Shown: positions 1 to 64,000 of the stretch, piece by piece
How positions within the stretch are numbered: position 1 is the stretch's first letter
Layout: every line of letters begins with the position of its first letter
Assembly (NCBI GenBank): GCA_022376465.1
Contig: JACDTU010000004.1
Coordinates: 806,001 to 870,000, forward strand
Source of the DNA: Cubamyces lactineus
Taxonomy: Eukaryota > Basidiomycota > Agaricomycetes > Polyporales > Polyporaceae
Reading direction: 5' to 3'
Length of the DNA: 64,000 nucleotides
The notes under the pieces: generated by a model
The model's input: the letters and a program-made list of their open reading frames with translations, nothing else
What the model was told of the DNA's origin: nothing
Databases searched by the model: none
Program-made: the position numbers and the translations under genes

Positions 1-359
1 CGGAAGGCCCCTGCATCCCGTTCATCGGCATGTACCTCGCGGACATGCAGCTCGCAAACATCGAGGAGCCGGACAACATCGTCATCCTCTCTTCCTCGTC
101 CTCGTCCGGCGCGCCGCTCTCGCTGATCAACTTCGCGAAGCGCGAGAAGTGGACCGAGGCGATCGACGCGGTCCTGCGGCACCAGGCGAAGCCGTACGCG
201 TTCGCCGAGGACGCGAGCGTTGCGGCGTACATAGAGACGAACATTGCCCTCGCCGGGGAGAAGGACCAGGGCGCGTTCTGGCTGAAGAGCCAGGAGATTC
301 AGCAGGCTGAGCTGCAGCATGCGGACATTCGGAAGGGTCTGGAGCTCGCGGGTTTCTGA
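1..359 (+). CDS. C-terminal end of a Ras guanine-nucleotide exchange factor (CDC25-type), 5' truncated by window edge
   Basis: The reading frame is open from base 3 and ends at TGA 357-359, giving about 118 residues. It begins with GPCIPFIGMYLAD, which matches the conserved PCxPFxGMYLxD block near the end of the CDC25-homology catalytic domain. Next come an acidic turn, a Ser run and a LINFAKREK segment, then a helical tail, as in fungal RasGEFs. Family knowledge: these proteins load GTP onto Ras (cAMP and MAPK signalling) or Rsr1/Bud1. The fragment cannot distinguish a Cdc25 from a Bud5 orthologue because the SH3 and REM regions lie outside the window. No intron is seen in this piece. It converges on the minus-strand Rab5 gene. 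Confidence 0.8.
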   Translation, partial: EGPCIPFIGMYLADMQLANIEEPDNIVILSSSSSSGAPLSLINFAKREKWTEAIDAVLRHQAKPYAFAEDASVAAYIETNIALAGEKDQGAFWLKSQEIQQAELQHADIRKGLELAGF

Positions 360-815
360 GCTCGATCGTCTTGGGTGCCGGGTTCACCGTATTTATTGGT
401 ATCTCTATACTTTCGTTTTTGTTGTATATCGGGCCTGGGAGCCCGCCACATCGCCACTCCCTCCTAACTATAATGCATATATCACTCCCTCGCACGTAGA
501 TCCACACTCGTTAGTACTCGCTGTATCTTGCTCTCTAACATTGTAGTATTCCATATCAATCATATTTAGTGCTCTCCTTGTTCACACCCCGGGGTGGCGA
601 GGCTGCAGATAGTGGAGGGTATCCTCGAGGTGCAGGTCCATATATAACAAGAAACTTGAGAAAGGTAGACTACAAGTAGGAAACTCGATCAATGCGACAA
701 CGAAACAACCTGCGTAGAGGGAAGATGCGATAGGGTGTTGTAACTCCGAGTTCGAAGCGCACACAGGGCGGTGGGGGTAAAGCTGAAAGGTACATGCACA
801 GCGACGGCGATACCC
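360..815. other. Convergent 3' intergenic region, no gene seen
   Basis: This is AT-richer than the flanking exons and should hold the 3' UTRs and polyadenylation signals of the RasGEF gene (plus) and the Rab5 gene (minus). I see no conserved ORF or RNA gene here. Confidence 0.5.
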
Positions 816-1834
816 TCAGCAGTTACACGGTTCGTTCTGGCCCTGTCCAGCGTTCGCTTGCTTGTTAAGATCCACGCCTGCCCTAGCAGCGCCTGGTCGC
901 CCAGCGGCGCCCCGTGCAGAGGGCGGTGCAGTCAGAGGCAACTTCTTGGCTACAAGTACCGCAGTTGCGATCAGTACTGAACGCAACAGAATCTGGAAGG
1001 GACACACCGATGGCGGTGAAAATCTCGGATACGCCCTCACCACTCTTGGCACTGGTCTCGCCCCACATCAGGCCCTCCTCGTCAGCGTACTTCTTCGCCT
1101 CTTCTTGGGAAACCTGGCGCCGTGCCGCAAGATCGAGCTTGTTACCGCAGAGCGCGATGACGATAGAGGGGTCTGCCTGGCGCTGAAGCTCGCGAATCCA
1201 CGACTTGGCCTTCTCTAATGAGGATGCTTGCGTAATGTCATACACTACCACTGCGCAGTTGGCGTTGCGGTAGTACATCGGTGCCTGACAGAACATCGGT
1301 ACGAAGATAAGGGGACATTGGAAGTTGCGTAAGACGTACAAGCGACTGTATGGCTAGGTCAGTCCAGCTAGCTACGTAACGCAGACGGTAGAAATACACA
1401 CCTTATAGCGTTCCTGGCCGGCAGTATCCCTATGCGCGTATATGAGGCCGGAGATCCAGCCATTATGCTTAGAGTTAACCTACCATATCTCGAATTTGAC
1501 GGTGGTTTGGTCCTCAAGAGTCACAGTCTGGGTCAAGAACGCAGCTAGGAGGCATTCAATTAGAGGGGATGATGCGATGTTATGCACGACGTACCTCCGA
1601 TCGTGCTCTCCCGGTAATCATCAAACTGGTCCTTCACAAACCGCAGCACAAGACTAGGTGCGCAAAGCACTTAGTATCTTGCGCCTTTACGCAGACCGAA
1701 GCCTCAATACAGTACCTTGACTTCCCCACAGCGGATTCGCCTGAGAAAGGGACGAGTAAGTGGAATCCGTGGTGTGTTCAGCGAGAGCAGCGCGCACCAA
1801 GAAGAACAAGCTTGAACTGAAACTGCTTGGACAT
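816..1834 (-). CDS. Rab5-family small GTPase (Vps21/Ypt51 type)
   Basis: Eight exons join cleanly: 1798-1834, 1716-1740, 1595-1653, 1484-1544, 1402-1429, 1340-1345, 1008-1284 and 816-949. Together they make 208 residues, typical for Rab5. The motifs appear in order: P-loop GESAVGKSS, switch I with REST-IGAAF, WDTAGQERYKSLAPMYYR in switch II, NKLD, and the ETSAK-S base-binding loop. The tail is variable and ends in Cys-Asn-Cys, the CxC signal for double geranylgeranylation. Rab5 proteins control early-endosome fusion and vacuolar delivery in the GTP-bound state. The 6-nt exon 1340-1345 (encoding Ser-Leu) is required to restore the invariant SLAP sequence. The start at 1834 is the only Met before the first beta strand. 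The gene is head-to-head with the RRM gene at 2271. Confidence 0.93.
1340..1345 (-). other. 6-nt microexon of the Rab5 gene
   Basis: On the minus strand the sequence reads acag|TCGCTT|gtacgt, so it is bounded by good acceptor and donor signals. The flanking introns are 56 and 55 nt. It encodes Ser-Leu of the conserved switch II sequence YKSLAP. Skipping it would delete both residues without shifting frame. Confidence 0.85.
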
Positions 1835-2270
1835 GGCTAGAGAGGACAAGGAGGAGGAGGCGGACAGATGGTCGAGGTGGTCTGGAGACTGAGTGCTATC
1901 GCGCAGCCAGCTGAGCTGACGCCAATGAGGTGAGGACTCCTCGGGGGCGGTTAAGCGCCCGTTCCGTCTGCCCATAATAGGGACGCTTTCCCACGGCCCC
2001 ATTCCTACTCAAGTCGATAAAATTGATCGTCTCCCCCTTTCCTCTTGACCACCACCCTCTACGCATCGTCGTCAACTTAGCGTTGCTCTCTCTTCCCGGC
2101 TTCCGATTCAATTCGAATTGAGCTCATTTTCTGCGCCGACTCTCGATACGCACAACGTTTAGCTGTCGACATAATCTGAGCTACCTGCCACAAGCCGAAC
2201 TCTCCGACACGTCACTGAGCGCACTCTCGATCCGCGAGTTGGAAGATTACCACTGAAGACCCCTGAGAAT
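1835..2270. promoter_or_regulatory. Divergent promoter region between Rab5 (-) and the RRM protein (+)
   Basis: This 436-bp interval separates two start codons that face away from each other, so it must hold both promoters. It has pyrimidine-rich stretches (around 2030-2055) but no clear TATA box. No ORF here looks genuine. Confidence 0.6.
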
Positions 2271-5077
2271 ATGAACCGTCACCATCCGTATGGTGGACCC
2301 TATGATGGTCCACGAAGAGGCGGCCCCGCTGGCAATTTTGGGCCCGGCCCTGATAGATCGCACCGCTTTGATAGAGGTGGCACCCCGCGAGGCAGGGGAT
2401 ACGGTCGTGGTCGTGGCGGCAACCATGGTTCATATGGGGGCTACGGTAACACAGCACCGTACGATCAAGGTCCCCCGCAAGGCGACATGGGTGGTTACAA
2501 CAACTATTACCAGTCAGGACCTCCGCAAGATCAGTACTATCAGAACGGCAACTATGCCGCACCCGTACCCGCACCCGGCCCTGGGCAGTATAATGCCCCA
2601 GACTCTACTGGCGGCTATGACCAGAGCTTTGAATATGAAGGTGCGCTTGAGAATCCCCGTTTAAGCCTTGAGTTGCAGTAGTGTGTGTCGAGGGCGGCGG
2701 ATTCCGGAACCTCAGTCATACTAGGTGTGGACCCGGCTGTGGTTCAGAGCCCCGAGCCCCGCATGGAATGAGCTTTGACATTTGTATGTCTCATTCACAC
2801 CAGCAGTGTTTCTGATTTTTGAGCTCTGCCGGGGTTCGAGTATATCCAAGCCTTCGCTAGTCCGGGATTGCTATATCGTTCTGTGTGCCTGATGAGGCGT
2901 TTTGTCCCCTTCCGCGTCTCCATCATCTAAGTATGTTCTCACATCCCTTCGTTACTCTGTCAGATGGCCTAGGCCAGAACTACAGCCAGGGAGGCAATAA
3001 TGGGCGATTCCAGAAGCGACCCCAACGCCGGGAGCGAGACGACAAGGTGCACGACTCGATCATTGAGGAACGCATTCAACGTGAACGGCCTTGCCGTACT
3101 CTTTTTATACGTAACATTAAGGCGAGTTTGAGTACAACCTAAGCACCCCTTCCACGTTTCCTCATATCGGTGCACGTGCAGTACGAAACCAACAGCGCAG
3201 ATGTAAGACGGTTGTTCGAGGAACATGGCGAAATCAAAACGTTTTTTGACTTGATCGCGAACCGCGGTATGGTATTTGTCACATATGTGAGTCTCCCGTG
3301 GTGCTGTCGGAATCTCTGGTATTGATACTTTTCTTAGTATGACTTGCGCGCTGCAGAAAGGGCACGAGACCGGCTGCAAGGATCCGAGATCAGTGGACGT
3401 CCTGTGAGTTGCCGCTCCTGGTATTCCCACTGTGTAATCGCTGAGTATGCGCGATAGATCGATGTCCACTACTCACTACCTCGCGATGATCATGGCAAAG
3501 GCGCTGATCGTCAGAGAGAACAGGTACGTACAAACGACAACATCGACATATTATTCGCCAACATCCTGCTGCAGGAGCTGCAAGGGACCCTGCTTGTCAC
3601 TCTGCGCAACTCAGCTACAAACCAACCCATCGACGACGAAGAAGTCCGGCGCAAATTCCAGCAGTTCGGCGATGTAAAGTCCGTGAGGCCTGCGGGCGAT
3701 CGTCCCGAGTATGTTTCTCGATTGCACCTCTTCGGCTAAAGCTGAAACGAAGAATCACCTGCAGTCAGCGTTTTGTTGAGTTCTATGACACGAGGGTGAG
3801 TGAGAAACGGTGCGTACTCCTAAGATACGATGCTTACTCCTCTTGGACAGGCCAGCGAAGAGGCTCATGACCGGCTTCGCCACCAAGGGCTACAGGATGG
3901 AGTAATGGAAATTGTCTTTGCATACTCCGGTACCGACGATCCTCGCGGCCCTTCCTCGCCCCAGTACGTGATCACCCCGCGATTTGCGCAAATCAGCTAT
4001 TGACATGTCCAACAGTCATGAACGTGATGACCGTGGCGGGTTTGATCGTCAAAGAGATTGGGATGATCCCCCTGGTAGAGGTCGCCGTGGAGGTCGTGGC
4101 GGTCGTGGACGAGGCCGAGGATACGGTGGCGATGACTCAGGAGGTCGGAAAGACTGGAACAAGGACCGTGATCGGAACCGTCCTCATGAGGATGAGTTCG
4201 GTCGTGCTCAACGTGGAGGTGGTGGTGACTTCAACAGCAATGATCGTTACGGTCAAAGAAACGGGTCTGGTGGCTATGGCGGCCCTGGGCCCTCTTCGGG
4301 CTACGGCGCGCCTCCAGCTAACAACTACGGGCAGGCATCGGCGGCTCCCGCTGAGGTTAGTGATTTAAGTAGACTCTCTTAAACCCTGTGCTGACCTCTA
4401 GATAGGCTGCGGATGAGCGTGAGCGACTCGAGCAGGCAAAGAAAGTGCAACAGGTAAGGTATACTCCACGTCTCATACTGCAGCTACTAACGACCCTCGT
4501 GTAGCTCCTCGCTGCGCTCAAGCAACCCCAGTCAGGACCCGTGCCTCCCGCTGCGGCACCCGCGGCACCACCCTCTGCACTTCCTGCAATGCCACAGATG
4601 CCGCCCGCACCTGCGCCACCAGTAAACCCGTACTATAGTCAAGCTTCTATGCCTATGCCCCCTCAGGCGTCGGCATATCCACCTAATCCCCCTCCCGTAT
4701 CGGCGGCGAACCCGTATTCGATGCCATCGCATTCGTCAACGCCGCAGCCTGCGCAAGGGACGACTCCTGCGCCTCCCATGGCAGGACTTCCTCCAAACAT
4801 CTTGGCACTGCTGCAGCAGAGCACTCAATCGCAGCAATCATCCAGTCAACCAGGAGCTCCTCCGCCCATGCCCCCGTACAGCATGCCTCCCGCGTCAGCT
4901 TTGATAGGTGCTCAGCAAGGCCAACAACAGCCGCATCCCATGCCGGGGCTCCCTCCCCCAAATCCCAGCCAACCAGGGTATCAGCAGTTAATGGCTTACC
5001 TCGTGAGTGTCTAAGCGTCCTTCGTCTCAGTCGTGCAGCGCAGCCTAACTTTGTTTCAGCAATCGCAGAAACGTTGA
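2271..5077 (+). CDS. Mei2-like RNA-binding protein with two RRMs and RGG/Pro-rich regions
   Basis: Eleven exons (2271-2640, 2964-3121, 3182-3286, 3338-3403, 3458-3708, 3765-3795, 3851-3963, 4016-4355, 4406-4453, 4505-5002, 5060-5077) give 665 residues in one frame. The N terminus is a Gly/Arg/Tyr-rich region. RRM1 starts at about residue 162 with RNP2-like CRTLFIRNIK and has an RNP1-like NRGMVFVTYYD. The linker and RRM2 (with GTLLVTLRN and RFVEFYDTR) follow. An RGG-type region, a short charged coiled coil and a long Pro/Gln-rich tail come last. The RRM1-RRM2 pair resembles Mei2/AML proteins, which bind RNA and affect meiosis and mRNA fate, but the C-terminal Mei2 RRM3 is absent. Intron 2641-2963 is unusually long for this window, and intron 3122-3181 starts with GC. 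Confidence 0.85.
3122..3181 (+). other. GC-AG intron in the RRM gene
   Basis: The exon ends ATTAAG and the intron begins GCGAGT, ending GTGCAG. Joining AAG to TAC keeps the RRM1 frame between FIRNIK and YETN. No GT within a few bases gives an open reading frame, so a GC donor is the simplest reading. Confidence 0.75.
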
Positions 5078-5352
5078 GCGCACGATTCTTGACCTGCCAT
5101 GTTGAGCTTCCATGCTTTGCAAACGAGCTCCTCGTGAACCTTATCTTATACTATGTATCTTCGTGTACATGCATGAACAGTTGGTCCTGTCAATCTGGGT
5201 GCATGGTACTCTAGAAACAGCCTGCTTGAGCGTGATGAACAAAGGTGTCAGGGGTCAGGATGAGCGCCTACGCGCTTTGTGGCATTGTGGCGCAAGTCCT
5301 CTTGATCGTTACTTGACTGCGTACTGTACTAGGCCAAGATTACTTAGCACAG

Positions 5353-5905
5353 ATGCTCAACCTCGCCAATCTCCGCACCCTCTTGTCTCGGATACTGTCA
5401 CCTCCTGAGTTACATACGGTAGCATTGTTCACGCCAGAAGGCGAACTGGTTTCCTACGTTTCAGAACCAAGCAGAACGAAGGATCACGTTCGTGTCCTCG
5501 TCGGCCTCAGCACAGAAACATGGCAAGAAGAACGCGACCAAAAAGTCGGCATGGTGGAGTGCGAGGTCTGAGAGTGATTATAGCTCTGATATGCAGAACC
5601 ATTGCTGATGAACTATGGACAGCTCGGACATGTACTCGTGTTGCCTATCGAGGGCTCAAAGAAAGCAGAGGATGACGACCCTCTGATGCTGCTTGCGCTC
5701 AATTCCGACAAGAGCATACCGTTCAGTGCGCTCGAAACAAAAGTAAATATTTTATGCACCGTGAGGGACATTGTACTCATCGTCAATCCCATAGGGAAAG
5801 AAGCTGGTCGAGCATCTGGAGAAGCCCGTCGCGCAGCTCAGCCGCAAATTAGCCGCCCCCTCTCCGCCTGCAAGCCCACGGGGTGACCGTGCAGCGACGC
5901 GCTGA
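5353..5905 (+). CDS. Roadblock/LC7-domain Ragulator subunit, LAMTOR2-like
   Basis: Three exons (5353-5565, 5623-5742, 5795-5905) make 147 residues. The order is a first helix (MLNLANLRTLLSRIL), a strand pair with HTVALFTPEGELVSYVS, a segment DQKVGMVECE joined to LGHVLVLPIE, and a last helix GKKLVEHLEKPVAQLSRKL. This is the roadblock fold, as in LAMTOR2/p14. Family knowledge: Ragulator/EGO anchors Rag GTPases on the vacuole or lysosome and couples amino acids to TORC1. The stop follows a Pro/Ser-rich C-terminal extension beyond the usual ~125 residues. The 275-bp gap to the upstream RRM gene leaves little promoter space. Confidence 0.8.
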
Positions 5906-6523
5906 CAACAGCTATGAGTTTCTAACCCCTACATGTTGTAGGTGAGGTTGTGGCTTCGGTATCTTACCTCCGAGTATACTGATGTATATGGCCATGTGTA
6001 GACCTCACTTCCTCGGAGGGCTTCAGCACAGCAGAATCAAAACCGTAGCGAATCGTCACCGGCATGACTGACAAAGGATACCCCGCGAAAACAGCCTTTG
6101 GCAGTAGTACGGCCCTGGAAGCCGCTCGCCGGCCGTTCCGTCTCATTACATTCCCATAGACAACTCCTTGCTGGGGCCGGGGGCACATTTATACAAACTG
6201 TGGGAGACGTCCCGAGGAATCGGAGGGTGCTTGGCCTGTACTGCGCGATGTACTATATTCACTGATAACTTTGAATCGGCACCTTGAAATTGGCAAGCGG
6301 CAGTATGTGCGGGTCAATATTTTACCATGGTAAGAGATTGAAGATGGCGTCTTTCGTGAAGGAGCGCGACATGAAGTACACTGTCATACATACATGTGTC
6401 TGGCATCAGGATTGAACCAGAAGCAAGCGGCTGAAAGGGGCGCTTGTGGGCGCCACACGAACAGAGCACATAAGTTCGTTCCTTGTACACAAACACCCAG
6501 GAAGGATTCGGTCAGAGCCAGTC
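5906..6523. other. Intergenic region, no gene seen
   Basis: This holds the 3' UTR of the LAMTOR2-like gene and the promoter of the next plus-strand gene. Short ORFs on both strands lack codon bias or family resemblance. Confidence 0.5.
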
Positions 6524-7123
6524 ATGCTCTCCTCGCTCATCAAGAACATATCCTCTGAACCTCTTCCTCCGCCCGTTGCTGATCTACTCGCAAATCCAGA
6601 CCAGGTCAAGACCCGCTATCCGCTCGGGCGCGCTACTCGCTGGCGCACGTCGCGCGCATGGGCTCGTCCCGGAGACAACCCGTCTGCCGCCTTCTACCGC
6701 ATGTACGAGTTCTTCGTCACCGGCTGGACGGTCGCCCTTCGTAACGAGTTCGAGTACTTCTGCACCGCGCACCCCGACTGGGCTGTCGCCGATCTGCCCA
6801 ATCCAGCAGACGAGCATGACCCCGCTCGATACGCGGTGCTCGCGGGCCTCACCGAACTCATGTGCGAATCGTTCAACAGGCGTGTCGAGCACGGCCTGCC
6901 CCGCGACGCGCCGCCCATTGTGGAGGATTGGGAGGAACTCGCACGTAGGCCGAAGGTGTTCGAGAGCGTGCCGGAGTGGACGAAGAAGGTTCGGCCTCTC
7001 GCAGAGGTCCTGCGCATACCCGACCACGAAGGAGTACTGGTGGAAGTGGACGACATTGAGGTCTGCCAGCCTCTGAAGAGACTCAACGTCCTTGTTCGTC
7101 ATCCGCATATCCACTTCATATAA
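6524..7123 (+). CDS. Conserved-looking hypothetical protein, single exon
   Basis: This is a 199-residue ORF with strong GC3 bias and a composition typical of a folded protein (many Trp/Phe/Tyr, few low-complexity runs). I do not recognise the family. The start chosen is MLSSLIKN at 6524. An in-frame ATG at 6446 would add 26 residues that look like 5' UTR. The N-terminal half has a Trp/Arg segment (RATRWRTSRAW) and a helix with FFVTGWTVALRNEFEYF. The C-terminal part is acidic with EVDDIEVCQ. No signal peptide or membrane helix is visible. Confidence 0.7.
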   Translation: MLSSLIKNISSEPLPPPVADLLANPDQVKTRYPLGRATRWRTSRAWARPGDNPSAAFYRMYEFFVTGWTVALRNEFEYFCTAHPDWAVADLPNPADEHDPARYAVLAGLTELMCESFNRRVEHGLPRDAPPIVEDWEELARRPKVFESVPEWTKKVRPLAEVLRIPDHEGVLVEVDDIEVCQPLKRLNVLVRHPHIHFI

Positions 7124-7419
7124 TCGACATTCGCAATAGGCTATCGCATGTATTGGTGAGTGTGATATATATAACGCTTAATTCATAGTATGTATGCTAA
7201 TGATACTATCTACAGGGCCGGTAAACTTCGTTGCGCATCTATCCCGTCGTTATACCATGGACCATGAGCTCGGCTTTTTTGCGACTCACGTACGGATTGA
7301 CCAACATCGTTTGTCGGATACTCGACTAGTAATGAAAGCTACGCTCTGCTCGCGACATAGTGTGCCTATGTAATCCCCGAACAAACTGGTGTAGTGGTAA
7401 GGGTATGATGACAAGTTCT

Positions 7420-8376
7420 CTACAAGTCAATCACAATTGCTCCCCGAACTTGTTCGTCTCTGAATCCACCCAGGGACGCCGCGTTCACAAGGATAGTGCT
7501 CTCCTTGGCCGATGTTCGGCCAAAAACACCGCCAAAGAAGACCACCAGCAAATCCCACCAGCCTCCCGTTCGTGCGAGGATCCGTTCGTATGCTGCCTGT
7601 GCCTTGGTCCACGTTAACGACTCGACCCCACGCGCAGCGTGAATGTGCCCGCAGATGTGCAGCCGAGGCCGGACTTTCCACACCGCCGACAGAAGCGCAG
7701 CGCACCCTGAACCTTTGTCGACGTGATGCACGGGAGGACCGTGTGTGATCAAGATATCGGTGTCAGGAGGAATGGAATCCCACTGCGCTTGCACAGGAGA
7801 CGCGCGGGGGTATTGGAACGCCCACGAACCATGCGCTGGCGTCAGCGGGCTGCCGTATATTCGGAATGTGCGCTCGCGCACGGCGATCGTCGTGGCGGAT
7901 TGCTGGAGGTACACGAGTGCGGGGAACGCGTCTAGCAACGTGGCACGCGCGTCGTCGTCGCTGAGGGCGCGGTCGTGGTTTCCGGCGATGAATATCTTGT
8001 GAGTGTGCGGCTGCGATGCGAGCCACTGGAGAGCGTCGCGCAGTTCCTCTGGGGTGCCTGAGTGGGTGAGGTCGCCTGCGTGTATGAGGATGTCCCCGTC
8101 GGGTAGCGTCCCGAGTTTTGCGTGCTGGCTGTGGGTGTCGGATATGCAGACGACGCGAACGGGCACCTCGTTGGCGGATGATGCCGCGAGTTCGGGCTGT
8201 TTCGAGGTCGATTCGTACGCCTTACGTGCTAGGAAGCGCAGAGGGTCTTGAGTGAATAGTTCGAATGCGGTAGGCTCGCGACGATGGAGGAGTGCATCCA
8301 GGCTCATCGTGGATGTGATGGTAAGGCGGAACGCTGGGAAACGCCCAGAGTCGGCGCACCTGAACCTAGTACACAT
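7420..8376 (-). CDS. Calcineurin-like metallophosphoesterase (MPPED1/239FB-like)
   Basis: An uninterrupted 318-residue ORF carries the whole metallophosphoesterase signature: SDTH (residue ~79), GDLTHSG (~96), GNHD (~131), a THGPP block (~211) and GHIH (~240). These supply the Asp, His and Asn ligands of the two-metal site. The compact arrangement and the IAGNHD and ICGHIHAARG blocks resemble MPPED1/MPPED2-type and fungal Ser/Thr-phosphatase-like proteins that hydrolyse phosphodiesters or monoesters. The substrate is unknown. A second Met (MSLDALL, base 8307) is an equally good start and would drop 23 residues. There is no obvious membrane segment. Confidence 0.88.
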   Translation of the reverse strand: MCTRFRCADSGRFPAFRLTITSTMSLDALLHRREPTAFELFTQDPLRFLARKAYESTSKQPELAASSANEVPVRVVCISDTHSQHAKLGTLPDGDILIHAGDLTHSGTPEELRDALQWLASQPHTHKIFIAGNHDRALSDDDARATLLDAFPALVYLQQSATTIAVRERTFRIYGSPLTPAHGSWAFQYPRASPVQAQWDSIPPDTDILITHGPPVHHVDKGSGCAALLSAVWKVRPRLHICGHIHAARGVESLTWTKAQAAYERILARTGGWWDLLVVFFGGVFGRTSAKESTILVNAASLGGFRDEQVRGAIVIDL

Positions 8377-8670
8377 TTCCTAATTCAGACGCAGCTTCTG
8401 ACCACAGCCGGTGCATACAGCCAAATAATTCAACTCCAAGGCGAATGCCCGTATCCCTTTGGCCACTTACCAGGAAGCGGAAGGTCGGGAGAATTTTCAA
8501 TCAATGCGGTCTACTGGTGAATTCATAACCCGATACGTATAGGATGGTCGCTACTTCGAAAACATAGATGCATGGAGGCGCTCTTTGTGCGAAAGGCCGG
8601 TGCAGGCTCGAAGCGTAGAGTTACAAGCTATCTTACAATGAGAACGTATGAACAACACCCTCTGTAACAG

Positions 8671-9412
8671 CTACGTCTCAATACCCTTGCTCTTGTACTT
8701 AGCCTGGTATCCATCCGCAATGCGTTGAATCATGTTAGCGTCAGGAGGAGTACACTTGAACTCGGTGGCCCATGTGGCGAGCGACGCTTTCGGGACGGGA
8801 CGTCCCCCGGGCGCTGAGACGATCTCGTGGAGATAGGTGATAGCGTCGTCCAGATCGTAGGACTTCGCGCCAGCTTTCATGAGCCGGTCGATCTTCGTCG
8901 TGATAGCGTAGCGCCACGGTGCAGCCAAGACGGTGAGGCCAGACGCCGTGAAGAGAGGACGGTTCTGCCTCCGCGCCTCTTCGTACAAGGCGTTGATAGT
9001 GTCCTCCTAGAGTATAAGGCAATGTGAGCAAGTCGATGTTATGTGAGAAGAACATAAGACCTACGTGCAAGAACACTGCGGTGTGGTTGTTGAGCCACGC
9101 ATCCCCCAGCTTCTTGTCTTTGGCGACAGCCTGCGCAGCTTGGGTGATAGCGGTGACATCGGGGTTCTGCGTCTTGGTGTTGTAGAAGAAGTCGACGTCA
9201 CCCGTGGCAGGGCGAGAGTGGAGGAGGACAGTATTGACAGCGCCGCCCACAGCGACGATGGTGAGGTTCTTGCCCTGGGAGACAAGTTTGTTGGCAACAA
9301 GCTTGAGTAGGTCCGAGATCTCGGCGGAGGAGAGGTCTTTCTCGGGGATGTCACGTCTGTTGACGAGCTCGCGGAGAGTATCGGCGCCGTTCTTGGATAT
9401 GATCGCACCCAT
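8671..9412 (-). CDS. Nucleotidyltransferase-like protein (pol-beta/MNT superfamily resemblance)
   Basis: Two exons (9065-9412, 8671-9006) joined across a 58-nt intron give 227 residues. After a helical N terminus it has IVAVGGAVNTVLL followed by TGDVDFFY. That is the GG/GS helix plus hDhDh strand of nucleotidyltransferase-fold proteins (AbiEii/DUF6036-like). The second half is helical (KIDRLMKAGAKSYDLDDAI, then a lid with WATEF). Basidiomycetes carry many such proteins of unknown substrate. Whether it is catalytic is uncertain, because only the first Asp pair is obvious and a third Asp strand is not clear. The start MGAIIS at 9412 is preferred over an upstream Met at 9457 because the extension is poorly coding. 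Confidence 0.7.
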
Positions 9413-10214
9413 GGTTGGAAGGTGTTGATGAGCAGAGAATGTGTCGGGGGATTGCACTTTCTTAGTGCTGTTAGCACCAGCAATTTATACGCGAATCCAT
9501 AGCTTGGAAGGCTGTCAAACCTGGGAGTCGGCGCGCCTTCTTACCAGCCTAGCTCGAGTTCAAACCTTCAGGACTACCACCGGCGTAGAGTCTAAGGCCT
9601 GCCACCATCCTCACAGTTCAAACGTTCGTAGTAGGGTTTGGTACCCCTACAAGTGGTTACAAAAGTGCTGGAAAGAGATCTGGTTAGCGTTGAGCTTCAG
9701 GTGAGTTGTGGATACGATGCCCAATGTCCCACTTACAATCACAAAATACCTCTTGCTGTTGCTTTTACGTAGACAATGGTACAGACAGTTCTTCCAGTCA
9801 GCCGCGTATTGCGTGATGCTGCGCTTGCTATTACTGCCGGCGCCCGGGGAGAACCTGGGAGCGAATCTAGTGGCTTTACCGCGGTTCTGGCGTCGTACAC
9901 GCCCAGATAACAGAGGAATGCACACAATAGCGCTTCTTTGGTGCATGGACGAGAGAACACATGGGTATGTACTGCGGTGCTGGCTGTGGTTGTGGCAGCG
10001 ATGAAAGGACCGAAGGACGTCATTCGTGGTTTGCAGTCGGACCGCGAACGCGCCCAGCGCGACGAACGCCAGACGCGGGCACGTCGGGCGCTGTCTCATC
10101 CGACCTCATCCTCCTCCCTCCGAGCTCTCGACGTCTGCCAACGTCAGCTCTCCCCCTCTCCTCTCTCTTGCCTCACTGTCTCGCTCGACGCCTGCGGTAG
10201 CGTCCTTGCTGGTC
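9413..10214. other. Divergent promoter region, no gene seen
   Basis: This is about 800 bp between the divergent start codons of the nucleotidyltransferase-like gene (minus) and COQ1 (plus). A pyrimidine-rich stretch lies at ~10125-10180 just before the COQ1 start, as in many fungal promoters. The ORFs here show no family resemblance. Confidence 0.5.
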
Positions 10215-11771
10215 ATGAGACGATGTTCTGTTGCTGGGGTCCGTCGGCCTTGCCTGCCACCACCCGCCTCGGTCACGCGGGCTCGCGCGCATAGAAATTA
10301 CAGCGTACACGTCCAACAGAAAAAGGCTCCCCCAGCACAACCGCAGGCGCCTCTCGCTAATGACACATTCCGTACTACAGCAAGCACGCCCAAGCCACCT
10401 GCTCGTCCAGATCCCTATGCGCTCGTTGCGCCGCAGCTGAAGGAGCTTCGGGAGACGCTGCTCAACCTCCTTGGCTCGTCTCATCCTTCCCTCACCGAAA
10501 TCGCGAAATACTACTTCCTGCACCCCTCAAAACAGCTCAGACCGCTCCTCGTCCTCCTGTTTTCACAGGCGACAAATGGACTCGGCAGCGGCTGGTATCT
10601 GAAGAAGTGGGCCGCAGAGTGCGAGGGCGCAGGCGGGCGAGCGGAAGAGCTGGATCGTCCGTTGACGCGTGCCGACGTCTTGAATGACTGGAACCCGAAC
10701 ATGCCTGACCACACTGCGTCGTTCCAGACGTCCTTTACCCTCAGGTCGCCACGGCCGCCTCACCAACCGCCCTTACCTCCCCCCTTCCCACCAGCACTCC
10801 ATGTTCCCATCGTCGCATCGCCGCTGGCACTCCTCCCAACGCAAGTTCGGCTTGCGCAGATAGTGGAGATGATTCACGTCGCGTCGCTCCTGCATGACGA
10901 CGTCATAGACAAGTCGCCTCTGCGCAGAGGGGCAGCATCCGCCCCAGCCGCCTTTGGGAACAAGCTTTCGGTTTTGGCAGGAGACTTCCTCCTTGGCCGG
11001 ACGAGTGCTGCGCTGTCCAGACTAGGCGAGAACGAGGTCGTCGAGCTCATTGCAAGCGTCATTGCGAACCTTGTGGAGGGCGAGATCTTGCAACTCAAGT
11101 CCGTTCATGCGGATGAGCTCGGTATTGCGGGCTTGTCGCCGACGGTTGGGCAGGAAAATTGGAACATCTACCTTCAGAAGACCTACCTGAAGACGGCCAG
11201 TCTGATGGCGAAGGGCGCACGCGCAGCAGTCGTCCTCGGTGGGTGCAAGGAGGGCGAAGTATGGAAAGAGGTCGCCTACGCGTATGGCCGCAACCTCGGC
11301 ATCGCATTCCAGGTAGGCTCGTGGTTATTGCGACGGAGAACGAATTATTGACCATCGGATGACTAGCTTGTGGATGACATCCTGGACTACGAAGCGGGAG
11401 ATGCCACCCTGGGCAAGCCTGGAGGAGCAGACCTCCAGCTAGGCTTGGCAACCGGACCAGCGTTGTTTGCTTGGGAGGAACACCCGGAGATGGGCCCACT
11501 CATCAAGCGCAAATTCGAGCAACCTGGCGATGTCGAGCTGGTATGGCATCGATCGCATACTCAATGAATACGCACTGAATACTGATAACCACCCCTTCTG
11601 TGTGTGCAGGCAAGGGATCTCGTGCGGAGGTCATCCGGCGTCGAGCGTACGCGCGAGCTCGCCCGCGCACATGCGGAGAAGGCGAGGGAGGTCCTCAGCG
11701 TCTTGCCCGACAGCGAGGCCAAGGGGGCTCTGGAGGTGCTGACGGAGCGGGTAGTGAAACGGACGTCCTAA
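10215..11771 (+). CDS. COQ1: Mitochondrial all-trans polyprenyl diphosphate synthase (ubiquinone side chain)
   Basis: Exons 10215-11312, 11367-11540 and 11610-11771 encode 477 residues. The N terminus is Arg/Ser/Ala-rich without acidic residues, as expected for a mitochondrial presequence. Key motifs are KQLRPLLVLL, EMIHVASLLHDDVID (first Asp-rich motif, DDVID at residues 228-232), GDFLLGR, and LVDDILDYE (second Asp-rich motif, DDILD at 369-373). These bind magnesium and the allylic and isopentenyl diphosphates. Family knowledge: Coq1 makes the polyprenyl tail of ubiquinone. A Pro-rich loop of roughly 35 residues sits just before the VRLAQIVEMIH helix. It stays in frame and I read it as an insertion, not an intron. 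In-frame Met codons upstream of 10215 exist but the sequence looks like 5' leader. Confidence 0.9.
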
Positions 11772-12099
11772 TCTTGGGATAACTTACATATACTGCAGTA
11801 ATCACATGCACACATAGACGATGTGCCCACTCCATGCTTTTGGGCCAGCGCAGCCCTGTACGACCGCCACGGACCGCCTGAACCAGCTGAATGGGTATTG
11901 TAAGGCGACCAAAGTAAGTTAACGCACACAAGACATGTGCGTCCAACGGCACTATTCGGGGTGACCGGAGTCCCGACGAGGTGAGGTCAAGGTGAAGTAG
12001 AGCTCACGATGAGCACGTCCTCTCTTTCTTCACGACTCTCATCATCTTCATCGTGTCTCTCTCTGCAAAAACTTAGACTAGCGACTTCTTGTTATCTTC
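11772..12099. promoter_or_regulatory. Intergenic region and promoter of the homeodomain-like gene
   Basis: A 328-bp spacer. The part before the next ATG (12010-12095) is a C/T-rich leader (CTCTCTTTCTTCACG and similar), a common feature before fungal start codons. No ORF is credible. Confidence 0.4.
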
Positions 12100-13606
12100 T
12101 TGTCTAACATGTCTTTTTCCAGGTCAAGCGGCGATACCTTCATTCCGGCGAAGCGTTCAGCGCCGTCGGATTTCGAGCCTTTGCGCATCAGCAGGAGCAT
12201 GGCTGCAGAGGATCCGTACAACAGACATATGCTTGTGGATACCCGCTCGCCCCCTCCGATGCCCACGTCGACGAGGCGACGCGTCAATCCAGAATCCCTC
12301 GCAGTTCGTCTAGGCCCCGAGCTTGTGAAAGAGCTCGAGAGCTATGTCAAGCCTGGGGCGATCGAGATGCCTTCCTTCGCCATCCGACAACAGATTCAGC
12401 AGCGCCACAAGGTCGACCGGCGACACATCTACGACTGGTTCCATAGCAAAGGCCTCAGGGTCACCAAAGAAGATAAGCGCGCTACTGTGGAACAAAAAAC
12501 GGATGCTATGCGCACACAGGTCCGTCTCTCACCTGACTATATGCGCACAAAACTGATTCAAAGTGGCTCCTTAGAGGCGCATTCGTCGATGTATCGCACC
12601 TGCGATCCCATCTGTCCGGGCTTGTCCCAGTCTGAGCGACGCCGGGACGGACAGTGCGCCATCTTCACCTGCCTTGCCTACACCTCCTGTGCTTGCGTCA
12701 GAGTTTCTACCTCCTGCTCTTACGAAGGGGAAACATACTGTGATGTCCTCATTGGACCATCACGGTATTGTCCGACATAGACCCGAGGCTCCCCACACTG
12801 TGCAACCCTTCACCGCGACGGCTATTGCATATGTGAGACCTGCTCCCACCGCTAGCCAAACGCTTCGTCGGGTGAACACAACACTCGCGCTGCCGCCTCG
12901 TCCTCCCCCGGGCTATTCCCGCAAGTTCAGGGATCCACAGATCGATGTCGTATTTGCCACGGATGAGTCGAATGTGCTTGACAAACGCCAGCGGGAAGTC
13001 TGTTACGAGACCCTCTCTCGCGTTCTCGGGCCCGCCGACGGTATACAAGAGTGCGTTGGGACTTACAAAGCTCATATGTCTAGGCAAACGGAGGTCTACT
13101 ATGAGGGCTTTCTTCCAGACTTGTCGTCCGACAGTGGCTCTCGCGGTGCTTGCGGTCTAGCTCTTGTACAAGATCCGTCTCTAGCTCTGTCCAATAACTC
13201 TGTTCAGCAACAAGACTCGGAACTCTGGAGTGCGTTGAGCGCTATCCTAGATCTGCCTGCGTCTTCTGGGGACTGGACTGGCTCGAGTACCTCGCTCCCT
13301 TCTGACGCTCTGGCTCTGGACGATGTGTTGGCAAGTCCTATCCTCCGCGGGCGGGAGCCTCCTCAGACAAAATCTGTATGTTTCGCTGCTGATAGCATCT
13401 TCTTCCCTGCGTCGACTTCGGGTTTCCTGTCGCCGCCGATTCTGCCCTTCTTCGATAGCAACTCCAGCTCGCTAGCGGGTGCACTTGGAGACCCGAGCGC
13501 CACTTTGGCCCGGGTGTCTGATTCTGAAGCGAGGCGGAAGAGCAAAGAGTGGGCTCGTCCTCGGATGGGTCGCGCAAGGGCCTATTCTGCGGGTGGTGGA
13601 ATGTAA
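12100..13606 (+). CDS. Homeodomain-like DNA-binding protein with long disordered tail (putative regulator)
   Basis: Two exons (12100-12519, 12575-13606) give 483 residues. The region at residues ~70-125 is helical and ends in RRHIYDWFHSKGLRV followed by TKEDKR. The WFxxKGLRV helix resembles the recognition helix of fungal homeodomain proteins (WFxNRR), preceded by a helix with AIRQQIQQRHKVD. The rest is Ser/Pro-rich and probably disordered, with an acidic, Leu-rich stretch that could act as an activation domain. I infer a transcription regulator. It is not one of the recognisable A-mating-type HD1/HD2 proteins, which have a longer canonical homeodomain. The intron is 55 nt with exons joining in phase 0. 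Confidence 0.6.
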
Positions 13607-14591
13607 CACGGTCAGAATACTGTAGTGTCACCGCACTCATATCCATGACTCATACCATAACATTTTCAGTTATTGGCCCTGACTAGTAGCAGCGCACTCC
13701 GCCATCATACCAACAAACTGTATGTCGTCTCCGTAGGTTCCTTTCTCAGACCAGCGAATGTCAACATCTCATCATATAGCTTCAGCGGCGTCCTATCACT
13801 TCTGTGGTGCACCGAAGCCTCCGTACTGTTGTTTCACCTCCTGTTCATCAACCTACTGTCACTCCGCCATCTCCGCTTTCGACGCGCTACCCTCCGCCCG
13901 CCAAGAGATTTCGACAATTCAACCGTTCAACCTGCGACGCCCAATGTCTTCCCAGCCGCAGCCCCGCCACAAACAAGCACCTGTCCGCTCGCCCTTGTTC
14001 TCCTTTCAGCTGTTCCTTTCGGATGTAGCATGTGCACCCATAGAACTTTGTGTCAGTGTGTATCTGTGTACTTGCTTCCGGGCTCCCCTGTCGTTATCCG
14101 CGCTCCGCAAGATGTCATACATTCCTATGTTCAATAATCATTGAGACATCGTATTTTCTCAGCATCAACATTTCGTACGAGAACCTTCCTGCTGCGTTGT
14201 TTTATCCAACAATGGCTGAAGAAGGACGTCATAGCCCCGCTTGAACATCCGTCCCACTGGGCCCGAGCCTGTTCTCAGGGCCGCTGATATCTACGACGGC
14301 TGCGCATGGTCCACTGCCTCGACGGCCTACGTAGATAAGAGTTGAAGCTCGTGTTGAACGGCATTCGGCCCTAGTAGAGGCGCGCGATAGCCCTCTTAAT
14401 TTCGGCGAAACATACTGACCAGATCCTAGGACGCATCGCTTTTGAGTGATGACATGCATCGTGTCTGTACACGCTGAGCTCTGATCTATTCACAGACATC
14501 CGATAAGATATATGAAAACACATCTTGCGGGTACCAGAGCTGTCGTATCTGTGACTCTGATACAACATACCGGACTTGTGGGGCGGCTGAA
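13607..14591. other. Intergenic region, no gene seen
   Basis: About 1 kb of 3' flanking sequence shared by the plus-strand homeodomain-like gene and the putative minus-strand gene at 14592-15343. Pyrimidine-rich ORFs at 13673-14144 have no family resemblance or codon bias. Confidence 0.45.
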
Positions 14592-15343
14592 TCAGACTAC
14601 GCCGTGGTTGAACGTCATCACGAACAGCGGGTAAGAGACGATGAACGCAGCTTGACAGGTCTTCGAGACGATAACGGCGACGATGACATGGATCCACTGT
14701 GATTGCATCCACTGGCACAGGCCCAGACCGCGCCATCGTGAACGTGATATACACTTGAGCCCCGTATAGAAAGCCACCGGCGGCGTGTGATCCAGTAAGG
14801 GGCGGACCAACACTCGGGATAGGAGATTGTGTTGATTGTATTGGTATACGGTTTTGTGGAGTCGCCCGGCCGGTCTGGGGATCGTCAGAAAGAGAACAGC
14901 TAGAACCAGACGACAGTTCAGCAGGATCCGGGGAAGTCGAGTCTCGAAGAATGGGGTGATGCAATGCCGACCGTGGCGGCGAGCAGTTCTTGACATCTTG
15001 GTTGAGCGGTGGGGTGCGGCGCGTGCTGGCATGGCGAGCTTCGCCCGGGGTTTGTCTGGCTTCTTCTGCTCGGCGCGACTTCGTGCTCGGTGACTATCGG
15101 CCGGCGTTGGTTGTGGCAGCTATTGGTAAGGTATATTCATAGCACGTCGTGTGGCCTACGTTGTACGGCGCGAAGACGAACGGCGACACCGATGAGCAGG
15201 GCGCGGCGTATACAGGACAGAGCACCCGGCGGTCATGGCTCCACTGCGCGCGTCCCTTCGGGCAGCCAGACTTTCGGTTCTGCAAAATTGAGCGGCTGGT
15301 CATCAGCAGGAGCGAGAGTGAGGGGCGGTAGCGTCGCAGGCAT
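14592..15343 (-). CDS. Putative small-exon gene with C-terminal hydrophobic segment (exon structure uncertain)
   Basis: Three pieces look coding by codon bias and splice signals. A start exon begins at 15343 (MPATLPPLTLAPADDQPLNF). A Ser/Pro-rich exon follows an acceptor near 15093 and ends with GGFLYGAQ. A last exon after an intron with GTGTAT donor encodes WIHVIVAVIVSK and a hydrophobic stretch ending at TGA 14592. The junction GAQ|WIHV is phase 0. The final exon resembles a transmembrane helix. How the first exon joins the second is unclear: a weak GTGGAG donor fits the phase, and an alternative exon around 15156-15300 ends at a better donor (AAC|GTAGGC). I do not recognise the family. Confidence 0.35.
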
Positions 15344-16720
15344 CGATAGGGCACCGCAACGTGTGCAGATGCAGAAGGGGATTGGAAGCGAATCTGATCT
15401 TGGCACGGGCATTCATGAAATCCTGCGATTCGGCGACCCCACGTTAGCTCGCCACAGGGGAGATCCCACCGACCGCGCTGCGGGCGAAATGTGGTCTGGG
15501 GTACGATGTCGGATGCGCGAGGCCCTCGATAAGGATCGATGATCGAGCCAGGAGGTCTGCCCTTGCGCTTGCGGCAGTGCGAAGCAGCAACGGTGTTCAT
15601 GATCGAGCGTCGCTTTGTGGCAACCCGCGAGATGGTCGATGGTCCAGCACGTTCTCGTTCCCAGCGCGAAGCCCTCTCGCGGAAGAAGCGCGCCGCGTAC
15701 GGGCCTGCTGAGCGACGTCGTCGACTCTGCAGCAGGCGACGTTCTCAAGCAGGGGCATGTGCTACGGCGAGGACGGTTGACTGGCAGTACTAGTGGGGCG
15801 CCACTTACGTCCAGCCCGGATTCGCAGAGGGGTCTCTGCTGCTGCAGTCGTTGAAGTTCCTTGCGTCGGAGCTCCGGGGAACACCCAAAATAACGGATCG
15901 CGCCAGGATTCAGGGAGTATTCAGGAGGACTTCCCTGGTCTGCTGTCTGCCGCCGGCGCTGCGCTGGAAATTTCTCGCTGCCTAGACGGGCAGTCCTCTT
16001 GTCATCGCAGGCGTAGTCGACAGGAGCGTCTTCAACGCCACCAAACCCGTACCTGAGCATAATCGGTCAGCGGTCCATGCCTCCTAGTGTCGACAGGAGT
16101 GGTAGACTCGGAACGGACGCAGGGCCCTCCTGTGGGTGCATGAGAGCGGACAGATAAGCCAGAGGGGAGCAGAACGAGGGTGCCTACTATGTGCTAGGGT
16201 CTTGCGGTAGCACGGAGAGTTGGTGTGGTACTGGAACTTTTCCTGTATGGCATTCAGCGTTGGCCAGAGCGTTTGGTACCCTACTCCTGAGACCCCCAGG
16301 CCATGGATTGGGTGTGGTGTTGACGCGGGACGTCCCAGGCATTCCGATGCCATTCTCAACATGACCTCTCTCGTCCACGCTGCGAGGTCCACACTTCCTG
16401 TGGCGTCGAAGAGACCCTCGGCTCAGACTCGACTGCCACGTACGTTTGCGCACGAGCAGTGCTTCCAGCGGGTCACTCTGCATCCCCTTCTGTAATGGAA
16501 GCGGCAACGTGAACGCGTCGTATGTCGCACTACCACAGCAGCATACTTCGTTACCTTCCTCGTCTGGCGAAGGCGTTGAAGCCCGGATCGCTTAGTGATT
16601 CTGCTACCCCGATCTTTCGCACCAATTTCGACTTGAATACAACTCCTTCTTTCCTTCCTTCGGCATGCGTGGCCTGGTCAGCTCATCGTGCGATCCAGCC
16701 GCACAGAACAGGAGCCCAGT
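15344..16720. other. Unassigned stretch with short coding-like fragments
   Basis: Several open frames overlap on both strands (for example 15413-16060 minus, 216 codons) but none has consistent codon bias or a recognisable motif. Exons of an unresolved minus-strand gene may lie here. I see no mobile element ends. Confidence 0.3.
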
Positions 16721-16722
16721 GG

Positions 16723-17900
16723 TCATACGGCAGCATAGGGAGACGAGACCATGGTCGGCTGAGCGTGGCGAGAGCTCACGATGGCACCGCAGTAACGAAT
16801 GAACATGCCGTCCACAGAACACCAGCGGTCGAGTTGACGCCGGGCTTCAATATCAATAGCCACAGCGGATGTGACAGGAACAGAGGGTCTCATTAAGCCC
16901 CAAGCTCGCATCACATCCATGCAGTCGTGGGGTACAAAGAAGGCCGTCCAGCCCTTGGGGCATCCTTCGAAAGCGACAGAGACGAGGGCGTGCATAGTCA
17001 CAAGACCACTGGCGGATGGCAAGCAAAGGCCAATGTTTCCCAGCGAAAGTCGCGCATGAGCGCTCGGATGCCATCGATGGGATCGTGCGAACGCCCCAGC
17101 GATGTACAAGAGGCCCCTACATGTGTGTATAGTCAGCTTTGTACATGCCGAAACGCGGGGGATCGAGGGGGAGAGAGATATGAACGCACGAGGGGGTGAA
17201 TGGGAGGTGATGACGCGTATGTGTGCATGTAGCGGGCCATCCATGGTGCAAACCCATCCAGAAGCCGACGCAGCTCTCTCTCGTAGCTATCGGCAGCGCG
17301 AGCGAAGGGGATACATGTGCAGTCACGAGTGTCCCCCCGAAGGCCCTGCCGAGGCCTTCTTGTGTGGAGACCCTTCTCGCAACGCAACGGATCTTAGACT
17401 CGAGGGTCTTCCTCTGCCACCCTGAGCGAGCGCTCCGGTCTCCAGATCTCCAAGCGCGTCCCGGTGACGGCTGGCGGGACGCGGGCTCTTGACGGGTACC
17501 CCATTGGAGCGTGTGGGCATATAGCCACCTTCACATACTCAAAGGCGACCGAGGCTGGGCCTGGGGAGAGTGGTCAGACGACGTCGAAAGAGCAATGCAT
17601 GATGCTACGCGCACATCCTGTGGCTCGACCATCAGCTTCTCCACCCCCGCGAGGGCACAGCCGATCTCCTGTTCCATGTTCTGACCGGGCTCCAGGGTGC
17701 ATCCAAGACGTAACAAGCAGAGGTGCGCCATCGGACTGCACGAGCGATGCGTCTGGATCTTGTTCGAAACAGATCCTGCACTGAATAGCGTCCAGATCAG
17801 TCAACGAGGCGTTACACGACACACCGTCAGCCCGGCCGTGCTTGAGACTAGAGACTAGATTGACAACTCCGCATCTGCATCCAATACGCCCCAACTACAG
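16723..17900 (-). CDS. Probable multi-exon minus-strand gene or gene relic, structure unresolved
   Basis: Coding-like segments follow each other on the minus strand with plausible splice sites. One contains EIGCALAGVEKLMVEPQDVR and ends at a GTATGT donor near 17543. Joined in phase 1 it continues as T-VTGTRLEIWRPERSL. Next is FARAADSYERELRRLLDGF with APWMARYMHTY, ending at a GTGCGT donor whose intron has a CTGAC branch site. Last is a C-rich-third-position exon containing CPKGWTAFFVPHDCMDVM and stopping at 16723. The last junction does not keep phase in any simple way, so this may be a decaying gene. No family is recognised. Confidence 0.3.
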
Positions 17901-18437
17901 CACACCGTAAGCTCTCGTGTCGCATGTATACTGCCAGAAGTCGCAGCGCCGAGCCACGGCCGTACGCCTACGTTGCACAACGTCATGCGCCCTCCCCACG
18001 TTCCGGCGATATTTCCGCCCATTCTCGCCGCGTCCCGGAGATGATGCGCATGCCCGTCGCTGCCGTGCGACGTGCATTTATGTGCCTCCGGCCGGACTTA
18101 GTAATCCCACCGGACGCTATAGCAAGGTAGCAAGGTAGCAAGACGCACTGTGCGTATGCGGATGCGTGTTGCAGGCGACGACGGCACTAGTCAAGTCTCG
18201 TTCCAGGTCCAGGTCCGGCAACGTCAGCGCAGCTATGCGGAATGCGAGATCTCGTAACGTCGTCATACTGACCACAGCGATCTTCCAGGACGGACATGAA
18301 CGCAGTGAGACTCTGCGAGGGGTATGTGCCCAGGGCTGGTAATGGCGCAGCAAGCCCTGGAAGACTACCGTAGGCACTCGGGTTCGTCTTCGGAGCCGGT
18401 ACGGAGACACATCGCCATCGCCGCGGACGATCCAGAC

Positions 18438-18480
18438 GGCAGATGCAGATGCAGCAGCAGCAATAGCAGCAGCAGCAGGA
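18438..18480. repeat. Interrupted CAG/GCA trinucleotide repeat
   Basis: The sequence alternates GATGCA units and (GCA)n runs with one interruption (caatag). It lies in a region with no supported gene, so it is probably not a coding poly-Gln or poly-Ala tract. Confidence 0.7.
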
Positions 18481-19412
18481 CGGCTCGAGGCTGCCCGTTC
18501 TGGACAACATGTCCCGGCACGGCGCAAAGGGACACTCGATGATGCGATGAGATGTCCAATGGCGTTGGCACTCGCGCGGGCACAGCAGGAGCATGGGCCG
18601 GAAGCACAGAGGAGGGAAGGAGGGGGTGGAGGCAACGTGGGGCGCGAGCCGCGCGTCGAGCAGCCTCATGGCGTCGAGGCACTCAATGGGCGGGCGATGG
18701 ATGGATGATGGGAGAACGCGCGGTGCGCGGCGTGGCACGAGAGGCTGCCCTTTTCATTGCGAACTAGTGTGGTGTGTAGTGTGCGATGCGCCCTCGCTCG
18801 CTCGCCGGACGGCCGGGGTGAAGCACGTACGATGGGGGCCGCCTTCTATGTATGTCCAGTGCTAGTGCCACACCGCGCGAACCTTGTCCACGCACATTGA
18901 CCGCGGGCTTCGAATTGGACGTACGTGCGCATCCTATCCTATATCACTGATCAGATTCAACACCAACAATATCCTGCCCTGTGCGCTCGTACGCACCTGA
19001 TATCAAGCACTGCCAGCCAAGCAAGGGCATACCGCCGATCGCGCTCCAGGTCCTCGTCAAAACAGGCGTACCGCAGCGCATCGCAGGAACGGCGCAAGAT
19101 CTCCAGATCAGCGACTCGCTGTCCATGGCCACGGCGGCGTGGGCGTTGTGGAGGAGGCTGAGGAAGGCGTGGCGTTACCCACAAACACGTGCACGTGCAC
19201 GCGTCGCGCGACCGTCTGCTCGCCCGAGGTCGTCGCGAAAGGGAGGATCGCTCCCAGGCACGCGGATTCTTGCACATTGCACGCTACCAGATACCAGAGC
19301 TGCTAGTTCGCATATGCGCAGCCGGGAAAGGACTAGCGGCGCGATGTCGACAACACTGAGCACTTGCTCCTCGCAAGCCCAAGCGCGGCGCCACGACGCT
19401 GCGCACAACACA

Positions 19413-19442
19413 ACATACACACACACGCGCGCGCGCGCGCGT
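19413..19442. repeat. Alternating (CA)n(CG)n microsatellite, Z-DNA-prone
   Basis: About 30 bases of strict purine-pyrimidine alternation: ACATACACACACAC followed by eight CG steps. Such tracts favour left-handed DNA under supercoiling and are mutation-prone. No gene overlaps it convincingly. Confidence 0.8.
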
Positions 19443-20628
19443 CGTGGCGTCGAGATGTTCCGCTGGTGTCGGTCCATGGTGGCAGAAGTGATTTAGAGTA
19501 GCCGTAGTCATCGCTACAGTGCTGCACTAGCTGCTCACCCTGGGCTGCACATACGCGGACTGCCCTGCCGCATAGGCTGACAGACTGACAGATAGGCAAA
19601 CAAGCAAGCCGCGGCTCCTGAGACCCTGACATATCGCGAAGCAACGCGATGCGCACCGTATGTTCCTCTTCGTCCTGCCCGCTCGCTGCGGTGAGCCGGG
19701 TCTAGAGGCCATGTCGCTATCTCTCCGTGATTCCGAAGGAATAATATGCGCACGTCCGGTGCGGTTTGCCTCTTCCTCGGTGTTCCTATGCAAGCTCCAG
19801 CGGCGGCGTAGAGTGGATGCGCGTCCTGCGGTTGCGGGCCACACACCGGCTTCCAGAGGCTCAGAGACTTCAGAGTTTGATACGAGCTGCGAAACGCGAC
19901 GGCGGAACACTGCGCTGCTCTCGGGCGCAGACTGAGATAGCGTTGTACCATGTACGGCAGCGCTGTCTGTGATGTATTCGGATCTCGCAGGGCGGGTGGG
20001 GGCGTATCGAAGGCGCACCATGGGGCGGCGACCAAAGGCTGAAGCTTGTTTACATGAAGAGAGACGCGGGGAGAGATAACGCACCTCTATCGCGTAACGG
20101 GCTTGGTCAGGTCGCCGCGGCGACCGCTGCCGCTGCCGTTGGACAGCGTTCGTGTTCGACGTTCGTGTGTCGAGCTTGAGCTTGCGCTCAGAATGCCGCG
20201 TTCCGCGTATCTCCCGCCGTCCGGTCTATTCTCGCGCAGTAGAAGCATGCGCGAAGGGGCAACGTCCGTCCTGGGCATCCAGATACCGCAGAGGAGATGC
20301 AGCGCGCGCGCTCTCGGCCCACACACTGCATCTGCCCAGGCATCCCAGGAACACGGTGCGGATAGATGCACGCTGCAGGTCGCTATCGCACGGCGCGCTG
20401 GAGCAAGGGGTTGAACGCTACGCAGAGGCCCCTCGGAGGCTGAAGCTTCGCCCGGTCGCCGCGGGACGGACTCCGACGCACGTCGCTGCTGGTGCGTCCG
20501 CGCCGTGCAGCGTGCCCCGCGAGCGTCCTTCTTCTGGCATGACAGCCTGGGAGCGGCGCCCGCATCGGGAGGATGCGCGCGGTGCGGCCTGGGAGCAGGG
20601 CGTACGGTATCGTGCTGTGCGGTGCACC

Positions 20629-20670
20629 AGATGCAGATGCAGATGCAGATGTGGATGCGGATGCGGATGC
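20629..20670. repeat. Hexanucleotide minisatellite AGATGC / GGATGC
   Basis: Seven near-perfect tandem hexamers, four of AGATGC type (the last ending GT) and three of GGATGC type, in non-coding sequence. Confidence 0.8.
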
Positions 20671-22171
20671 CGCGGCGGACGCAGAGATACAGTGGTACTG
20701 AGCAGTGAGATACGACTGTACAAGGGTGCGGCGCCCAGCCCAGGCCCGCAGAGGGGTGCAAAGCTAAAGTCTAACTCCAATGTGCGTGTTTACAGACGGC
20801 GAGCGGGCGTGGCGGATGGCGGCCGACGGGCGCACTAGTGGTGAGTAGCGAGCAGGTGGCGTTCGGGACGGGTGTGCGTATCGCACGCGTACGCACCCGC
20901 CCGAGAGAAGAGCACGTACGATAGCGATAGGCCTAGGTACATAGCCTCCTTCGCCTCGGGCATGGGAGAGAGAGCTCGAAGTCGCGCCACTATACATAGT
21001 GGCCGGAGCTGGTCCGGCGGTCGGTACGTCGCGCGAGCGTGTACCGTACCGTACTGCCAGTTTGAGTGAATGACGATCCGCTGGATGCTGTTGTTGAGAT
21101 GCCTGGAAGGCGGGGCGAGGCGTTCATCGCCCGTGGCCGCCTGTGCGGCCCAGGAGGCCACGGCGGCGGCAAGTCGGTGAATCAGAGATGTGCGCGGGGA
21201 CGAGCCGCATGCTGGTGGCGTACGGTGGCGGCGGCAGTTTGCGTGTGCCTTTGTGGGAACTAGATGTGAGTGTGCAGTACGCTCGATGCTGAGATGAGAG
21301 GGCTCATGGACGACGTCGCGACGGAGCGCGTACTGACGGCATGAAAGCGAGTGAATGTCCCACGGAGTGGTTATAGGGTTGGTTATCTGCGCAGGGACAG
21401 ATTGACATATCCGTCAAGGCCGCGACGGACGACAGACGGCCCTGGGTGCGCGCGGAAGCACGTTGCGGTCGGTATGTCGTCAGTTTCAGGGATACTGGGA
21501 GGGAGTTCTGGGGGAGTTAGTGTGGGACGAAGGGAGGCGAGAAGAGGAGTCGGAGGAGGGAAGAGGACGACTAGGAGGAGAATGGAATGCTCTGCAAGCA
21601 CGCCGCGTGCGGTATGAATGGCTGGATCAGCGGAAGGGAGGCCGGGGTGGCGGCACTAGATGCACTTGGATCGCACGGAGGATGGTTTGAGTAGAATAAA
21701 TGTCTTGGACTCTGAAGACAAAGAGAGGGCAGCGATTTGCCTCCGCGACGCGGGGTAGGACGAAAGCGGGGGAATCCAAGTCGAATGGGATGGTGCGTTC
21801 GAGACAATGGAAAGCAAGGATAGTATAGGGGCGAACGGATAATAGACTGCAGTCGGTGGCTGGGAGGAGGCATAAAGGCGGTTAGCGCGCTCGGATATGG
21901 ACCAGCGCTCGAGGCCCCAGTCCATTCTATTCTCCGCACCAGTCGTCCGTTGCGACAGCGCATTCGTTATAACGCCCATCCCCTCCTCCCTTTCTCCCCT
22001 TTCCCTCGTCGCACCCTCTGCTGCCCTATCGCTCTCATCCTGCAACGCTACGACGCCACTGGGTGATCATCTGGGAGATATCACTGCCTGCCGCAGGAAG
22101 AGACGCTGCCTCGAGGCAGAGAAGAAGAGCTAGAATCGGACATTCTTGGGAGCGTGTTCAAGGCGAGAACA

Positions 22172-22190
22172 CCGAATATTGAATATTCGG
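22172..22190. promoter_or_regulatory. Perfect 19-bp palindrome upstream of the 22485 gene
   Basis: CCGAATATT, one central base, then AATATTCGG: a 9-bp inverted repeat with no mismatch. The outer CCG...CGG triplets are arranged as an everted Zn2Cys6-type site and the core is AT-rich. It lies 295 bp before the ATG. A transcription-factor site is an inference from symmetry only. Confidence 0.4.
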
Positions 22191-22484
22191 CGTTGGCCTC
22201 CTAGGGACGTTCCCATCGCCCAATCTCCATCCTCATCTCTCGCGACCGTCCGAATCCGAGTCCGAGTCTGCGTCCGAAACCGAATCCCATCGAGATCTCG
22301 CGTCGTGTTCAGCTTGGGACGAGGGCAGTGTACGTATAAGCCGTTTCCTGTCGTCACCGCGCCTTCTCTGATTTCCCTCCTCTCTCCTCCAGTCTCTCCC
22401 ACCGCTCCTGTCCAGCTGCTCACCAGTCAGTAAATACTCCTTCCTCTTCTTCTCAACACGAACCCCCCTTCCGCGCATCCACCC

Positions 22485-24911
22485 ATGGACCGTCGCGGCC
22501 GCTCTAGAGACGTCTCTCCCGCCGCCATCGCCCGCACCGCCTTCCGCGACGCTGGCCGCACACCGCCCCATCCCGCCTACCCCCGTCCACCTCCCGCGCA
22601 CTCTCCATACCTCCCCGGTCCTTCCAAACCTTCCTACTACGACGCCATATCTCCCTTCCGCGAGCCTCGAGCGTCCTCCTCTCGCCTTCTCTCCATCCCC
22701 GCCATCCCGCCACATCACAGGCAGTCTCTTTCTTCCTCGCCCTCCGACACGCTGTCTCGCACCCACTCCTCAAGCAGCGTCCTGTCAACCTCCTCAGAAC
22801 CAAATCCTCCAGAGCCGCTCACGCCTCCCGACGCGGGTACGGAGTACGCGTATGCCTGTGAGCGCCCACTTGAGTACTATGACTCGCCACCCTCTCCCCC
22901 ACGCACACTCCAAGATCAGATGCACGTTGCCTACGCGCTCGAGAACATGCACCTCGCAAAGGTCCTTCTGCTCAAGCTGCGCGGAATCGAGGTCAGCGGA
23001 GACGACGACCCACGCATTGCCCAGGTGCGCGACGAGGATTTTTCCAGCTCCTTTGTCCCCGACGGCGGTCTCCGCCTTGACGACGCTACAGAAGCGCGCG
23101 TCCGTGAGGCCGAGCGTCGCGCAAAGGAGGCCGAGAAGCGAAGGGCACGCGAGGAGCGGTTGAGGAGGTGTGAGCGGGTATGGGAGTGCAGCGCGCGACG
23201 ATTGAAGACGGAGAAGGAGCGCATAGCACGCGAGCGCGAGGCCGAGGCGCGTGCTCGCCGTCGCGCTGAGCTTGAGGCCCGCGAGCGGGAGCGGGAGCGT
23301 GCGCGGAAGGAGGAGGCAGCCCGGGCCGCGCGGCAGTCCCAGCTAAGGATAGCGAGCGGCCACCCGCGGCAACTGCTCTGCTACGATTCGCTCCGGAACG
23401 CTGATGCACGCTTTCCCAAGCCACACTCTCCTGTAAAGGAGCGCGAGGATGAGGGCAGCGGGTTGTTTCTCTACGACATCATGCCCTCGCCGCCATCACG
23501 CCCCGTGTCTCTCTCCCCACCGTGCAGTGTCTCGCCCACCGATAAGAACTCGCTATCGCTACCCCGTGTGCAGAGAGAGATGGCACTCAAGCACGCAAAG
23601 AGTCTCTCGAGTTCTGTCCCCTTCAGCGATGTTCTCATCGCCATGCACGGGCCTCTCTTCGTCGAAGACGTTGCCAGTCGTCCCCACCCACGCCTCCGTT
23701 CGCATCAAGCAGAGCTGCTTGCGATGCTCTTAGAGCCGGTCGACGTCGTTGACGTCAAAGGCAAGAGTCGGGAAGACAGCCTACCATCCAAGGCAGCTGT
23801 ATCCCAGAAGAGGCCTCACGTGCAGGCAAGCGCACCTGCCCGCTCTTCGACGCTCGAGTCCCTCTCCAGTACGTCTTCTGGTACACCCTCTTCCGCCTCG
23901 ACTGTCACGCGCTCTGGCTCCTGGTTCTCCTTCGGGAGCAGGAGCTCAATGCGCTCGACGTCGACGGCACTCACCACCCCTTCCACTTCCCCTCGCACCC
24001 CGTCCAAGCCCATCATCCAATCATCTGCCCCTCTATCGTCTTCTCCCCCTTCTATGGAGTCAGCGCGAACCCCGCGAGCGTCGTCGAAGCGACCCGCTGC
24101 GCTCACCGTCCCCGCATTAGACCATCCTCTTGCACTTCCTACGCCCCCTCGATCGAAGGCCCGAGAACCCACCGCGCTGGGCAGGGGCCGGCCTCTCACC
24201 CGCCACTCAGGCACCCCCGGTGGGCAACTGTCAGACGACCACTCGCCGCCACGCGCCTCGGGGCTCGTGCACCGCGTGAGCCGCTCGGTATCGTCCCTCA
24301 TGGACTTTGCGGCGCAGTTCCAGAAGGCGTACGTCAAGGCGACGATGTTCTCCGCCGGCGTCGACCTGTACACCCAGCACGCGCGCTCCGAGTCGCGCTC
24401 GGCCTCCAGGTCGCCCTCGCGCTCCCCGGTGCGGCACACGCGCACAAGGTGTGCGTCCGTACCCGTGCGCGGCCGTGCGGGCGGGCTCAAGCCAGAAGGA
24501 TACAGGGTGTGCGCGTTCGACGTGCAGCTGTTCACCGCCGCGGACCGAGCGCTCGAAGGGAGCGCACCGCAACTCCAGCGCACGCTCATCCCGCTCAGCA
24601 CGCCCTCCTCCGTCGACTCGCTCCCCGCGCACGAGCGCGTCTTCCCCCTCCCGCCACCGCCGCCGCGCTCCCCGTTCCGCCCCGCGGCCCCGCCCGGGAG
24701 CTGCCTGTCGCGCCTTAGGCCGGTGGCGAACCCGCTGATGGTGCGCCTCCAGGCGCTGCACAATGTGTGCAGGCAGTATGGCATCCCGTGGCAGCCCCGC
24801 ACGCGGGACCAGGTTGCGGGCTTGCCGATGGTGAAGGAGAAGGTGCTTGGGATCGCTTGGGAGGGTGTTGGTCGGAGCGGGCTGGGCTGGGAGGTCTCCG
24901 TTGCGTATTAG
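22485..24911 (+). CDS. Large Ser/Pro-rich protein with central coiled coil, unknown function
   Basis: A single-exon ORF of 808 residues with strong codon bias. The first ~140 residues are Ser/Pro-rich and disordered. An ordered stretch (LQDQMHVAYALENMHLAKVLLLKLRGIEV) comes next. Residues ~200-300 form an Arg/Glu/Ala-rich coiled coil with EAERRAKEAEKRRAREERLRR-like heptads. A short conserved-looking segment with DVLIAMHGPLFVEDV follows. The C-terminal third has SSLMDFAAQFQKAYVKATMF, an RS-rich run and a final globular-looking tail (MVRLQALHNVCRQYGIPW). I do not recognise it. It has no membrane helix and no catalytic motif. Confidence 0.75.
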   Translation: MDRRGRSRDVSPAAIARTAFRDAGRTPPHPAYPRPPPAHSPYLPGPSKPSYYDAISPFREPRASSSRLLSIPAIPPHHRQSLSSSPSDTLSRTHSSSSVLSTSSEPNPPEPLTPPDAGTEYAYACERPLEYYDSPPSPPRTLQDQMHVAYALENMHLAKVLLLKLRGIEVSGDDDPRIAQVRDEDFSSSFVPDGGLRLDDATEARVREAERRAKEAEKRRAREERLRRCERVWECSARRLKTEKERIAREREAEARARRRAELEARERERERARKEEAARAARQSQLRIASGHPRQLLCYDSLRNADARFPKPHSPVKEREDEGSGLFLYDIMPSPPSRPVSLSPPCSVSPTDKNSLSLPRVQREMALKHAKSLSSSVPFSDVLIAMHGPLFVEDVASRPHPRLRSHQAELLAMLLEPVDVVDVKGKSREDSLPSKAAVSQKRPHVQASAPARSSTLESLSSTSSGTPSSASTVTRSGSWFSFGSRSSMRSTSTALTTPSTSPRTPSKPIIQSSAPLSSSPPSMESARTPRASSKRPAALTVPALDHPLALPTPPRSKAREPTALGRGRPLTRHSGTPGGQLSDDHSPPRASGLVHRVSRSVSSLMDFAAQFQKAYVKATMFSAGVDLYTQHARSESRSASRSPSRSPVRHTRTRCASVPVRGRAGGLKPEGYRVCAFDVQLFTAADRALEGSAPQLQRTLIPLSTPSSVDSLPAHERVFPLPPPPPRSPFRPAAPPGSCLSRLRPVANPLMVRLQALHNVCRQYGIPWQPRTRDQVAGLPMVKEKVLGIAWEGVGRSGLGWEVSVAY

Positions 24912-26007
24912 ACGTGCGGAAGGCCTGTGCCCGCCTGCACCCTTTCATCCCATCCATCCATCCATCCATCCATCCACTTATTCCCCCTTCTCTCCTCTCC
25001 CCTCTCCCAACTCCTGGTCTTGTCGGTGCCGTTGTATGCGGCTTCGACGGACTACATCTCCTCCCCCTTCCATCCCCAATGTTACGAACAATGAGTGCGC
25101 GTGCGCACCGCCGCTTTGTGCTTGCTATCGCTCGCGCTTGCTCGCTTTTATGAACTTCACGGACACGTCACGACTCTCCCACAATATCGCACGAACCCAT
25201 GATTCCACGTCCATCCTCACGTCCACGTCGTCTCCCATTCACATCCACATCCCATCCACATCACGCAGTTATCATATCTCTCCCTCTCCCCCTCTCTCCC
25301 TCTCTCCCTCTTCTCCCCATCTTCATCCTCATCCTCTATCTTCCTCATTTATTGAGGCGGGTCGCTGCGGCGGGGCCGTGTGTGTGTACTTGTGGTTGCG
25401 TCTAGCGGGCGGGTAGAGCTCCCGTCGCGGCCCAACCCGCCTCACCACCGTTCGTATGGATAGGACTCTTCCCTTGCTCGTTATCATGCCTAATGCTCCC
25501 TAGTGCGCCTTTGCGGCGTCCTCTTCTCCCCCTTTTCTCCCTCTTCCCCTTTACACCCCTTCTTCCGCCTTCTCCCCTTTCTACTTTTTCCATCCCGACT
25601 TTTTCTACCCTTTTGAAATTTCTCACTGTATCATGATTGCACTCCCGCTTTGCGCTGTACATGTTGCTGTCCCCCCTCCTCTTCTGTCCTGCGTTGCAGG
25701 TAGACACGCACGCACAGGGCGCTGTGTGCGTTGTTGTACGAGTATATACATATCATACCCCCCGGAGCCGGAGATATCACTTCCTTACCCGCTGTACCTA
25801 GTTGCGCGACTCGGATTGCTGCTTATACGAACCATCTTATGCCTTACTGTCGATGCGTGAACACTTCTCATAAGGATCAGGCAGATGGTGGGTTGAGTGG
25901 ATGTGAGGAGAATCCGACGAATAGATATATCCACGATAGCGAAGCGAAAGTACATAGAACCTGAGCAAGGTTCGCGAGATAGCGACAAGACAGCAGAGTC
26001 GACGCCG
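24912..26007. other. Convergent 3' intergenic region with CATC and C/T repeats
   Basis: No gene seen. It contains a (CATC)n run at 24951-24976 and long pyrimidine tracts at ~25262-25335 and ~25518-25560, and should hold the 3' UTRs of the plus-strand 22485 gene and the minus-strand SIKE-like gene. Confidence 0.5.
24951..24976. repeat. (CATC)n tetranucleotide repeat
   Basis: Six and a half perfect CATC units about 40 bp after the stop codon of the 22485 gene. Confidence 0.85.
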
Positions 26008-27457
26008 TTACCGGTCGTACCCACCGCCGCCCTGCATTTGCCACGGCCGTTCTGCAGGTGGCTGGCTCGGGTTCATGCCCTCCCACATCGGCGGCGGGCC
26101 TCCTCCCCGCCCCCGACCAAACATCGCCGGCCGCCGTCCTTGCACCCCACGCATCCCCGGCTGGCCCATCCCCTGCATGCCCATCGGCCCGCCCCCGCCT
26201 GCGCCCGGCGGCCCGCCCATGCCTCCCGGACCCTGGCCCATCGGACCCCCCGGGCCCTGCGGGCCCCCCATCACGACCATACCCCCGCCAGCCATGTGCG
26301 CAGCGGCCTCGAACGACGAGGGCAGCCCAGGACGCTGCCCGGGACTGCCGGCGCGCTGGAGCTGCTGCTGCTGCTGCTGGAGCTGCTGGAACTGCTGCTG
26401 GGAGTGCTGCTGCTGGAGCGGGTACGGGTGCACGGGGATCTGCCGGCGGAAGGTGAGCTCGCGCGCCTCGTCCTCGAGCCAGCCGTTCGCCTCGGCGGAG
26501 GCGCGGTCGATGCCCAGCGCGCGCCGGAGCTCTTCGTTTTCTCGCTCGAGCCGCGCGATCTCGGCTTCGCGCTCGAGCGCCCAGTCGTCTCGGGTGTCGA
26601 GCAGCGCGTCGAATGTGTGGACGTCGGATGGTTCTGATGCTGTCAGGGCGTTGGAGGGCTCGCTTGGGTCTTCTGCAGACTGGGGCGGGTGCTCTGAAGC
26701 CTCGGCTAGGTTTTGGGTTTCTGGGTGAGGAAGTTGGGGTGCTTCAGAGGATTCGACATTGAGAGACTGGAGAAGAGCACGGAGGTTCTGAGCGAGGCGG
26801 TATAGGGAGAGCGTCGTGGCGTCGTCGTTGGACAGGACGGCCTGTGGGAGGGAAGTGTCTAGCGTTTGCATGAGGGCCTCGTAATGCCGCGAAAGTGACA
26901 GCTCGTGCTGTTGCGCAGCAGACTGTGTATGACCATAATGTTATAAGTTAATGCATACACAAGTTGGATAGCCGAATGCATACGACGTGGGCACGGAACT
27001 TTGACATGACTGTCTCCATGGTCTTCTCGTACTCCTGGAGGAGTGCGGAGAGCTGCTTGTTCTCTTGGAACAGCGTATGGTTCTCGATGACAATTTGAGC
27101 ACTTTGCCTTTCCAGCTCTGACTCGAACGTCTCTGAAAGCAAGGCGAATCATCACTCTCAATGACGCGTTCGATTGTACAATGAGTACGCGCAGATGCAT
27201 CTACACGCACCTTTCGAGATGTCTAGGTTGACCCTCCGCAGAGTGAGGCCGCTCGCAACGTTCTGGGCTTCAGACTAACAACACTTTGCATGCATGAATG
27301 CTCGGGCACGCGGGGGAGAGCGGCGGGTGCCTACTTTGAGCGACTGGGCCTGCGTCGCGAGTGAGGACGCCATCTTGAGGTTCAGCGCGTTCTGCTCGGA
27401 GAGGTCCATAAGGCATTGCCATGCCCGGATGAGCTCGGCCTCGGTTTCGTGGTACAT
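26008..27457 (-). CDS. SIKE/FGFR1OP2-family coiled-coil protein (STRIPAK component, SCI1-like)
   Basis: Four exons give about 416 residues. The start exon is 27335-27457; the last exon encodes the 3' two-thirds and ends at 26008. The diagnostic part is [12 protein letters not shown] followed by [20 protein letters not shown] and [17 protein letters not shown]. This matches the SIKE/FGFR1OP2 pattern of ENxxLxxENxxLxxxLxEYxxxLExIMSKYR. A second short coiled coil ([17 protein letters not shown]) corresponds to the second helix of that family. Family knowledge: these small coiled-coil proteins belong to the STRIPAK phosphatase-kinase complex, which in fungi controls hyphal fusion and fruiting-body development. 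The C terminus is extended by a Gln run and a Gly/Pro/Met-rich tail not usual for the family. Confidence 0.72.
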
Positions 27458-27703
27458 AGCGGGCGAGAACGACGGAGCGAGTCTAAGGGTATATCGGTGT
27501 AAGAGGACGAGAGGCGGAGGTGTAGCACGCCGACCAGCGTGGACGGGAGAGAGATTGGTAGAATGCCATTCTGGGACATCCACTCTACCAAACGGTGGAG
27601 TGTCCAGGGTCCGACCACAAGGCTGGTCCTGCAGGCTCAGCTTTCTTCTGTCACCACGACTTGTTGTTACTGACTTAATCGGACCCTACCATTAAACTGC
27701 ATC

Positions 27704-28723
27704 ATGATGAAACTCATCCATATCAAGCGACCGAACTTGACGGTACATGTTCCCGAAGCCCGCAAGGATGTCGTGCAACCAGTACGTCAGTCGGGCTGTC
27801 TTCGCCTATTGCACCGGAAATGCTGACGGCGCAGAATACTTCAGACATTGTAGATCATAAATATATGCATCAATTGAGGCTCCCCTCGCTTTCATGATGA
27901 AGTGCACTAGCAGAAGACAGCGCGGACGACGACTTCGCCGTCTAGCTGTTCAGACACCTCGCTTGTGTGAAGCGTCACAGGATCGCTCGTACTCCCAAGA
28001 GCATCTCACACTTCATCTGGGTAGGCCCATGTAGAACGAAGGCAGTGAATATAGACGTTTGTATCATGAATCGCCAACAGAATGTTCGTTCAAGAGGACA
28101 AACGTCGAAGGCCCGCATACGACTACAATCACGCCGCCCAATGAATACCAGGTCTGTTCCCCTTTGAACGGAGGATTTACGACTCTCTCGTCCCACACGA
28201 CCTATTATTGACCCTCTGTTTAGGTCATGCACGGAATGGCTCTCGTCGGCACCGCAACTATCTTTGACAAGACTCCCATTCCCACCGAACTCGTGTGTAG
28301 GTTCAGACTAAGCCACAGATTCGCTGAAGTCACGATTGGGGACCGTCGAGCACCGCGGCCCCCCGTCTCCTTTTCGTCTGAACATCCAGGTAGCACTTCT
28401 CCCTGAACCCATATAGGGTGGGAGTATAGATATCGACTATAAGGTATGCGACGTGCGCTTTTTGGATCGAAAAGTCCGGGATACAGAGTCTGAAGCCGAA
28501 GTCTGTGGTTATCGGCGCTTACCGATAGGTCTTGATCACAGTAAGCTTCGAGCCTCCATCTTCGATGCGTCACGGTGAGGATTTTCATAATATAGATTCA
28601 AAACGACCACTGATTCTCTCGTAATTCAGGTTTATGTTATTCTACAGGGCATTGAGCCCGTTCAGTTGTCAATCGCGCCGCGCCGTGGAGCCATTGCTGT
28701 GGCGGATGAGTAGTGAGTCATGA
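27704..28723 (+). CDS. Small-exon hypothetical gene (both ends uncertain)
   Basis: A chain of short exons keeps one frame: an exon ending at 28020 (contains DRSYSQEHLTLHL), 28081-28151 (ECSFKRTNVEGPHTTTITPP), 28224-28389 (VMHGMALVGTATIFDKTPIP and more) and 28430-28540 (YKVCDVRFLDRKVRD). Introns of 60, 72 and 40 nt have standard ends. The 5' end is either an exon at 27704 (MMKLIHIKRPNL, then a CTGAC branch and cag) or an ATG at 27893. The 3' end could be a read-through to a GTGAGG donor near 28575 and a last exon stopping at 28723, or a stop at 28711 in another frame. I do not recognise the family. Confidence 0.45.
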
Positions 28724-28830
28724 GTCAATATCTTCATAAACGCAGTCCCTATTCGTTCATAGATTCAAATCTATTGCTATGTTCATATGTATCACAGCGA
28801 CAACATCCTTCATATCTCGAAGGAACAAAG

Positions 28831-29015
28831 CCAACCAGTGTCCGGGCGGCACAAACCATGATCTCTTCGCGACTACTGTGGATGGAAGCGAACCTGGACG
28901 TTGCTTCCATGAAGCGTCCCGCCGGTGGCAGGATGGGGAGTTGTCCGAGGAAGCTGCTGCTATAAGGCCCAGTACAGCAGCGCAAAGGGGCATCCATCAA
29001 GCACACTCTGGCTGA
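28831..29015 (+). pseudogene. Possible dsRBD relic
   Basis: One frame contains TNHDLFATTVDGSEPGRCF and then GELSEEAAAI before a stop at 29013-29015. The pattern of H-x3-F, VDG, a Gly and a terminal Ala-rich helix resembles the second half of a dsRBD. No convincing upstream exon with a helix-1 LNNYLQ-like motif joins to it in frame. It may be chance. Confidence 0.18.
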
Positions 29016-29586
29016 TTTGTGGGCAGGTATGCTAGGCTCGGGACGCGACTCCTTGTGGGAGTACTGTAGGCGCCTGCATAACTCGGTTCCGCGCGCCGAT
29101 CATCCTAAGCTTGTTTGCTTCTTTGTACATAGAACGCGAGTGGTATCCATGCAATCAGCGGCACCCCAGGCACCTTCGACGGTCAAATCATTGCAACGTA
29201 TTGTTCGATAGCTGCCAGAAGCTGGCTGGAAATAGGTGGATAACCATAGCTGCGGATGGGAGTACTGGCCGTTGTCAGAACATTAACGCTGTGATGGGAG
29301 ACGGTAGCGTGGCCCCTTGGCGGGGACGCGCCTGATGCGCACCGGCGCCTATGTGGAAGCTGGTGGTTCTCGCTGGATTGGCCCGAAATTCTCCTCTCCT
29401 CCTGTACAACACCATCTCCTCGCTCCTTCCTCCTCGTAAACGCCCCGTCCGCCTTAACGTATAGCTCTATCATCCTTTAACTCTTTCTCGTTTACGTCTC
29501 CACCCGCCGCTCGCACAGCACCCACACGCCCTTTTCCTCCCAACCCCAGACGGACAGATCACACTGCATCCCCCTAGTGTGCTACG
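29016..29586. other. Promoter region of the R3HCC1L-like gene, no gene seen
   Basis: A pyrimidine-rich leader (29390-29560) precedes the start at 29587. No credible ORF. Confidence 0.45.
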
Positions 29587-30446
29587 ATGGCAGCTTCACT
29601 TTCTCAGCTCTCCGCATGCGTCACTCGCATCCTCTCTCTCACCGGCTTTCCAAAGGAGCTCAAGACCAGAGACATCCAAGCCGCTTTCTCCGAGTGGGAG
29701 ACCGTGAACGGAGGCTTCAAGATAAAGTGGATTGACGATACTAGCCTCCTCATTGTGTTTCACGATGCCACCGTTGGTGAGTGCCTCACCAGCCGGTCCT
29801 TACGTCTCCGTCTATGCTCTATATGCGTCCCATACTGATGTATGCGCATCTTCCTATCCCTGCAGCGAAACGGGCATATCTGCATGCGCTCGCATTCCCC
29901 CCATCTATCTTCTCATCCCCCAACTCGCAGTCAACCTTCACCATCAAGCCTTATGACGGCCCTGATGCCCAGGATATCATTCAATCCGTCAACGCTAGGA
30001 CTCACAACAACTCGGGTCGTGGTCACAACGTCCGCGGGTCTGTCTCTCACAACCGCGGTGCCTCTGTCAGTCACTTCAACCGCAACAACAACATTTCTGG
30101 TAGCAGCATCCAGACCAATGGCAGTGCCCTAAACCAGGCCGCCTCTCGCGACCGCGAGCCATCCCCTACGCTGCCCAACCTCCCATCACACCCCACTCTG
30201 AACGCCCTCATCTCCTCGTCTCTCGGCGGAGACGTCTCGCCAATCGATCCGACCGCATCCGACCCTGCAGTCCTCGCTGCGCAGCCTGAACATGGCGCTC
30301 CACGCATCGGTGACCCTGGCAAGAGGATGCTCGGAGCAGCGCTGGGTATGAGGCACCCTTCGTTGCCCCCGCGTGTCATCGGTGGTGCAGGCAACGCCGT
30401 CGGGGAGGTGCAGCGGGCGATGAGCGGGCTCGTGGTGAGCGAGTAA
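29587..30446 (+). CDS. R3HCC1L/Thc1-like protein with an RRM-type fold
   Basis: Exons 29587-29776 and 29866-30446 give 256 residues. The start RILSLTGFPKELKTRDIQAAF, then FKIKWIDDTSLLIVFHDAT and AKRAYLHALAFP, fits the divergent RRM of the R3H-and-coiled-coil (R3HCC1L) family and its fungal relatives. There the first strand reads like LxGFPxEhKTxDI. The remainder is Asn/Ser-rich and disordered, with a conserved-looking end (GKRMLGAALGMRHPSLPPR). A role in RNA metabolism is inferred from the fold only. The intron is 89 nt, in phase 1, between DATV and AKR. Confidence 0.62.
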
Positions 30447-31007
30447 ACGCTTCCCTGCGACATCATTCGGACGGATACGCGGAGGAGTTGGGCACAGGAT
30501 TTGGCGTGCATTTCACACAGGTGGAGGTCGTGTTCTCGATACTGTCTATGCTGTTTTCTTAATTTGTAACCACGGAGCGTCCCGGTGTTGATCGTTTTCT
30601 CTCTTGCACTTCTCTTCAGCATTTAGCACTGTACGCGTGGCAGCGTGCGGGCAAGTCAGCATTCGGTTGATACACCTTGGCCGTGCCAGTGGTATGATCT
30701 GCTGTACAACACAAAGTCAATCTTTCCCCTCAGGCTCGGAGGCCTTCATGGAGCGCAAAGCGTTGTCATGCGACTATTATGTCTTAGCTCCAGCCTCCAG
30801 CCGCCTTAGCCGCAACAGAAACGGCGATGCGTAGCGTCTGCCACTTTGGTGGCGGCGCCTATCGTAGAGACTTGCCAATTTTGGAGAGGAGCCGACTACC
30901 GGAAGCATTTGTTCATCCTGAGGTCATGCTGCGACGCTGCGTGCGACTTGTCGCAAATACGCAGCCAACGCGCAGTTCTACCGTCGGATCCGTATCTACC
31001 AGTCGAG
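30447..31007. other. Intergenic region, promoter of the TPR gene
   Basis: A 561-bp spacer with no gene seen. An in-frame ATG at 30846 precedes the TPR start but its codons look non-coding. Confidence 0.4.
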
Positions 31008-33450
31008 ATGTCGTCGGATGAAGAGAAGAAGACCCAGGTCGAGCGCCTGAAGGCGGAGGGAAACGCGCTGCATAGCAAGGGCGACTACGCCAAAGCGCGA
31101 TCGAAGTACACCGAGGCCATCGCGCTCGACGGCGAGAATGCAGTGCTCTACGCCAACCGCGCCGCAGCGTACATCGCGCTCAAGCAGTACGTTCAAAAGA
31201 ACGAACACGTTGGCGATGGGCTCACCTAGGACTTCGTTTGATTAGATATCTGGATGCGGGGAGCGATGCGCAGAGGGTAAGTTTGTGACCGCCCTTGATC
31301 GCAGCTCTATAAACGGCCTCATCGACAATTATACGCATGGCCAGGCTGTCGAGTTGGACCCTAACTATAGCAAAGCATGGGCACGTCTAGCGAAAGCCAG
31401 TTATGTGAGCGACCGTGTACACGTCAGCCAAGAGTACGTACTGACCCTCGTGTCGTTGACAGGAATTGCACGTCTGGCCACTCAGCGTGAACGCTTGGAA
31501 GAAGGCTCTAGAGACGCTACCGTCCGCGGAGTTGACACCAACAGAAGAGCAGCTCAAACAGCAATATGAAGAAGGTCTCAAGCTAGCCGAGGCTGAGCGG
31601 GAGAAGTCCGAGAAGAAGGGTACGACCCTCGAGCAGAACAACCTGCACGCCCTGCCTACCGAAGACACGCCTTGGATGCGGGCCCTGAAGATGGAGGACG
31701 TCCTGACCGCGAACAACGTCCTCAACACCAGCGTGGGTGGTCGTGCCACACATCGACACACACACGCAAGGCGAGTGCTAGCTGACGTCGCCCCCGCAGG
31801 CGTGGGCGATCATGAACGCGTACAAGGTGGGCGCATTCCGCGTGGCCGCGCTCCATTTGCCACCCGCATTTGCTCACAACTCTATCACATGCGCTGCCGC
31901 GCCGCTCCAGGACTTCTCCGAGGGCGTGCGCTACATGAAGCAGATTAAGAAGACCGACGCCGGCATCCAAGGGAATCCGAACGTAAGCGGCCTCGCACTT
32001 TCCCCTGCTGGCAATCGCACGACCGATTGGATCATCATACATTTCGATATGTCCCTCTGCAGGCCCTCCAGTCAATCGTCGGCGGGATCCTCAGGGATGA
32101 CCGTGTGTTTCACATGGACTGTGAAGACTGGCTGGAGAAACTGCAGCTTCAAGGTATGCCCTCCGTATCCCGCATCCGGACGTGCAGCTACCCCGATCGC
32201 TCGCAGTGCAATTTGAGCTGGCGGCGTACCAGGGCTGGTCAACAGCTGGCCCCGATACTGTGAAGGAAGAAGCCGTCAAGCGGCCGGAAGAAAAGGGCTG
32301 GAAGGCCGTCCGCGGCGCACTGGCAGCAACAATACGGTCAGCACATTGAAGATGTTTAGATCATGGGCGCTTGCTCACTTGGTGTGCTCGCAGAGCGTGG
32401 TTCTTGCGGGCGTATTTCGCAGAGCGTAGCGGCGAGAGTCGATCGCTCGCCCTGCAGTACTACAATAACGTTGTGGATGTGCTTGAGTGGGGGGCGAAGA
32501 CGTGGCACGATGTCCCTCCGGAGGATCGAGGGTACATTTTCCAGAAGACGTTCATCCGTGCTATCAAGCGTATGAGGATGAGTGCTTACCTTGCGGTACG
32601 TCTCCCCTTCGCCACGGCTACGCGGCTTCATTTTCAGAGATTGAGGCTCGAGTTCGATGTCAGGCTCTGAAGGACGCCGAGGACGAGGCTGAGTGCAACG
32701 TCGAGGATCTCATTGATATGGCGAACCAGATGGTGGACGAAACCACGAAGAACACCCCGAAGGACCCCAACGACCTGGAAGGGCCTATTGACAAGGGGGC
32801 GTGGTATTCGTTCTACGTCTACCCGGTCGCCGACGCACACGCGTGAGTAGTGTATACATACACGTGCTAGCGCTACTGCCAGCTCTTTGGCGAGGGACAG
32901 GGCATCCTGCTGACCTTCCCGCAGCACGCTTGGCGCAGTGTTCCTGCAGCAGGGCCTCAGTGCGAAGCAGGCCAATGACACTGAGCAGGCCGGAATGATG
33001 CTCAGCACGGCGGCCAAGTTCTACAACACGGCTGCGGGGATGTACCCACCCGACGATGAAAACTTCCCTCGTACGTTTCTGTTCGTGGCTCTTCGCACTG
33101 CGAGCACGATCGCCTGATGTGCCTACCGCAGTCTTCCTGAAGGTCGCTTGGGAAGCGGCATACCACCTCGGACGGCCCTTGGACGAGACCCTCGCGATAT
33201 GCAAGCGCATCAACGACTCTCTGCCTGGCGTCAGGAAGATCTGGGAGGTCTCCATGGCGGACAAGCTTAGGACGCACCTACTGGACGTGGAGTTGTTCCA
33301 GCAACGCGCGTATGCAGGTCTGCTCGAGAAGAAATACACCAAGGAAACGCCATCGGTGAGAAACAGACCAGACTACGGTAGCTTCTGAGAATGCACGGTA
33401 CTAATAGCTCTCCATTGGACGTTCAGAACCAGGTGTCGCTTACCGACTGA
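31008..33450 (+). CDS. Tetratricopeptide-repeat protein, fungal co-chaperone-like N terminus
   Basis: About 13 exons give roughly 540 residues. The N terminus carries three TPRs: AEGNALHSKGDYAKARSKYT, AVLYANRAAAYIALKQ and NYSKAWARLAKASYELHVW. These are closest in style to STI1/SGT/TTC4 clamps. The linker is Lys/Glu-rich. The C-terminal half is helical, with WAIMNAYKDFSEGVRYMKQI and LALQYYNNVVDVLEWG, and probably forms further degenerate TPR-like helices. The first intron starts at GTACGT 31187 inside KQ|YLDAG. I end the CDS at 33450: an intron 33356-33426 with GTGAGA donor, ACTAATA branch site and ttcag acceptor leads to a 24-nt last exon (NQVSLTD). Ignoring that intron would stop at 33388. 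The partner is unknown. Confidence 0.75.
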
Positions 33451-36172
33451 GTTCAGCGGCGCCATCACCTGCGGCGTGTTTCCTGGAGATTGCGAGAATG
33501 AGTGGCAATTGGAACGGCGCACAATGATGATACTGTGTGGCAAGGTTCCCGCTACGACGTGATCTCTCATCCGAATCGTGATGTCAAACCTTTGCGACCG
33601 TAGCATGTATCTGATCATGGCATTCATATGTCCTTCCCTCACTTCCACTGATACCACACCCGCGCTTCCAGGCACAGCCGACTTACCACACCGGTACGAC
33701 GACATTCTCGAACTCCATGCATGTCTCTATGCCATCATCGCGTATGCGTCTCCAGGTTCCCCTCATCCAGTAGGCCCGTCTTGGCGGGTTAGCGCCACGC
33801 TCAACTTCCGCGTTGCACACGCACGCGGAAACGTGTGGCGGCATGGCAGCTCAGCAAGCGCGGCAGAAGCGCGGATATCCGGATACCCTGGACGATGTGT
33901 GCACATATCCTGACGTCCTGACGTGCACACCACGTTGGCAGATCTATCAGACCGCTGATCCTCGCGCGCGGGGTGGTACAGCTGCACAGTGGCATCTCCT
34001 TCCCACCGCCCGAGCTGAGTCGGCACCTGGCCGTGCGACTGTCGCCCGGGGCTGCAACATGAAGCTGTTGCGACGACGCAGGATATCCATTGGCACGGTG
34101 TGTGCCTGTCCGAAAGGCCGATGATCTCACGCTATGTGGGCATTCCGAGCTTAAAACGGGACACACCAGCCGCTCGCGGTAGGCCCTTGCGCTGCTCTGC
34201 TGCGTGGAACGCCAGGGCTCTAGACAGATGACCCTGGCGCAGCGTCCTGGATATCTGCCGTGCCACGGTGTGGCGGCTGGCCAGGAATTGGGGCCCATGG
34301 CCGGCTCGAGTCGCCAAGAGCCTGAGGGTCTTGTCCAAATTGTTCATCGTTCCCGCACGCTCAGATCATCGTCATGCGCACGTCTTAGGCTTTCATTCTA
34401 AACGAACAGAGCGTGGTTCGGGCGGTTCGAGAGCTTCGGCGATGCCACATTCCCTGACGGCGGCTGCTGTTCAAAATATTGAACCTTGCCATTGCGAGCA
34501 ACACCAGCCGCATATAGCTCGTGCGCTTCCACATCTGGTTGCGAACACACACGAGCGTGGGCCGAGCGTCCCAGCGTACACCGTACACGGTTTGTTCTGG
34601 ACTCAATCTGAGACTTCCGACAGGTTCGCAGGGCAGTCACCCACGACTACACTCGGCGATGTTCGAGTCGTGATGTATCACGACTGCTGGTGTTCGCCGT
34701 GCATCTGTGTTGGAGTAATTGTAGGCATGCATACAGTGCACAGCAGGGTCATATGTACGTTTCTGTTAGCCGCTACGGAAGAATCAGGCGGCGGTCGCAG
34801 CCGCAGAGCGGCGAAGAAGCAGCAACGCCATTACGAACACGCCGTAGATGACGCCCTCCATACATACCGTCGCCGAAATCGGGAATTCGCAACTGCCAAT
34901 ACATGGTCTCCGAGCTTGCGTTTGAATGCAAGATTACCGGGGTGGTATGGCATGTGCTGCGATGGATAGAATTCGCATCCGGTGGCCTGCTCCGAGGGTG
35001 CATCATCGCCGCCTTCGCCGCGCACTGTCGCCGCGGTCAGCTTGTGTGGATATGGTGCAGCGCCGCGAGAAGCACAGGCACGTGTCGTGCAGAACCGGTT
35101 GGTTTCAGGCGAGCGAGGAGTCCAGAGGGAAAGCCGACTCCAATTGCGCGCGACAGCGCATGCGAGCCGGCCGCTTCGGGTGCGAAGACGGCGACGGAAG
35201 GTCGATGGCCCTATTTCGTGTGTCATGCCAACCAGAGTTTTTGCTCAGCCTGATCGATGATGACTACACGGTGGCGGCGCAGGCTTTCCAGGATTACGGA
35301 GCATGGAAGAGGGTTGCAAGCTGCAGAGTACGCGTATGATACAGCAAGGCATCGACCGTACGCTTGGATACGCGTGTGCGTGATGGGATGCGGCGTTTGC
35401 GATGAAGAAGGAGGCGGAGGCGGAGGTGTCATTGGGATCCTCATAAGAGAGAGCTTGGACCGTTCATTAGCTGTTCAACAAGGGTCGATCGTGTGCTGCG
35501 GGGGCGAGATTGGAACGCCGCGACGGGGGCGATATTCGGCGCCCGGGCAAAGCGAGGTTGGGAAGGCTGTTCGTATTGAAGGTTTTGACATTGCCCTGTA
35601 CCAGGATGCGATCAATGATCTGTTTCCGCCCGGCGTGATTGCACGGTATGTCGATACAAGTGCGTCTGCGAGGGACGCACGGAGGAAGTTGCAGCAACGG
35701 GTGACAAATGATGACAGCATGCGCGTGTCGCGCAGATACCGCAGGCAGAAGAATTCGGAGAGAATGGCAGATGAGTTATTACTGCCGGGGGCAGAGGTAC
35801 AGACGGAGCTGCGGTTGTGTCTATAGATGGCGTACCGTATATTGGGCCGCAAAGGCTAAGGGGCTGCGGACGAGGAGATGGAGGGATAGTGATATTCTGA
35901 GTGATGGGTATCAGCGCACGATGGGGTTGATACTCGGGCGAAGCGGGCGATAGTTGGCAAACAGCAGTCAGATTGTGGTGGCATTCCCTAATCTGGCTGA
36001 CTTGGAACACTCTTGGAAGGTTTCTCGGATGCGGACTCTCACACCATCTCACAGCTTCCGAGAACTGCTGCCCTCTCCGCCGTCCCTTGCCATTCCCCTC
36101 TTCATCTTTTAAATACCCCCTTCGACCCGCCATGCATCCGCCTCCCCTCCTCCCTCTCTCCGTCCGCCGACA
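33451..36172. other. Unassigned 2.7-kb stretch
   Basis: No gene can be supported. Long ORFs exist (34268-34969 plus, 35257-35826 plus, 33801-34298 minus) but lack codon bias and domain motifs, and their frames contain improbable Arg/Ser runs. The last part (36080-36170) is a C/T-rich leader before the next start. Small-exon genes could be hidden here. Confidence 0.4.
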
Positions 36173-38260
36173 ATGCCCTGCTTCGTTCGAAAGCGTCTCT
36201 CCTCCTCTCCGCCGCCACTCCTCGGCGCTCGCCCGCCACCCTACAAACGCATAAAGATAACACACCCGTCCGAGCGTCCATTATCTGATGTATCGCCGAG
36301 CCGGAGTGGCAACCCTCACAAGGATGCCTCTTTGGCCCTTCTTTCCAATGCTGATCAGACGCGCTTGGCCCCGAGCCCTCTGACCAGGTGCCACGCCGCA
36401 AATGAAGTTTGTGATTCAAACTGCCCTCAATATGAACACCTCGTGAGTGCCCCGTCTCGATCCCCTTGATCCACTGTAGCCGCCGCTCCTTCTGTAAGAG
36501 CACGCTTTGTTGCGTGCAAGCATGTTTTCTCCATGCCTCCGCCCAGCCTTGCGCGCAGCGGCAGGCCCTTTGAAGTCAAACGGTGCATTGTCCTCTGTGG
36601 TTATTATGGCTTCCATTCCCAGAGTATCGGGTTGATCTGACCGGATACGCATCAGGCGCCCGAGCAGATGCCGCAAATGCTCCTTTCATGGAACGCTTCT
36701 CATCAGCTTCTCCACGACGAGGCGCAACGTGCATCCAAATCCAAATCCGCTCTTGTCTCTGGGACCTCCGCCGCTCACGCCACTCCCGAGGATGTTCGCT
36801 ATATATCTCCTGCCACCGCTTTGGCCCGGTCACCATCCGCTTCCCTTTCCCTCCCGCTTTGCCCGTCTGAAACCGTCCCTCCAATGGCTTATATCTCCGC
36901 CGCTGAACCAGGCCCTTCGACGTATTACTGCTCCCAGGTCCCGCCTGCCAACACAAAGACTCTACCTGTCATGGACCCTCTGATTGCTACCCCTACTACA
37001 AGGATGTCTCCGTCAGGAGTCGACGTGCTGGATTACCTCTATGACGGTCTCGAAGACGGCTCATATGGTCAGTGGAATACATAACTGAGCGAACCCATAT
37101 TTGTCTGACACAGGGCGTTTACCGCAGATTTTGCTGGGGTGGATGTCTTGTCCCACTTTGATTTCTCGGCGGCGAACAGGCTGTCAGACATGCAGGACTG
37201 CGATCTCGACATGTCTTCACTGGTCGCCCGCTCGCCGATCTCTCGCTCCATGTCTCGATCGAGCTTCGATTCGAGCTCGTACATGGGGTCGTCCTCTCCC
37301 TGCGACTACCCCACGCCTGCCTCAGACAGTTCGGTCGCCACGCCTGCGCCAAACGAGGCCGGCTGGGTATCCGCGTTTTGTGACCCGCTGTTCGGCCAGG
37401 AGGCTCCGTTCGGGCTGGAAGCGAAGGGAAAAGAACCCCAACATTCTTACGTGCAAGACTTCTCGGGATCTGCGCCACTCTCTCCCAACGCCTTCTCGAC
37501 ATACAGTTTCGTCGCTTTCCCGCCCGCAAGCAGCGCTCTACCCCCAAATGCTTCGGGCAGTCTCACTGGCGCAAGGAGGCATAGCGAGCCTGCGAACCTC
37601 GCTGCGCTTCAATTCCCGTTGTTCTTCCAGGACGGGTTCTTGCAGATCCCGCCTCCTCCCCCACCAGCAGACGCCGCCTCGCTCCCGATCGCAGATGATA
37701 TCTCGCCCCCTTCCGCCGGCGCACCCTCATCGATCGCCCCTCATCAAACGGAGCTTCCTCGCCCTCTGGAGATCAAGCAGCCTAAACCGGTCCGAGCGTA
37801 CAAGCCGCCGATCTTGCGAGCGGATTGCCAGTACGACCCCAAGGACTTCGTCACCGTCAGGCGACACTCGGAGCCAATAGTGGCTTTACGTGAGTTTGAC
37901 GTCGGCAGCCACTTACCGCTCGACGCCCCGGTGGAGTCTTTTGATGAGGCGGATGAGTCGATGGTGTTCGAGAGTGCAGAGGAGGTTATGTATCAGGGAG
38001 AGGAGTCTTTCGACGACCTGGATGATGAGGCCTCCATGGACGGCTATCTCGAGGGATTCGACGAGGTCGAGCACGGCAGCCTCGGGGAGCCTCTCTTCGA
38101 TCCTCACTGGTCGTGGATCCAGCCTGGTGCAAACTCGACATCGTCGACATCGCAACCTTGTCCGACGGCGAATCTGTTCAACACCGATATCGACTGGACC
38201 ACCGCATTTGCGGGCCTGCCAGCCTCTGCGGCCCGGCTAGACGGTCTTTTCCATCACTGA
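36173..38260 (+). CDS. Acidic Ser/Pro-rich protein with two RRHSEP motifs, unknown function
   Basis: Exons 36173-36442, 36656-37067 and 37128-38260 make 604 residues. The protein is largely disordered. RRHSEP occurs twice, in the contexts TGARRHSEPANLAAL and TVRRHSEPIVAL. RRxS followed by Glu-Pro fits a basophilic-kinase (PKA-type) site and resembles a 14-3-3 mode. Segments with hydrophobic and acidic residues (DVLDYLYDGLEDGSY, FDDLDDEASMDGYLEGFD) could be activation or docking motifs. The C-terminal DIDWTTAFAGLPASAARLDG looks like a short helix. No DNA-binding domain is visible. The 213-nt first intron is longer than its neighbours and its acceptor could be misplaced. Confidence 0.65.
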
Positions 38261-38964
38261 AGGAGGCTGCATTCCTTGTTGTTTTCTGTCGGCGCGCCTC
38301 CGAACCACACTCGTTCGTTCGTCTTCCTCCTGCATCGCACATCCCGCTTGTTCTTGTCGCACATTCTTGCATTGCAATCGCTCCCTTTCGCGCAACTCGG
38401 ATCGCACATCCGGACTTGATGGTTCGGCTGACCTGTAGCATACCCCTCCGCTCGTTATCGCACCTAGAGAGACCTCGGTCGTAATCACATACGCTGTATC
38501 ATGATGATTTCATATCGCACATGCGCTTCTGTTGTACACCGAGGCGGTTTAGAGTGAGAACCGACACCGTCGCGTGAGTACATGTTCTGGGCCCAGCATG
38601 GCACGCAGCCGAGAGAGCGCGATCGGTGCAGCGCAGATCGTAATCTGGGGTGTGGGGCGCTATGCCGCGTATGGCAGGCGGCGGCCAAAAGAGGCAGGAC
38701 CGGGACCGGGTAATTGACTCGGGCGGACCAATCGGAGGATTTGAATCCCCGAGGCTACTTATGCCTGTGCCTCCTGCGCCCCGAGTTTGGTTCTCTGCCC
38801 TCTGCCTCGTCCCGCTCATATTGGGCGTGTCCTCATGTTGGTGCAGCCCTGCGCGCAGATGACTGGTCGTCTTGCGTCGCTCATAAGCTAGCGATACCTC
38901 TCTCTTTCTTACCGCACCCGGCTCTGCGAACAAAATCCACACACAACATCTTGGGCCAGCGAGG
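38261..38964. other. Intergenic region, no gene seen
   Basis: A 704-bp spacer between two plus-strand genes, AT-richer and C/T-rich near 38300-38420 (probable 3' UTR). No gene is supported. Confidence 0.45.
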
Positions 38965-39955
38965 ATGCTCGCGCGGTTAGCACAGGCGGCGTCCAGAACG
39001 CTCATCTCAACTATCGAATTGGGAGAGCGTTGCTCCGCACCACACGGCGACAGAGAAGTTTTGGTGTGTATATGCTCACTTTAAATGACACTACAACACC
39101 CTTACGACGCAACGTCTCACAGAGCCTGAACGTCGAGGAGCTGTACCAGTTGGTCAGGCCGCTCCCACACTTTGCGTGGAGCAGCGTATCGGACATCTGC
39201 TCTCGCACCGTCACTCCTGTATACCACTCAATCACCAGCACGTTATGTGATGATGTAGAGCAGCTCGCGCAGCTGTTTGTCGACCTCGAGGTCGAGCACG
39301 AGCGCGAGGCGTACTACGAGGTACGTAGAGCCGGGCCCCTATCAGCAGACTCGTCCGAGTTCCCCTTTGCTCACGCCCATACGTAACAGCCTGCTGAGCG
39401 GGACGTGCTTCCTACCCATCTCCGTCGTTGTTCAGGTCATGGGGAGCTGCTATCGTCGCAGACGGCAACCGCATTACCTCCGCGGTCCAGGCGGAGCTCG
39501 TCTGCAAGCGTACGTGCACGCACACTGCCCTTGCCTGTGCTCGTGCTCATGGTGTAACGGGATCGCAGTGCTCCGAGGAGGCCTTGGTCATCACGAACGA
39601 GGATCCATCAATACCGACCATCGTCATCACGCCGTGCCCTTCACTGCCGAGAGAATCGGCGTGCTTGATTCCCTACCAGGATGCGGCGTACGGCAACAGG
39701 CTGCCAGTCCCTACGCACCCTGCGCTGAACGACGTGTTCCCGCCCCTGGTCGCGAAGCCGTTTCCACTTGTGGAGTGTTGGCGGTACGAGGACGGACACT
39801 GGCGTGCCCAGTTGCCCCCGGTGCAGGAGCAGATGTCGAAGGGCATGTTTTCGCGGCCGCTTTCGACGCGGCGGCAGAGGGCTCTGGACGCGTCGAGGGC
39901 ACATCATGCGCGTGGACGGACATGTTACTCTCGAAGCAGCCATCGAGAAGGTTGA
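38965..39955 (+). CDS. Hypothetical protein, four exons
   Basis: Exons 38965-39063, 39123-39320, 39390-39509 and 39569-39955 join in phase 0 at every junction and encode 267 residues. The start MLARLAQAASRTLISTIELG is basic-hydrophobic and free of acidic residues for its first 17 residues, so a mitochondrial presequence is possible. The next exon is helical (LNVEELYQLVRPLPHFAW, DDVEQLAQLFVDLEVEHERE). Exon 3 contains SRRSSSAS. Exon 4 contains VITNEDPSIPTIVITPCPSL and a Trp/Tyr-rich PLVECWRYEDGHWRAQLPP. No family is recognised. Choosing the acceptor at 39389 rather than a later one is what restores the frame of exon 4. Confidence 0.62.
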
Positions 39956-40422
39956 GTGAGACACGCGTACAGGTATGAAGATCTTACCAGACCGTTCATT
40001 CGCGACGTGGTTCGTGTTCACGTTTCGTGGTCATTTCGGTGTTCCATAACAGTGCTGCATGTGGTCTAGTTACATTTATTGGGTATCTGCGTGTATCAGG
40101 TCTGTGCTTTCAATACGAGTCAACATCTGTGCAACCGTTCGTGTGCGTGGTCCTGAGCGAGGTGAGGTTCGGGATTTCGGGCATGCGTAGGGAGGACCGG
40201 GAATGGCGGTGCGTGGCTGGAACGCACGTGGGCGTGTGATAGCTGTATGCGGTGACCTCACCGCGCCTGGCGGCAGTGACAGTGGAGGCGCTTTCACCAC
40301 GTATTCCATGTTCTGTACCAACCACCGAGCTCGCAGAGCTCGTTGACCCATTCCATCCGTCAGTCCATTCTATCCACCATTCTAGACTCAACTGACTCGA
40401 AAGCGCGCAGGCAGGACGACCA
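39956..40422. other. Intergenic region, promoter of the SMP-domain gene
   Basis: A 467-bp spacer. No ORF or RNA gene is supported. Confidence 0.4.
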
Positions 40423-43400
40423 ATGTCCCTGAAAGCGCTCTTTTATGCATACATCCTTGGCGGCTTGACTTTCCTCCCCCTCGTGATCTTTGGTGCTATC
40501 TTCTGGACAGTATACACCTCTGTGCCCGTCGGCGACCCCGATGCAGACAAGTTCAAGCGAGGCGAGCTCGAGGCCAAGTCCGAAGCGGAGAACGAGGAGC
40601 CTTCCTCCACTACCGCAGCGCCCTCCGCAGCGGACCTGAACGACGTCGCCAGGCCGCGAAAGGGGTGGCTCACCGTCCGGCGCACGTTTGAGGAGACCCC
40701 TGGGGATGCGTCGTACGTCGGGATGGTGCGTGGCTTCTTGGATGCGCGATCGAAGGACCCGAAGCGCTCCCGCCCGAAGGACATGTGGTACGTCGCGCTC
40801 AAGGGACAGGTGCTCTACCTGTACGAAGACGAGAGCATGACGGAGTGCGAGGCGGCGATCCAGCTGGGCGTGCACGATGTCGTGATATACCCCGAGGGTC
40901 TCCCGGACGGCGAGCTGTTTGCGAAGCGCAATGCGATCTGTCTGAAGCCGAAGGCGTCGGTGGCGACGGAGAAGGAGATGCCGAGCGTGACGAAGGAGAT
41001 GAAGCTGGGCGAGGAGAACGTTGACGAGATCGTGGAGGAGAAGGGCGGGAATGCACGGCAGAAGCAGAGGGAGCGGGAACGTCTGGCGGAGCTGGAGAAG
41101 AAGCGCGATGAGGCGAGGGAGCAGGCGTTGGATGTGTCGACGCCGTGGTTCATCTTCGTGCGCTCCGCGGTGGAGATGGAGGACTGGTATCTCGCCCTGG
41201 TGCACGCGTCAGATAATCCGCCGAATACGTCGACTCTGGACCCTCTGAAGCCCGTATTCAAGTCGGACGACATGTCGCATCTCGTATCGACGCTAGACGA
41301 GCAGCCCGACGTCATACCCATGCGGTGGCTCAATGCTCTGCTCGGTCGGATATTCTTCAGCTACTACAGGACCCATACTCTGGAGTCGTACATCATCGGA
41401 CGGCTGATGAAGAAGATCTCGAGGGTCAAGCGGCCAGGGTTTCTCACTGATATCGTCGTCCGGGAAGTCAGCGTCGGGAACCGCACACCTACGCTCAGCA
41501 AACCCATGCTGAAGGAGCTCACGAAAGAGGGCGACGCGGCATTAGAGGTACACCTCTCTTACAAGGGTGAAGTGCGTATCACGGTGGAGGCGACGGCGAC
41601 TATCAACCTTGGCGCGCGGTTCAAGACATATACCGTCAAGCTGGTTTTGGCGTTGGTTCTTCGGGAGATTGAAGGCAACCTGCTGGTAAAGGTTAAACGT
41701 CCACCAAGCAGCCGTATCTGGTATGCGTTTACGCAGATGCCAAGAGTCGTGTTGGACGTCGAGCCGGTCGTGAGCGATCGTCAGATCACCTGGAGCATGA
41801 TCCTGAGCACAATCGAGTCCAAAGTCAAGGAGGTGGTGAGTAGGGATGTCATATTAATCATGCTGTCTCGTAGCTGACATAGGCGGACAGATACAAGAAT
41901 CGGTCGTTTTGCCCAACATGGACGACATTGCGTTCTTCGAAAGCTCGCAGTACCAGCACCGAGGCGGTATTTGGGCAGATGCATCACGTCGTGAACGCAC
42001 GCCGTCAACACCGGAGGAAGAACCGCTGCCGTCCACCGATGGTACTAGCACCCCTGCATCCGCCCCTGTCACAGAGACCTCAAAGCCCGAGGGTGAAGAG
42101 ACGCAACTCCCGCCAATACAGCGCTCGCGTTCGGCTGAAATCGAGAAAACCTCAGTTAGCGCCTCGCCTCCGGAAGCTACGCCTATCGTCCGGGCAGCTA
42201 CAGACGTGGCATCCACCCCAGCAGTGGGCACATCGCCATCAGCACGCCGGCGTAGTTGGTTCCCAAGTGTTCAGGAAGATGTTGAGACACCTGTACCCTC
42301 CGTGCCCGAGCCATCAGATATCGACGAAGGCGAGCCTCGAGGACGAACCTCCGCGCCGGACATTGCGATGAGTAGACGATCGAGCTCTACACCGAATACC
42401 GCTACACCCAAGGCCTCACAGGACGACAACGCTCCATTTACCGAGGACCCTGGTGACGAAGGTCAATACTTGACACCGGACGCTTCCCACCGTCGCAGCT
42501 CTTCGCAGCATTCTCGTTCCGCATCTTCTCGCGCGGCCTCGTTCTCCTCGCAGGGCGGTGATGTTTCTGATGAAGGGTCTGATCCTCAGATGGCCACCTA
42601 CAGGTCGAAGAGTCCCGCACCCAGCGGAAGCTCTCCCCGTCAGACACCTACGAGTCCCAGCTCGTTCCTGCAGACGCTCAAGTCTCGCGCAGGTGACAAG
42701 CAGGCGCTGAGCAACACTGCAAAGGAGGCAATGCGCAAGTGGACCGTCAACTGGAACAACTTCCGCCGGGACAACGCGGCTTCCACCTCCTCCACACCGG
42801 TCGCTGAGGAAGTCCCTGACGGCGGACACGGAGACCAGCGGCGTATCGACTCCCGGACACAGATTGGCCGTCCGAGCTACGCCGAGGTACGCGCTGCGGT
42901 CGCAGAACGGCGGGAGCGAGAACGCGCGCCTCTGGTGGAGGGTTCTTCAAGAAGCAATCAGCACGCGTCTGAGCCTATCCCTGTTCCACAGAATGGGAAG
43001 GGCAAAGAAGCGTTGGGAGCAGAAGATGCTTCGCCCGCTCAGTCACGCCTCACAGCCTCTTCCCCGTCGGACGAGGGTGCGCCGCCTCGGTCTGTGTCCC
43101 CCGCCGCTGCGATGCTGCCTGTCGAGAGAACGGACTCGCACGTATCGACGACGTCGCGGGAGAGCGCGTCGCAGGTGCTGGGCATTGCGCCAGAGGAGCC
43201 CGAACGCCCACCATCGCCCATCCATACACAGCCGCCTCCGCCGAAGACAATGACCATTCCCGGAATCCATGCAAGCCATCGCGGGGAAGTGATGTCGATG
43301 GGCTACGTCGCGCCTCAGCCAGCGCCCCCAGAGACGAAGAAGGTGCCCCTGCAGAGCGTCTACCGGCTCTGGAAAAACCCTGGCGCTGCGAACTCGACAA

Positions 43401-43942
43401 GGAGCGAACCGGTGCCGGTCTCGCAGACGGGCTTTTCAGGACGAGACCAGGACTCTGCGCAGTCCCAATCTGCAGCGTCCAGCAATGATACGGACGCCCC
43501 GGCGCCTGCGCCGTCTCCTGCTGTACCAGCGCCAGCACAGGCACGGCCGGTCCCCCCGCCTCTGCCTCCTCGCGCGAACTCGACGCACGTCCTGCAAACG
43601 AGGCCAGAGGTCCCTCGGCCGCCCGATGTGGATGCGCAGGCGCGATCGGCGGCGTCGGCTGCGCTGCAGTCTATCGTCTCCAAGGACAAGGACCGTGCCA
43701 AACGACTATCTTTCAGCCCTCCGTCTTCGCCTGGGCAGAACGGATCTGCTGCTGTGGAGCGTAGTGAGGTGAGCGCGGCGGAACGCTTGGATGCGCTGGA
43801 TCACGATGGTGCAGAGGTGACGACTTCGCCTCTGTCGCTCACACCGGTGCCTTCGTCTCCGCCTACGCCTCCGGCGCAAGTCCCGAATGGTCGTGGTCCT
43901 CCACCAGCTCTTCCCCCTCGCCGTGTACGGACATCCGCATAA
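40423..43942 (+). CDS. Nvj2/TEX2-type SMP-domain lipid-transfer protein of ER-organelle contacts
   Basis: Exons 40423-41835 and 41891-43942 give 1154 residues. A transmembrane anchor lies at residues ~6-29 ([20 protein letters not shown]). A PH-like domain with a charged insert follows at ~85-265 ([19 protein letters not shown] ... [21 protein letters not shown]). Then comes an SMP domain at ~285-485 ([51 protein letters not shown]). This TM-PH-SMP order is that of yeast Nvj2 and animal TEX2, which carry lipids between the ER and vacuole or Golgi. The remaining ~650 residues are Ser/Pro-rich and disordered, much longer than in yeast. They contain Pro-rich PPPLPPR-type SH3 ligands, including one at the very C terminus (ALPPRR). 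Confidence 0.88.
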
Positions 43943-45785
43943 CACAAAGCATCTCCGTCTTTGTTTGTTCTTGGGCACCACCGTTCTGTTCGTTGTACAT
44001 CGAATCGAGCACGCACCACATCTACTACACTACCGTACTCGCTCACCATCTTTCTCTTCCTCTTACCCGCACCTTCAGCCATCGCCTTGTACTGCATATA
44101 TTCTATCTGGCCGTCGCATTGTACCTATATACGCACTCGGATCTTCTGTTGACATCCCTTCATGCTCACATTTGCTAACATCGAACGCACGTCGCACGCC
44201 GCACGCCTCGTGGTCCGCAGCTCCAAGTTCCCCGAGTCCGAATCTGTCCCTCTGATGGCGTCGGTGACGCTGTGGGTAGAGGTGAAGGCCGACTGACCCC
44301 TTTTGCGCCTCATGTTTTTGTTTTCCCTCACGGCATTGACGTGATGAGGCTAGTCGAGGACGTACAAGGGCACACGGCAGCTGCGACATGGGCTGCCCGG
44401 ATGACCAAGGTCTCTCGGTGCTCCGTTGTCCGCCGTTAGTGAGATTTGCTCCCAGCTGAATCATGGATAAGCCGCATGCGTTCAGCTCAGGTCGCAGAGC
44501 AAGCTAAGGTGGAGACTGCGACGGGACGGGAGTCTTAGCCAGGCGCGCCACCATCACCGGCTCGCAGACGTGCCTTTGGAAATGACGCGCGGCTGAGGAG
44601 TTGATATCGACGTGTGGTGGTCGGTCGCACGACGCAGCGCTGCGTGTTAAGCGGGCGCTCGCCGGGACGATTATCATCATTCCATTGAATTAGTCATGGT
44701 CGGTGGCGGGGCCTTTTGACATGCTTGTTGGACAGTTCATAGAGGGGTGCGTGATCAGACTGCACCCACATGACAAGCGCTAGTGTGGGTATGTCTGCGG
44801 AGGCTTTTGCAGGTCGGAGACGCTATCGCTCGTTGTGGGCGGACGCATTCTGCTATGGTAATCGCGAGGTGAGCCGCAACGCTTGAAGAGATGCGCAGGC
44901 GTAGAGTTGGACAGTACGTACAACGTACATGATCACGGCAGACGCAGTGATCGAGGACGCGTATTTCTCGGACAGACGCCAGACGAGCGGCTCAGGGCTG
45001 TGGAGGCGACCGATCTGATCTGCACAAGAGAGGGCATCGGGCAGGTCTGGATCTGGACAGGGCGTGCCTCGAGGATCGCGGTGGGCGGGCGTCTGCGGTG
45101 GGGTTGCCACGGAGACGGGTGCCGTTCCGCCCTCTCCGGAGACCGGATCGCCAAAATCACCGTCCACGAATCGCCCGCCGTCAGTCTGCCGCCCGCGTTG
45201 GTAGCTCTGCCTGCGGCACCGGCGAGCGCAGGCGTCGAAAATGGAAAGCACATCATACCACACGTCGCACACAACGCACAAACACCAACTCGGGCGCAGA
45301 ACTCGACGTCGTCCCCTCCGGACGCTGTGGTCTTGTGCGGGGCGCGGCCAGAGGGCACTCCGCCGAGGGGATTCCGACGCGTATCGCGTGCCGGGCCGAC
45401 GAGGCGGGGCATTTGGGCGCGAGGACTGAGAAAAGCAAGCGGCGTAAGGGCGAGAGGCAGTGCACCGTGCCCGAAGGCCGGGTCCCCCCACCCGCCTCGA
45501 GTCTCGAGCCCGAGTCTACTCCAGTAGCATTTTCTCATTCTTATTCCAATCTCGCAATCTGCCCCAGCCACCGCCTCCTCCTCCTCTCCCTCTACCCGTG
45601 CCTGAGGGGCCCACTTACTGATTACGAGACCCCCACCCGCCGCTCGCTTTCGTCTGTCCTAGTCATCCGCCCTCCTCTTCCTCCCTCTCTCCTCTGGCTA
45701 CTCTCGCCGCCGCGTCTCGTCTTCCTGCTTCGCCTGACGGCTTCTATCACGACCACTCACGCCGCGCACACAACGGGACACGATC
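43943..45785. other. Intergenic region and promoter of the 45786 gene
   Basis: About 1.8 kb. ORFs of ~210 codons occur on both strands at 44850-45570 but mirror each other as expected from GC skew and lack motifs. A C/T-rich leader lies at 45570-45720, just before the next gene. Nothing else is supported. Confidence 0.45.
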
Positions 45786-48700
45786 ATGACCAGCCAGACT
45801 GACAGCAACGAGCATATCTCCGCTTCCGTCCAAGACACGTACACCCGTATTAGTATCGATCGCGAACATCCTCCGCCCTCTCCATCCATGTCTCTCTCCC
45901 CCAAGAACAGGTTTATCGTTGAGCCTCAGGTGCTCAACGCCGCGTTTGAGTTGCAATCGAGCGAGAGAAGGGGTTCAGGTACGTTCGCGTCCATCCTACC
46001 GCTGCTGCTTACTGCCCCCGCACACATCTCCCGTTCCTATGATTGGCACAGCGTTCAGTTCCAATTGACGTGCGCATATATTGACATACATCTTCCTCTT
46101 GCAGCACCTTCTCTGCCGCACGCTGGAGGCGGTCTTCCTCCGCCCCCACGTCCAAACAGCCGCAAAGGCAGGCCGATGCAGATGCAGTCCAACCCGTCTT
46201 CTCCTGCCACCAGCTTCGACCATTCAATCGCCTCCCTGCCAAACTCACCTACGTCCTCCCCGTATTCCAACAGCCCCAACACCCCAGGCAGCTCCGATGT
46301 CAGCCCGAGTGTCAAGCCATCTCCTCGGCTGTCCAACTTCTTGCGGGGCGACACGCTCGCGCTCGGCATGCGACGACGGTCGTTAGCAGAGCACGATGTC
46401 CTGTACGACCAGAAACAAGAGGAAGAAGCTCAGGCGGCCGCTTTCAAGTGGTCAGCGCGAGACATGGGTGAAGGAATATCCCCGCTAGACTCAGTACCGT
46501 CTTCTCCAGAGCTCGCCGTGAGCCCTGCCGACGGATCACGACCGTCGCGCCAAAACCGGTACCTGAGCGGGCTGCAGAAGATCAAGAAGCTCGGCAAAGG
46601 AAAAGGCTCGCTGAGCATGAACATGTTCACCGACGGCGGGGCGCGTAGTGCCCGGCGGATGAGCGACGCGGAGCTGGATTCGCGGCGGCGCGAGCAGGAC
46701 AAGGCGAGCATTGAGAGCGCGTCTACGGTGTCTTCTGCGACGTCGGAGCGGTACCGGCGGATGCTCGAGAAGAGTGTGGGGAGCAAAACGGCCGGTACTG
46801 CGGGGGAATTGATAAAGCAGCCGTCGAGCGTGCCTAGTTCGCCAATCGTGCCACCAGCGAAAAGTAGGTCGTTTCCATAGCTATACATTGCAGCACCGCG
46901 ATGAACATACCGTGCCCCGCTGTGTTTTGTTGCAGACATGGTCGCGCCTCTGAGCGTGGCAGAGGAACGGCGGGGATCTGTACCTGTCGCGATGGCACAA
47001 AGTGGAGGAGTCGGAGGGAGTTTCAGGAGGCCATCATTTGGCGCATCGCCGTCGCAATCAGCGAGGAGGTCGGGAGGGAAGGGGAAAGCGACGGCGTCGG
47101 CCAGTCCCAACGAGTCGCAGCCACCGCCACGCGCGTGGTTTTCCCACGCTAGGCAGGCCTCGGACATGTCTTCACAGTCCGTTTCTGCCTCGCTCTCCTC
47201 CGACTCCTCGCACGACCCTCCTTCCACCGACGCTCGCATCTCCATCTCCTCTACGATATATCCCACGTCTTCTAATAACCACTCCTTCGACATCGCTCGC
47301 TGTCCCATCACTACCACCTCATATTCCTCTACGACGTCCTCCAGCAGACCCTCCATGAGCGCCGACCGCGAATCCTTCATCGACCTTGCTTCTCCCACTT
47401 TTTCTCCTCTTTCGGTCGAGTTCAACAACATCACTATACCCCAGCAACAGCATCAGCAGCTACAACCACAACCTTCCCCAAGCTACAGCACGCGCTCAGA
47501 ACAGCCTATCCCTGCGACGTCTTACGATAGCAACGACTTTAATCATGGCGAGTCCCCGTCCCGTTCCACGAAACCCCGCCTCCCGCGTCTCCTCCCACCC
47601 GCCGGCGCGGAAAAACCGCCTATACCCACCACACCCAAGCCAGACTTCAGCCGGCGGTCGCGCACCTCCCACTCCTCGGCAAGCAAACCGAACAAGGCGT
47701 CCCAGGCGCACGCCAAGCATGGAAGCTCGCTCAATTCGTTCGCGTCCGACCTTGAGCGCGGGCTGTCGACGACGAATGCACTCACGCCCCGCGAGCGCGC
47801 GCAGCGCGTACGCACGACGCACAAGCTCACCCAGGTCTTTGGGCAGACCCCGGGCGTGTCCCCTGTGTCCCCTGAGTCGAACGATGCGCACTTTGCGAAC
47901 GGCTGCATGCCGATGCCCGGAAACCTCACCGCGCTGAACCTCACTGCGAAACGCAAGCACCAGCACCACCGCCCGGCGGTGTCCATGTCCGACGAGGTTG
48001 TCACGCCCGTGTACGGCTCAGCAGGAGATATGGTCTGGCCGCCACCTGAAGGTACGCGGTACGTCTCGCTTGCGCCGCGCAGACACTCGGCTCCGCTCAG
48101 CCCCGACGAGTTCTCGTTCATGATTGGGCGGCGGTCGAACGACACGACGGCGTCGACCGCGCTGAGCAGCGAAGGGCGCGACGCGTCGTCGGTCATTGAG
48201 ATTGGCACGGCGGAGGGCGTGCCCGAGAGCGACGGACACAGCGTGCGGACGGGACGGTTGAGTGTGGGGGACGGGCCGGGGTCTCCGACGTCGTTCATAG
48301 ACCTGTCTGACGAGGAAGGGGCCGGGGAGGACGGGCTGTCGGAGGTGCTTGCGGAGACGCCACGGGGCCCTCGGGGACGGCGCCGGGACGAGTCTGATAA
48401 CCTTTCGCTCTCGTCCGAGCAGCTGGCCGAGGAAGAGCGCCGCCGCAAGAGAGAAAAGCTCGCAAAGCTCCACCGCTTTCTCGGCTCTCGCGTTCCCCAG
48501 CACCTCGTCCTAGGCCCGCTCGACGAGGGCACCCCGCTTCCGCCACCCGCTCCCTCTCCGTTCGACACCACGGCCACAGACGACGACGCCAACGACGTGC
48601 GCAGAATTAAGATGAGGCGCCGTAGGAGCAGCTCTGCCGCCGAGTTCTCGCGGACGTGGTCCGACGACATCGACCGCCTCAAGGAGGAGCTCAACGAACG

Positions 48701-49766
48701 CGAAAAGGCCATCAACGTCCGCCGTGCGGTCAAGATGGAAAAGGTGCCGTCCACGGTGTTCTGTCTGTCTTCCGGGTACTGAGACGTGTTGTATCCTGCA
48801 GATGTTCGGCGTCGCTCCCCCGCAAACACTCTACCACACCCGCGCTCCGACGTCTTCCTCCAGCAGCAGCCTGTCTGCGAACCCGAACGCAAAGGCGCCC
48901 CCGTCCCCGAGAGCGTCCCCTCGCAGCCCGTCCTCGCCTGCATTCCGTTTCACACCATCGGGCTCGGGCTCAGGCTCGAAGCCCAAGAAGAAGAACGGCC
49001 GTCCGGGCACGTCGGACTCGTCCAAACCGCTCATGAGCGACAGCGCCGAGCCTGGCCTGCTCGACCCCATGCGGTCGTCCGTGTACATGCACTACCGGCA
49101 CTCCCTCAACTCGCTCAACGACATCATCGACAGGGTACGTCCTGTTCCCGTTCCGTCTCTCCGTCCCTGCGCCTCCGCGCCTCGTGCCCCACCCCACACC
49201 CAACTCTATCTGACGGTTCTGTTCGTTGCCCGCGCACCCGCGTGCTGACCGTGCTTCTTTCTCCCCACAGGATGACAGGGAGTCGCTAGCCGAGCTCCAC
49301 GACTACCTCAGCGGGCACCAGTTCGACTTCGCGTCTGCCGCCGGAGGAGGGCCGGCCTCGCCGCCCGTCGTAGACGACCTCTCGTTCGTCTCGACGCCGA
49401 CCGTCAAGGCGGAGCGGCGGCGCTCCCTTCCATCGCGCACGTCCATCGCGTCGTTCACGTCCGAGATCAGCCTCGCGATCGCGCCGACACCGACGGAGCC
49501 GTCGTTCCAGCAGCGCCGCCGGCGCGCGGCGAAGCTGACGCACTTCTTTGGCGTGGACTATCGTGAGCTCATGAATGAGGTCCTCGAGAGCATCGAGAAG
49601 GGCCTGGAGGAGGAGCGCGGGAAGGGCACCTTGAAGCCTGACGAGGTCAAGGTGAGCTTGCTGCTATCAGCTAATGCGCAAGAGACGATGCTCACCTGAT
49701 GTCCTTCAGGATCTACAACAGAAGTTGGTGTCGCTGAAGACGAAGCGGAATAGCCTCCGCCGGTGA
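45786..49766 (+). CDS. Very long Ser-rich protein with three copies of a KLxxFxG-like motif
   Basis: Six exons (45786-45978, 46105-46863, 46936-48743, 48802-49134, 49271-49651, 49710-49766) give 1176 residues in one frame. Most is disordered Ser/Pro sequence. Three short basic-hydrophobic elements stand out: RTTHKLTQVFGQTPG, REKLAKLHRFLGSRVPQ and RRAAKLTHFFGVDYRE. The third leads into a helix (LMNEVLESIEKGLEEERG) and a terminal coiled coil (DLQQKLVSLKTKRNSLRR). A further helix lies near DDIDRLKEELNEREKAI. The repeated motif suggests three binding sites for one partner. I do not recognise a named family. No enzymatic or membrane domain is visible. Confidence 0.75.
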
Positions 49767-50260
49767 GCGGGGCGCGTCCGTCCCGTACCATCTTGCATTT
49801 ACGCACAACGCTACTGCGATATATGTGACGCATTGTCATGATCGTCATGAGGGATACCTAGCTGCTCGAGCACCGAACTGTTTGTCACCACTATCATTGT
49901 CATCTCATCTCATCCATATCCCACTTAGCTTATGATCATCCACCTAATATCAGGGGCGACGCGGCCAGCGCAGCGCGCCGCCACGCCGCCGCCACCGCTG
50001 CCACGCACCGCGAGCCGCCGTCGGCTTCTGCATGCACCCTCATCCCCTATACGAATCCTGTACATTATAAATCATTATTGCGCCCCAAAACGTTCAAGTG
50101 GACCGAATACATCTCGTGTCTGTGTGTAGAATGAATGTATGTGTGTGAACGGTATCCAAGTCCATCCGCGTGGTGCTGGGTAAAACGGTGGGGGGAAGCC
50201 ACCACTGACATGTTATGAGACCGCCATCTAAGAAGTCGATACCGCAGGGAGCGTCGCCGC
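49767..50260. other. Convergent 3' intergenic region, no gene seen
   Basis: A 494-bp AT-richer stretch between the stop codons of the plus-strand 45786 gene and the minus-strand coiled-coil gene. Probably 3' UTRs. Confidence 0.5.
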
Positions 50261-53200
50261 CTAGAGCACGACGAGGTCGCCCTGGCACGAGTGGCACCAG
50301 AATATGTGGGATTCGTCCATGAACACCGGCCGCTTCGGCGCCTGAGTAGTAGGTGGCGGTGTGGCGGGCTGGGATGGAGGCTCGATGACAGCAGGGAGCA
50401 CCGTCGGCTTGTACGCAGGAGAGGAGACGCTCCGCGAATTCCGCGAGGACGGCCGGGAGGACGCGGAGGACGCGGCGAGCTCGCTGTCGATGCGCGCCTT
50501 GAGCATGCTGAGACTGACCTTGCGTTTGTGCCGCGTCTCGGGCGACAGGCCGTCGAAAGCCGACGCGGTCTGCGGGGGCGCGAGCATCGAGGGCCTGTGC
50601 GAGCCGAACGACGCTCTGCGCAGGTCGTCCGAGTGGTCGATCGCCCGGCTTGACGTACGTCGGGGGAGGGGTTGTTGGTGTGTCGATCCGCGCGAGGACG
50701 GCCGCTGGTGTGCACGGAGCTGACTCAGCTCGTCCTCGAGCACCGCAAGCTGGCGCTGGAGAGTGTGGACCTGCGCCTCGGCCTTGAACAGCGCATCCTC
50801 GCGGGCGCGGACCTGCGACTGCGCCTCGGACAGCTCGAGCGCGTGCTGCTGCTTGAGCGCGTTGAGCATCTCCTCGTCGAGCGACTGTGTCCCGGAGCGC
50901 GAGGGTGGGGTGGAGAGGGCCTCTCGGAGGCGCTCCAGCTCTTCGTCCTTCTGCGCAACCTCCGAACGGAGTGACTCCATCTCGGCCTGTGCACGCCCGA
51001 GGAACTCCTGCGCCTCCGTCTGGGCCTGGGTCCGCTCGCCTAGCTCGGCGCGCAGCGAGGATAGTTGGGTGGACTGGGTGTGGACAGAGTCCGTGAGCCG
51101 CCGAATCTCCTCGACGTTCGAGTTCGAAACCTGGCGCAGCTTGGTGCGCTCGTCCTCGAGATCCTGGACGCTTTTCCGCGCAGCGGCCAGCTCGGTTTGC
51201 AATTCGGTGTAGGCTTGCTGGAGCTCGGATGAGTCCTTTTCTTGCGCAGCCCGCTCGGCGTCCAGAGCAGCTTGGAGGCGGATCCGTTCTCGTTCGCCTG
51301 ACTCTTTTTCCAGCCGCAGTTCTTCGATATTCGCCTCGAGCTGGGCGATTACGGCATCCCGACTCTGGATGGCTTTCTCAAGGCTGTCTACCTTGTCGCT
51401 CAGCACGAGTTTGGCGTCCGTGAGCTCGACAATTTTGGGCCGCATCTCGTCGAGAGAACGCATGAGACCGATGCCCTCGGCCTGGAGCTCCTTCTGTGTC
51501 TTCTCTGCGTCCTCCGCACGGGCGGCCGCAGCTCTTAGCTCGGCCTGAACTTGTTTCATCTGCCGTGCGTTCAAGGACAGCTCTGAGGAAAGCGCCGCAA
51601 GCTTCTGTTGGAGCTCCGTTACGAGGTTTTTGCCTTCCTCGACTTCGGTTTGCAATGCCGTGCGTTCTTGGATGAGGCCGTCTCTTTCCGAGATAACAGT
51701 AGACAGCTGAACTTGTGTGGCGGAATGCTGTTGTTCCGCCTCCGCATGCCGCGCTTGCCAGTCAGCCTCGGCCTGTGCCTTCTGTTGGAACTGCTCAGTA
51801 ACAGCATCTCGCTCGGCCTGCAGTTCCGCATAGCTCTACATCGCAGCGAGTCAGAGCTGACTTGAGCGGAAATGAACAGACACGACCAACCTGACGAAGC
51901 TTGGATAGCTGAAACTCAAGCTCGTCCGCCCGGTCTTGCGTGTTCTTGAGCGTCTCTTCTAGACGTTCGGCACGATCGTCGCTCTCAATTTGCTCTTCGA
52001 GTTCACGGACGCGCCGCAGATGTTCGTCTGACTGGGCCTGTAACTCATGAACGCGCCCATTGAGAAGCTGGATCTCCCTTTCCTGTGATATTTGTGTTCA
52101 TCCCAACTCGGCGACAGCTTCGTGACGATCTATTCACCTGATCTCGAGACTTGTCAGCCAATTCTTGCTCGGATGCAGTGAGGGTTGCAATCTGTGATTG
52201 TGCTGCCTGGGCATCTGCCTCAAGTTGGGAGACTCGTTCGCGCAGCCGTCTATTCTCGGCAGATACGCCTTGGAGCTGCTCCTCGGTTTCTCTCAGAGCT
52301 ATGATATGAGGGGCGCGAGTCACGAATACGGCCCGGGCATATCTGTGTGGCACGTACCAGACTCCGTTCGCTCTAGTCGCTCCACATCTGATGATAGTGA
52401 CGCTTTCTCGGAGACGAGCAAGGAGATGGCTTGTTGCTGCTCTTCGACGCGCTGCGCTTGCTCCTGCACAGTTTGTTCGAGAGCATGAACCTGATCTCTC
52501 AGCGAGGCGGTACTCGCTCGTTCCGCCATCAGCGCCTGCTCCGTCTCCTCCGCCTCTGCAATACTTGTTCAGACATGGAAGATGGATATATGCGTAGCAC
52601 CGGGCGACCTACTCCGCTCTAGTGCAGCATACCGCACCGCCGATGATTCGGCGAAGGCGGCCTTTTCCGTCTGCAGAGTTGAGACGAATTCCCGCTGATT
52701 CTGCACTTCCTGTGACAAGTGCTCCGACTGGGCGCGCAATTCCTGCACAGTCTTCTCGAGTTCCGCCGCTCGCTCGCGCTCCGATTGGAGAAGGTCATGC
52801 GCATGCCGAGACTCTGGACGCGCACGGATGAGGTGAGCGTGCAGTCGAAGGCGCAGCGAGACACGTACTGGCTTCTACTTGGGACAAATGCTCTAATTGC
52901 CCGGCGAGGGAGGCCTTCTCCGCCTCTAGCGAGTCAATTGCTTTCCGCTGGTCACGCACCAAAGCACGGAGGTCTTCACGTTCTGGTACAGCTGCCGGAG
53001 GCGACGCGGAATGCGTCTCTTTGTGCTTCGGCGCAGGCGAGACGGGCGGTGACGGATTGGACTCTACCCGAGTAAGGCCAGACAGCCACGACGACGCATC
53101 GGAATCCTTAACAGGCGGCTCCTTTGCGAACCTGGATAGTTGTGTGCATACAGTTGCCGGGCGGCTTGGTGAGACGTGCCAGGGTGGTCAGAGCGGTATG

Positions 53201-53535
53201 TGACGCACAAGTCTGCCAAGTTCCTCTCCTGCGGCTTCTCCGGCGGAGGTGGCGTAGGCACAGCGGGAGGCAACTCAGCGGGAGCGGGTGTGGAGGTCCT
53301 GCTGGAAGGTGACGGTGCCGGAGATGCTATGCGAGGGACGGGTGACGCGACCCGGGATGGCGAGGATGGTGCGGCACCGTGTTCAGCGGCTTTCTGGGCT
53401 TGCCTCTTCTTGAGCTACAATGTACATGTACAATGCCTGCCGGTAAGCAATCACGGCGTAGACACGTGCGGGCGGTAGGCGACAGACCAGAGCTCTGGCA
53501 CGGGCTGCTTTTGCGGCGCGGTCGTCTTCAGACAT
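50261..53535 (-). CDS. Long coiled-coil protein, golgin-like
   Basis: Around ten exons are needed, giving roughly 900 residues. The start exon 53488-53535 reads MSEDDRAAKAARARAL and joins LKKRQAQKAAEHG. This is followed by a Pro/Ser-rich segment, then continuous Glu/Gln/Leu heptads across 50.9-53.0 kb (for example LRAQSEHLSQEVQNQREFV, MRPKIVELTDAKLVLSDKV). The basic-helix N terminus plus long rod is the layout of golgins such as GM130/Bug1, and vesicle tethering is an inference from that alone. After the rod are a Ser/Arg-rich region (SSRPSSRNSRS) and a final MDESHIFWCHSCQGDLVVL with one CxxC pair. Motor, GRIP and FYVE domains are not seen. It lies downstream of, and in the same direction as, the G-beta gene. 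Confidence 0.65.
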
Positions 53536-54161
53536 CGCGGGCTACAGAACCAGGTAATACTGAAGAGTGTTACGAGTGGAAGATGTGGTTGTGGCTGAGG
53601 ACTGCGCGGTGGCGGTCTGGGGCACTATTCATGGGCGCTTGCTTGCCTCAGTCCTGTCCTGACACGTTGCTGTGTTTACTTACACCGCGTGATATTGACA
53701 AGCATCAGGTCCAGTGTGTTGCCCATAACATCCCACAACTCATGTCTTCACGAGGGACACACAATCTGCTTTTCAGTGTGGAGAGAATCTGATGGCATAG
53801 AGACTGTATCTGCCAACATATAAACCGGGAACTGAGGGATACGGAGAGCAGAGCGTCGAGAGGAGCAACAAAAAACAGACAGAACGGAGACCGTGGGGGA
53901 GTGAGGCAGAGAAGAAGAATTGTACGTCACAAGATACATGCCACTCCTGGTCTGGCGCATAAAGAGTGTACGGAGATGCGAGGGGTAACGCGTAACGACA
54001 GACTCTGGGCGGCCATTTGGGCGCGGGTAGGAGAGAAGTGCTATCGTATGGAGGAAAAATCAAATATCGATATAGAGGTCATGAGAAGCCCATCCCAGGA
54101 GTACACGGGTGAAGCAATGGGTATGAAAAGTGATCCCGAGCTTGAAACGGCCAGAGAAAAA
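53536..54161. other. Intergenic region between two minus-strand genes
   Basis: This 626-bp spacer should contain the 3' UTR of the G-beta gene and the promoter of the coiled-coil gene. No credible ORF. Confidence 0.45.
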
Positions 54162-54173
54162 TCACGCCCAGAC
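54162..54173 (-). other. 12-nt terminal exon of the G-beta gene
   Basis: It reads GTCTGGGCGTGA after a gagcag acceptor. It supplies the Trp-Ala that ends nearly all G-beta subunits. Confidence 0.8.
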
Positions 54174-55434
54174 CTGCTCAATAGTGTCAGCTCACCAGAT
54201 CCTTCACAGATCTGACCATTACACGTACCCTGAGCGTGCTGTCCCAACTGCCGGTGCACAACGCCATGCCATCCGAGCTGACGCCGAGACAACTAACACG
54301 GTTCTCGTGGCCAGTGAGAACACCGACCCGCTCGCCCTTGAGAGTATCCCACACGTTGCATGTCCAGTCGTCGTAGCCACCAAACAAGATCCGACCAGAA
54401 ATTGAGAATGCGACTGACGTGATACCGCAGAGGATGTTGTCGTGAGTGAACGCATTGAGCTCGCGGTCCGCCCGAATATCAAAGAGGCGGCATGAGGCAT
54501 CATCCGAACCAGTAGCGAAAGCATCTCCGTTAGGGAAGAAGCTGTCGAAGGGTTAATATCGAAGTAGAGCTCAGAATTTGGAGTTACGGACCTGACCGCG
54601 TTGATATCGGACTCATGACCGGTGAAGGTCTGGGTCGCTTTGCCGCTGCGGATATCCCACAGCTTCGCTGTAGCATCACAAGCGCCTGAGACGAAGACGT
54701 TCTGGTTGGGCCCAAGCGACAAGCTGATATAGTTGTGAACAACGTGCGACGCCCGCCAGACGCGACAGCTTACCTCATCACATCACCTGTATGGTCGCTG
54801 AACTCAACGACACGGACGCCGGCCTCAATATCCCACAACATGCAAGTCATGTCACCTGAACTCGTCACGATCTGGCGGTCGTTGAGGAAGCGGCAGCAAC
54901 TGAGGTAACCGGAGTGAGCGCTGAGCTCGCGCGCGCCCTTCACGTTGTTACCCTCCTTGGAGTGGAGGTTGTAGATAGAACAGATGTTGTCGAGACCACC
55001 GCATGCCACAAAGTTGCCAGAGGGAGAGTATGCGCAGGTCATGACCCAGCTGGAGCGGAGAGGGATGGCGTGAACCTTGTTCGTGGTGTATGCGTCCCAA
55101 ACGATGAGCTTTCCGTCTTGCGACGCAGAGACCAAGTGCCGCCTATCGGTCGCCCAGTGCATTGCGTAGATTTTGGCAAGGTGACCACGAAGAGCACGAC
55201 GGGGACGCATGACGACTCGGGGCAGGGCAGGAACTTCATTCGCCATTGCTCGCACTGTCGTCACGCATGGGAGTTAGCTGGCTCTAATCAACGCGAGATG
55301 GCGTAAGCAGGACACTGACAGCTAGTATCCGCTGAAGACTCTCTCTTCGCGCGGATTTTCTCCTTGAGGCTCTCAGCCTCGCGGCGAGCAGCAGCAATGC
55401 GCTCCTGGATATCTCCTTGAGGTGACTGGGACAT
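54162..55434 (-). CDS. Heterotrimeric G-protein beta subunit (WD40 propeller)
   Basis: Five exons (55320-55434, 54774-55254, 54592-54723, 54229-54541, 54162-54173) give 350 residues, the expected length. The N-terminal helix with [17 protein letters not shown] is the coiled coil that pairs with G-gamma. Seven WD repeats follow. Clear blocks include [57 protein letters not shown] and [20 protein letters not shown]. The last repeat ends [11 protein letters not shown], which needs a 12-nt final exon encoding Val-Trp-Ala-stop. Family knowledge: fungal G-beta transmits pheromone and nutrient signals. Reading through the last intron would replace VWA with an unrelated tail and break the propeller closure. 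Confidence 0.93.
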
Positions 55435-56107
55435 GGTTTTGGAGGCGATGGGGAGACTTGAGTGTCAGAATGCGGGAGAGGGGTTCCTGAAGCGCAGATA
55501 GGCTGCGTTAGATCGTCCGTGAGGTGGAGTGTAGCAGGAGAAACGCACCGTGCGAGGATGCAGGAAGCTGGAGAGAAGGGGGTAGAGCGGTCGGGGAGTG
55601 ATGGAAAGTTTCGTGGGAACCAACAAAGGCTAGCTGGGGCTAGACGCGAGACTTGGATGAGGCGGACGTGTCGAACAGCGACGACGCGGCCTCGGGCGAC
55701 GAAGAGGGGGGTGGGGAGAAAAGAAAGATGGAAGAGGAGAGAGACAGGTCTCGAGGACGATGGGGGACTGTCGACTGGCAGTGGGAGCGTTGATGCAGAT
55801 GGCCTCTGCTTACTCGCCGCCCACCGCTGTCACCGTCGGACCCTTCCACTCTTGGTTCGTCCTCCGCTCCGCCATCACCGGCCCACTCCGGCACGCCCCG
55901 GCCGCCACCGGCCACCTCCGCCGCCGCCGTTCTCGACTCCGACCCTGCGAGCCTCGAGTCGTTCGCGATCAGTGCCTCCAACACACAGTATACAGAACCA
56001 TATTTTGACAGCATTCTATCTCGTGCAGTTATGCTGCATGCCACTGCACTCGTTGTGTCTCTTATCACCCAATCCTCATCCTACCATCCGCCTTGATCAC
56101 AGCCAGC
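55435..56107. promoter_or_regulatory. Divergent region between G-beta (-) and the first dsRBD gene (+)
   Basis: This 673-bp interval holds the G-beta promoter and probably that of the dsRBD gene at 56108. Purine-rich ORFs (55462-56121) are spurious by codon use. No TATA box is obvious near 56108. Confidence 0.4.
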
Positions 56108-56445
56108 ATGGCCCAAAGTAAGGCTGCCATCGTCTGAAACGGTAGAATGTGTACTGATTAGGAATTGAGTTCAACGTTGGCGCACAGAGCTCAATAACTT
56201 CTGTCAGACGCACGCTTTGACCGTCCAATGGTCGGAAACGCAACATGGCACTCAGTTTGCGCCGACATGGACGGCTGCTGTGTCCAGTACGTCCCAGCAT
56301 GCCGATGGCTGTTTGTCCGATGCTCATAGCCGCATGAGTCGACGGCGCCGAATGGGGACGTGGATCTGGTACTACCAGAGCAACTGCGAGGGAGCTTGCG
56401 GCCGAAATGGCCTTGCGTGGTCTGTTCCACTCTCACGCAGCTTAG
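56108..56445 (+). CDS. Small stand-alone dsRBD protein, copy A
   Basis: Three exons (56108-56117, 56188-56286, 56339-56445) give 71 residues. Helix 1 reads KLNNFCQTHALTVQW. The middle contains GTQFAPTWTAAVS, and the last exon reads IDGAEWGRGSG then ARELAAEMALRGLF. The order helix, three strands (VxIDGxxxGxGxG) and an Ala-rich final helix is a double-stranded-RNA-binding domain of about 65 residues, essentially the whole protein. The region-2 loop that in active dsRBDs is GPxH is GTQF here, and the region-3 KKxAK is TTRATARE, so RNA binding may be weakened. The last intron is phase 1, immediately before the Ile of strand 3, as in copies B, C and D. Confidence 0.68.
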
Positions 56446-56949
56446 ACCGCGGTCAGTGCCCAGCGCAATGAACAATGGCCGCGAGACGCTCACATATGCA
56501 TTGCACACTCTCTACTTCACGGCCGTCGAATGAAACGGCCTCAGCATATCACACCTACCACAAAGCCTGACTCATGCGGCTTGGGATAAGCTCTGTCGCT
56601 ACCTGTTCTTCCTATGCCATCCGTCGCGGCGCAACGTCGACACCACATCGTTTCGAATACTACGAAGCTCTCTATCCTTGGATCAGGCGATAGCGGTCCG
56701 AAGGCACACCGCACTACGGAACTTCATTTTCCTCCACTAATGAGTCAACCGGCCCCATGAGATTGGATAAATCTCCACGATGCGTATACAGAAGTCCTAG
56801 GACAAGGGCGCAAGTAGCCGGCTCATGATCCGGCCTCGCACTGACTCTCTATGCTGCTCTTCAAGATTCGACCAATTTTTCGCCTGCGGATATACACTTG
56901 GTGGCGCTACTGTGTCATGGTCGACGGCAAAGGAAACCTTACGCGCCCG

Positions 56950-57050
56950 AACGTTCTTTCTTAGAACGGTGTAGGCGCATCTGTACTCAGCGGCTTTTGA
57001 GCAAGCGTTCCCGGGCTTTGCGAATGATGTATTCCCTGTACCATCGTTGA
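56950..57050 (-). pseudogene. Possible dsRBD C-terminal relic
   Basis: After an acceptor-like caagcag on the minus strand, the frame reads INDGTGNTSFAKPG and then CSKAAEYRCAYTVLRKN. This resembles strand 3 plus helix 2 of the dsRBD family, with the phase-1 start before Ile-Asn seen in the plus-strand copies. No upstream exon with a helix-1 motif joins in phase, and the frame continues past the domain into unrelated sequence. A decayed, inverted copy is an inference. Confidence 0.25.
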
Positions 57051-58515
57051 CTGCTTGGGATCGCTCGAAGTGGGAGGTGCGTGATAATAGGGCGTGCATC
57101 ACGCCCCTCCCGTGTCGAGATGATCTAATGTTCCGTTGTCCGGAGCGCGCACCTCCTGCGTCAGTGGATCCGTGAGTTCTTGTGAATCCATGCAACTGCG
57201 GTCTTCTTCGTACAGGATCACGAGCGTACGTTCTCAAGGTGTGGTCACAACTACATATCGTCACAGGATACGACGAAAGCGTCGATTGTGGCGACTCACC
57301 TATGTGTCATCGTTGAATGATACTGGCTTCATCGTTCCCCTGCATCCGGACGAACACTTGCGAGTCTCATGCACGATCCTTCGTGCCATGAAATGGCAAG
57401 CGCTTATCCGTGTGTCTTCCAACAGACTTTGCAAGACAAACCATCAGCAACGGCTCACCTCAACGTGAACGTTCACCTGCCACGTCATTTGGGCGAAGTA
57501 ATCACGGTGATCTACTAGGGAAGCGATTTCTGGTTCCGTCACAGCACAGTAACCGCCGGAACGCTTAGAGGCAGTGCGGTCACTCGCTTCTTCCTTTCCT
57601 ACTCGTTCACCAAATCAGGCAGAACAAGATCGGGTCTCGAGGGTCGTTGGATCTGGTTCCCGCTTGGAGGATGTCACCCAAGCGATGCCCGTCCAAGGAT
57701 AATTTGGGTGCATTGAGCCCCTTTCGGACACCGGGTCCGCCTGGGTACGCTCGCGCCGACCGCTTCGTCGGCCACGATGGCGTCTTTCAGCCTTGGCTGA
57801 GCATCGCGGCGATTCAAACTGCCTATGACGGGGATCACGGTGAATAAAGCCTGAGGACCGTGTCATCAAAGGTATGTGGGCGCCCTGTGGCCCCCTAAGG
57901 ACCCGCTTGCGGCAGTTCCCTTTGGCCCAGGGCGCCGTCTGTCCCGACGCTGCGCTGACCATCGGAGCCGCGGTGTCTTCTCTCCCTCCACAACTCATCG
58001 CAATTTCATAAGCTAAACGCATCGATGTGGGTGGCGCTTGCGGTGGAACTGTACGTGCAGCCACGGAAACGCAGCCTTCACCGTCATTCAGATCAAGCAG
58101 GATAGATCCCGACCACATCTGGCGGTGAAGACGGAGCATTGTAATATCCGCAAATCCCGATAGGCTACCTAGGAACGGCAGGTACGGTAGATCTCCATAC
58201 TACGGTTCCTCACATCTCATCTCGACCATGCAGGGCTTCCCGCACCATCGCGTACCAGCTGGCGAAGTGCTGCATTGACTCACTTCCCGTGGTCCGAACG
58301 TCTAATCCCGCTCCGTGAACCCGCATGACTGTGGTCGCCGCGAGCGCAGCCGTCTCTGTATTCCAATCTGTGCCGCATACCTGTCTCTGGATATGCGCCC
58401 AACACTGCTCCCATTCTGTTTTCTCCTTTGATCCTTGTCAATCTTAGCGCCCCGCTCACAAGCAGTGTGTCCGAATATTGCAGATGCTCGGATTCGTCGT
58501 TGGTGGTCATGTCGA

Positions 58516-58522
58516 TATAAAT
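58516..58522 (+). promoter_or_regulatory. TATA-box candidate of dsRBD copy B
   Basis: TATAAAT, 115 bp before the ATG at 58637. Confidence 0.3.
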
Positions 58523-58636
58523 GTCGTAGGATGTTGAGGATGGCTCGTATCCAACCTCCTCATCCCGAGAGACAAGAGCACTCAGTCCCTCAAAGCAAGC
58601 GAAACTTCCCATCCTCCACTTATCAAAAATATCCCG

Positions 58637-58972
58637 ATGTCCCAGCAACGTAGGTCCATTACCATCTACGGGTACTAATATCCGGGCTGACCGAGATACA
58701 GACTGGACCATGGAACTCAACAACTTCTGCCAAAAGAACCATCTGGCATGCACATGGGTTGAACGCCAGAGTGGTCCCCTCAATGCGCCTACATGGACCG
58801 CGTTTGCATATAGTAGGCCTTCACCATCTTTGCTTGCCAGGGGAGCGCTCATGTGTGCACGGCAGTTAATGGCATGGAGTACGGCCGTGGGTCATCTCTG
58901 AGGAAAACGGAGGCGAAGGAGCTTGCCGCGGAGACTGCGCTACGTGTCCTATGGCAACAACGAGGTTTCTGA
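58637..58972 (+). CDS. Small stand-alone dsRBD protein, copy B
   Basis: Exons 58637-58649, 58702-58812 and 58866-58972 give 76 residues. Exon 1 encodes only MSQQ plus one base. Its intron contains a textbook TACTAAT branch site. The domain begins MELNNFCQKNHLACTWVE, continues SGPLNAPTWTAFAY, and ends with INGMEYGRGSSLRKTEAKE and LAAETALRVL. Region 2 is GPLN (Gly-Pro kept, His lost) and region 3 has RKTEAK, close to the RNA-contacting KKxAK. It is the nearest relative of copy A (shared LNNFCQ, APTWTA, ELAAE). An ATG inside exon 2 (58710) could give a shorter product of the same domain. Confidence 0.72.
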
Positions 58973-60326
58973 GTCCACTGCGTAGGTGCTCTCGCTAAGG
59001 TATTCGCTACTGTTAGCGTGCTCATTGTGTATGCATCACGCAGACGAGACGACGCAACCACGCATAGAATCGCGCTCCCATACCCTCTTACTAGTACTAA
59101 TTGCCCCTTGCACCTCATACGTTGTAGCGATAACGTCCCACGACTCACGCCTGACTGGATCTGTACGCTCTAGGAACTCTGCTAATGCTCTCATTGGCCT
59201 CCGCTCCCCCGTGCTTCCCTCGCTCTTGCTGTGTAATTGCCTCAGGCTACAGATGCTTTCATGCGATGCTCTCTGGTCGTAATGCAATGTCTTGACACCC
59301 GCTTCGAGCACCGCTTGCGTCTACAAGGACTTGAGCCTGCTATGCTAGGACACCGCTCAGGAGCCTCTGCGCTGAGGGTCGAGTGAAGTACTACTGACAC
59401 GAGTGTGCTGCCTTACTGCGCCTTCCAGCAGCGCCTAATCTCCGAACCCCGGCGCCCCAATATTGTCGCAGAGCGTCGTCGATGACCCTCAGACGTTTGC
59501 CTTCCTGAGCACTTCCCCGGTACCGTCTTTTGCACAAATCTGGATCTTTGGTGCTTCGGGAACACCCGATATAGACCGATCATGTCTGCCCGGCCTCGAC
59601 CACCGAGGGCACGCGAAGTCGTCGAGGACATGCACGATGCTCATTTCGTTGAAGCGGGGCCCTCCTTGCCGCAAGAATGCACCACGGGAAGATTCATGTC
59701 GATATGCCGGTCTGCCCTTCCGGGAGCCACCACGCGGAAACAACCAGCAACCTTCAAGCGGACTCATTGTCGGAGAAGACGCGTCCGCGAAGCCCCGGCT
59801 GCTTCACGGCTTCATGCGCACTGGCTGGAGGTGAGCTTGACACTCCGCATCCTAACCCTTCAGGCAAATTGACTGCTCTCCGCTTGAAACGTGCCCCGCT
59901 GGACATCGTCCCTCAACTTCAAGTCGGTTGACGTATGGACGTTGCCCCCCGCCCTTCTCCAGCCAACAATGCGCAGGTTAGGGTCATGCCCCCTTATCGG
60001 GTGAATGCGCAAGGCTTCCTCTTCCCTCTTCTCCGAAGTTCGACCTATGGAGCGGCGGGCTCTCCCAGTCAGTGATCTCCTTGTACCCGCTTTGTTGCTG
60101 TGTCATTCAAGTCGATCGAGCTGCCTGTGATACGCAAGGTTTTCAGTAAACCGTATGAGCTCCTTGCCCTACCATTCGGAAGGTCCCCGTCTCTGCTGCA
60201 GCGCTATTCGCTGGCCCGTAGAACGCGAGAGCAAGCCGAGGGTCCGAGCGAAGCAAACAGAGGGTATATAGCAGCAATGGCTGGAGGCCTAGAGCCCCAC
60301 CAAGCAAGACGTAAAGACAGAGCAGG
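58973..60326. other. Spacer between dsRBD copies B and C
   Basis: About 1.35 kb with no supported gene. The ORF at 59582-59872 lacks recognisable motifs. Confidence 0.45.
60265..60270 (+). promoter_or_regulatory. TATA-box candidate of dsRBD copy C
   Basis: TATATA, 62 bp before the ATG at 60327. An ATG at 60277 would open a short upstream frame. Confidence 0.35.
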
Positions 60327-60801
60327 ATGGCCACCACAGGTACGTTGCGCCGTTGCTTGTCACTTGCATCCCACCGCCGACGCCGACACCGATGAGCAGA
60401 GCACGACAACGCCGGAACCGTGGCACTCAACAACTGTACGTTGACCTATGTAGATGTTAATGCTTGCGCTGACTCATGCTTGGCTTAGATCTCCAGAACA
60501 AAGGCAGGCTGACCTCGCTTGTTTGGAAGGACGTGCAGGACGGGCCCCGTCATGCAGTTGTGTGGACTTCTTCCTGCACGAGTACGTCGTTTTCTGCCTC
60601 ATTCGTACGCCGACGGTGTAGTTGATTCAACGGCTGAATGATGCAGTCGACGACGAGGTGCTGGGTACCGGAACAGGCAACAAGCTCAACGTTGCCCGCG
60701 ACGCTGCCGCCAACGCCGCTCTTGCCGTTCTCGTCGCCAGAGACGAAGAGCTGGAGGGAGACGCTAGCGCCTCCACCTCCGAGCCCGCAACGGCGACTTG
60801 A
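60327..60801 (+). CDS. Small stand-alone dsRBD protein, copy C (most canonical)
   Basis: Exons 60327-60339, 60400-60435, 60489-60581 and 60647-60801 give 98 residues. The domain reads ALNNYLQNKGRLTSLVWKDV, QDGPRHAVVWTSSCT, IDDEVLGTGTGNK and NVARDAAANAALAVL. It keeps the loop-2 GPRH that contacts the minor groove, but region 3 has only one Lys (GNKLNVARDAA). A Ser/Thr/Glu-rich tail of about 20 residues follows the domain. Unlike A and B it has an additional intron inside helix 1, after LNN and one base, shared with copy D. The four-exon model holds one frame and each intron has a plausible branch site (for example CTGAAT before 60647). Confidence 0.78.
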
Positions 60802-61510
60802 GATATCTACAGCATAAGGCCGCGTCGGCGTCCGATCTTGGGTTCCTGGCCACTGCCTGCACGTTGCGTTCATTCTAGCGATTCACATATCGGACTTCTT
60901 CACCCGTCTCGTGTAGCCGTATCTGTTCCTAGATTCTTGTGATGTGTCTTCTCGATATTGTCTGTATTCACAATCCCTATGCCTAACCTGTGGGTGTCAG
61001 TGGTGACCGGTACTCTTCCGGAGAGAAGACGCCTGCGCTCAGTGTCACGAAGCGCCCCATGTCCCTGAGCGTCTATCCGGCTGTCGCAGCCATGATTCAT
61101 CGAACGCCTCGCTTGTTTCCTGCGATTGCAGTTCGACAGTTGCAGTATGCTTTCTACCACTCAGCTCATCGCCTGAACATGCAACCTCCCACCCCTGGTG
61201 TTTCATCGCTCCTGCCTACAACGCATATCTTCTCATGCCTCCGGAATTTTGCACACTCCGGCTCCCACTACCAGAGTCATTAGGCAGGCCATGGGCACAA
61301 TCCAGCGAGTCGCCGCCCCACAAGTAAGCATCGTAATTTACGGTGACGAGACACCGCGTCGCAGATTGTGAAGGTGCACATGGCTGCCGTTATTAATGAT
61401 TCATCGGTACGTCAGCTCACATCGGCTGACACTGGGTGAAGAGTCTTTTGCCTCCGCGTTAATCCTTGTGACTTGAGTGGCATATTCAAATCTCGATGTG
61501 CGAGGCTGGC

Positions 61511-61606
61511 GTTAATGGTCGCCGTTCCGGTCATCGTGGCTCGCGCTTGCCTAAGATGGTCTTACGCAAGCGCAGTCATGCAACGATAGCATTCCTAACT
61601 CGTTAG
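61511..61606 (+). pseudogene. Possible dsRBD C-terminal relic
   Basis: The frame reads VNGRRSGHRGSRLPKM and ends ATIAFLTR before TAG. It resembles the strand 3 (VNGxxxGxxG) and helix 2 end of the family, but helix 2 is disrupted. Upstream, a fragment HMAAVINDSS at ~61390-61420 could be another part. Confidence 0.2.
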
Positions 61607-62619
61607 TCCTGTGTTCGTTCTTGTCCGGACAGGGCTAATCAGTTGTGGTGCTCGGAATGAACAGGTTCTAGATCAGATGAGGGGCACTTGTGCATGTTCC
61701 TGAGGCACCGCTCATGGCAGACTCCTCAATCGCCGAGCCAGTGATCATCTCTACCGCCGTGCGATTACACGATTACGGTGTGGGCGGCGGGCATGACGTC
61801 TGTACCACGGTTGTCGTAGGGGCACGACTGCGTGTCATCACTTCTTGCCCCCAGAGACCGACATCCACTGGGGCTTCGGTGTATGACTTCCCAGGCAGCC
61901 TTACATCTGTCGAATCTAGCAATGTCATAGGCGCATGAGCCGTCCACAAGACAAAGAAATTTCGATCGGCTCAAAGGAATGGCAGATGTCGCAGAATGTA
62001 AGTTTGTGGTAAGACGCTGATCTACCGTGCGCCTCGCCTCCGCGGTTGACAAGAATAAAGACCCGCTCATCGATATTCATGAAACCAGTTGTTGTGTGTT
62101 GGCGCACATTTGTGCGAGGCGAACTGCTGCAAACAGGGAAACCGCTTGTTCCTGCAGCAAGTACGCCACTAAGATTGTAAGTCTTCTTGCCAGATCTACT
62201 ATCTCAACGGCTCACCTCTGGTATAGCATCAGAACATGCGGAGCAAACCAGACGTACGCCGCCGTGCTGTAGCGGCGAAATGTCAATCTAGGGTCTGGTT
62301 ACATTCGTGATATCTGCTCAAGCATCGACTACTCAGTAGCGCGGTCCGTGTCGGCGGAGAACAAATCGGCGAGAACTTCTGCGACAGGTAATTCCTAATC
62401 ATCGGAAAGAATGCCTCAATGACGTTGCGATCGAGCTAGGCGTGTCCTGAGGCCCAAACACGGCGATAGCTCTGCATGGCCGCATATCGATGTTTGCCAC
62501 AAGGCATTCCCGATTCGTGAGTCTCATTTGCCGTTCCACCGACTGTCATGAAGGCGATGGCACCGGTGGAATCCCTCGCCACTTGATATTATCGACGACC
62601 GCTAAGGCGCACGCTCATG

Positions 62620-62626
62620 TATAAAA
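62620..62626 (+). promoter_or_regulatory. TATA-box candidate of dsRBD copy D
   Basis: TATAAAA, 98 bp before the ATG at 62718, a normal distance for a transcribed leader of ~65 nt. Confidence 0.5.
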
Positions 62627-62717
62627 TCGGTGAGAGGTCATTCACTCAAACCAACGGCGCGAACTCCTCTCGCAAGTCAACTCCTGAACTTTCACAGAAT
62701 CTCCTCTATCAAGCAAT

Positions 62718-63102
62718 ATGCCGCGTACGCAGAATTAAGCTTCTAACCGCGACACTGTTTTACTGACTTGACCCTTCAGGCTACATTGTCGACCTCAACA
62801 ACTGCAAGTGTGATTGAGAAGTTGCAGCGGCGTGTACTAACGTTGCTTCTCCAACAGACCTCCAGAAGCAGGCTTCGCTTCACGTACTCACGTGGGGCGA
62901 GGGGCAGGAGGGCAACCTGTGGGTCATGACTTGCAAGAGTAAGCCTTTCTCAAGTACTGATGTCTCCGATGCGTCGCTGACGACGGCCGAAGTCAACGAT
63001 GTGCCGCGGGGCGTTGGAAAGCATGTGAAGAAGGGCTCAGCGAAGGAAGAGGCGGCCAGACAGACCCTCATACAGCTCGGGCTATTGTCTGAATCGGAGT
63101 AG
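62718..63102 (+). CDS. Small stand-alone dsRBD protein, copy D
   Basis: Exons 62718-62724 (7 nt), 62780-62803, 62858-62938 and 62993-63102 give 73 residues. The domain reads DLNNYLQKQASLHVLTW, EGNLWVMTCK, INDVPRGVGK and GSAKEEAARQTLIQLGLL. Region 3 has HVKKGSAKEEAA, an intact KKxxAK-type patch, while the GPxH of loop 2 is lost. The intron layout equals copy C. The second intron starts with GC (ACT|GCAAGT) and has a TACTAAC branch site. A TATAAAA box lies upstream. Function is unknown: a protein this small might bind dsRNA directly or pair with a Dicer- or PKR-like partner. Confidence 0.75.
62804..62857 (+). other. GC-AG intron of dsRBD copy D
   Basis: The donor is AACT|GCAAGT, the acceptor ccaacag and the branch site TACTAAC. 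The homologous intron of copy C uses GT. Without removal the frame stops. Confidence 0.75.
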
Positions 63103-63382
63103 GGCCATGGCAATACGTTAACGTTCCGGCGGAGATGCTACGTACTTTCCTAAGCAATTCGCGAAGTTTCGGAGGCACTAGTAATTCTATAGCATCGGCT
63201 TGTTCTTCGTGCACTGGAGTTGATGGTATGAACCACTTCGGGATGAGGGACGCTGTCCGTGTCAGTCGGCTCGTACCGCCGCTTCGTATGAAGTTAGCCT
63301 TTAGCGCTCGTGGCCAATGCCTCGGGTCGGCCTCGCTGTCCTTGTTCCCATTACGTAAGTGATACTTGTTTGGACGGCTGCA
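63103..63382. other. Spacer after dsRBD copy D, no gene seen
   Basis: 3' flank of copy D, containing one copy of the 8-bp target-site duplication of the adjacent element (63375-63382). Confidence 0.4.
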
Positions 63383-63776
63383 AGGACCCCTGACAATGGT
63401 ACGGACAGCCCTATCCGATTCCGGACAAAATCAGCCCGCTGGAAGGGGCCTATGCTGTATTTTTTCCAGACAAAACCCCCCCAAATTGGTCACCAACCCT
63501 GTTCCCCAGACGGACAGATTGACCAAAATATGATGGATTCAATGAGCGCTTATGGACATGAGCGCCCAAAAGATCATGTGACTGGGCGCCTGAACAAAGC
63601 GCCTACCATTTTGGGACATATTTGTCAGCAGAATCGGGCGCTAAGGGGCCCGGAGGGGATCTGAAGGTGGATTTTTTCCGGACAGTTCGAGGCAAAAATG
63701 GCCAGAAATCCGCGGACATTTTCACCCAAATTTCGGTCGAGGTGATATAGGTTCACCTACCATTGTCAGGGGTCCT
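63383..63776. mobile_element. Non-autonomous hAT-like MITE, 394 bp
   Basis: The ends are perfect 19-bp inverted repeats: AGGACCCCTGACAATGGTA at 63383-63401 and its reverse complement at 63758-63776. Both sides are flanked by the 8-bp direct repeat CGGCTGCA (63375-63382 and 63777-63784), as left by hAT-superfamily transposition. The interior is richer in A and T than its surroundings, with TATTTTTTCC-type runs, and encodes no transposase. Superfamily assignment rests on the 8-bp duplication and inverted termini. The terminal bases do not match the usual CAGGG start exactly. Confidence 0.85.
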
Positions 63777-63784
63777 CGGCTGCA

Positions 63785-64000
63785 TCGCTGGCGTGCGCTT
63801 GGGCTGAGCGCCGAGTTCAGAGATAAACTACGACACTCACTAGTCCAGAAGATCTCACAGTACCTGAGGCCTGAGATGTCACGCCGCGCGGTGCCTCTCC
63901 TTGTGGCAGGTGTCACAGGTAGAATGATATTATCAATTCAGTGGGCTATGTTCTCCGAGGCTGACTCTAATTGAACGCGGTGCAGGTATATTGTCCGGCA
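63785..64000. other. Window end, nothing identified
   Basis: 216 bp after the element. Short ORFs only; a gene may begin beyond the window. Confidence 0.4.

Follow-up and report, generated by a model that had tools for sequence, protein, structure and literature searches.

A row of four minimal dsRNA-binding-domain genes in Cubamyces lactineus and the three-class Agaricomycete family to which they belong

Four small plus-strand genes of Cubamyces lactineus (Polyporales) each encode one double-stranded RNA-binding domain (dsRBD) and little else. They lie in a stretch of 64,000 nucleotides, here called the window, and are referred to as g1 to g4 (Table 1). Such a row raises the questions of how it arose and what its products do. 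The initial annotation suggested that it was a lineage-specific expansion at one locus, whose products might be dsRNA decoys or cofactors of RNA silencing or the antiviral response; this role is an inference.

Gene models and domain identity

Spliced translation recovered all four genes where the initial annotation had placed them, and the products of g2 and g3 are letter-for-letter identical to the deposited proteins P0001 (C8Q73DRAFT_788159) and P0015 (C8Q73DRAFT_788160). The g4 product is close to P0055 (C8Q73DRAFT_788161, 75 aa), which carries two additional residues (CK) at the splice site, as if the donor sat 6 nt beyond the GC donor of intron 2. We did not adopt the deposited donor, since helix 1 would then contain two extra residues. 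Reading the intron as GC-AG restores an LNNYLQ helix and a phase-1 intron, whose position and phase match those of g3 intron 2 (60436-60488). On the strength of the sequence, we read the deposited g4 form as a probable annotation error. Phase 1 is found in all ten introns of g1-g4. The genome contains three further paralogues with full gene models and, in these and the four array genes (a comparison within C. lactineus only), one phase-1 intron follows the start exon and another lies where beta2 meets beta3.

Table 1. Array genes and the reinterpreted g4 intron (window coordinates)
Feature	Span	Strand	Details
g1, class I type A	56108..56445	+	exons 56108-56117, 56170-56286, 56339-56445; 77 aa
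g2, class I type A	58637..58972	+	exons 58637-58649, 58702-58812, 58866-58972; 76 aa
g3, class II	60327..60801	+	exons 60327-60339, 60400-60435, 60489-60581, 60647-60801; 98 aa
g4, class III	62718..63102	+	exons 62718-62724, 62780-62803, 62858-62938, 62993-63102; 73 aa
g4 intron 2	62804..62857	+	read as GC-AG, within helix 1 (sequence and phase table)

The sizes first proposed, 71-98 residues, held for g3 at the upper end but not for g1, for which the 71-residue model with an acceptor at 56187 was replaced by a better one with the acceptor at 56169. This gene is absent from the deposited homologues listed (118 at E <= 10; 120 listed of 207 at E <= 0.01) while its three neighbours are present, and the C19 paralogue has no acceptor AG at the conserved place. 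Both observations would fit the idea that some members, g1 most likely, are decaying or unexpressed copies. However, the reading frame of g1 is open over all 77 codons, its introns are of the GT-AG type and the key residues of the domain are present, and we consider decay very unlikely.

When the four translations were compared with the Pfam dsrm profile (PF00035), a check suggested at the outset, g1, g2 and g3 scored 36.4, 48.8 and 34.3 bits, above the gathering cut-off of 23, but g4 stayed under it (17.9 bits, E 0.0047); P0067, an intact g4 orthologue, reached 28.4 bits. A leave-out HMM made from 113 relatives, with all Cubamyces rows omitted, gave 75 bits for g1, 94 for g2, 96 for g3 and 69 for g4, the best shuffled sequence reaching 10.4 bits (1,924 scored of 2,000 made). 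In a six-frame unspliced scan of the whole window, the same HMM found only exons of g1-g4, the next match having E = 0.6, and no additional family member in the window. According to Pfam, each protein contains one dsRBD, and no match to the RNase III catalytic domain (PF00636) was found in the four proteins. The features described earlier, namely an LNN helix 1, a central W, an I(D/N) strand and an Ala-rich last helix, are all visible in the alignment.

AlphaFold2 predicted the expected alpha-beta-beta-beta-alpha fold for the two proteins modelled, g2 (pLDDT 84.9) and the class III protein P0067 standing for g4 (pLDDT 84.7). Matches of the g2 model in the PDB include the dsRBDs of PKR (the best), ADAR1, Staufen, HYL1 and TRBP, and the class III model also matches PKR, Staufen and a dsRBD whose structure was determined together with dsRNA. 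The best sequence-profile matches are PKR, ADAR and TRBP chains, with PKR first at 3e-18. The description of the locus as a cluster of genes with a single stand-alone dsRBD each is supported.

Three classes and the origin of the row

Homology searching at E <= 10 returned 118 proteins, 110 of them with E < 0.001; P0118, the weakest match, has an RNase III domain and lies outside the family. A second search gave 207 at E <= 0.01, with 120 of them listed. The tree (81 alignment columns) and the residue counts rest on 127 rows, that is 126 of 175 distinct proteins, minus P0055, plus the g1 and g4 models. The 126 were picked by eye, and the 49 omitted were unnamed entries (some intact) and a few named ones that were fragments or long or intron-containing models. 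Three classes, I to III, were obtained, their sizes being cut from a quick tree whose groups are the same in a careful one. Class II, with g3, accounts for 47 of the 127 rows and 31 genera. Proteins of at most 100 aa make up 118 of the 127 rows, with a median of 10 residues before the conserved L. The family is an old one whose proteins, of about 80 residues, consist of little besides one dsRBD and occur in many Agaricomycete genera. No account of this family, its class structure or its linkage was found in the literature searched, which did not extend to most subscription journals or bioRxiv.

A recent expansion in tandem from a single dsRBD gene within the lineage would fit the four consecutive genes on one strand, two of which (g1 and g2) are of the same class. 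The tree argues otherwise, since a single clade of g1-g4 was rejected by the AU test (p = 1.3e-27) and the array holds members of all three classes of a family spread across many Agaricomycete genera. In addition, array genes of differing classes share just 31-40% identity, and repeats of at least 25 nt between 55.5 and 64 kb amount to only one 40-nt pair at 70%. On these grounds recent expansion was ruled out as hardly credible, and the initial annotation was abandoned on this point. The class of g4 is separate from that of g3, and placing the two together was also rejected (p = 0.0014, for a pair picked after the tree had been seen). Grouping g1 with g2 passed without rejection (p = 0.34), as did the two together with P0002 (p = 0.41), although the tree itself does not contain the g1/g2 pairing. 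Tandem duplication is thus possible for g1/g2 only; of the same class and not clearly sisters, they could be the sole duplicate pair in the array.

Clusters in other species, which the initial annotation had led one to look for, appear in the form of linkage between two classes. Among the matches listed, class II and class III proteins apparently share a contig in all seven species in which both were found, C. lactineus included. This apparent sharing was deduced from contigs of equal length, with consecutive names in support in three species, and the class III protein counted for BRFM 1775 is P0095, which is outside the tree. Such co-location, together with the 31 genera of the g3 class, is at odds with an expansion at one locus.

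RNA-contact residues and possible roles

Starting from the gene structures read in the sequence, the predicted fold, the family with its three classes and their linkage, we infer, as the likeliest of the readings considered, that the array products would be minimal dsRNA binders acting as adaptors or decoys in connection with RNA silencing; we give this tentative reading somewhat less than an even chance. Helix 1, the loop between beta1 and beta2 and those K/R that helix 2 still has would hold the proteins on A-form RNA duplexes, possibly in the form of homo- or heterodimers. Bound in this way, they would influence how readily Dicer or RNA-dependent RNA polymerase (RdRP) reaches dsRNA of viral, transposon or inverted-repeat origin. 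The gene models, their deposited counterparts, the Pfam and leave-out HMM scores with the shuffled control, and the dsRBD fold matches all favour dsRNA-binding products of this kind.

The genome has the machinery that such proteins would need. Profile searches gave Piwi matches on five contigs and RdRP matches on seven, and loci with two RNase III matches (C5, C6 and C42) indicate at least three Dicer-like loci. In five pieces of the Dicer-like loci scanned for a C-terminal dsRBD, no dsrm match exceeded the cut-off; given this and the several Argonaute and RdRP genes, there would be a use for dsRBDs supplied in trans. For a link to Dicer, the presence of Dicer-like, Argonaute and RdRP genes is no more than permissive. 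The immediate neighbourhood argues against the adaptor or decoy role, as no Piwi, RdRP or RNase III match falls inside the window and on its flanks a G-protein beta subunit and a ubiquitin hydrolase domain were recognised (18 of 100 window ORFs of at least 150 aa scanned). Pfam returned no match for the ORFs that lie on the minus strand between the array genes (56797-57306, 57615-58199, 58280-58891).

The canonical dsRNA-contact motifs, which we take to be the GPxH loop and KKxAK at helix 2, with positions checked against PKR, are unevenly kept. Class II mostly retains P30 (43/47), H32 (32/47), K/R55 (42/47) and K/R59 (46/47), in favour of dsRNA binding. Against it, the complete set is present in one of 127 aligned members and incomplete in 126, and the combination of GPxH, K/R55 and K/R59 occurs in 36. 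The middle K of KKxAK is K or R in 8/47 class II, 0/9 class III and 4/65 class I members; class III lacks the GPxH pair (P 0/9, H 0/9), K/R at position 55 is found in 1/23 members of the conserved class I WRM group, and g3 has a net charge of -7.

With the full contact set in only one of 127 members, some classes may have a protein-binding role. The domains could then be mainly protein-protein modules that form dimers or attach to Dicer, RNase III or a DExH helicase, with weak or no RNA contact, in the manner of dsRBD3 of TRBP/Loqs or of the domains through which DRB7.2 and DRB4 interact. In line with this, the fold matches of g2 include a dimer of ADAR1 dsRBD3 at rank 3 and the DRB7.2:DRB4 interaction domains at rank 32. 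The genome also encodes a gene resembling DExH helicases, which has two dsrm matches, and one resembling RNase III, which has a single dsrm match, both named by eye. Yet most class II members retain two of the three contact regions, and N12 of helix 1 and both W are nearly invariant, although constraints of the fold alone may explain the latter. Overall, we regard this explanation as somewhat unlikely.

A housekeeping function in the folding or processing of rRNA, tRNA or mitoribosomal RNA, unrelated to silencing, appears unlikely too. It would account for the strong conservation of one class I group across species, the dispersed gene on C41 being 96% identical to its C. menziesii counterpart, and for mitoribosomal chains at ranks 7 and 8 among the g2 fold matches. 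For the class III model such a chain, and not a silencing protein, ranks first, which also weighs against the adaptor or decoy role. However, array and C39 members share only 57-84% identity between Cubamyces species, g1 and g2 are fast-diverging class I genes, and the few residues before the conserved L would hardly accommodate a mitochondrial signal. This faster divergence is compatible with an antiviral or anti-transposon role, and to that extent speaks for adaptors or decoys.

A more elaborate version, which we consider distinctly unlikely, is that the RNA-binding face has been divided among the three old classes, with II and III co-inherited as a module. Class II would mostly keep the loop together with the outer lysines; class III would have only the latter, and the conserved class I group would retain the loop plus a single lysine. 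These dsRBD-only proteins would pair with each other into composite dsRNA binders that choose which Dicer gets the duplex. As a prediction, this split of the contact regions is specific enough to be tested. If dsRNA binding by the adaptors or decoys is true, they would represent a minimal dsRBD family of many mushroom genera that is easily expressed and deleted, and a handle on dsRNA sorting in fungi with several Dicers and many RdRPs as well as on mycovirus control. Otherwise, the lesson of the locus is that small paralogues in a string can be old instead of recently expanded.

Relation to known dsRBD proteins

Several known systems resemble the array products. The Dicer partners TRBP, Loquacious, R2D2 and HYL1 share the dsRBD fold and profile similarity with them. 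These partners contain two or three dsRBDs each, whereas the array proteins have one and not at least two. The plant DRB7 proteins exceed the fungal ones in size, having sequence in addition to their one dsRBD, while the fungal proteins contain little beyond the domain. DRB7.1 and DRB7.2 are described as accessory dsRBD proteins (PMC8138440). This accessory nature and the DRB7.2:DRB4 fold match are the points of likeness, known at the level of the dsRBD alone.

PKR provides through its dsRBD1 and dsRBD2 both the best profile match and the best fold match of g2. Its dsRBD2 reads K-Q-E-A-K, without the middle lysine, as in most fungal members, but the fungal proteins have no kinase domain and carry the dsRBD in single copy. 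A further profile match (E 7.7e-8) is to the dsRBD of 'RNA-binding protein E3', a poxvirus protein that sequesters dsRNA; the fungal genes differ in being cellular and intron-bearing and in having no further E3 domain. Finally, the closest relatives are uncharacterised Agaricomycete entries of the same family as the array genes, which bear the automatic name 'DRBM domain-containing protein'.

Structure of the four genes

The array spans 56.1-63.1 kb on the plus strand and contains four genes, g1 to g4, whose spliced products (77, 76, 98 and 73 residues, respectively) each carry one double-stranded RNA-binding domain (dsRBD) with short ends; in g3 some 22 residues of acidic tail follow the domain. 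The initial annotation had joined small exons into four spliced genes. This held for all of them except at the acceptor of g1, for which 56169 is preferred as it recovers the W-x-x-E-L-N-N start of relatives. Deposited proteins are identical to the translations of g2 (P0001) and g3 (P0015), and a protein encoded by the window is on deposit under Cubamyces lactineus (Polyporaceae). The array has ten introns (2, 2, 3 and 3) of 52-65 nt, in phase 1 throughout, and the first coding piece measures only 7-13 nt in each gene. An intron splits the first codon of strand 3 in all four (A-TC or A-TT), while an extra intron in helix 1 (LNN T-AC) is common to g3 and g4 and absent from g1, g2 and the paralogues on contigs C39 and C41.

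The second intron of g4 is of the GC-AG type. P0055, the deposited model of g4, bypasses its GC donor and thereby gains two residues in helix 1. As the deposited class III proteins P0083 and P0094 share a two-residue insertion at the same site, the GC donor is suggested by these sequences to be old in class III. The insertions in the three proteins look as if annotation software had passed over the donor. As for g1, its model is intact yet has no counterpart among the homologues listed, so that the gene may be missing from the annotation. TATA-box-like sequences were seen about 60-100 bases before the start codons of g3 (~60265) and g4 (~62620), and the C39:428k paralogue also has one.

Features of the window (C34:806001-870000, part of the 36.3 Mb genome)
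Feature	Position	Strand	Remark
Calcineurin-like phosphoesterase	7420-8379	minus	
Polyprenyl synthetase	10005-11351	plus	
MMM1-domain protein	40396-41877	plus	
G-protein beta subunit gene	54219-55273	minus	upstream of array; WD40_Gbeta 290.5 bits
g1	56108-56445	plus	
g2	58637-58972	plus	
g3	60327-60801	plus	
g4	62718-63102	plus	
Intron 2 of g4	62804-62857	plus	GC donor
Ubiquitin hydrolase domain gene		minus	downstream of array; UCH 55.1 bits; Sad1/USP39-like by eye
Element with inverted ends	63383-63776		394 bp

Domain identity and family

That all four products are dsRBDs is virtually certain. The Pfam dsrm model, expected from the initial annotation to recognise each of them, scored g1, g2 and g3 over its cut-off of 23 bits (36.4, 48.8 and 34.3) but not g4 (17.9). 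A family HMM built from 113 sequences, all Cubamyces left out, gave 75, 94, 96 and 69 bits for g1 to g4, against a maximum of 10.4 bits for shuffled sequences (1,924 scored of 2,000 shuffles), and found no further dsRBD genes in the six frames of the window. The anticipated alpha-beta-beta-beta-alpha fold was returned by AlphaFold2 for the two proteins modelled, namely g2 (pLDDT 84.9) and, for class III, the intact g4 orthologue P0067 (84.7). Foldseek matched the g2 model to the dsRBDs of PKR, ADAR1, Staufen, HYL1, TRBP and DRB7.2:DRB4. With P0067 the top match was a mitoribosomal chain, followed by 1di2 (a dsRBD solved with dsRNA), PKR and Staufen.

The domain is already known, and family members bear hypothetical or DRBM protein as their deposited names; among the matches listed in one open-access library there was no paper describing the family. 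A profile search returned 118 proteins at E <= 10, including 110 below 0.001; with a wider search the number was 207 at E <= 0.01, and 120 of these were listed. Named homologues among the matches listed are all Agaricomycetes, as far as their genera were recognised, and belong to Polyporales, Gloeophyllales, Boletales, Agaricales, Russulales, Thelephorales, Atheliales, Corticiales, Jaapiales and Gomphales. In five unnamed entries (P0027, P0047, P0074, P0086 and P0148), whose contigs measure 0.9-1.5 kb, the coding sequence of the domain is uninterrupted, which suggests that they derive from spliced transcripts. Another unnamed relative, P0046 (158 residues), seems to hold a C-terminal half-domain and then one full domain.

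The genome contains at least seven full-model family genes, the four of the array and those at C39:383k, C39:428k and C41:776k. A class I-like copy at C19:132k (L016, ~1501-1787) has no AG before the strand-3 exon at the conserved place and is probably a relic or spliced differently. A more distant single dsRBD at C34:1496k (L007, ~1200-1600) follows a Pro/Gln-rich stretch and falls by eye outside the three classes. Other dsRBD matches lie in a C23 gene that is RNase III-like by eye but was not confirmed by a PF00636 search, in a DExH-helicase-like gene (by eye) at C34:2030k and, weakly, inside a Dicer-like gene on C5.

Classes and linkage

In a tree of 127 rows and 81 columns, in which many forks are weak, g1 and g2 fall in type A (15 rows, support 99/86) of class I (65 rows, 34 genera, 100/99), which also includes a conserved WRM group (23 rows, 98/94). 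Class II (47 rows, 31 genera, 45 species, 94/99) contains g3 and the class III core (9 rows, 4 genera, 100/98) g4. Classes II and III with related rows (62 rows, 100/99) separate from class I, in agreement with the helix-1 intron shared by g3 and g4. A single clade of the four genes was rejected (p = 1.3e-27), as was a g3+g4 pair chosen post hoc from the tree (p = 0.0014); neither g1+g2 (p = 0.34) nor g1+g2+P0002 (p = 0.41) was.

Class II and III proteins probably share one contig in all seven species in which both were found, since their contigs are equal in size: C. lactineus, Cubamyces sp. BRFM 1775 (counted with P0095, a class III protein outside the tree), Trametes cinnabarina, T. meyenii, T. 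maxima, T. elegans and T. cingulata. Their names are consecutive in three of these (C. lactineus, T. cinnabarina and T. meyenii), and in BRFM 1775 this contig also carries P0002, the orthologue of g2. The initial annotation had proposed a lineage-specific expansion; from this co-contig pattern and the position of P0002, the array appears to bring together distinct classes that have long been linked. Identities of the C. lactineus genes, which mix different species pairs, are 79% (g2) and 81% (g4) to BRFM 1775, and 82-84% (g3) and 57-68% (C39 genes) to close relatives; to C. menziesii alone they are 84% for g3, 57% for C39:428k and 96% for the C41 gene.

RNA contacts, silencing genes and neighbourhood

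Contact positions were set on g2 and checked against PKR. The full set is present in 1 of 127 rows, while 36 of the 127 combine the loop pair with both K/R55 and K/R59. PKR dsRBD2 likewise lacks the middle lysine, so an incomplete set does not exclude RNA binding.

Rows with each RNA-contact residue
Group	n	P30	H32	K/R55	K/R56	K/R59
Class I	65	53	46	25	4	56
WRM group (within class I)	23	22	23	1	0	21
Class II	47	43	32	42	8	46
Class III	9	0	0	9	0	9

The reading considered most likely, which taken as a whole, domain identity included, stands at somewhat under even chances, is that g1 to g4 serve the silencing machinery as small dsRNA-binding adaptors or decoys. Of its steps, the analysis shows the gene models, the predicted fold, the family with its classes, and the linkage; the proteins would in addition bind dsRNA, dimerise and connect to Dicer or an RdRP. 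The nearest functional parallel is plant DRB7.1/7.2, which control inverted-repeat siRNA with DRB4 through sequestration of dsRNA precursors (PMC8138440).

In the genome, five contigs have Piwi matches and seven have RdRP matches, while C5, C6 and C42 hold loci at which RNase III matches twice; none of these matches falls within the window. The five Dicer pieces scanned gave no dsrm match above cut-off, a scan in which a last exon could be missed because exons were scanned separately. A C5 piece scored 13.5 bits with dsrm inside its Dicer_dimer region, a C42 piece has a DSRM_2 match under cut-off (E 0.018), and the C6 tail may by eye be a worn dsRBD. Finally, the element downstream of g4 has perfect 19-nt inverted ends and eight full-length copies, itself included, at 95-100% identity, while other places match its ends only; its sequence points to a non-autonomous MITE-like DNA transposon family.
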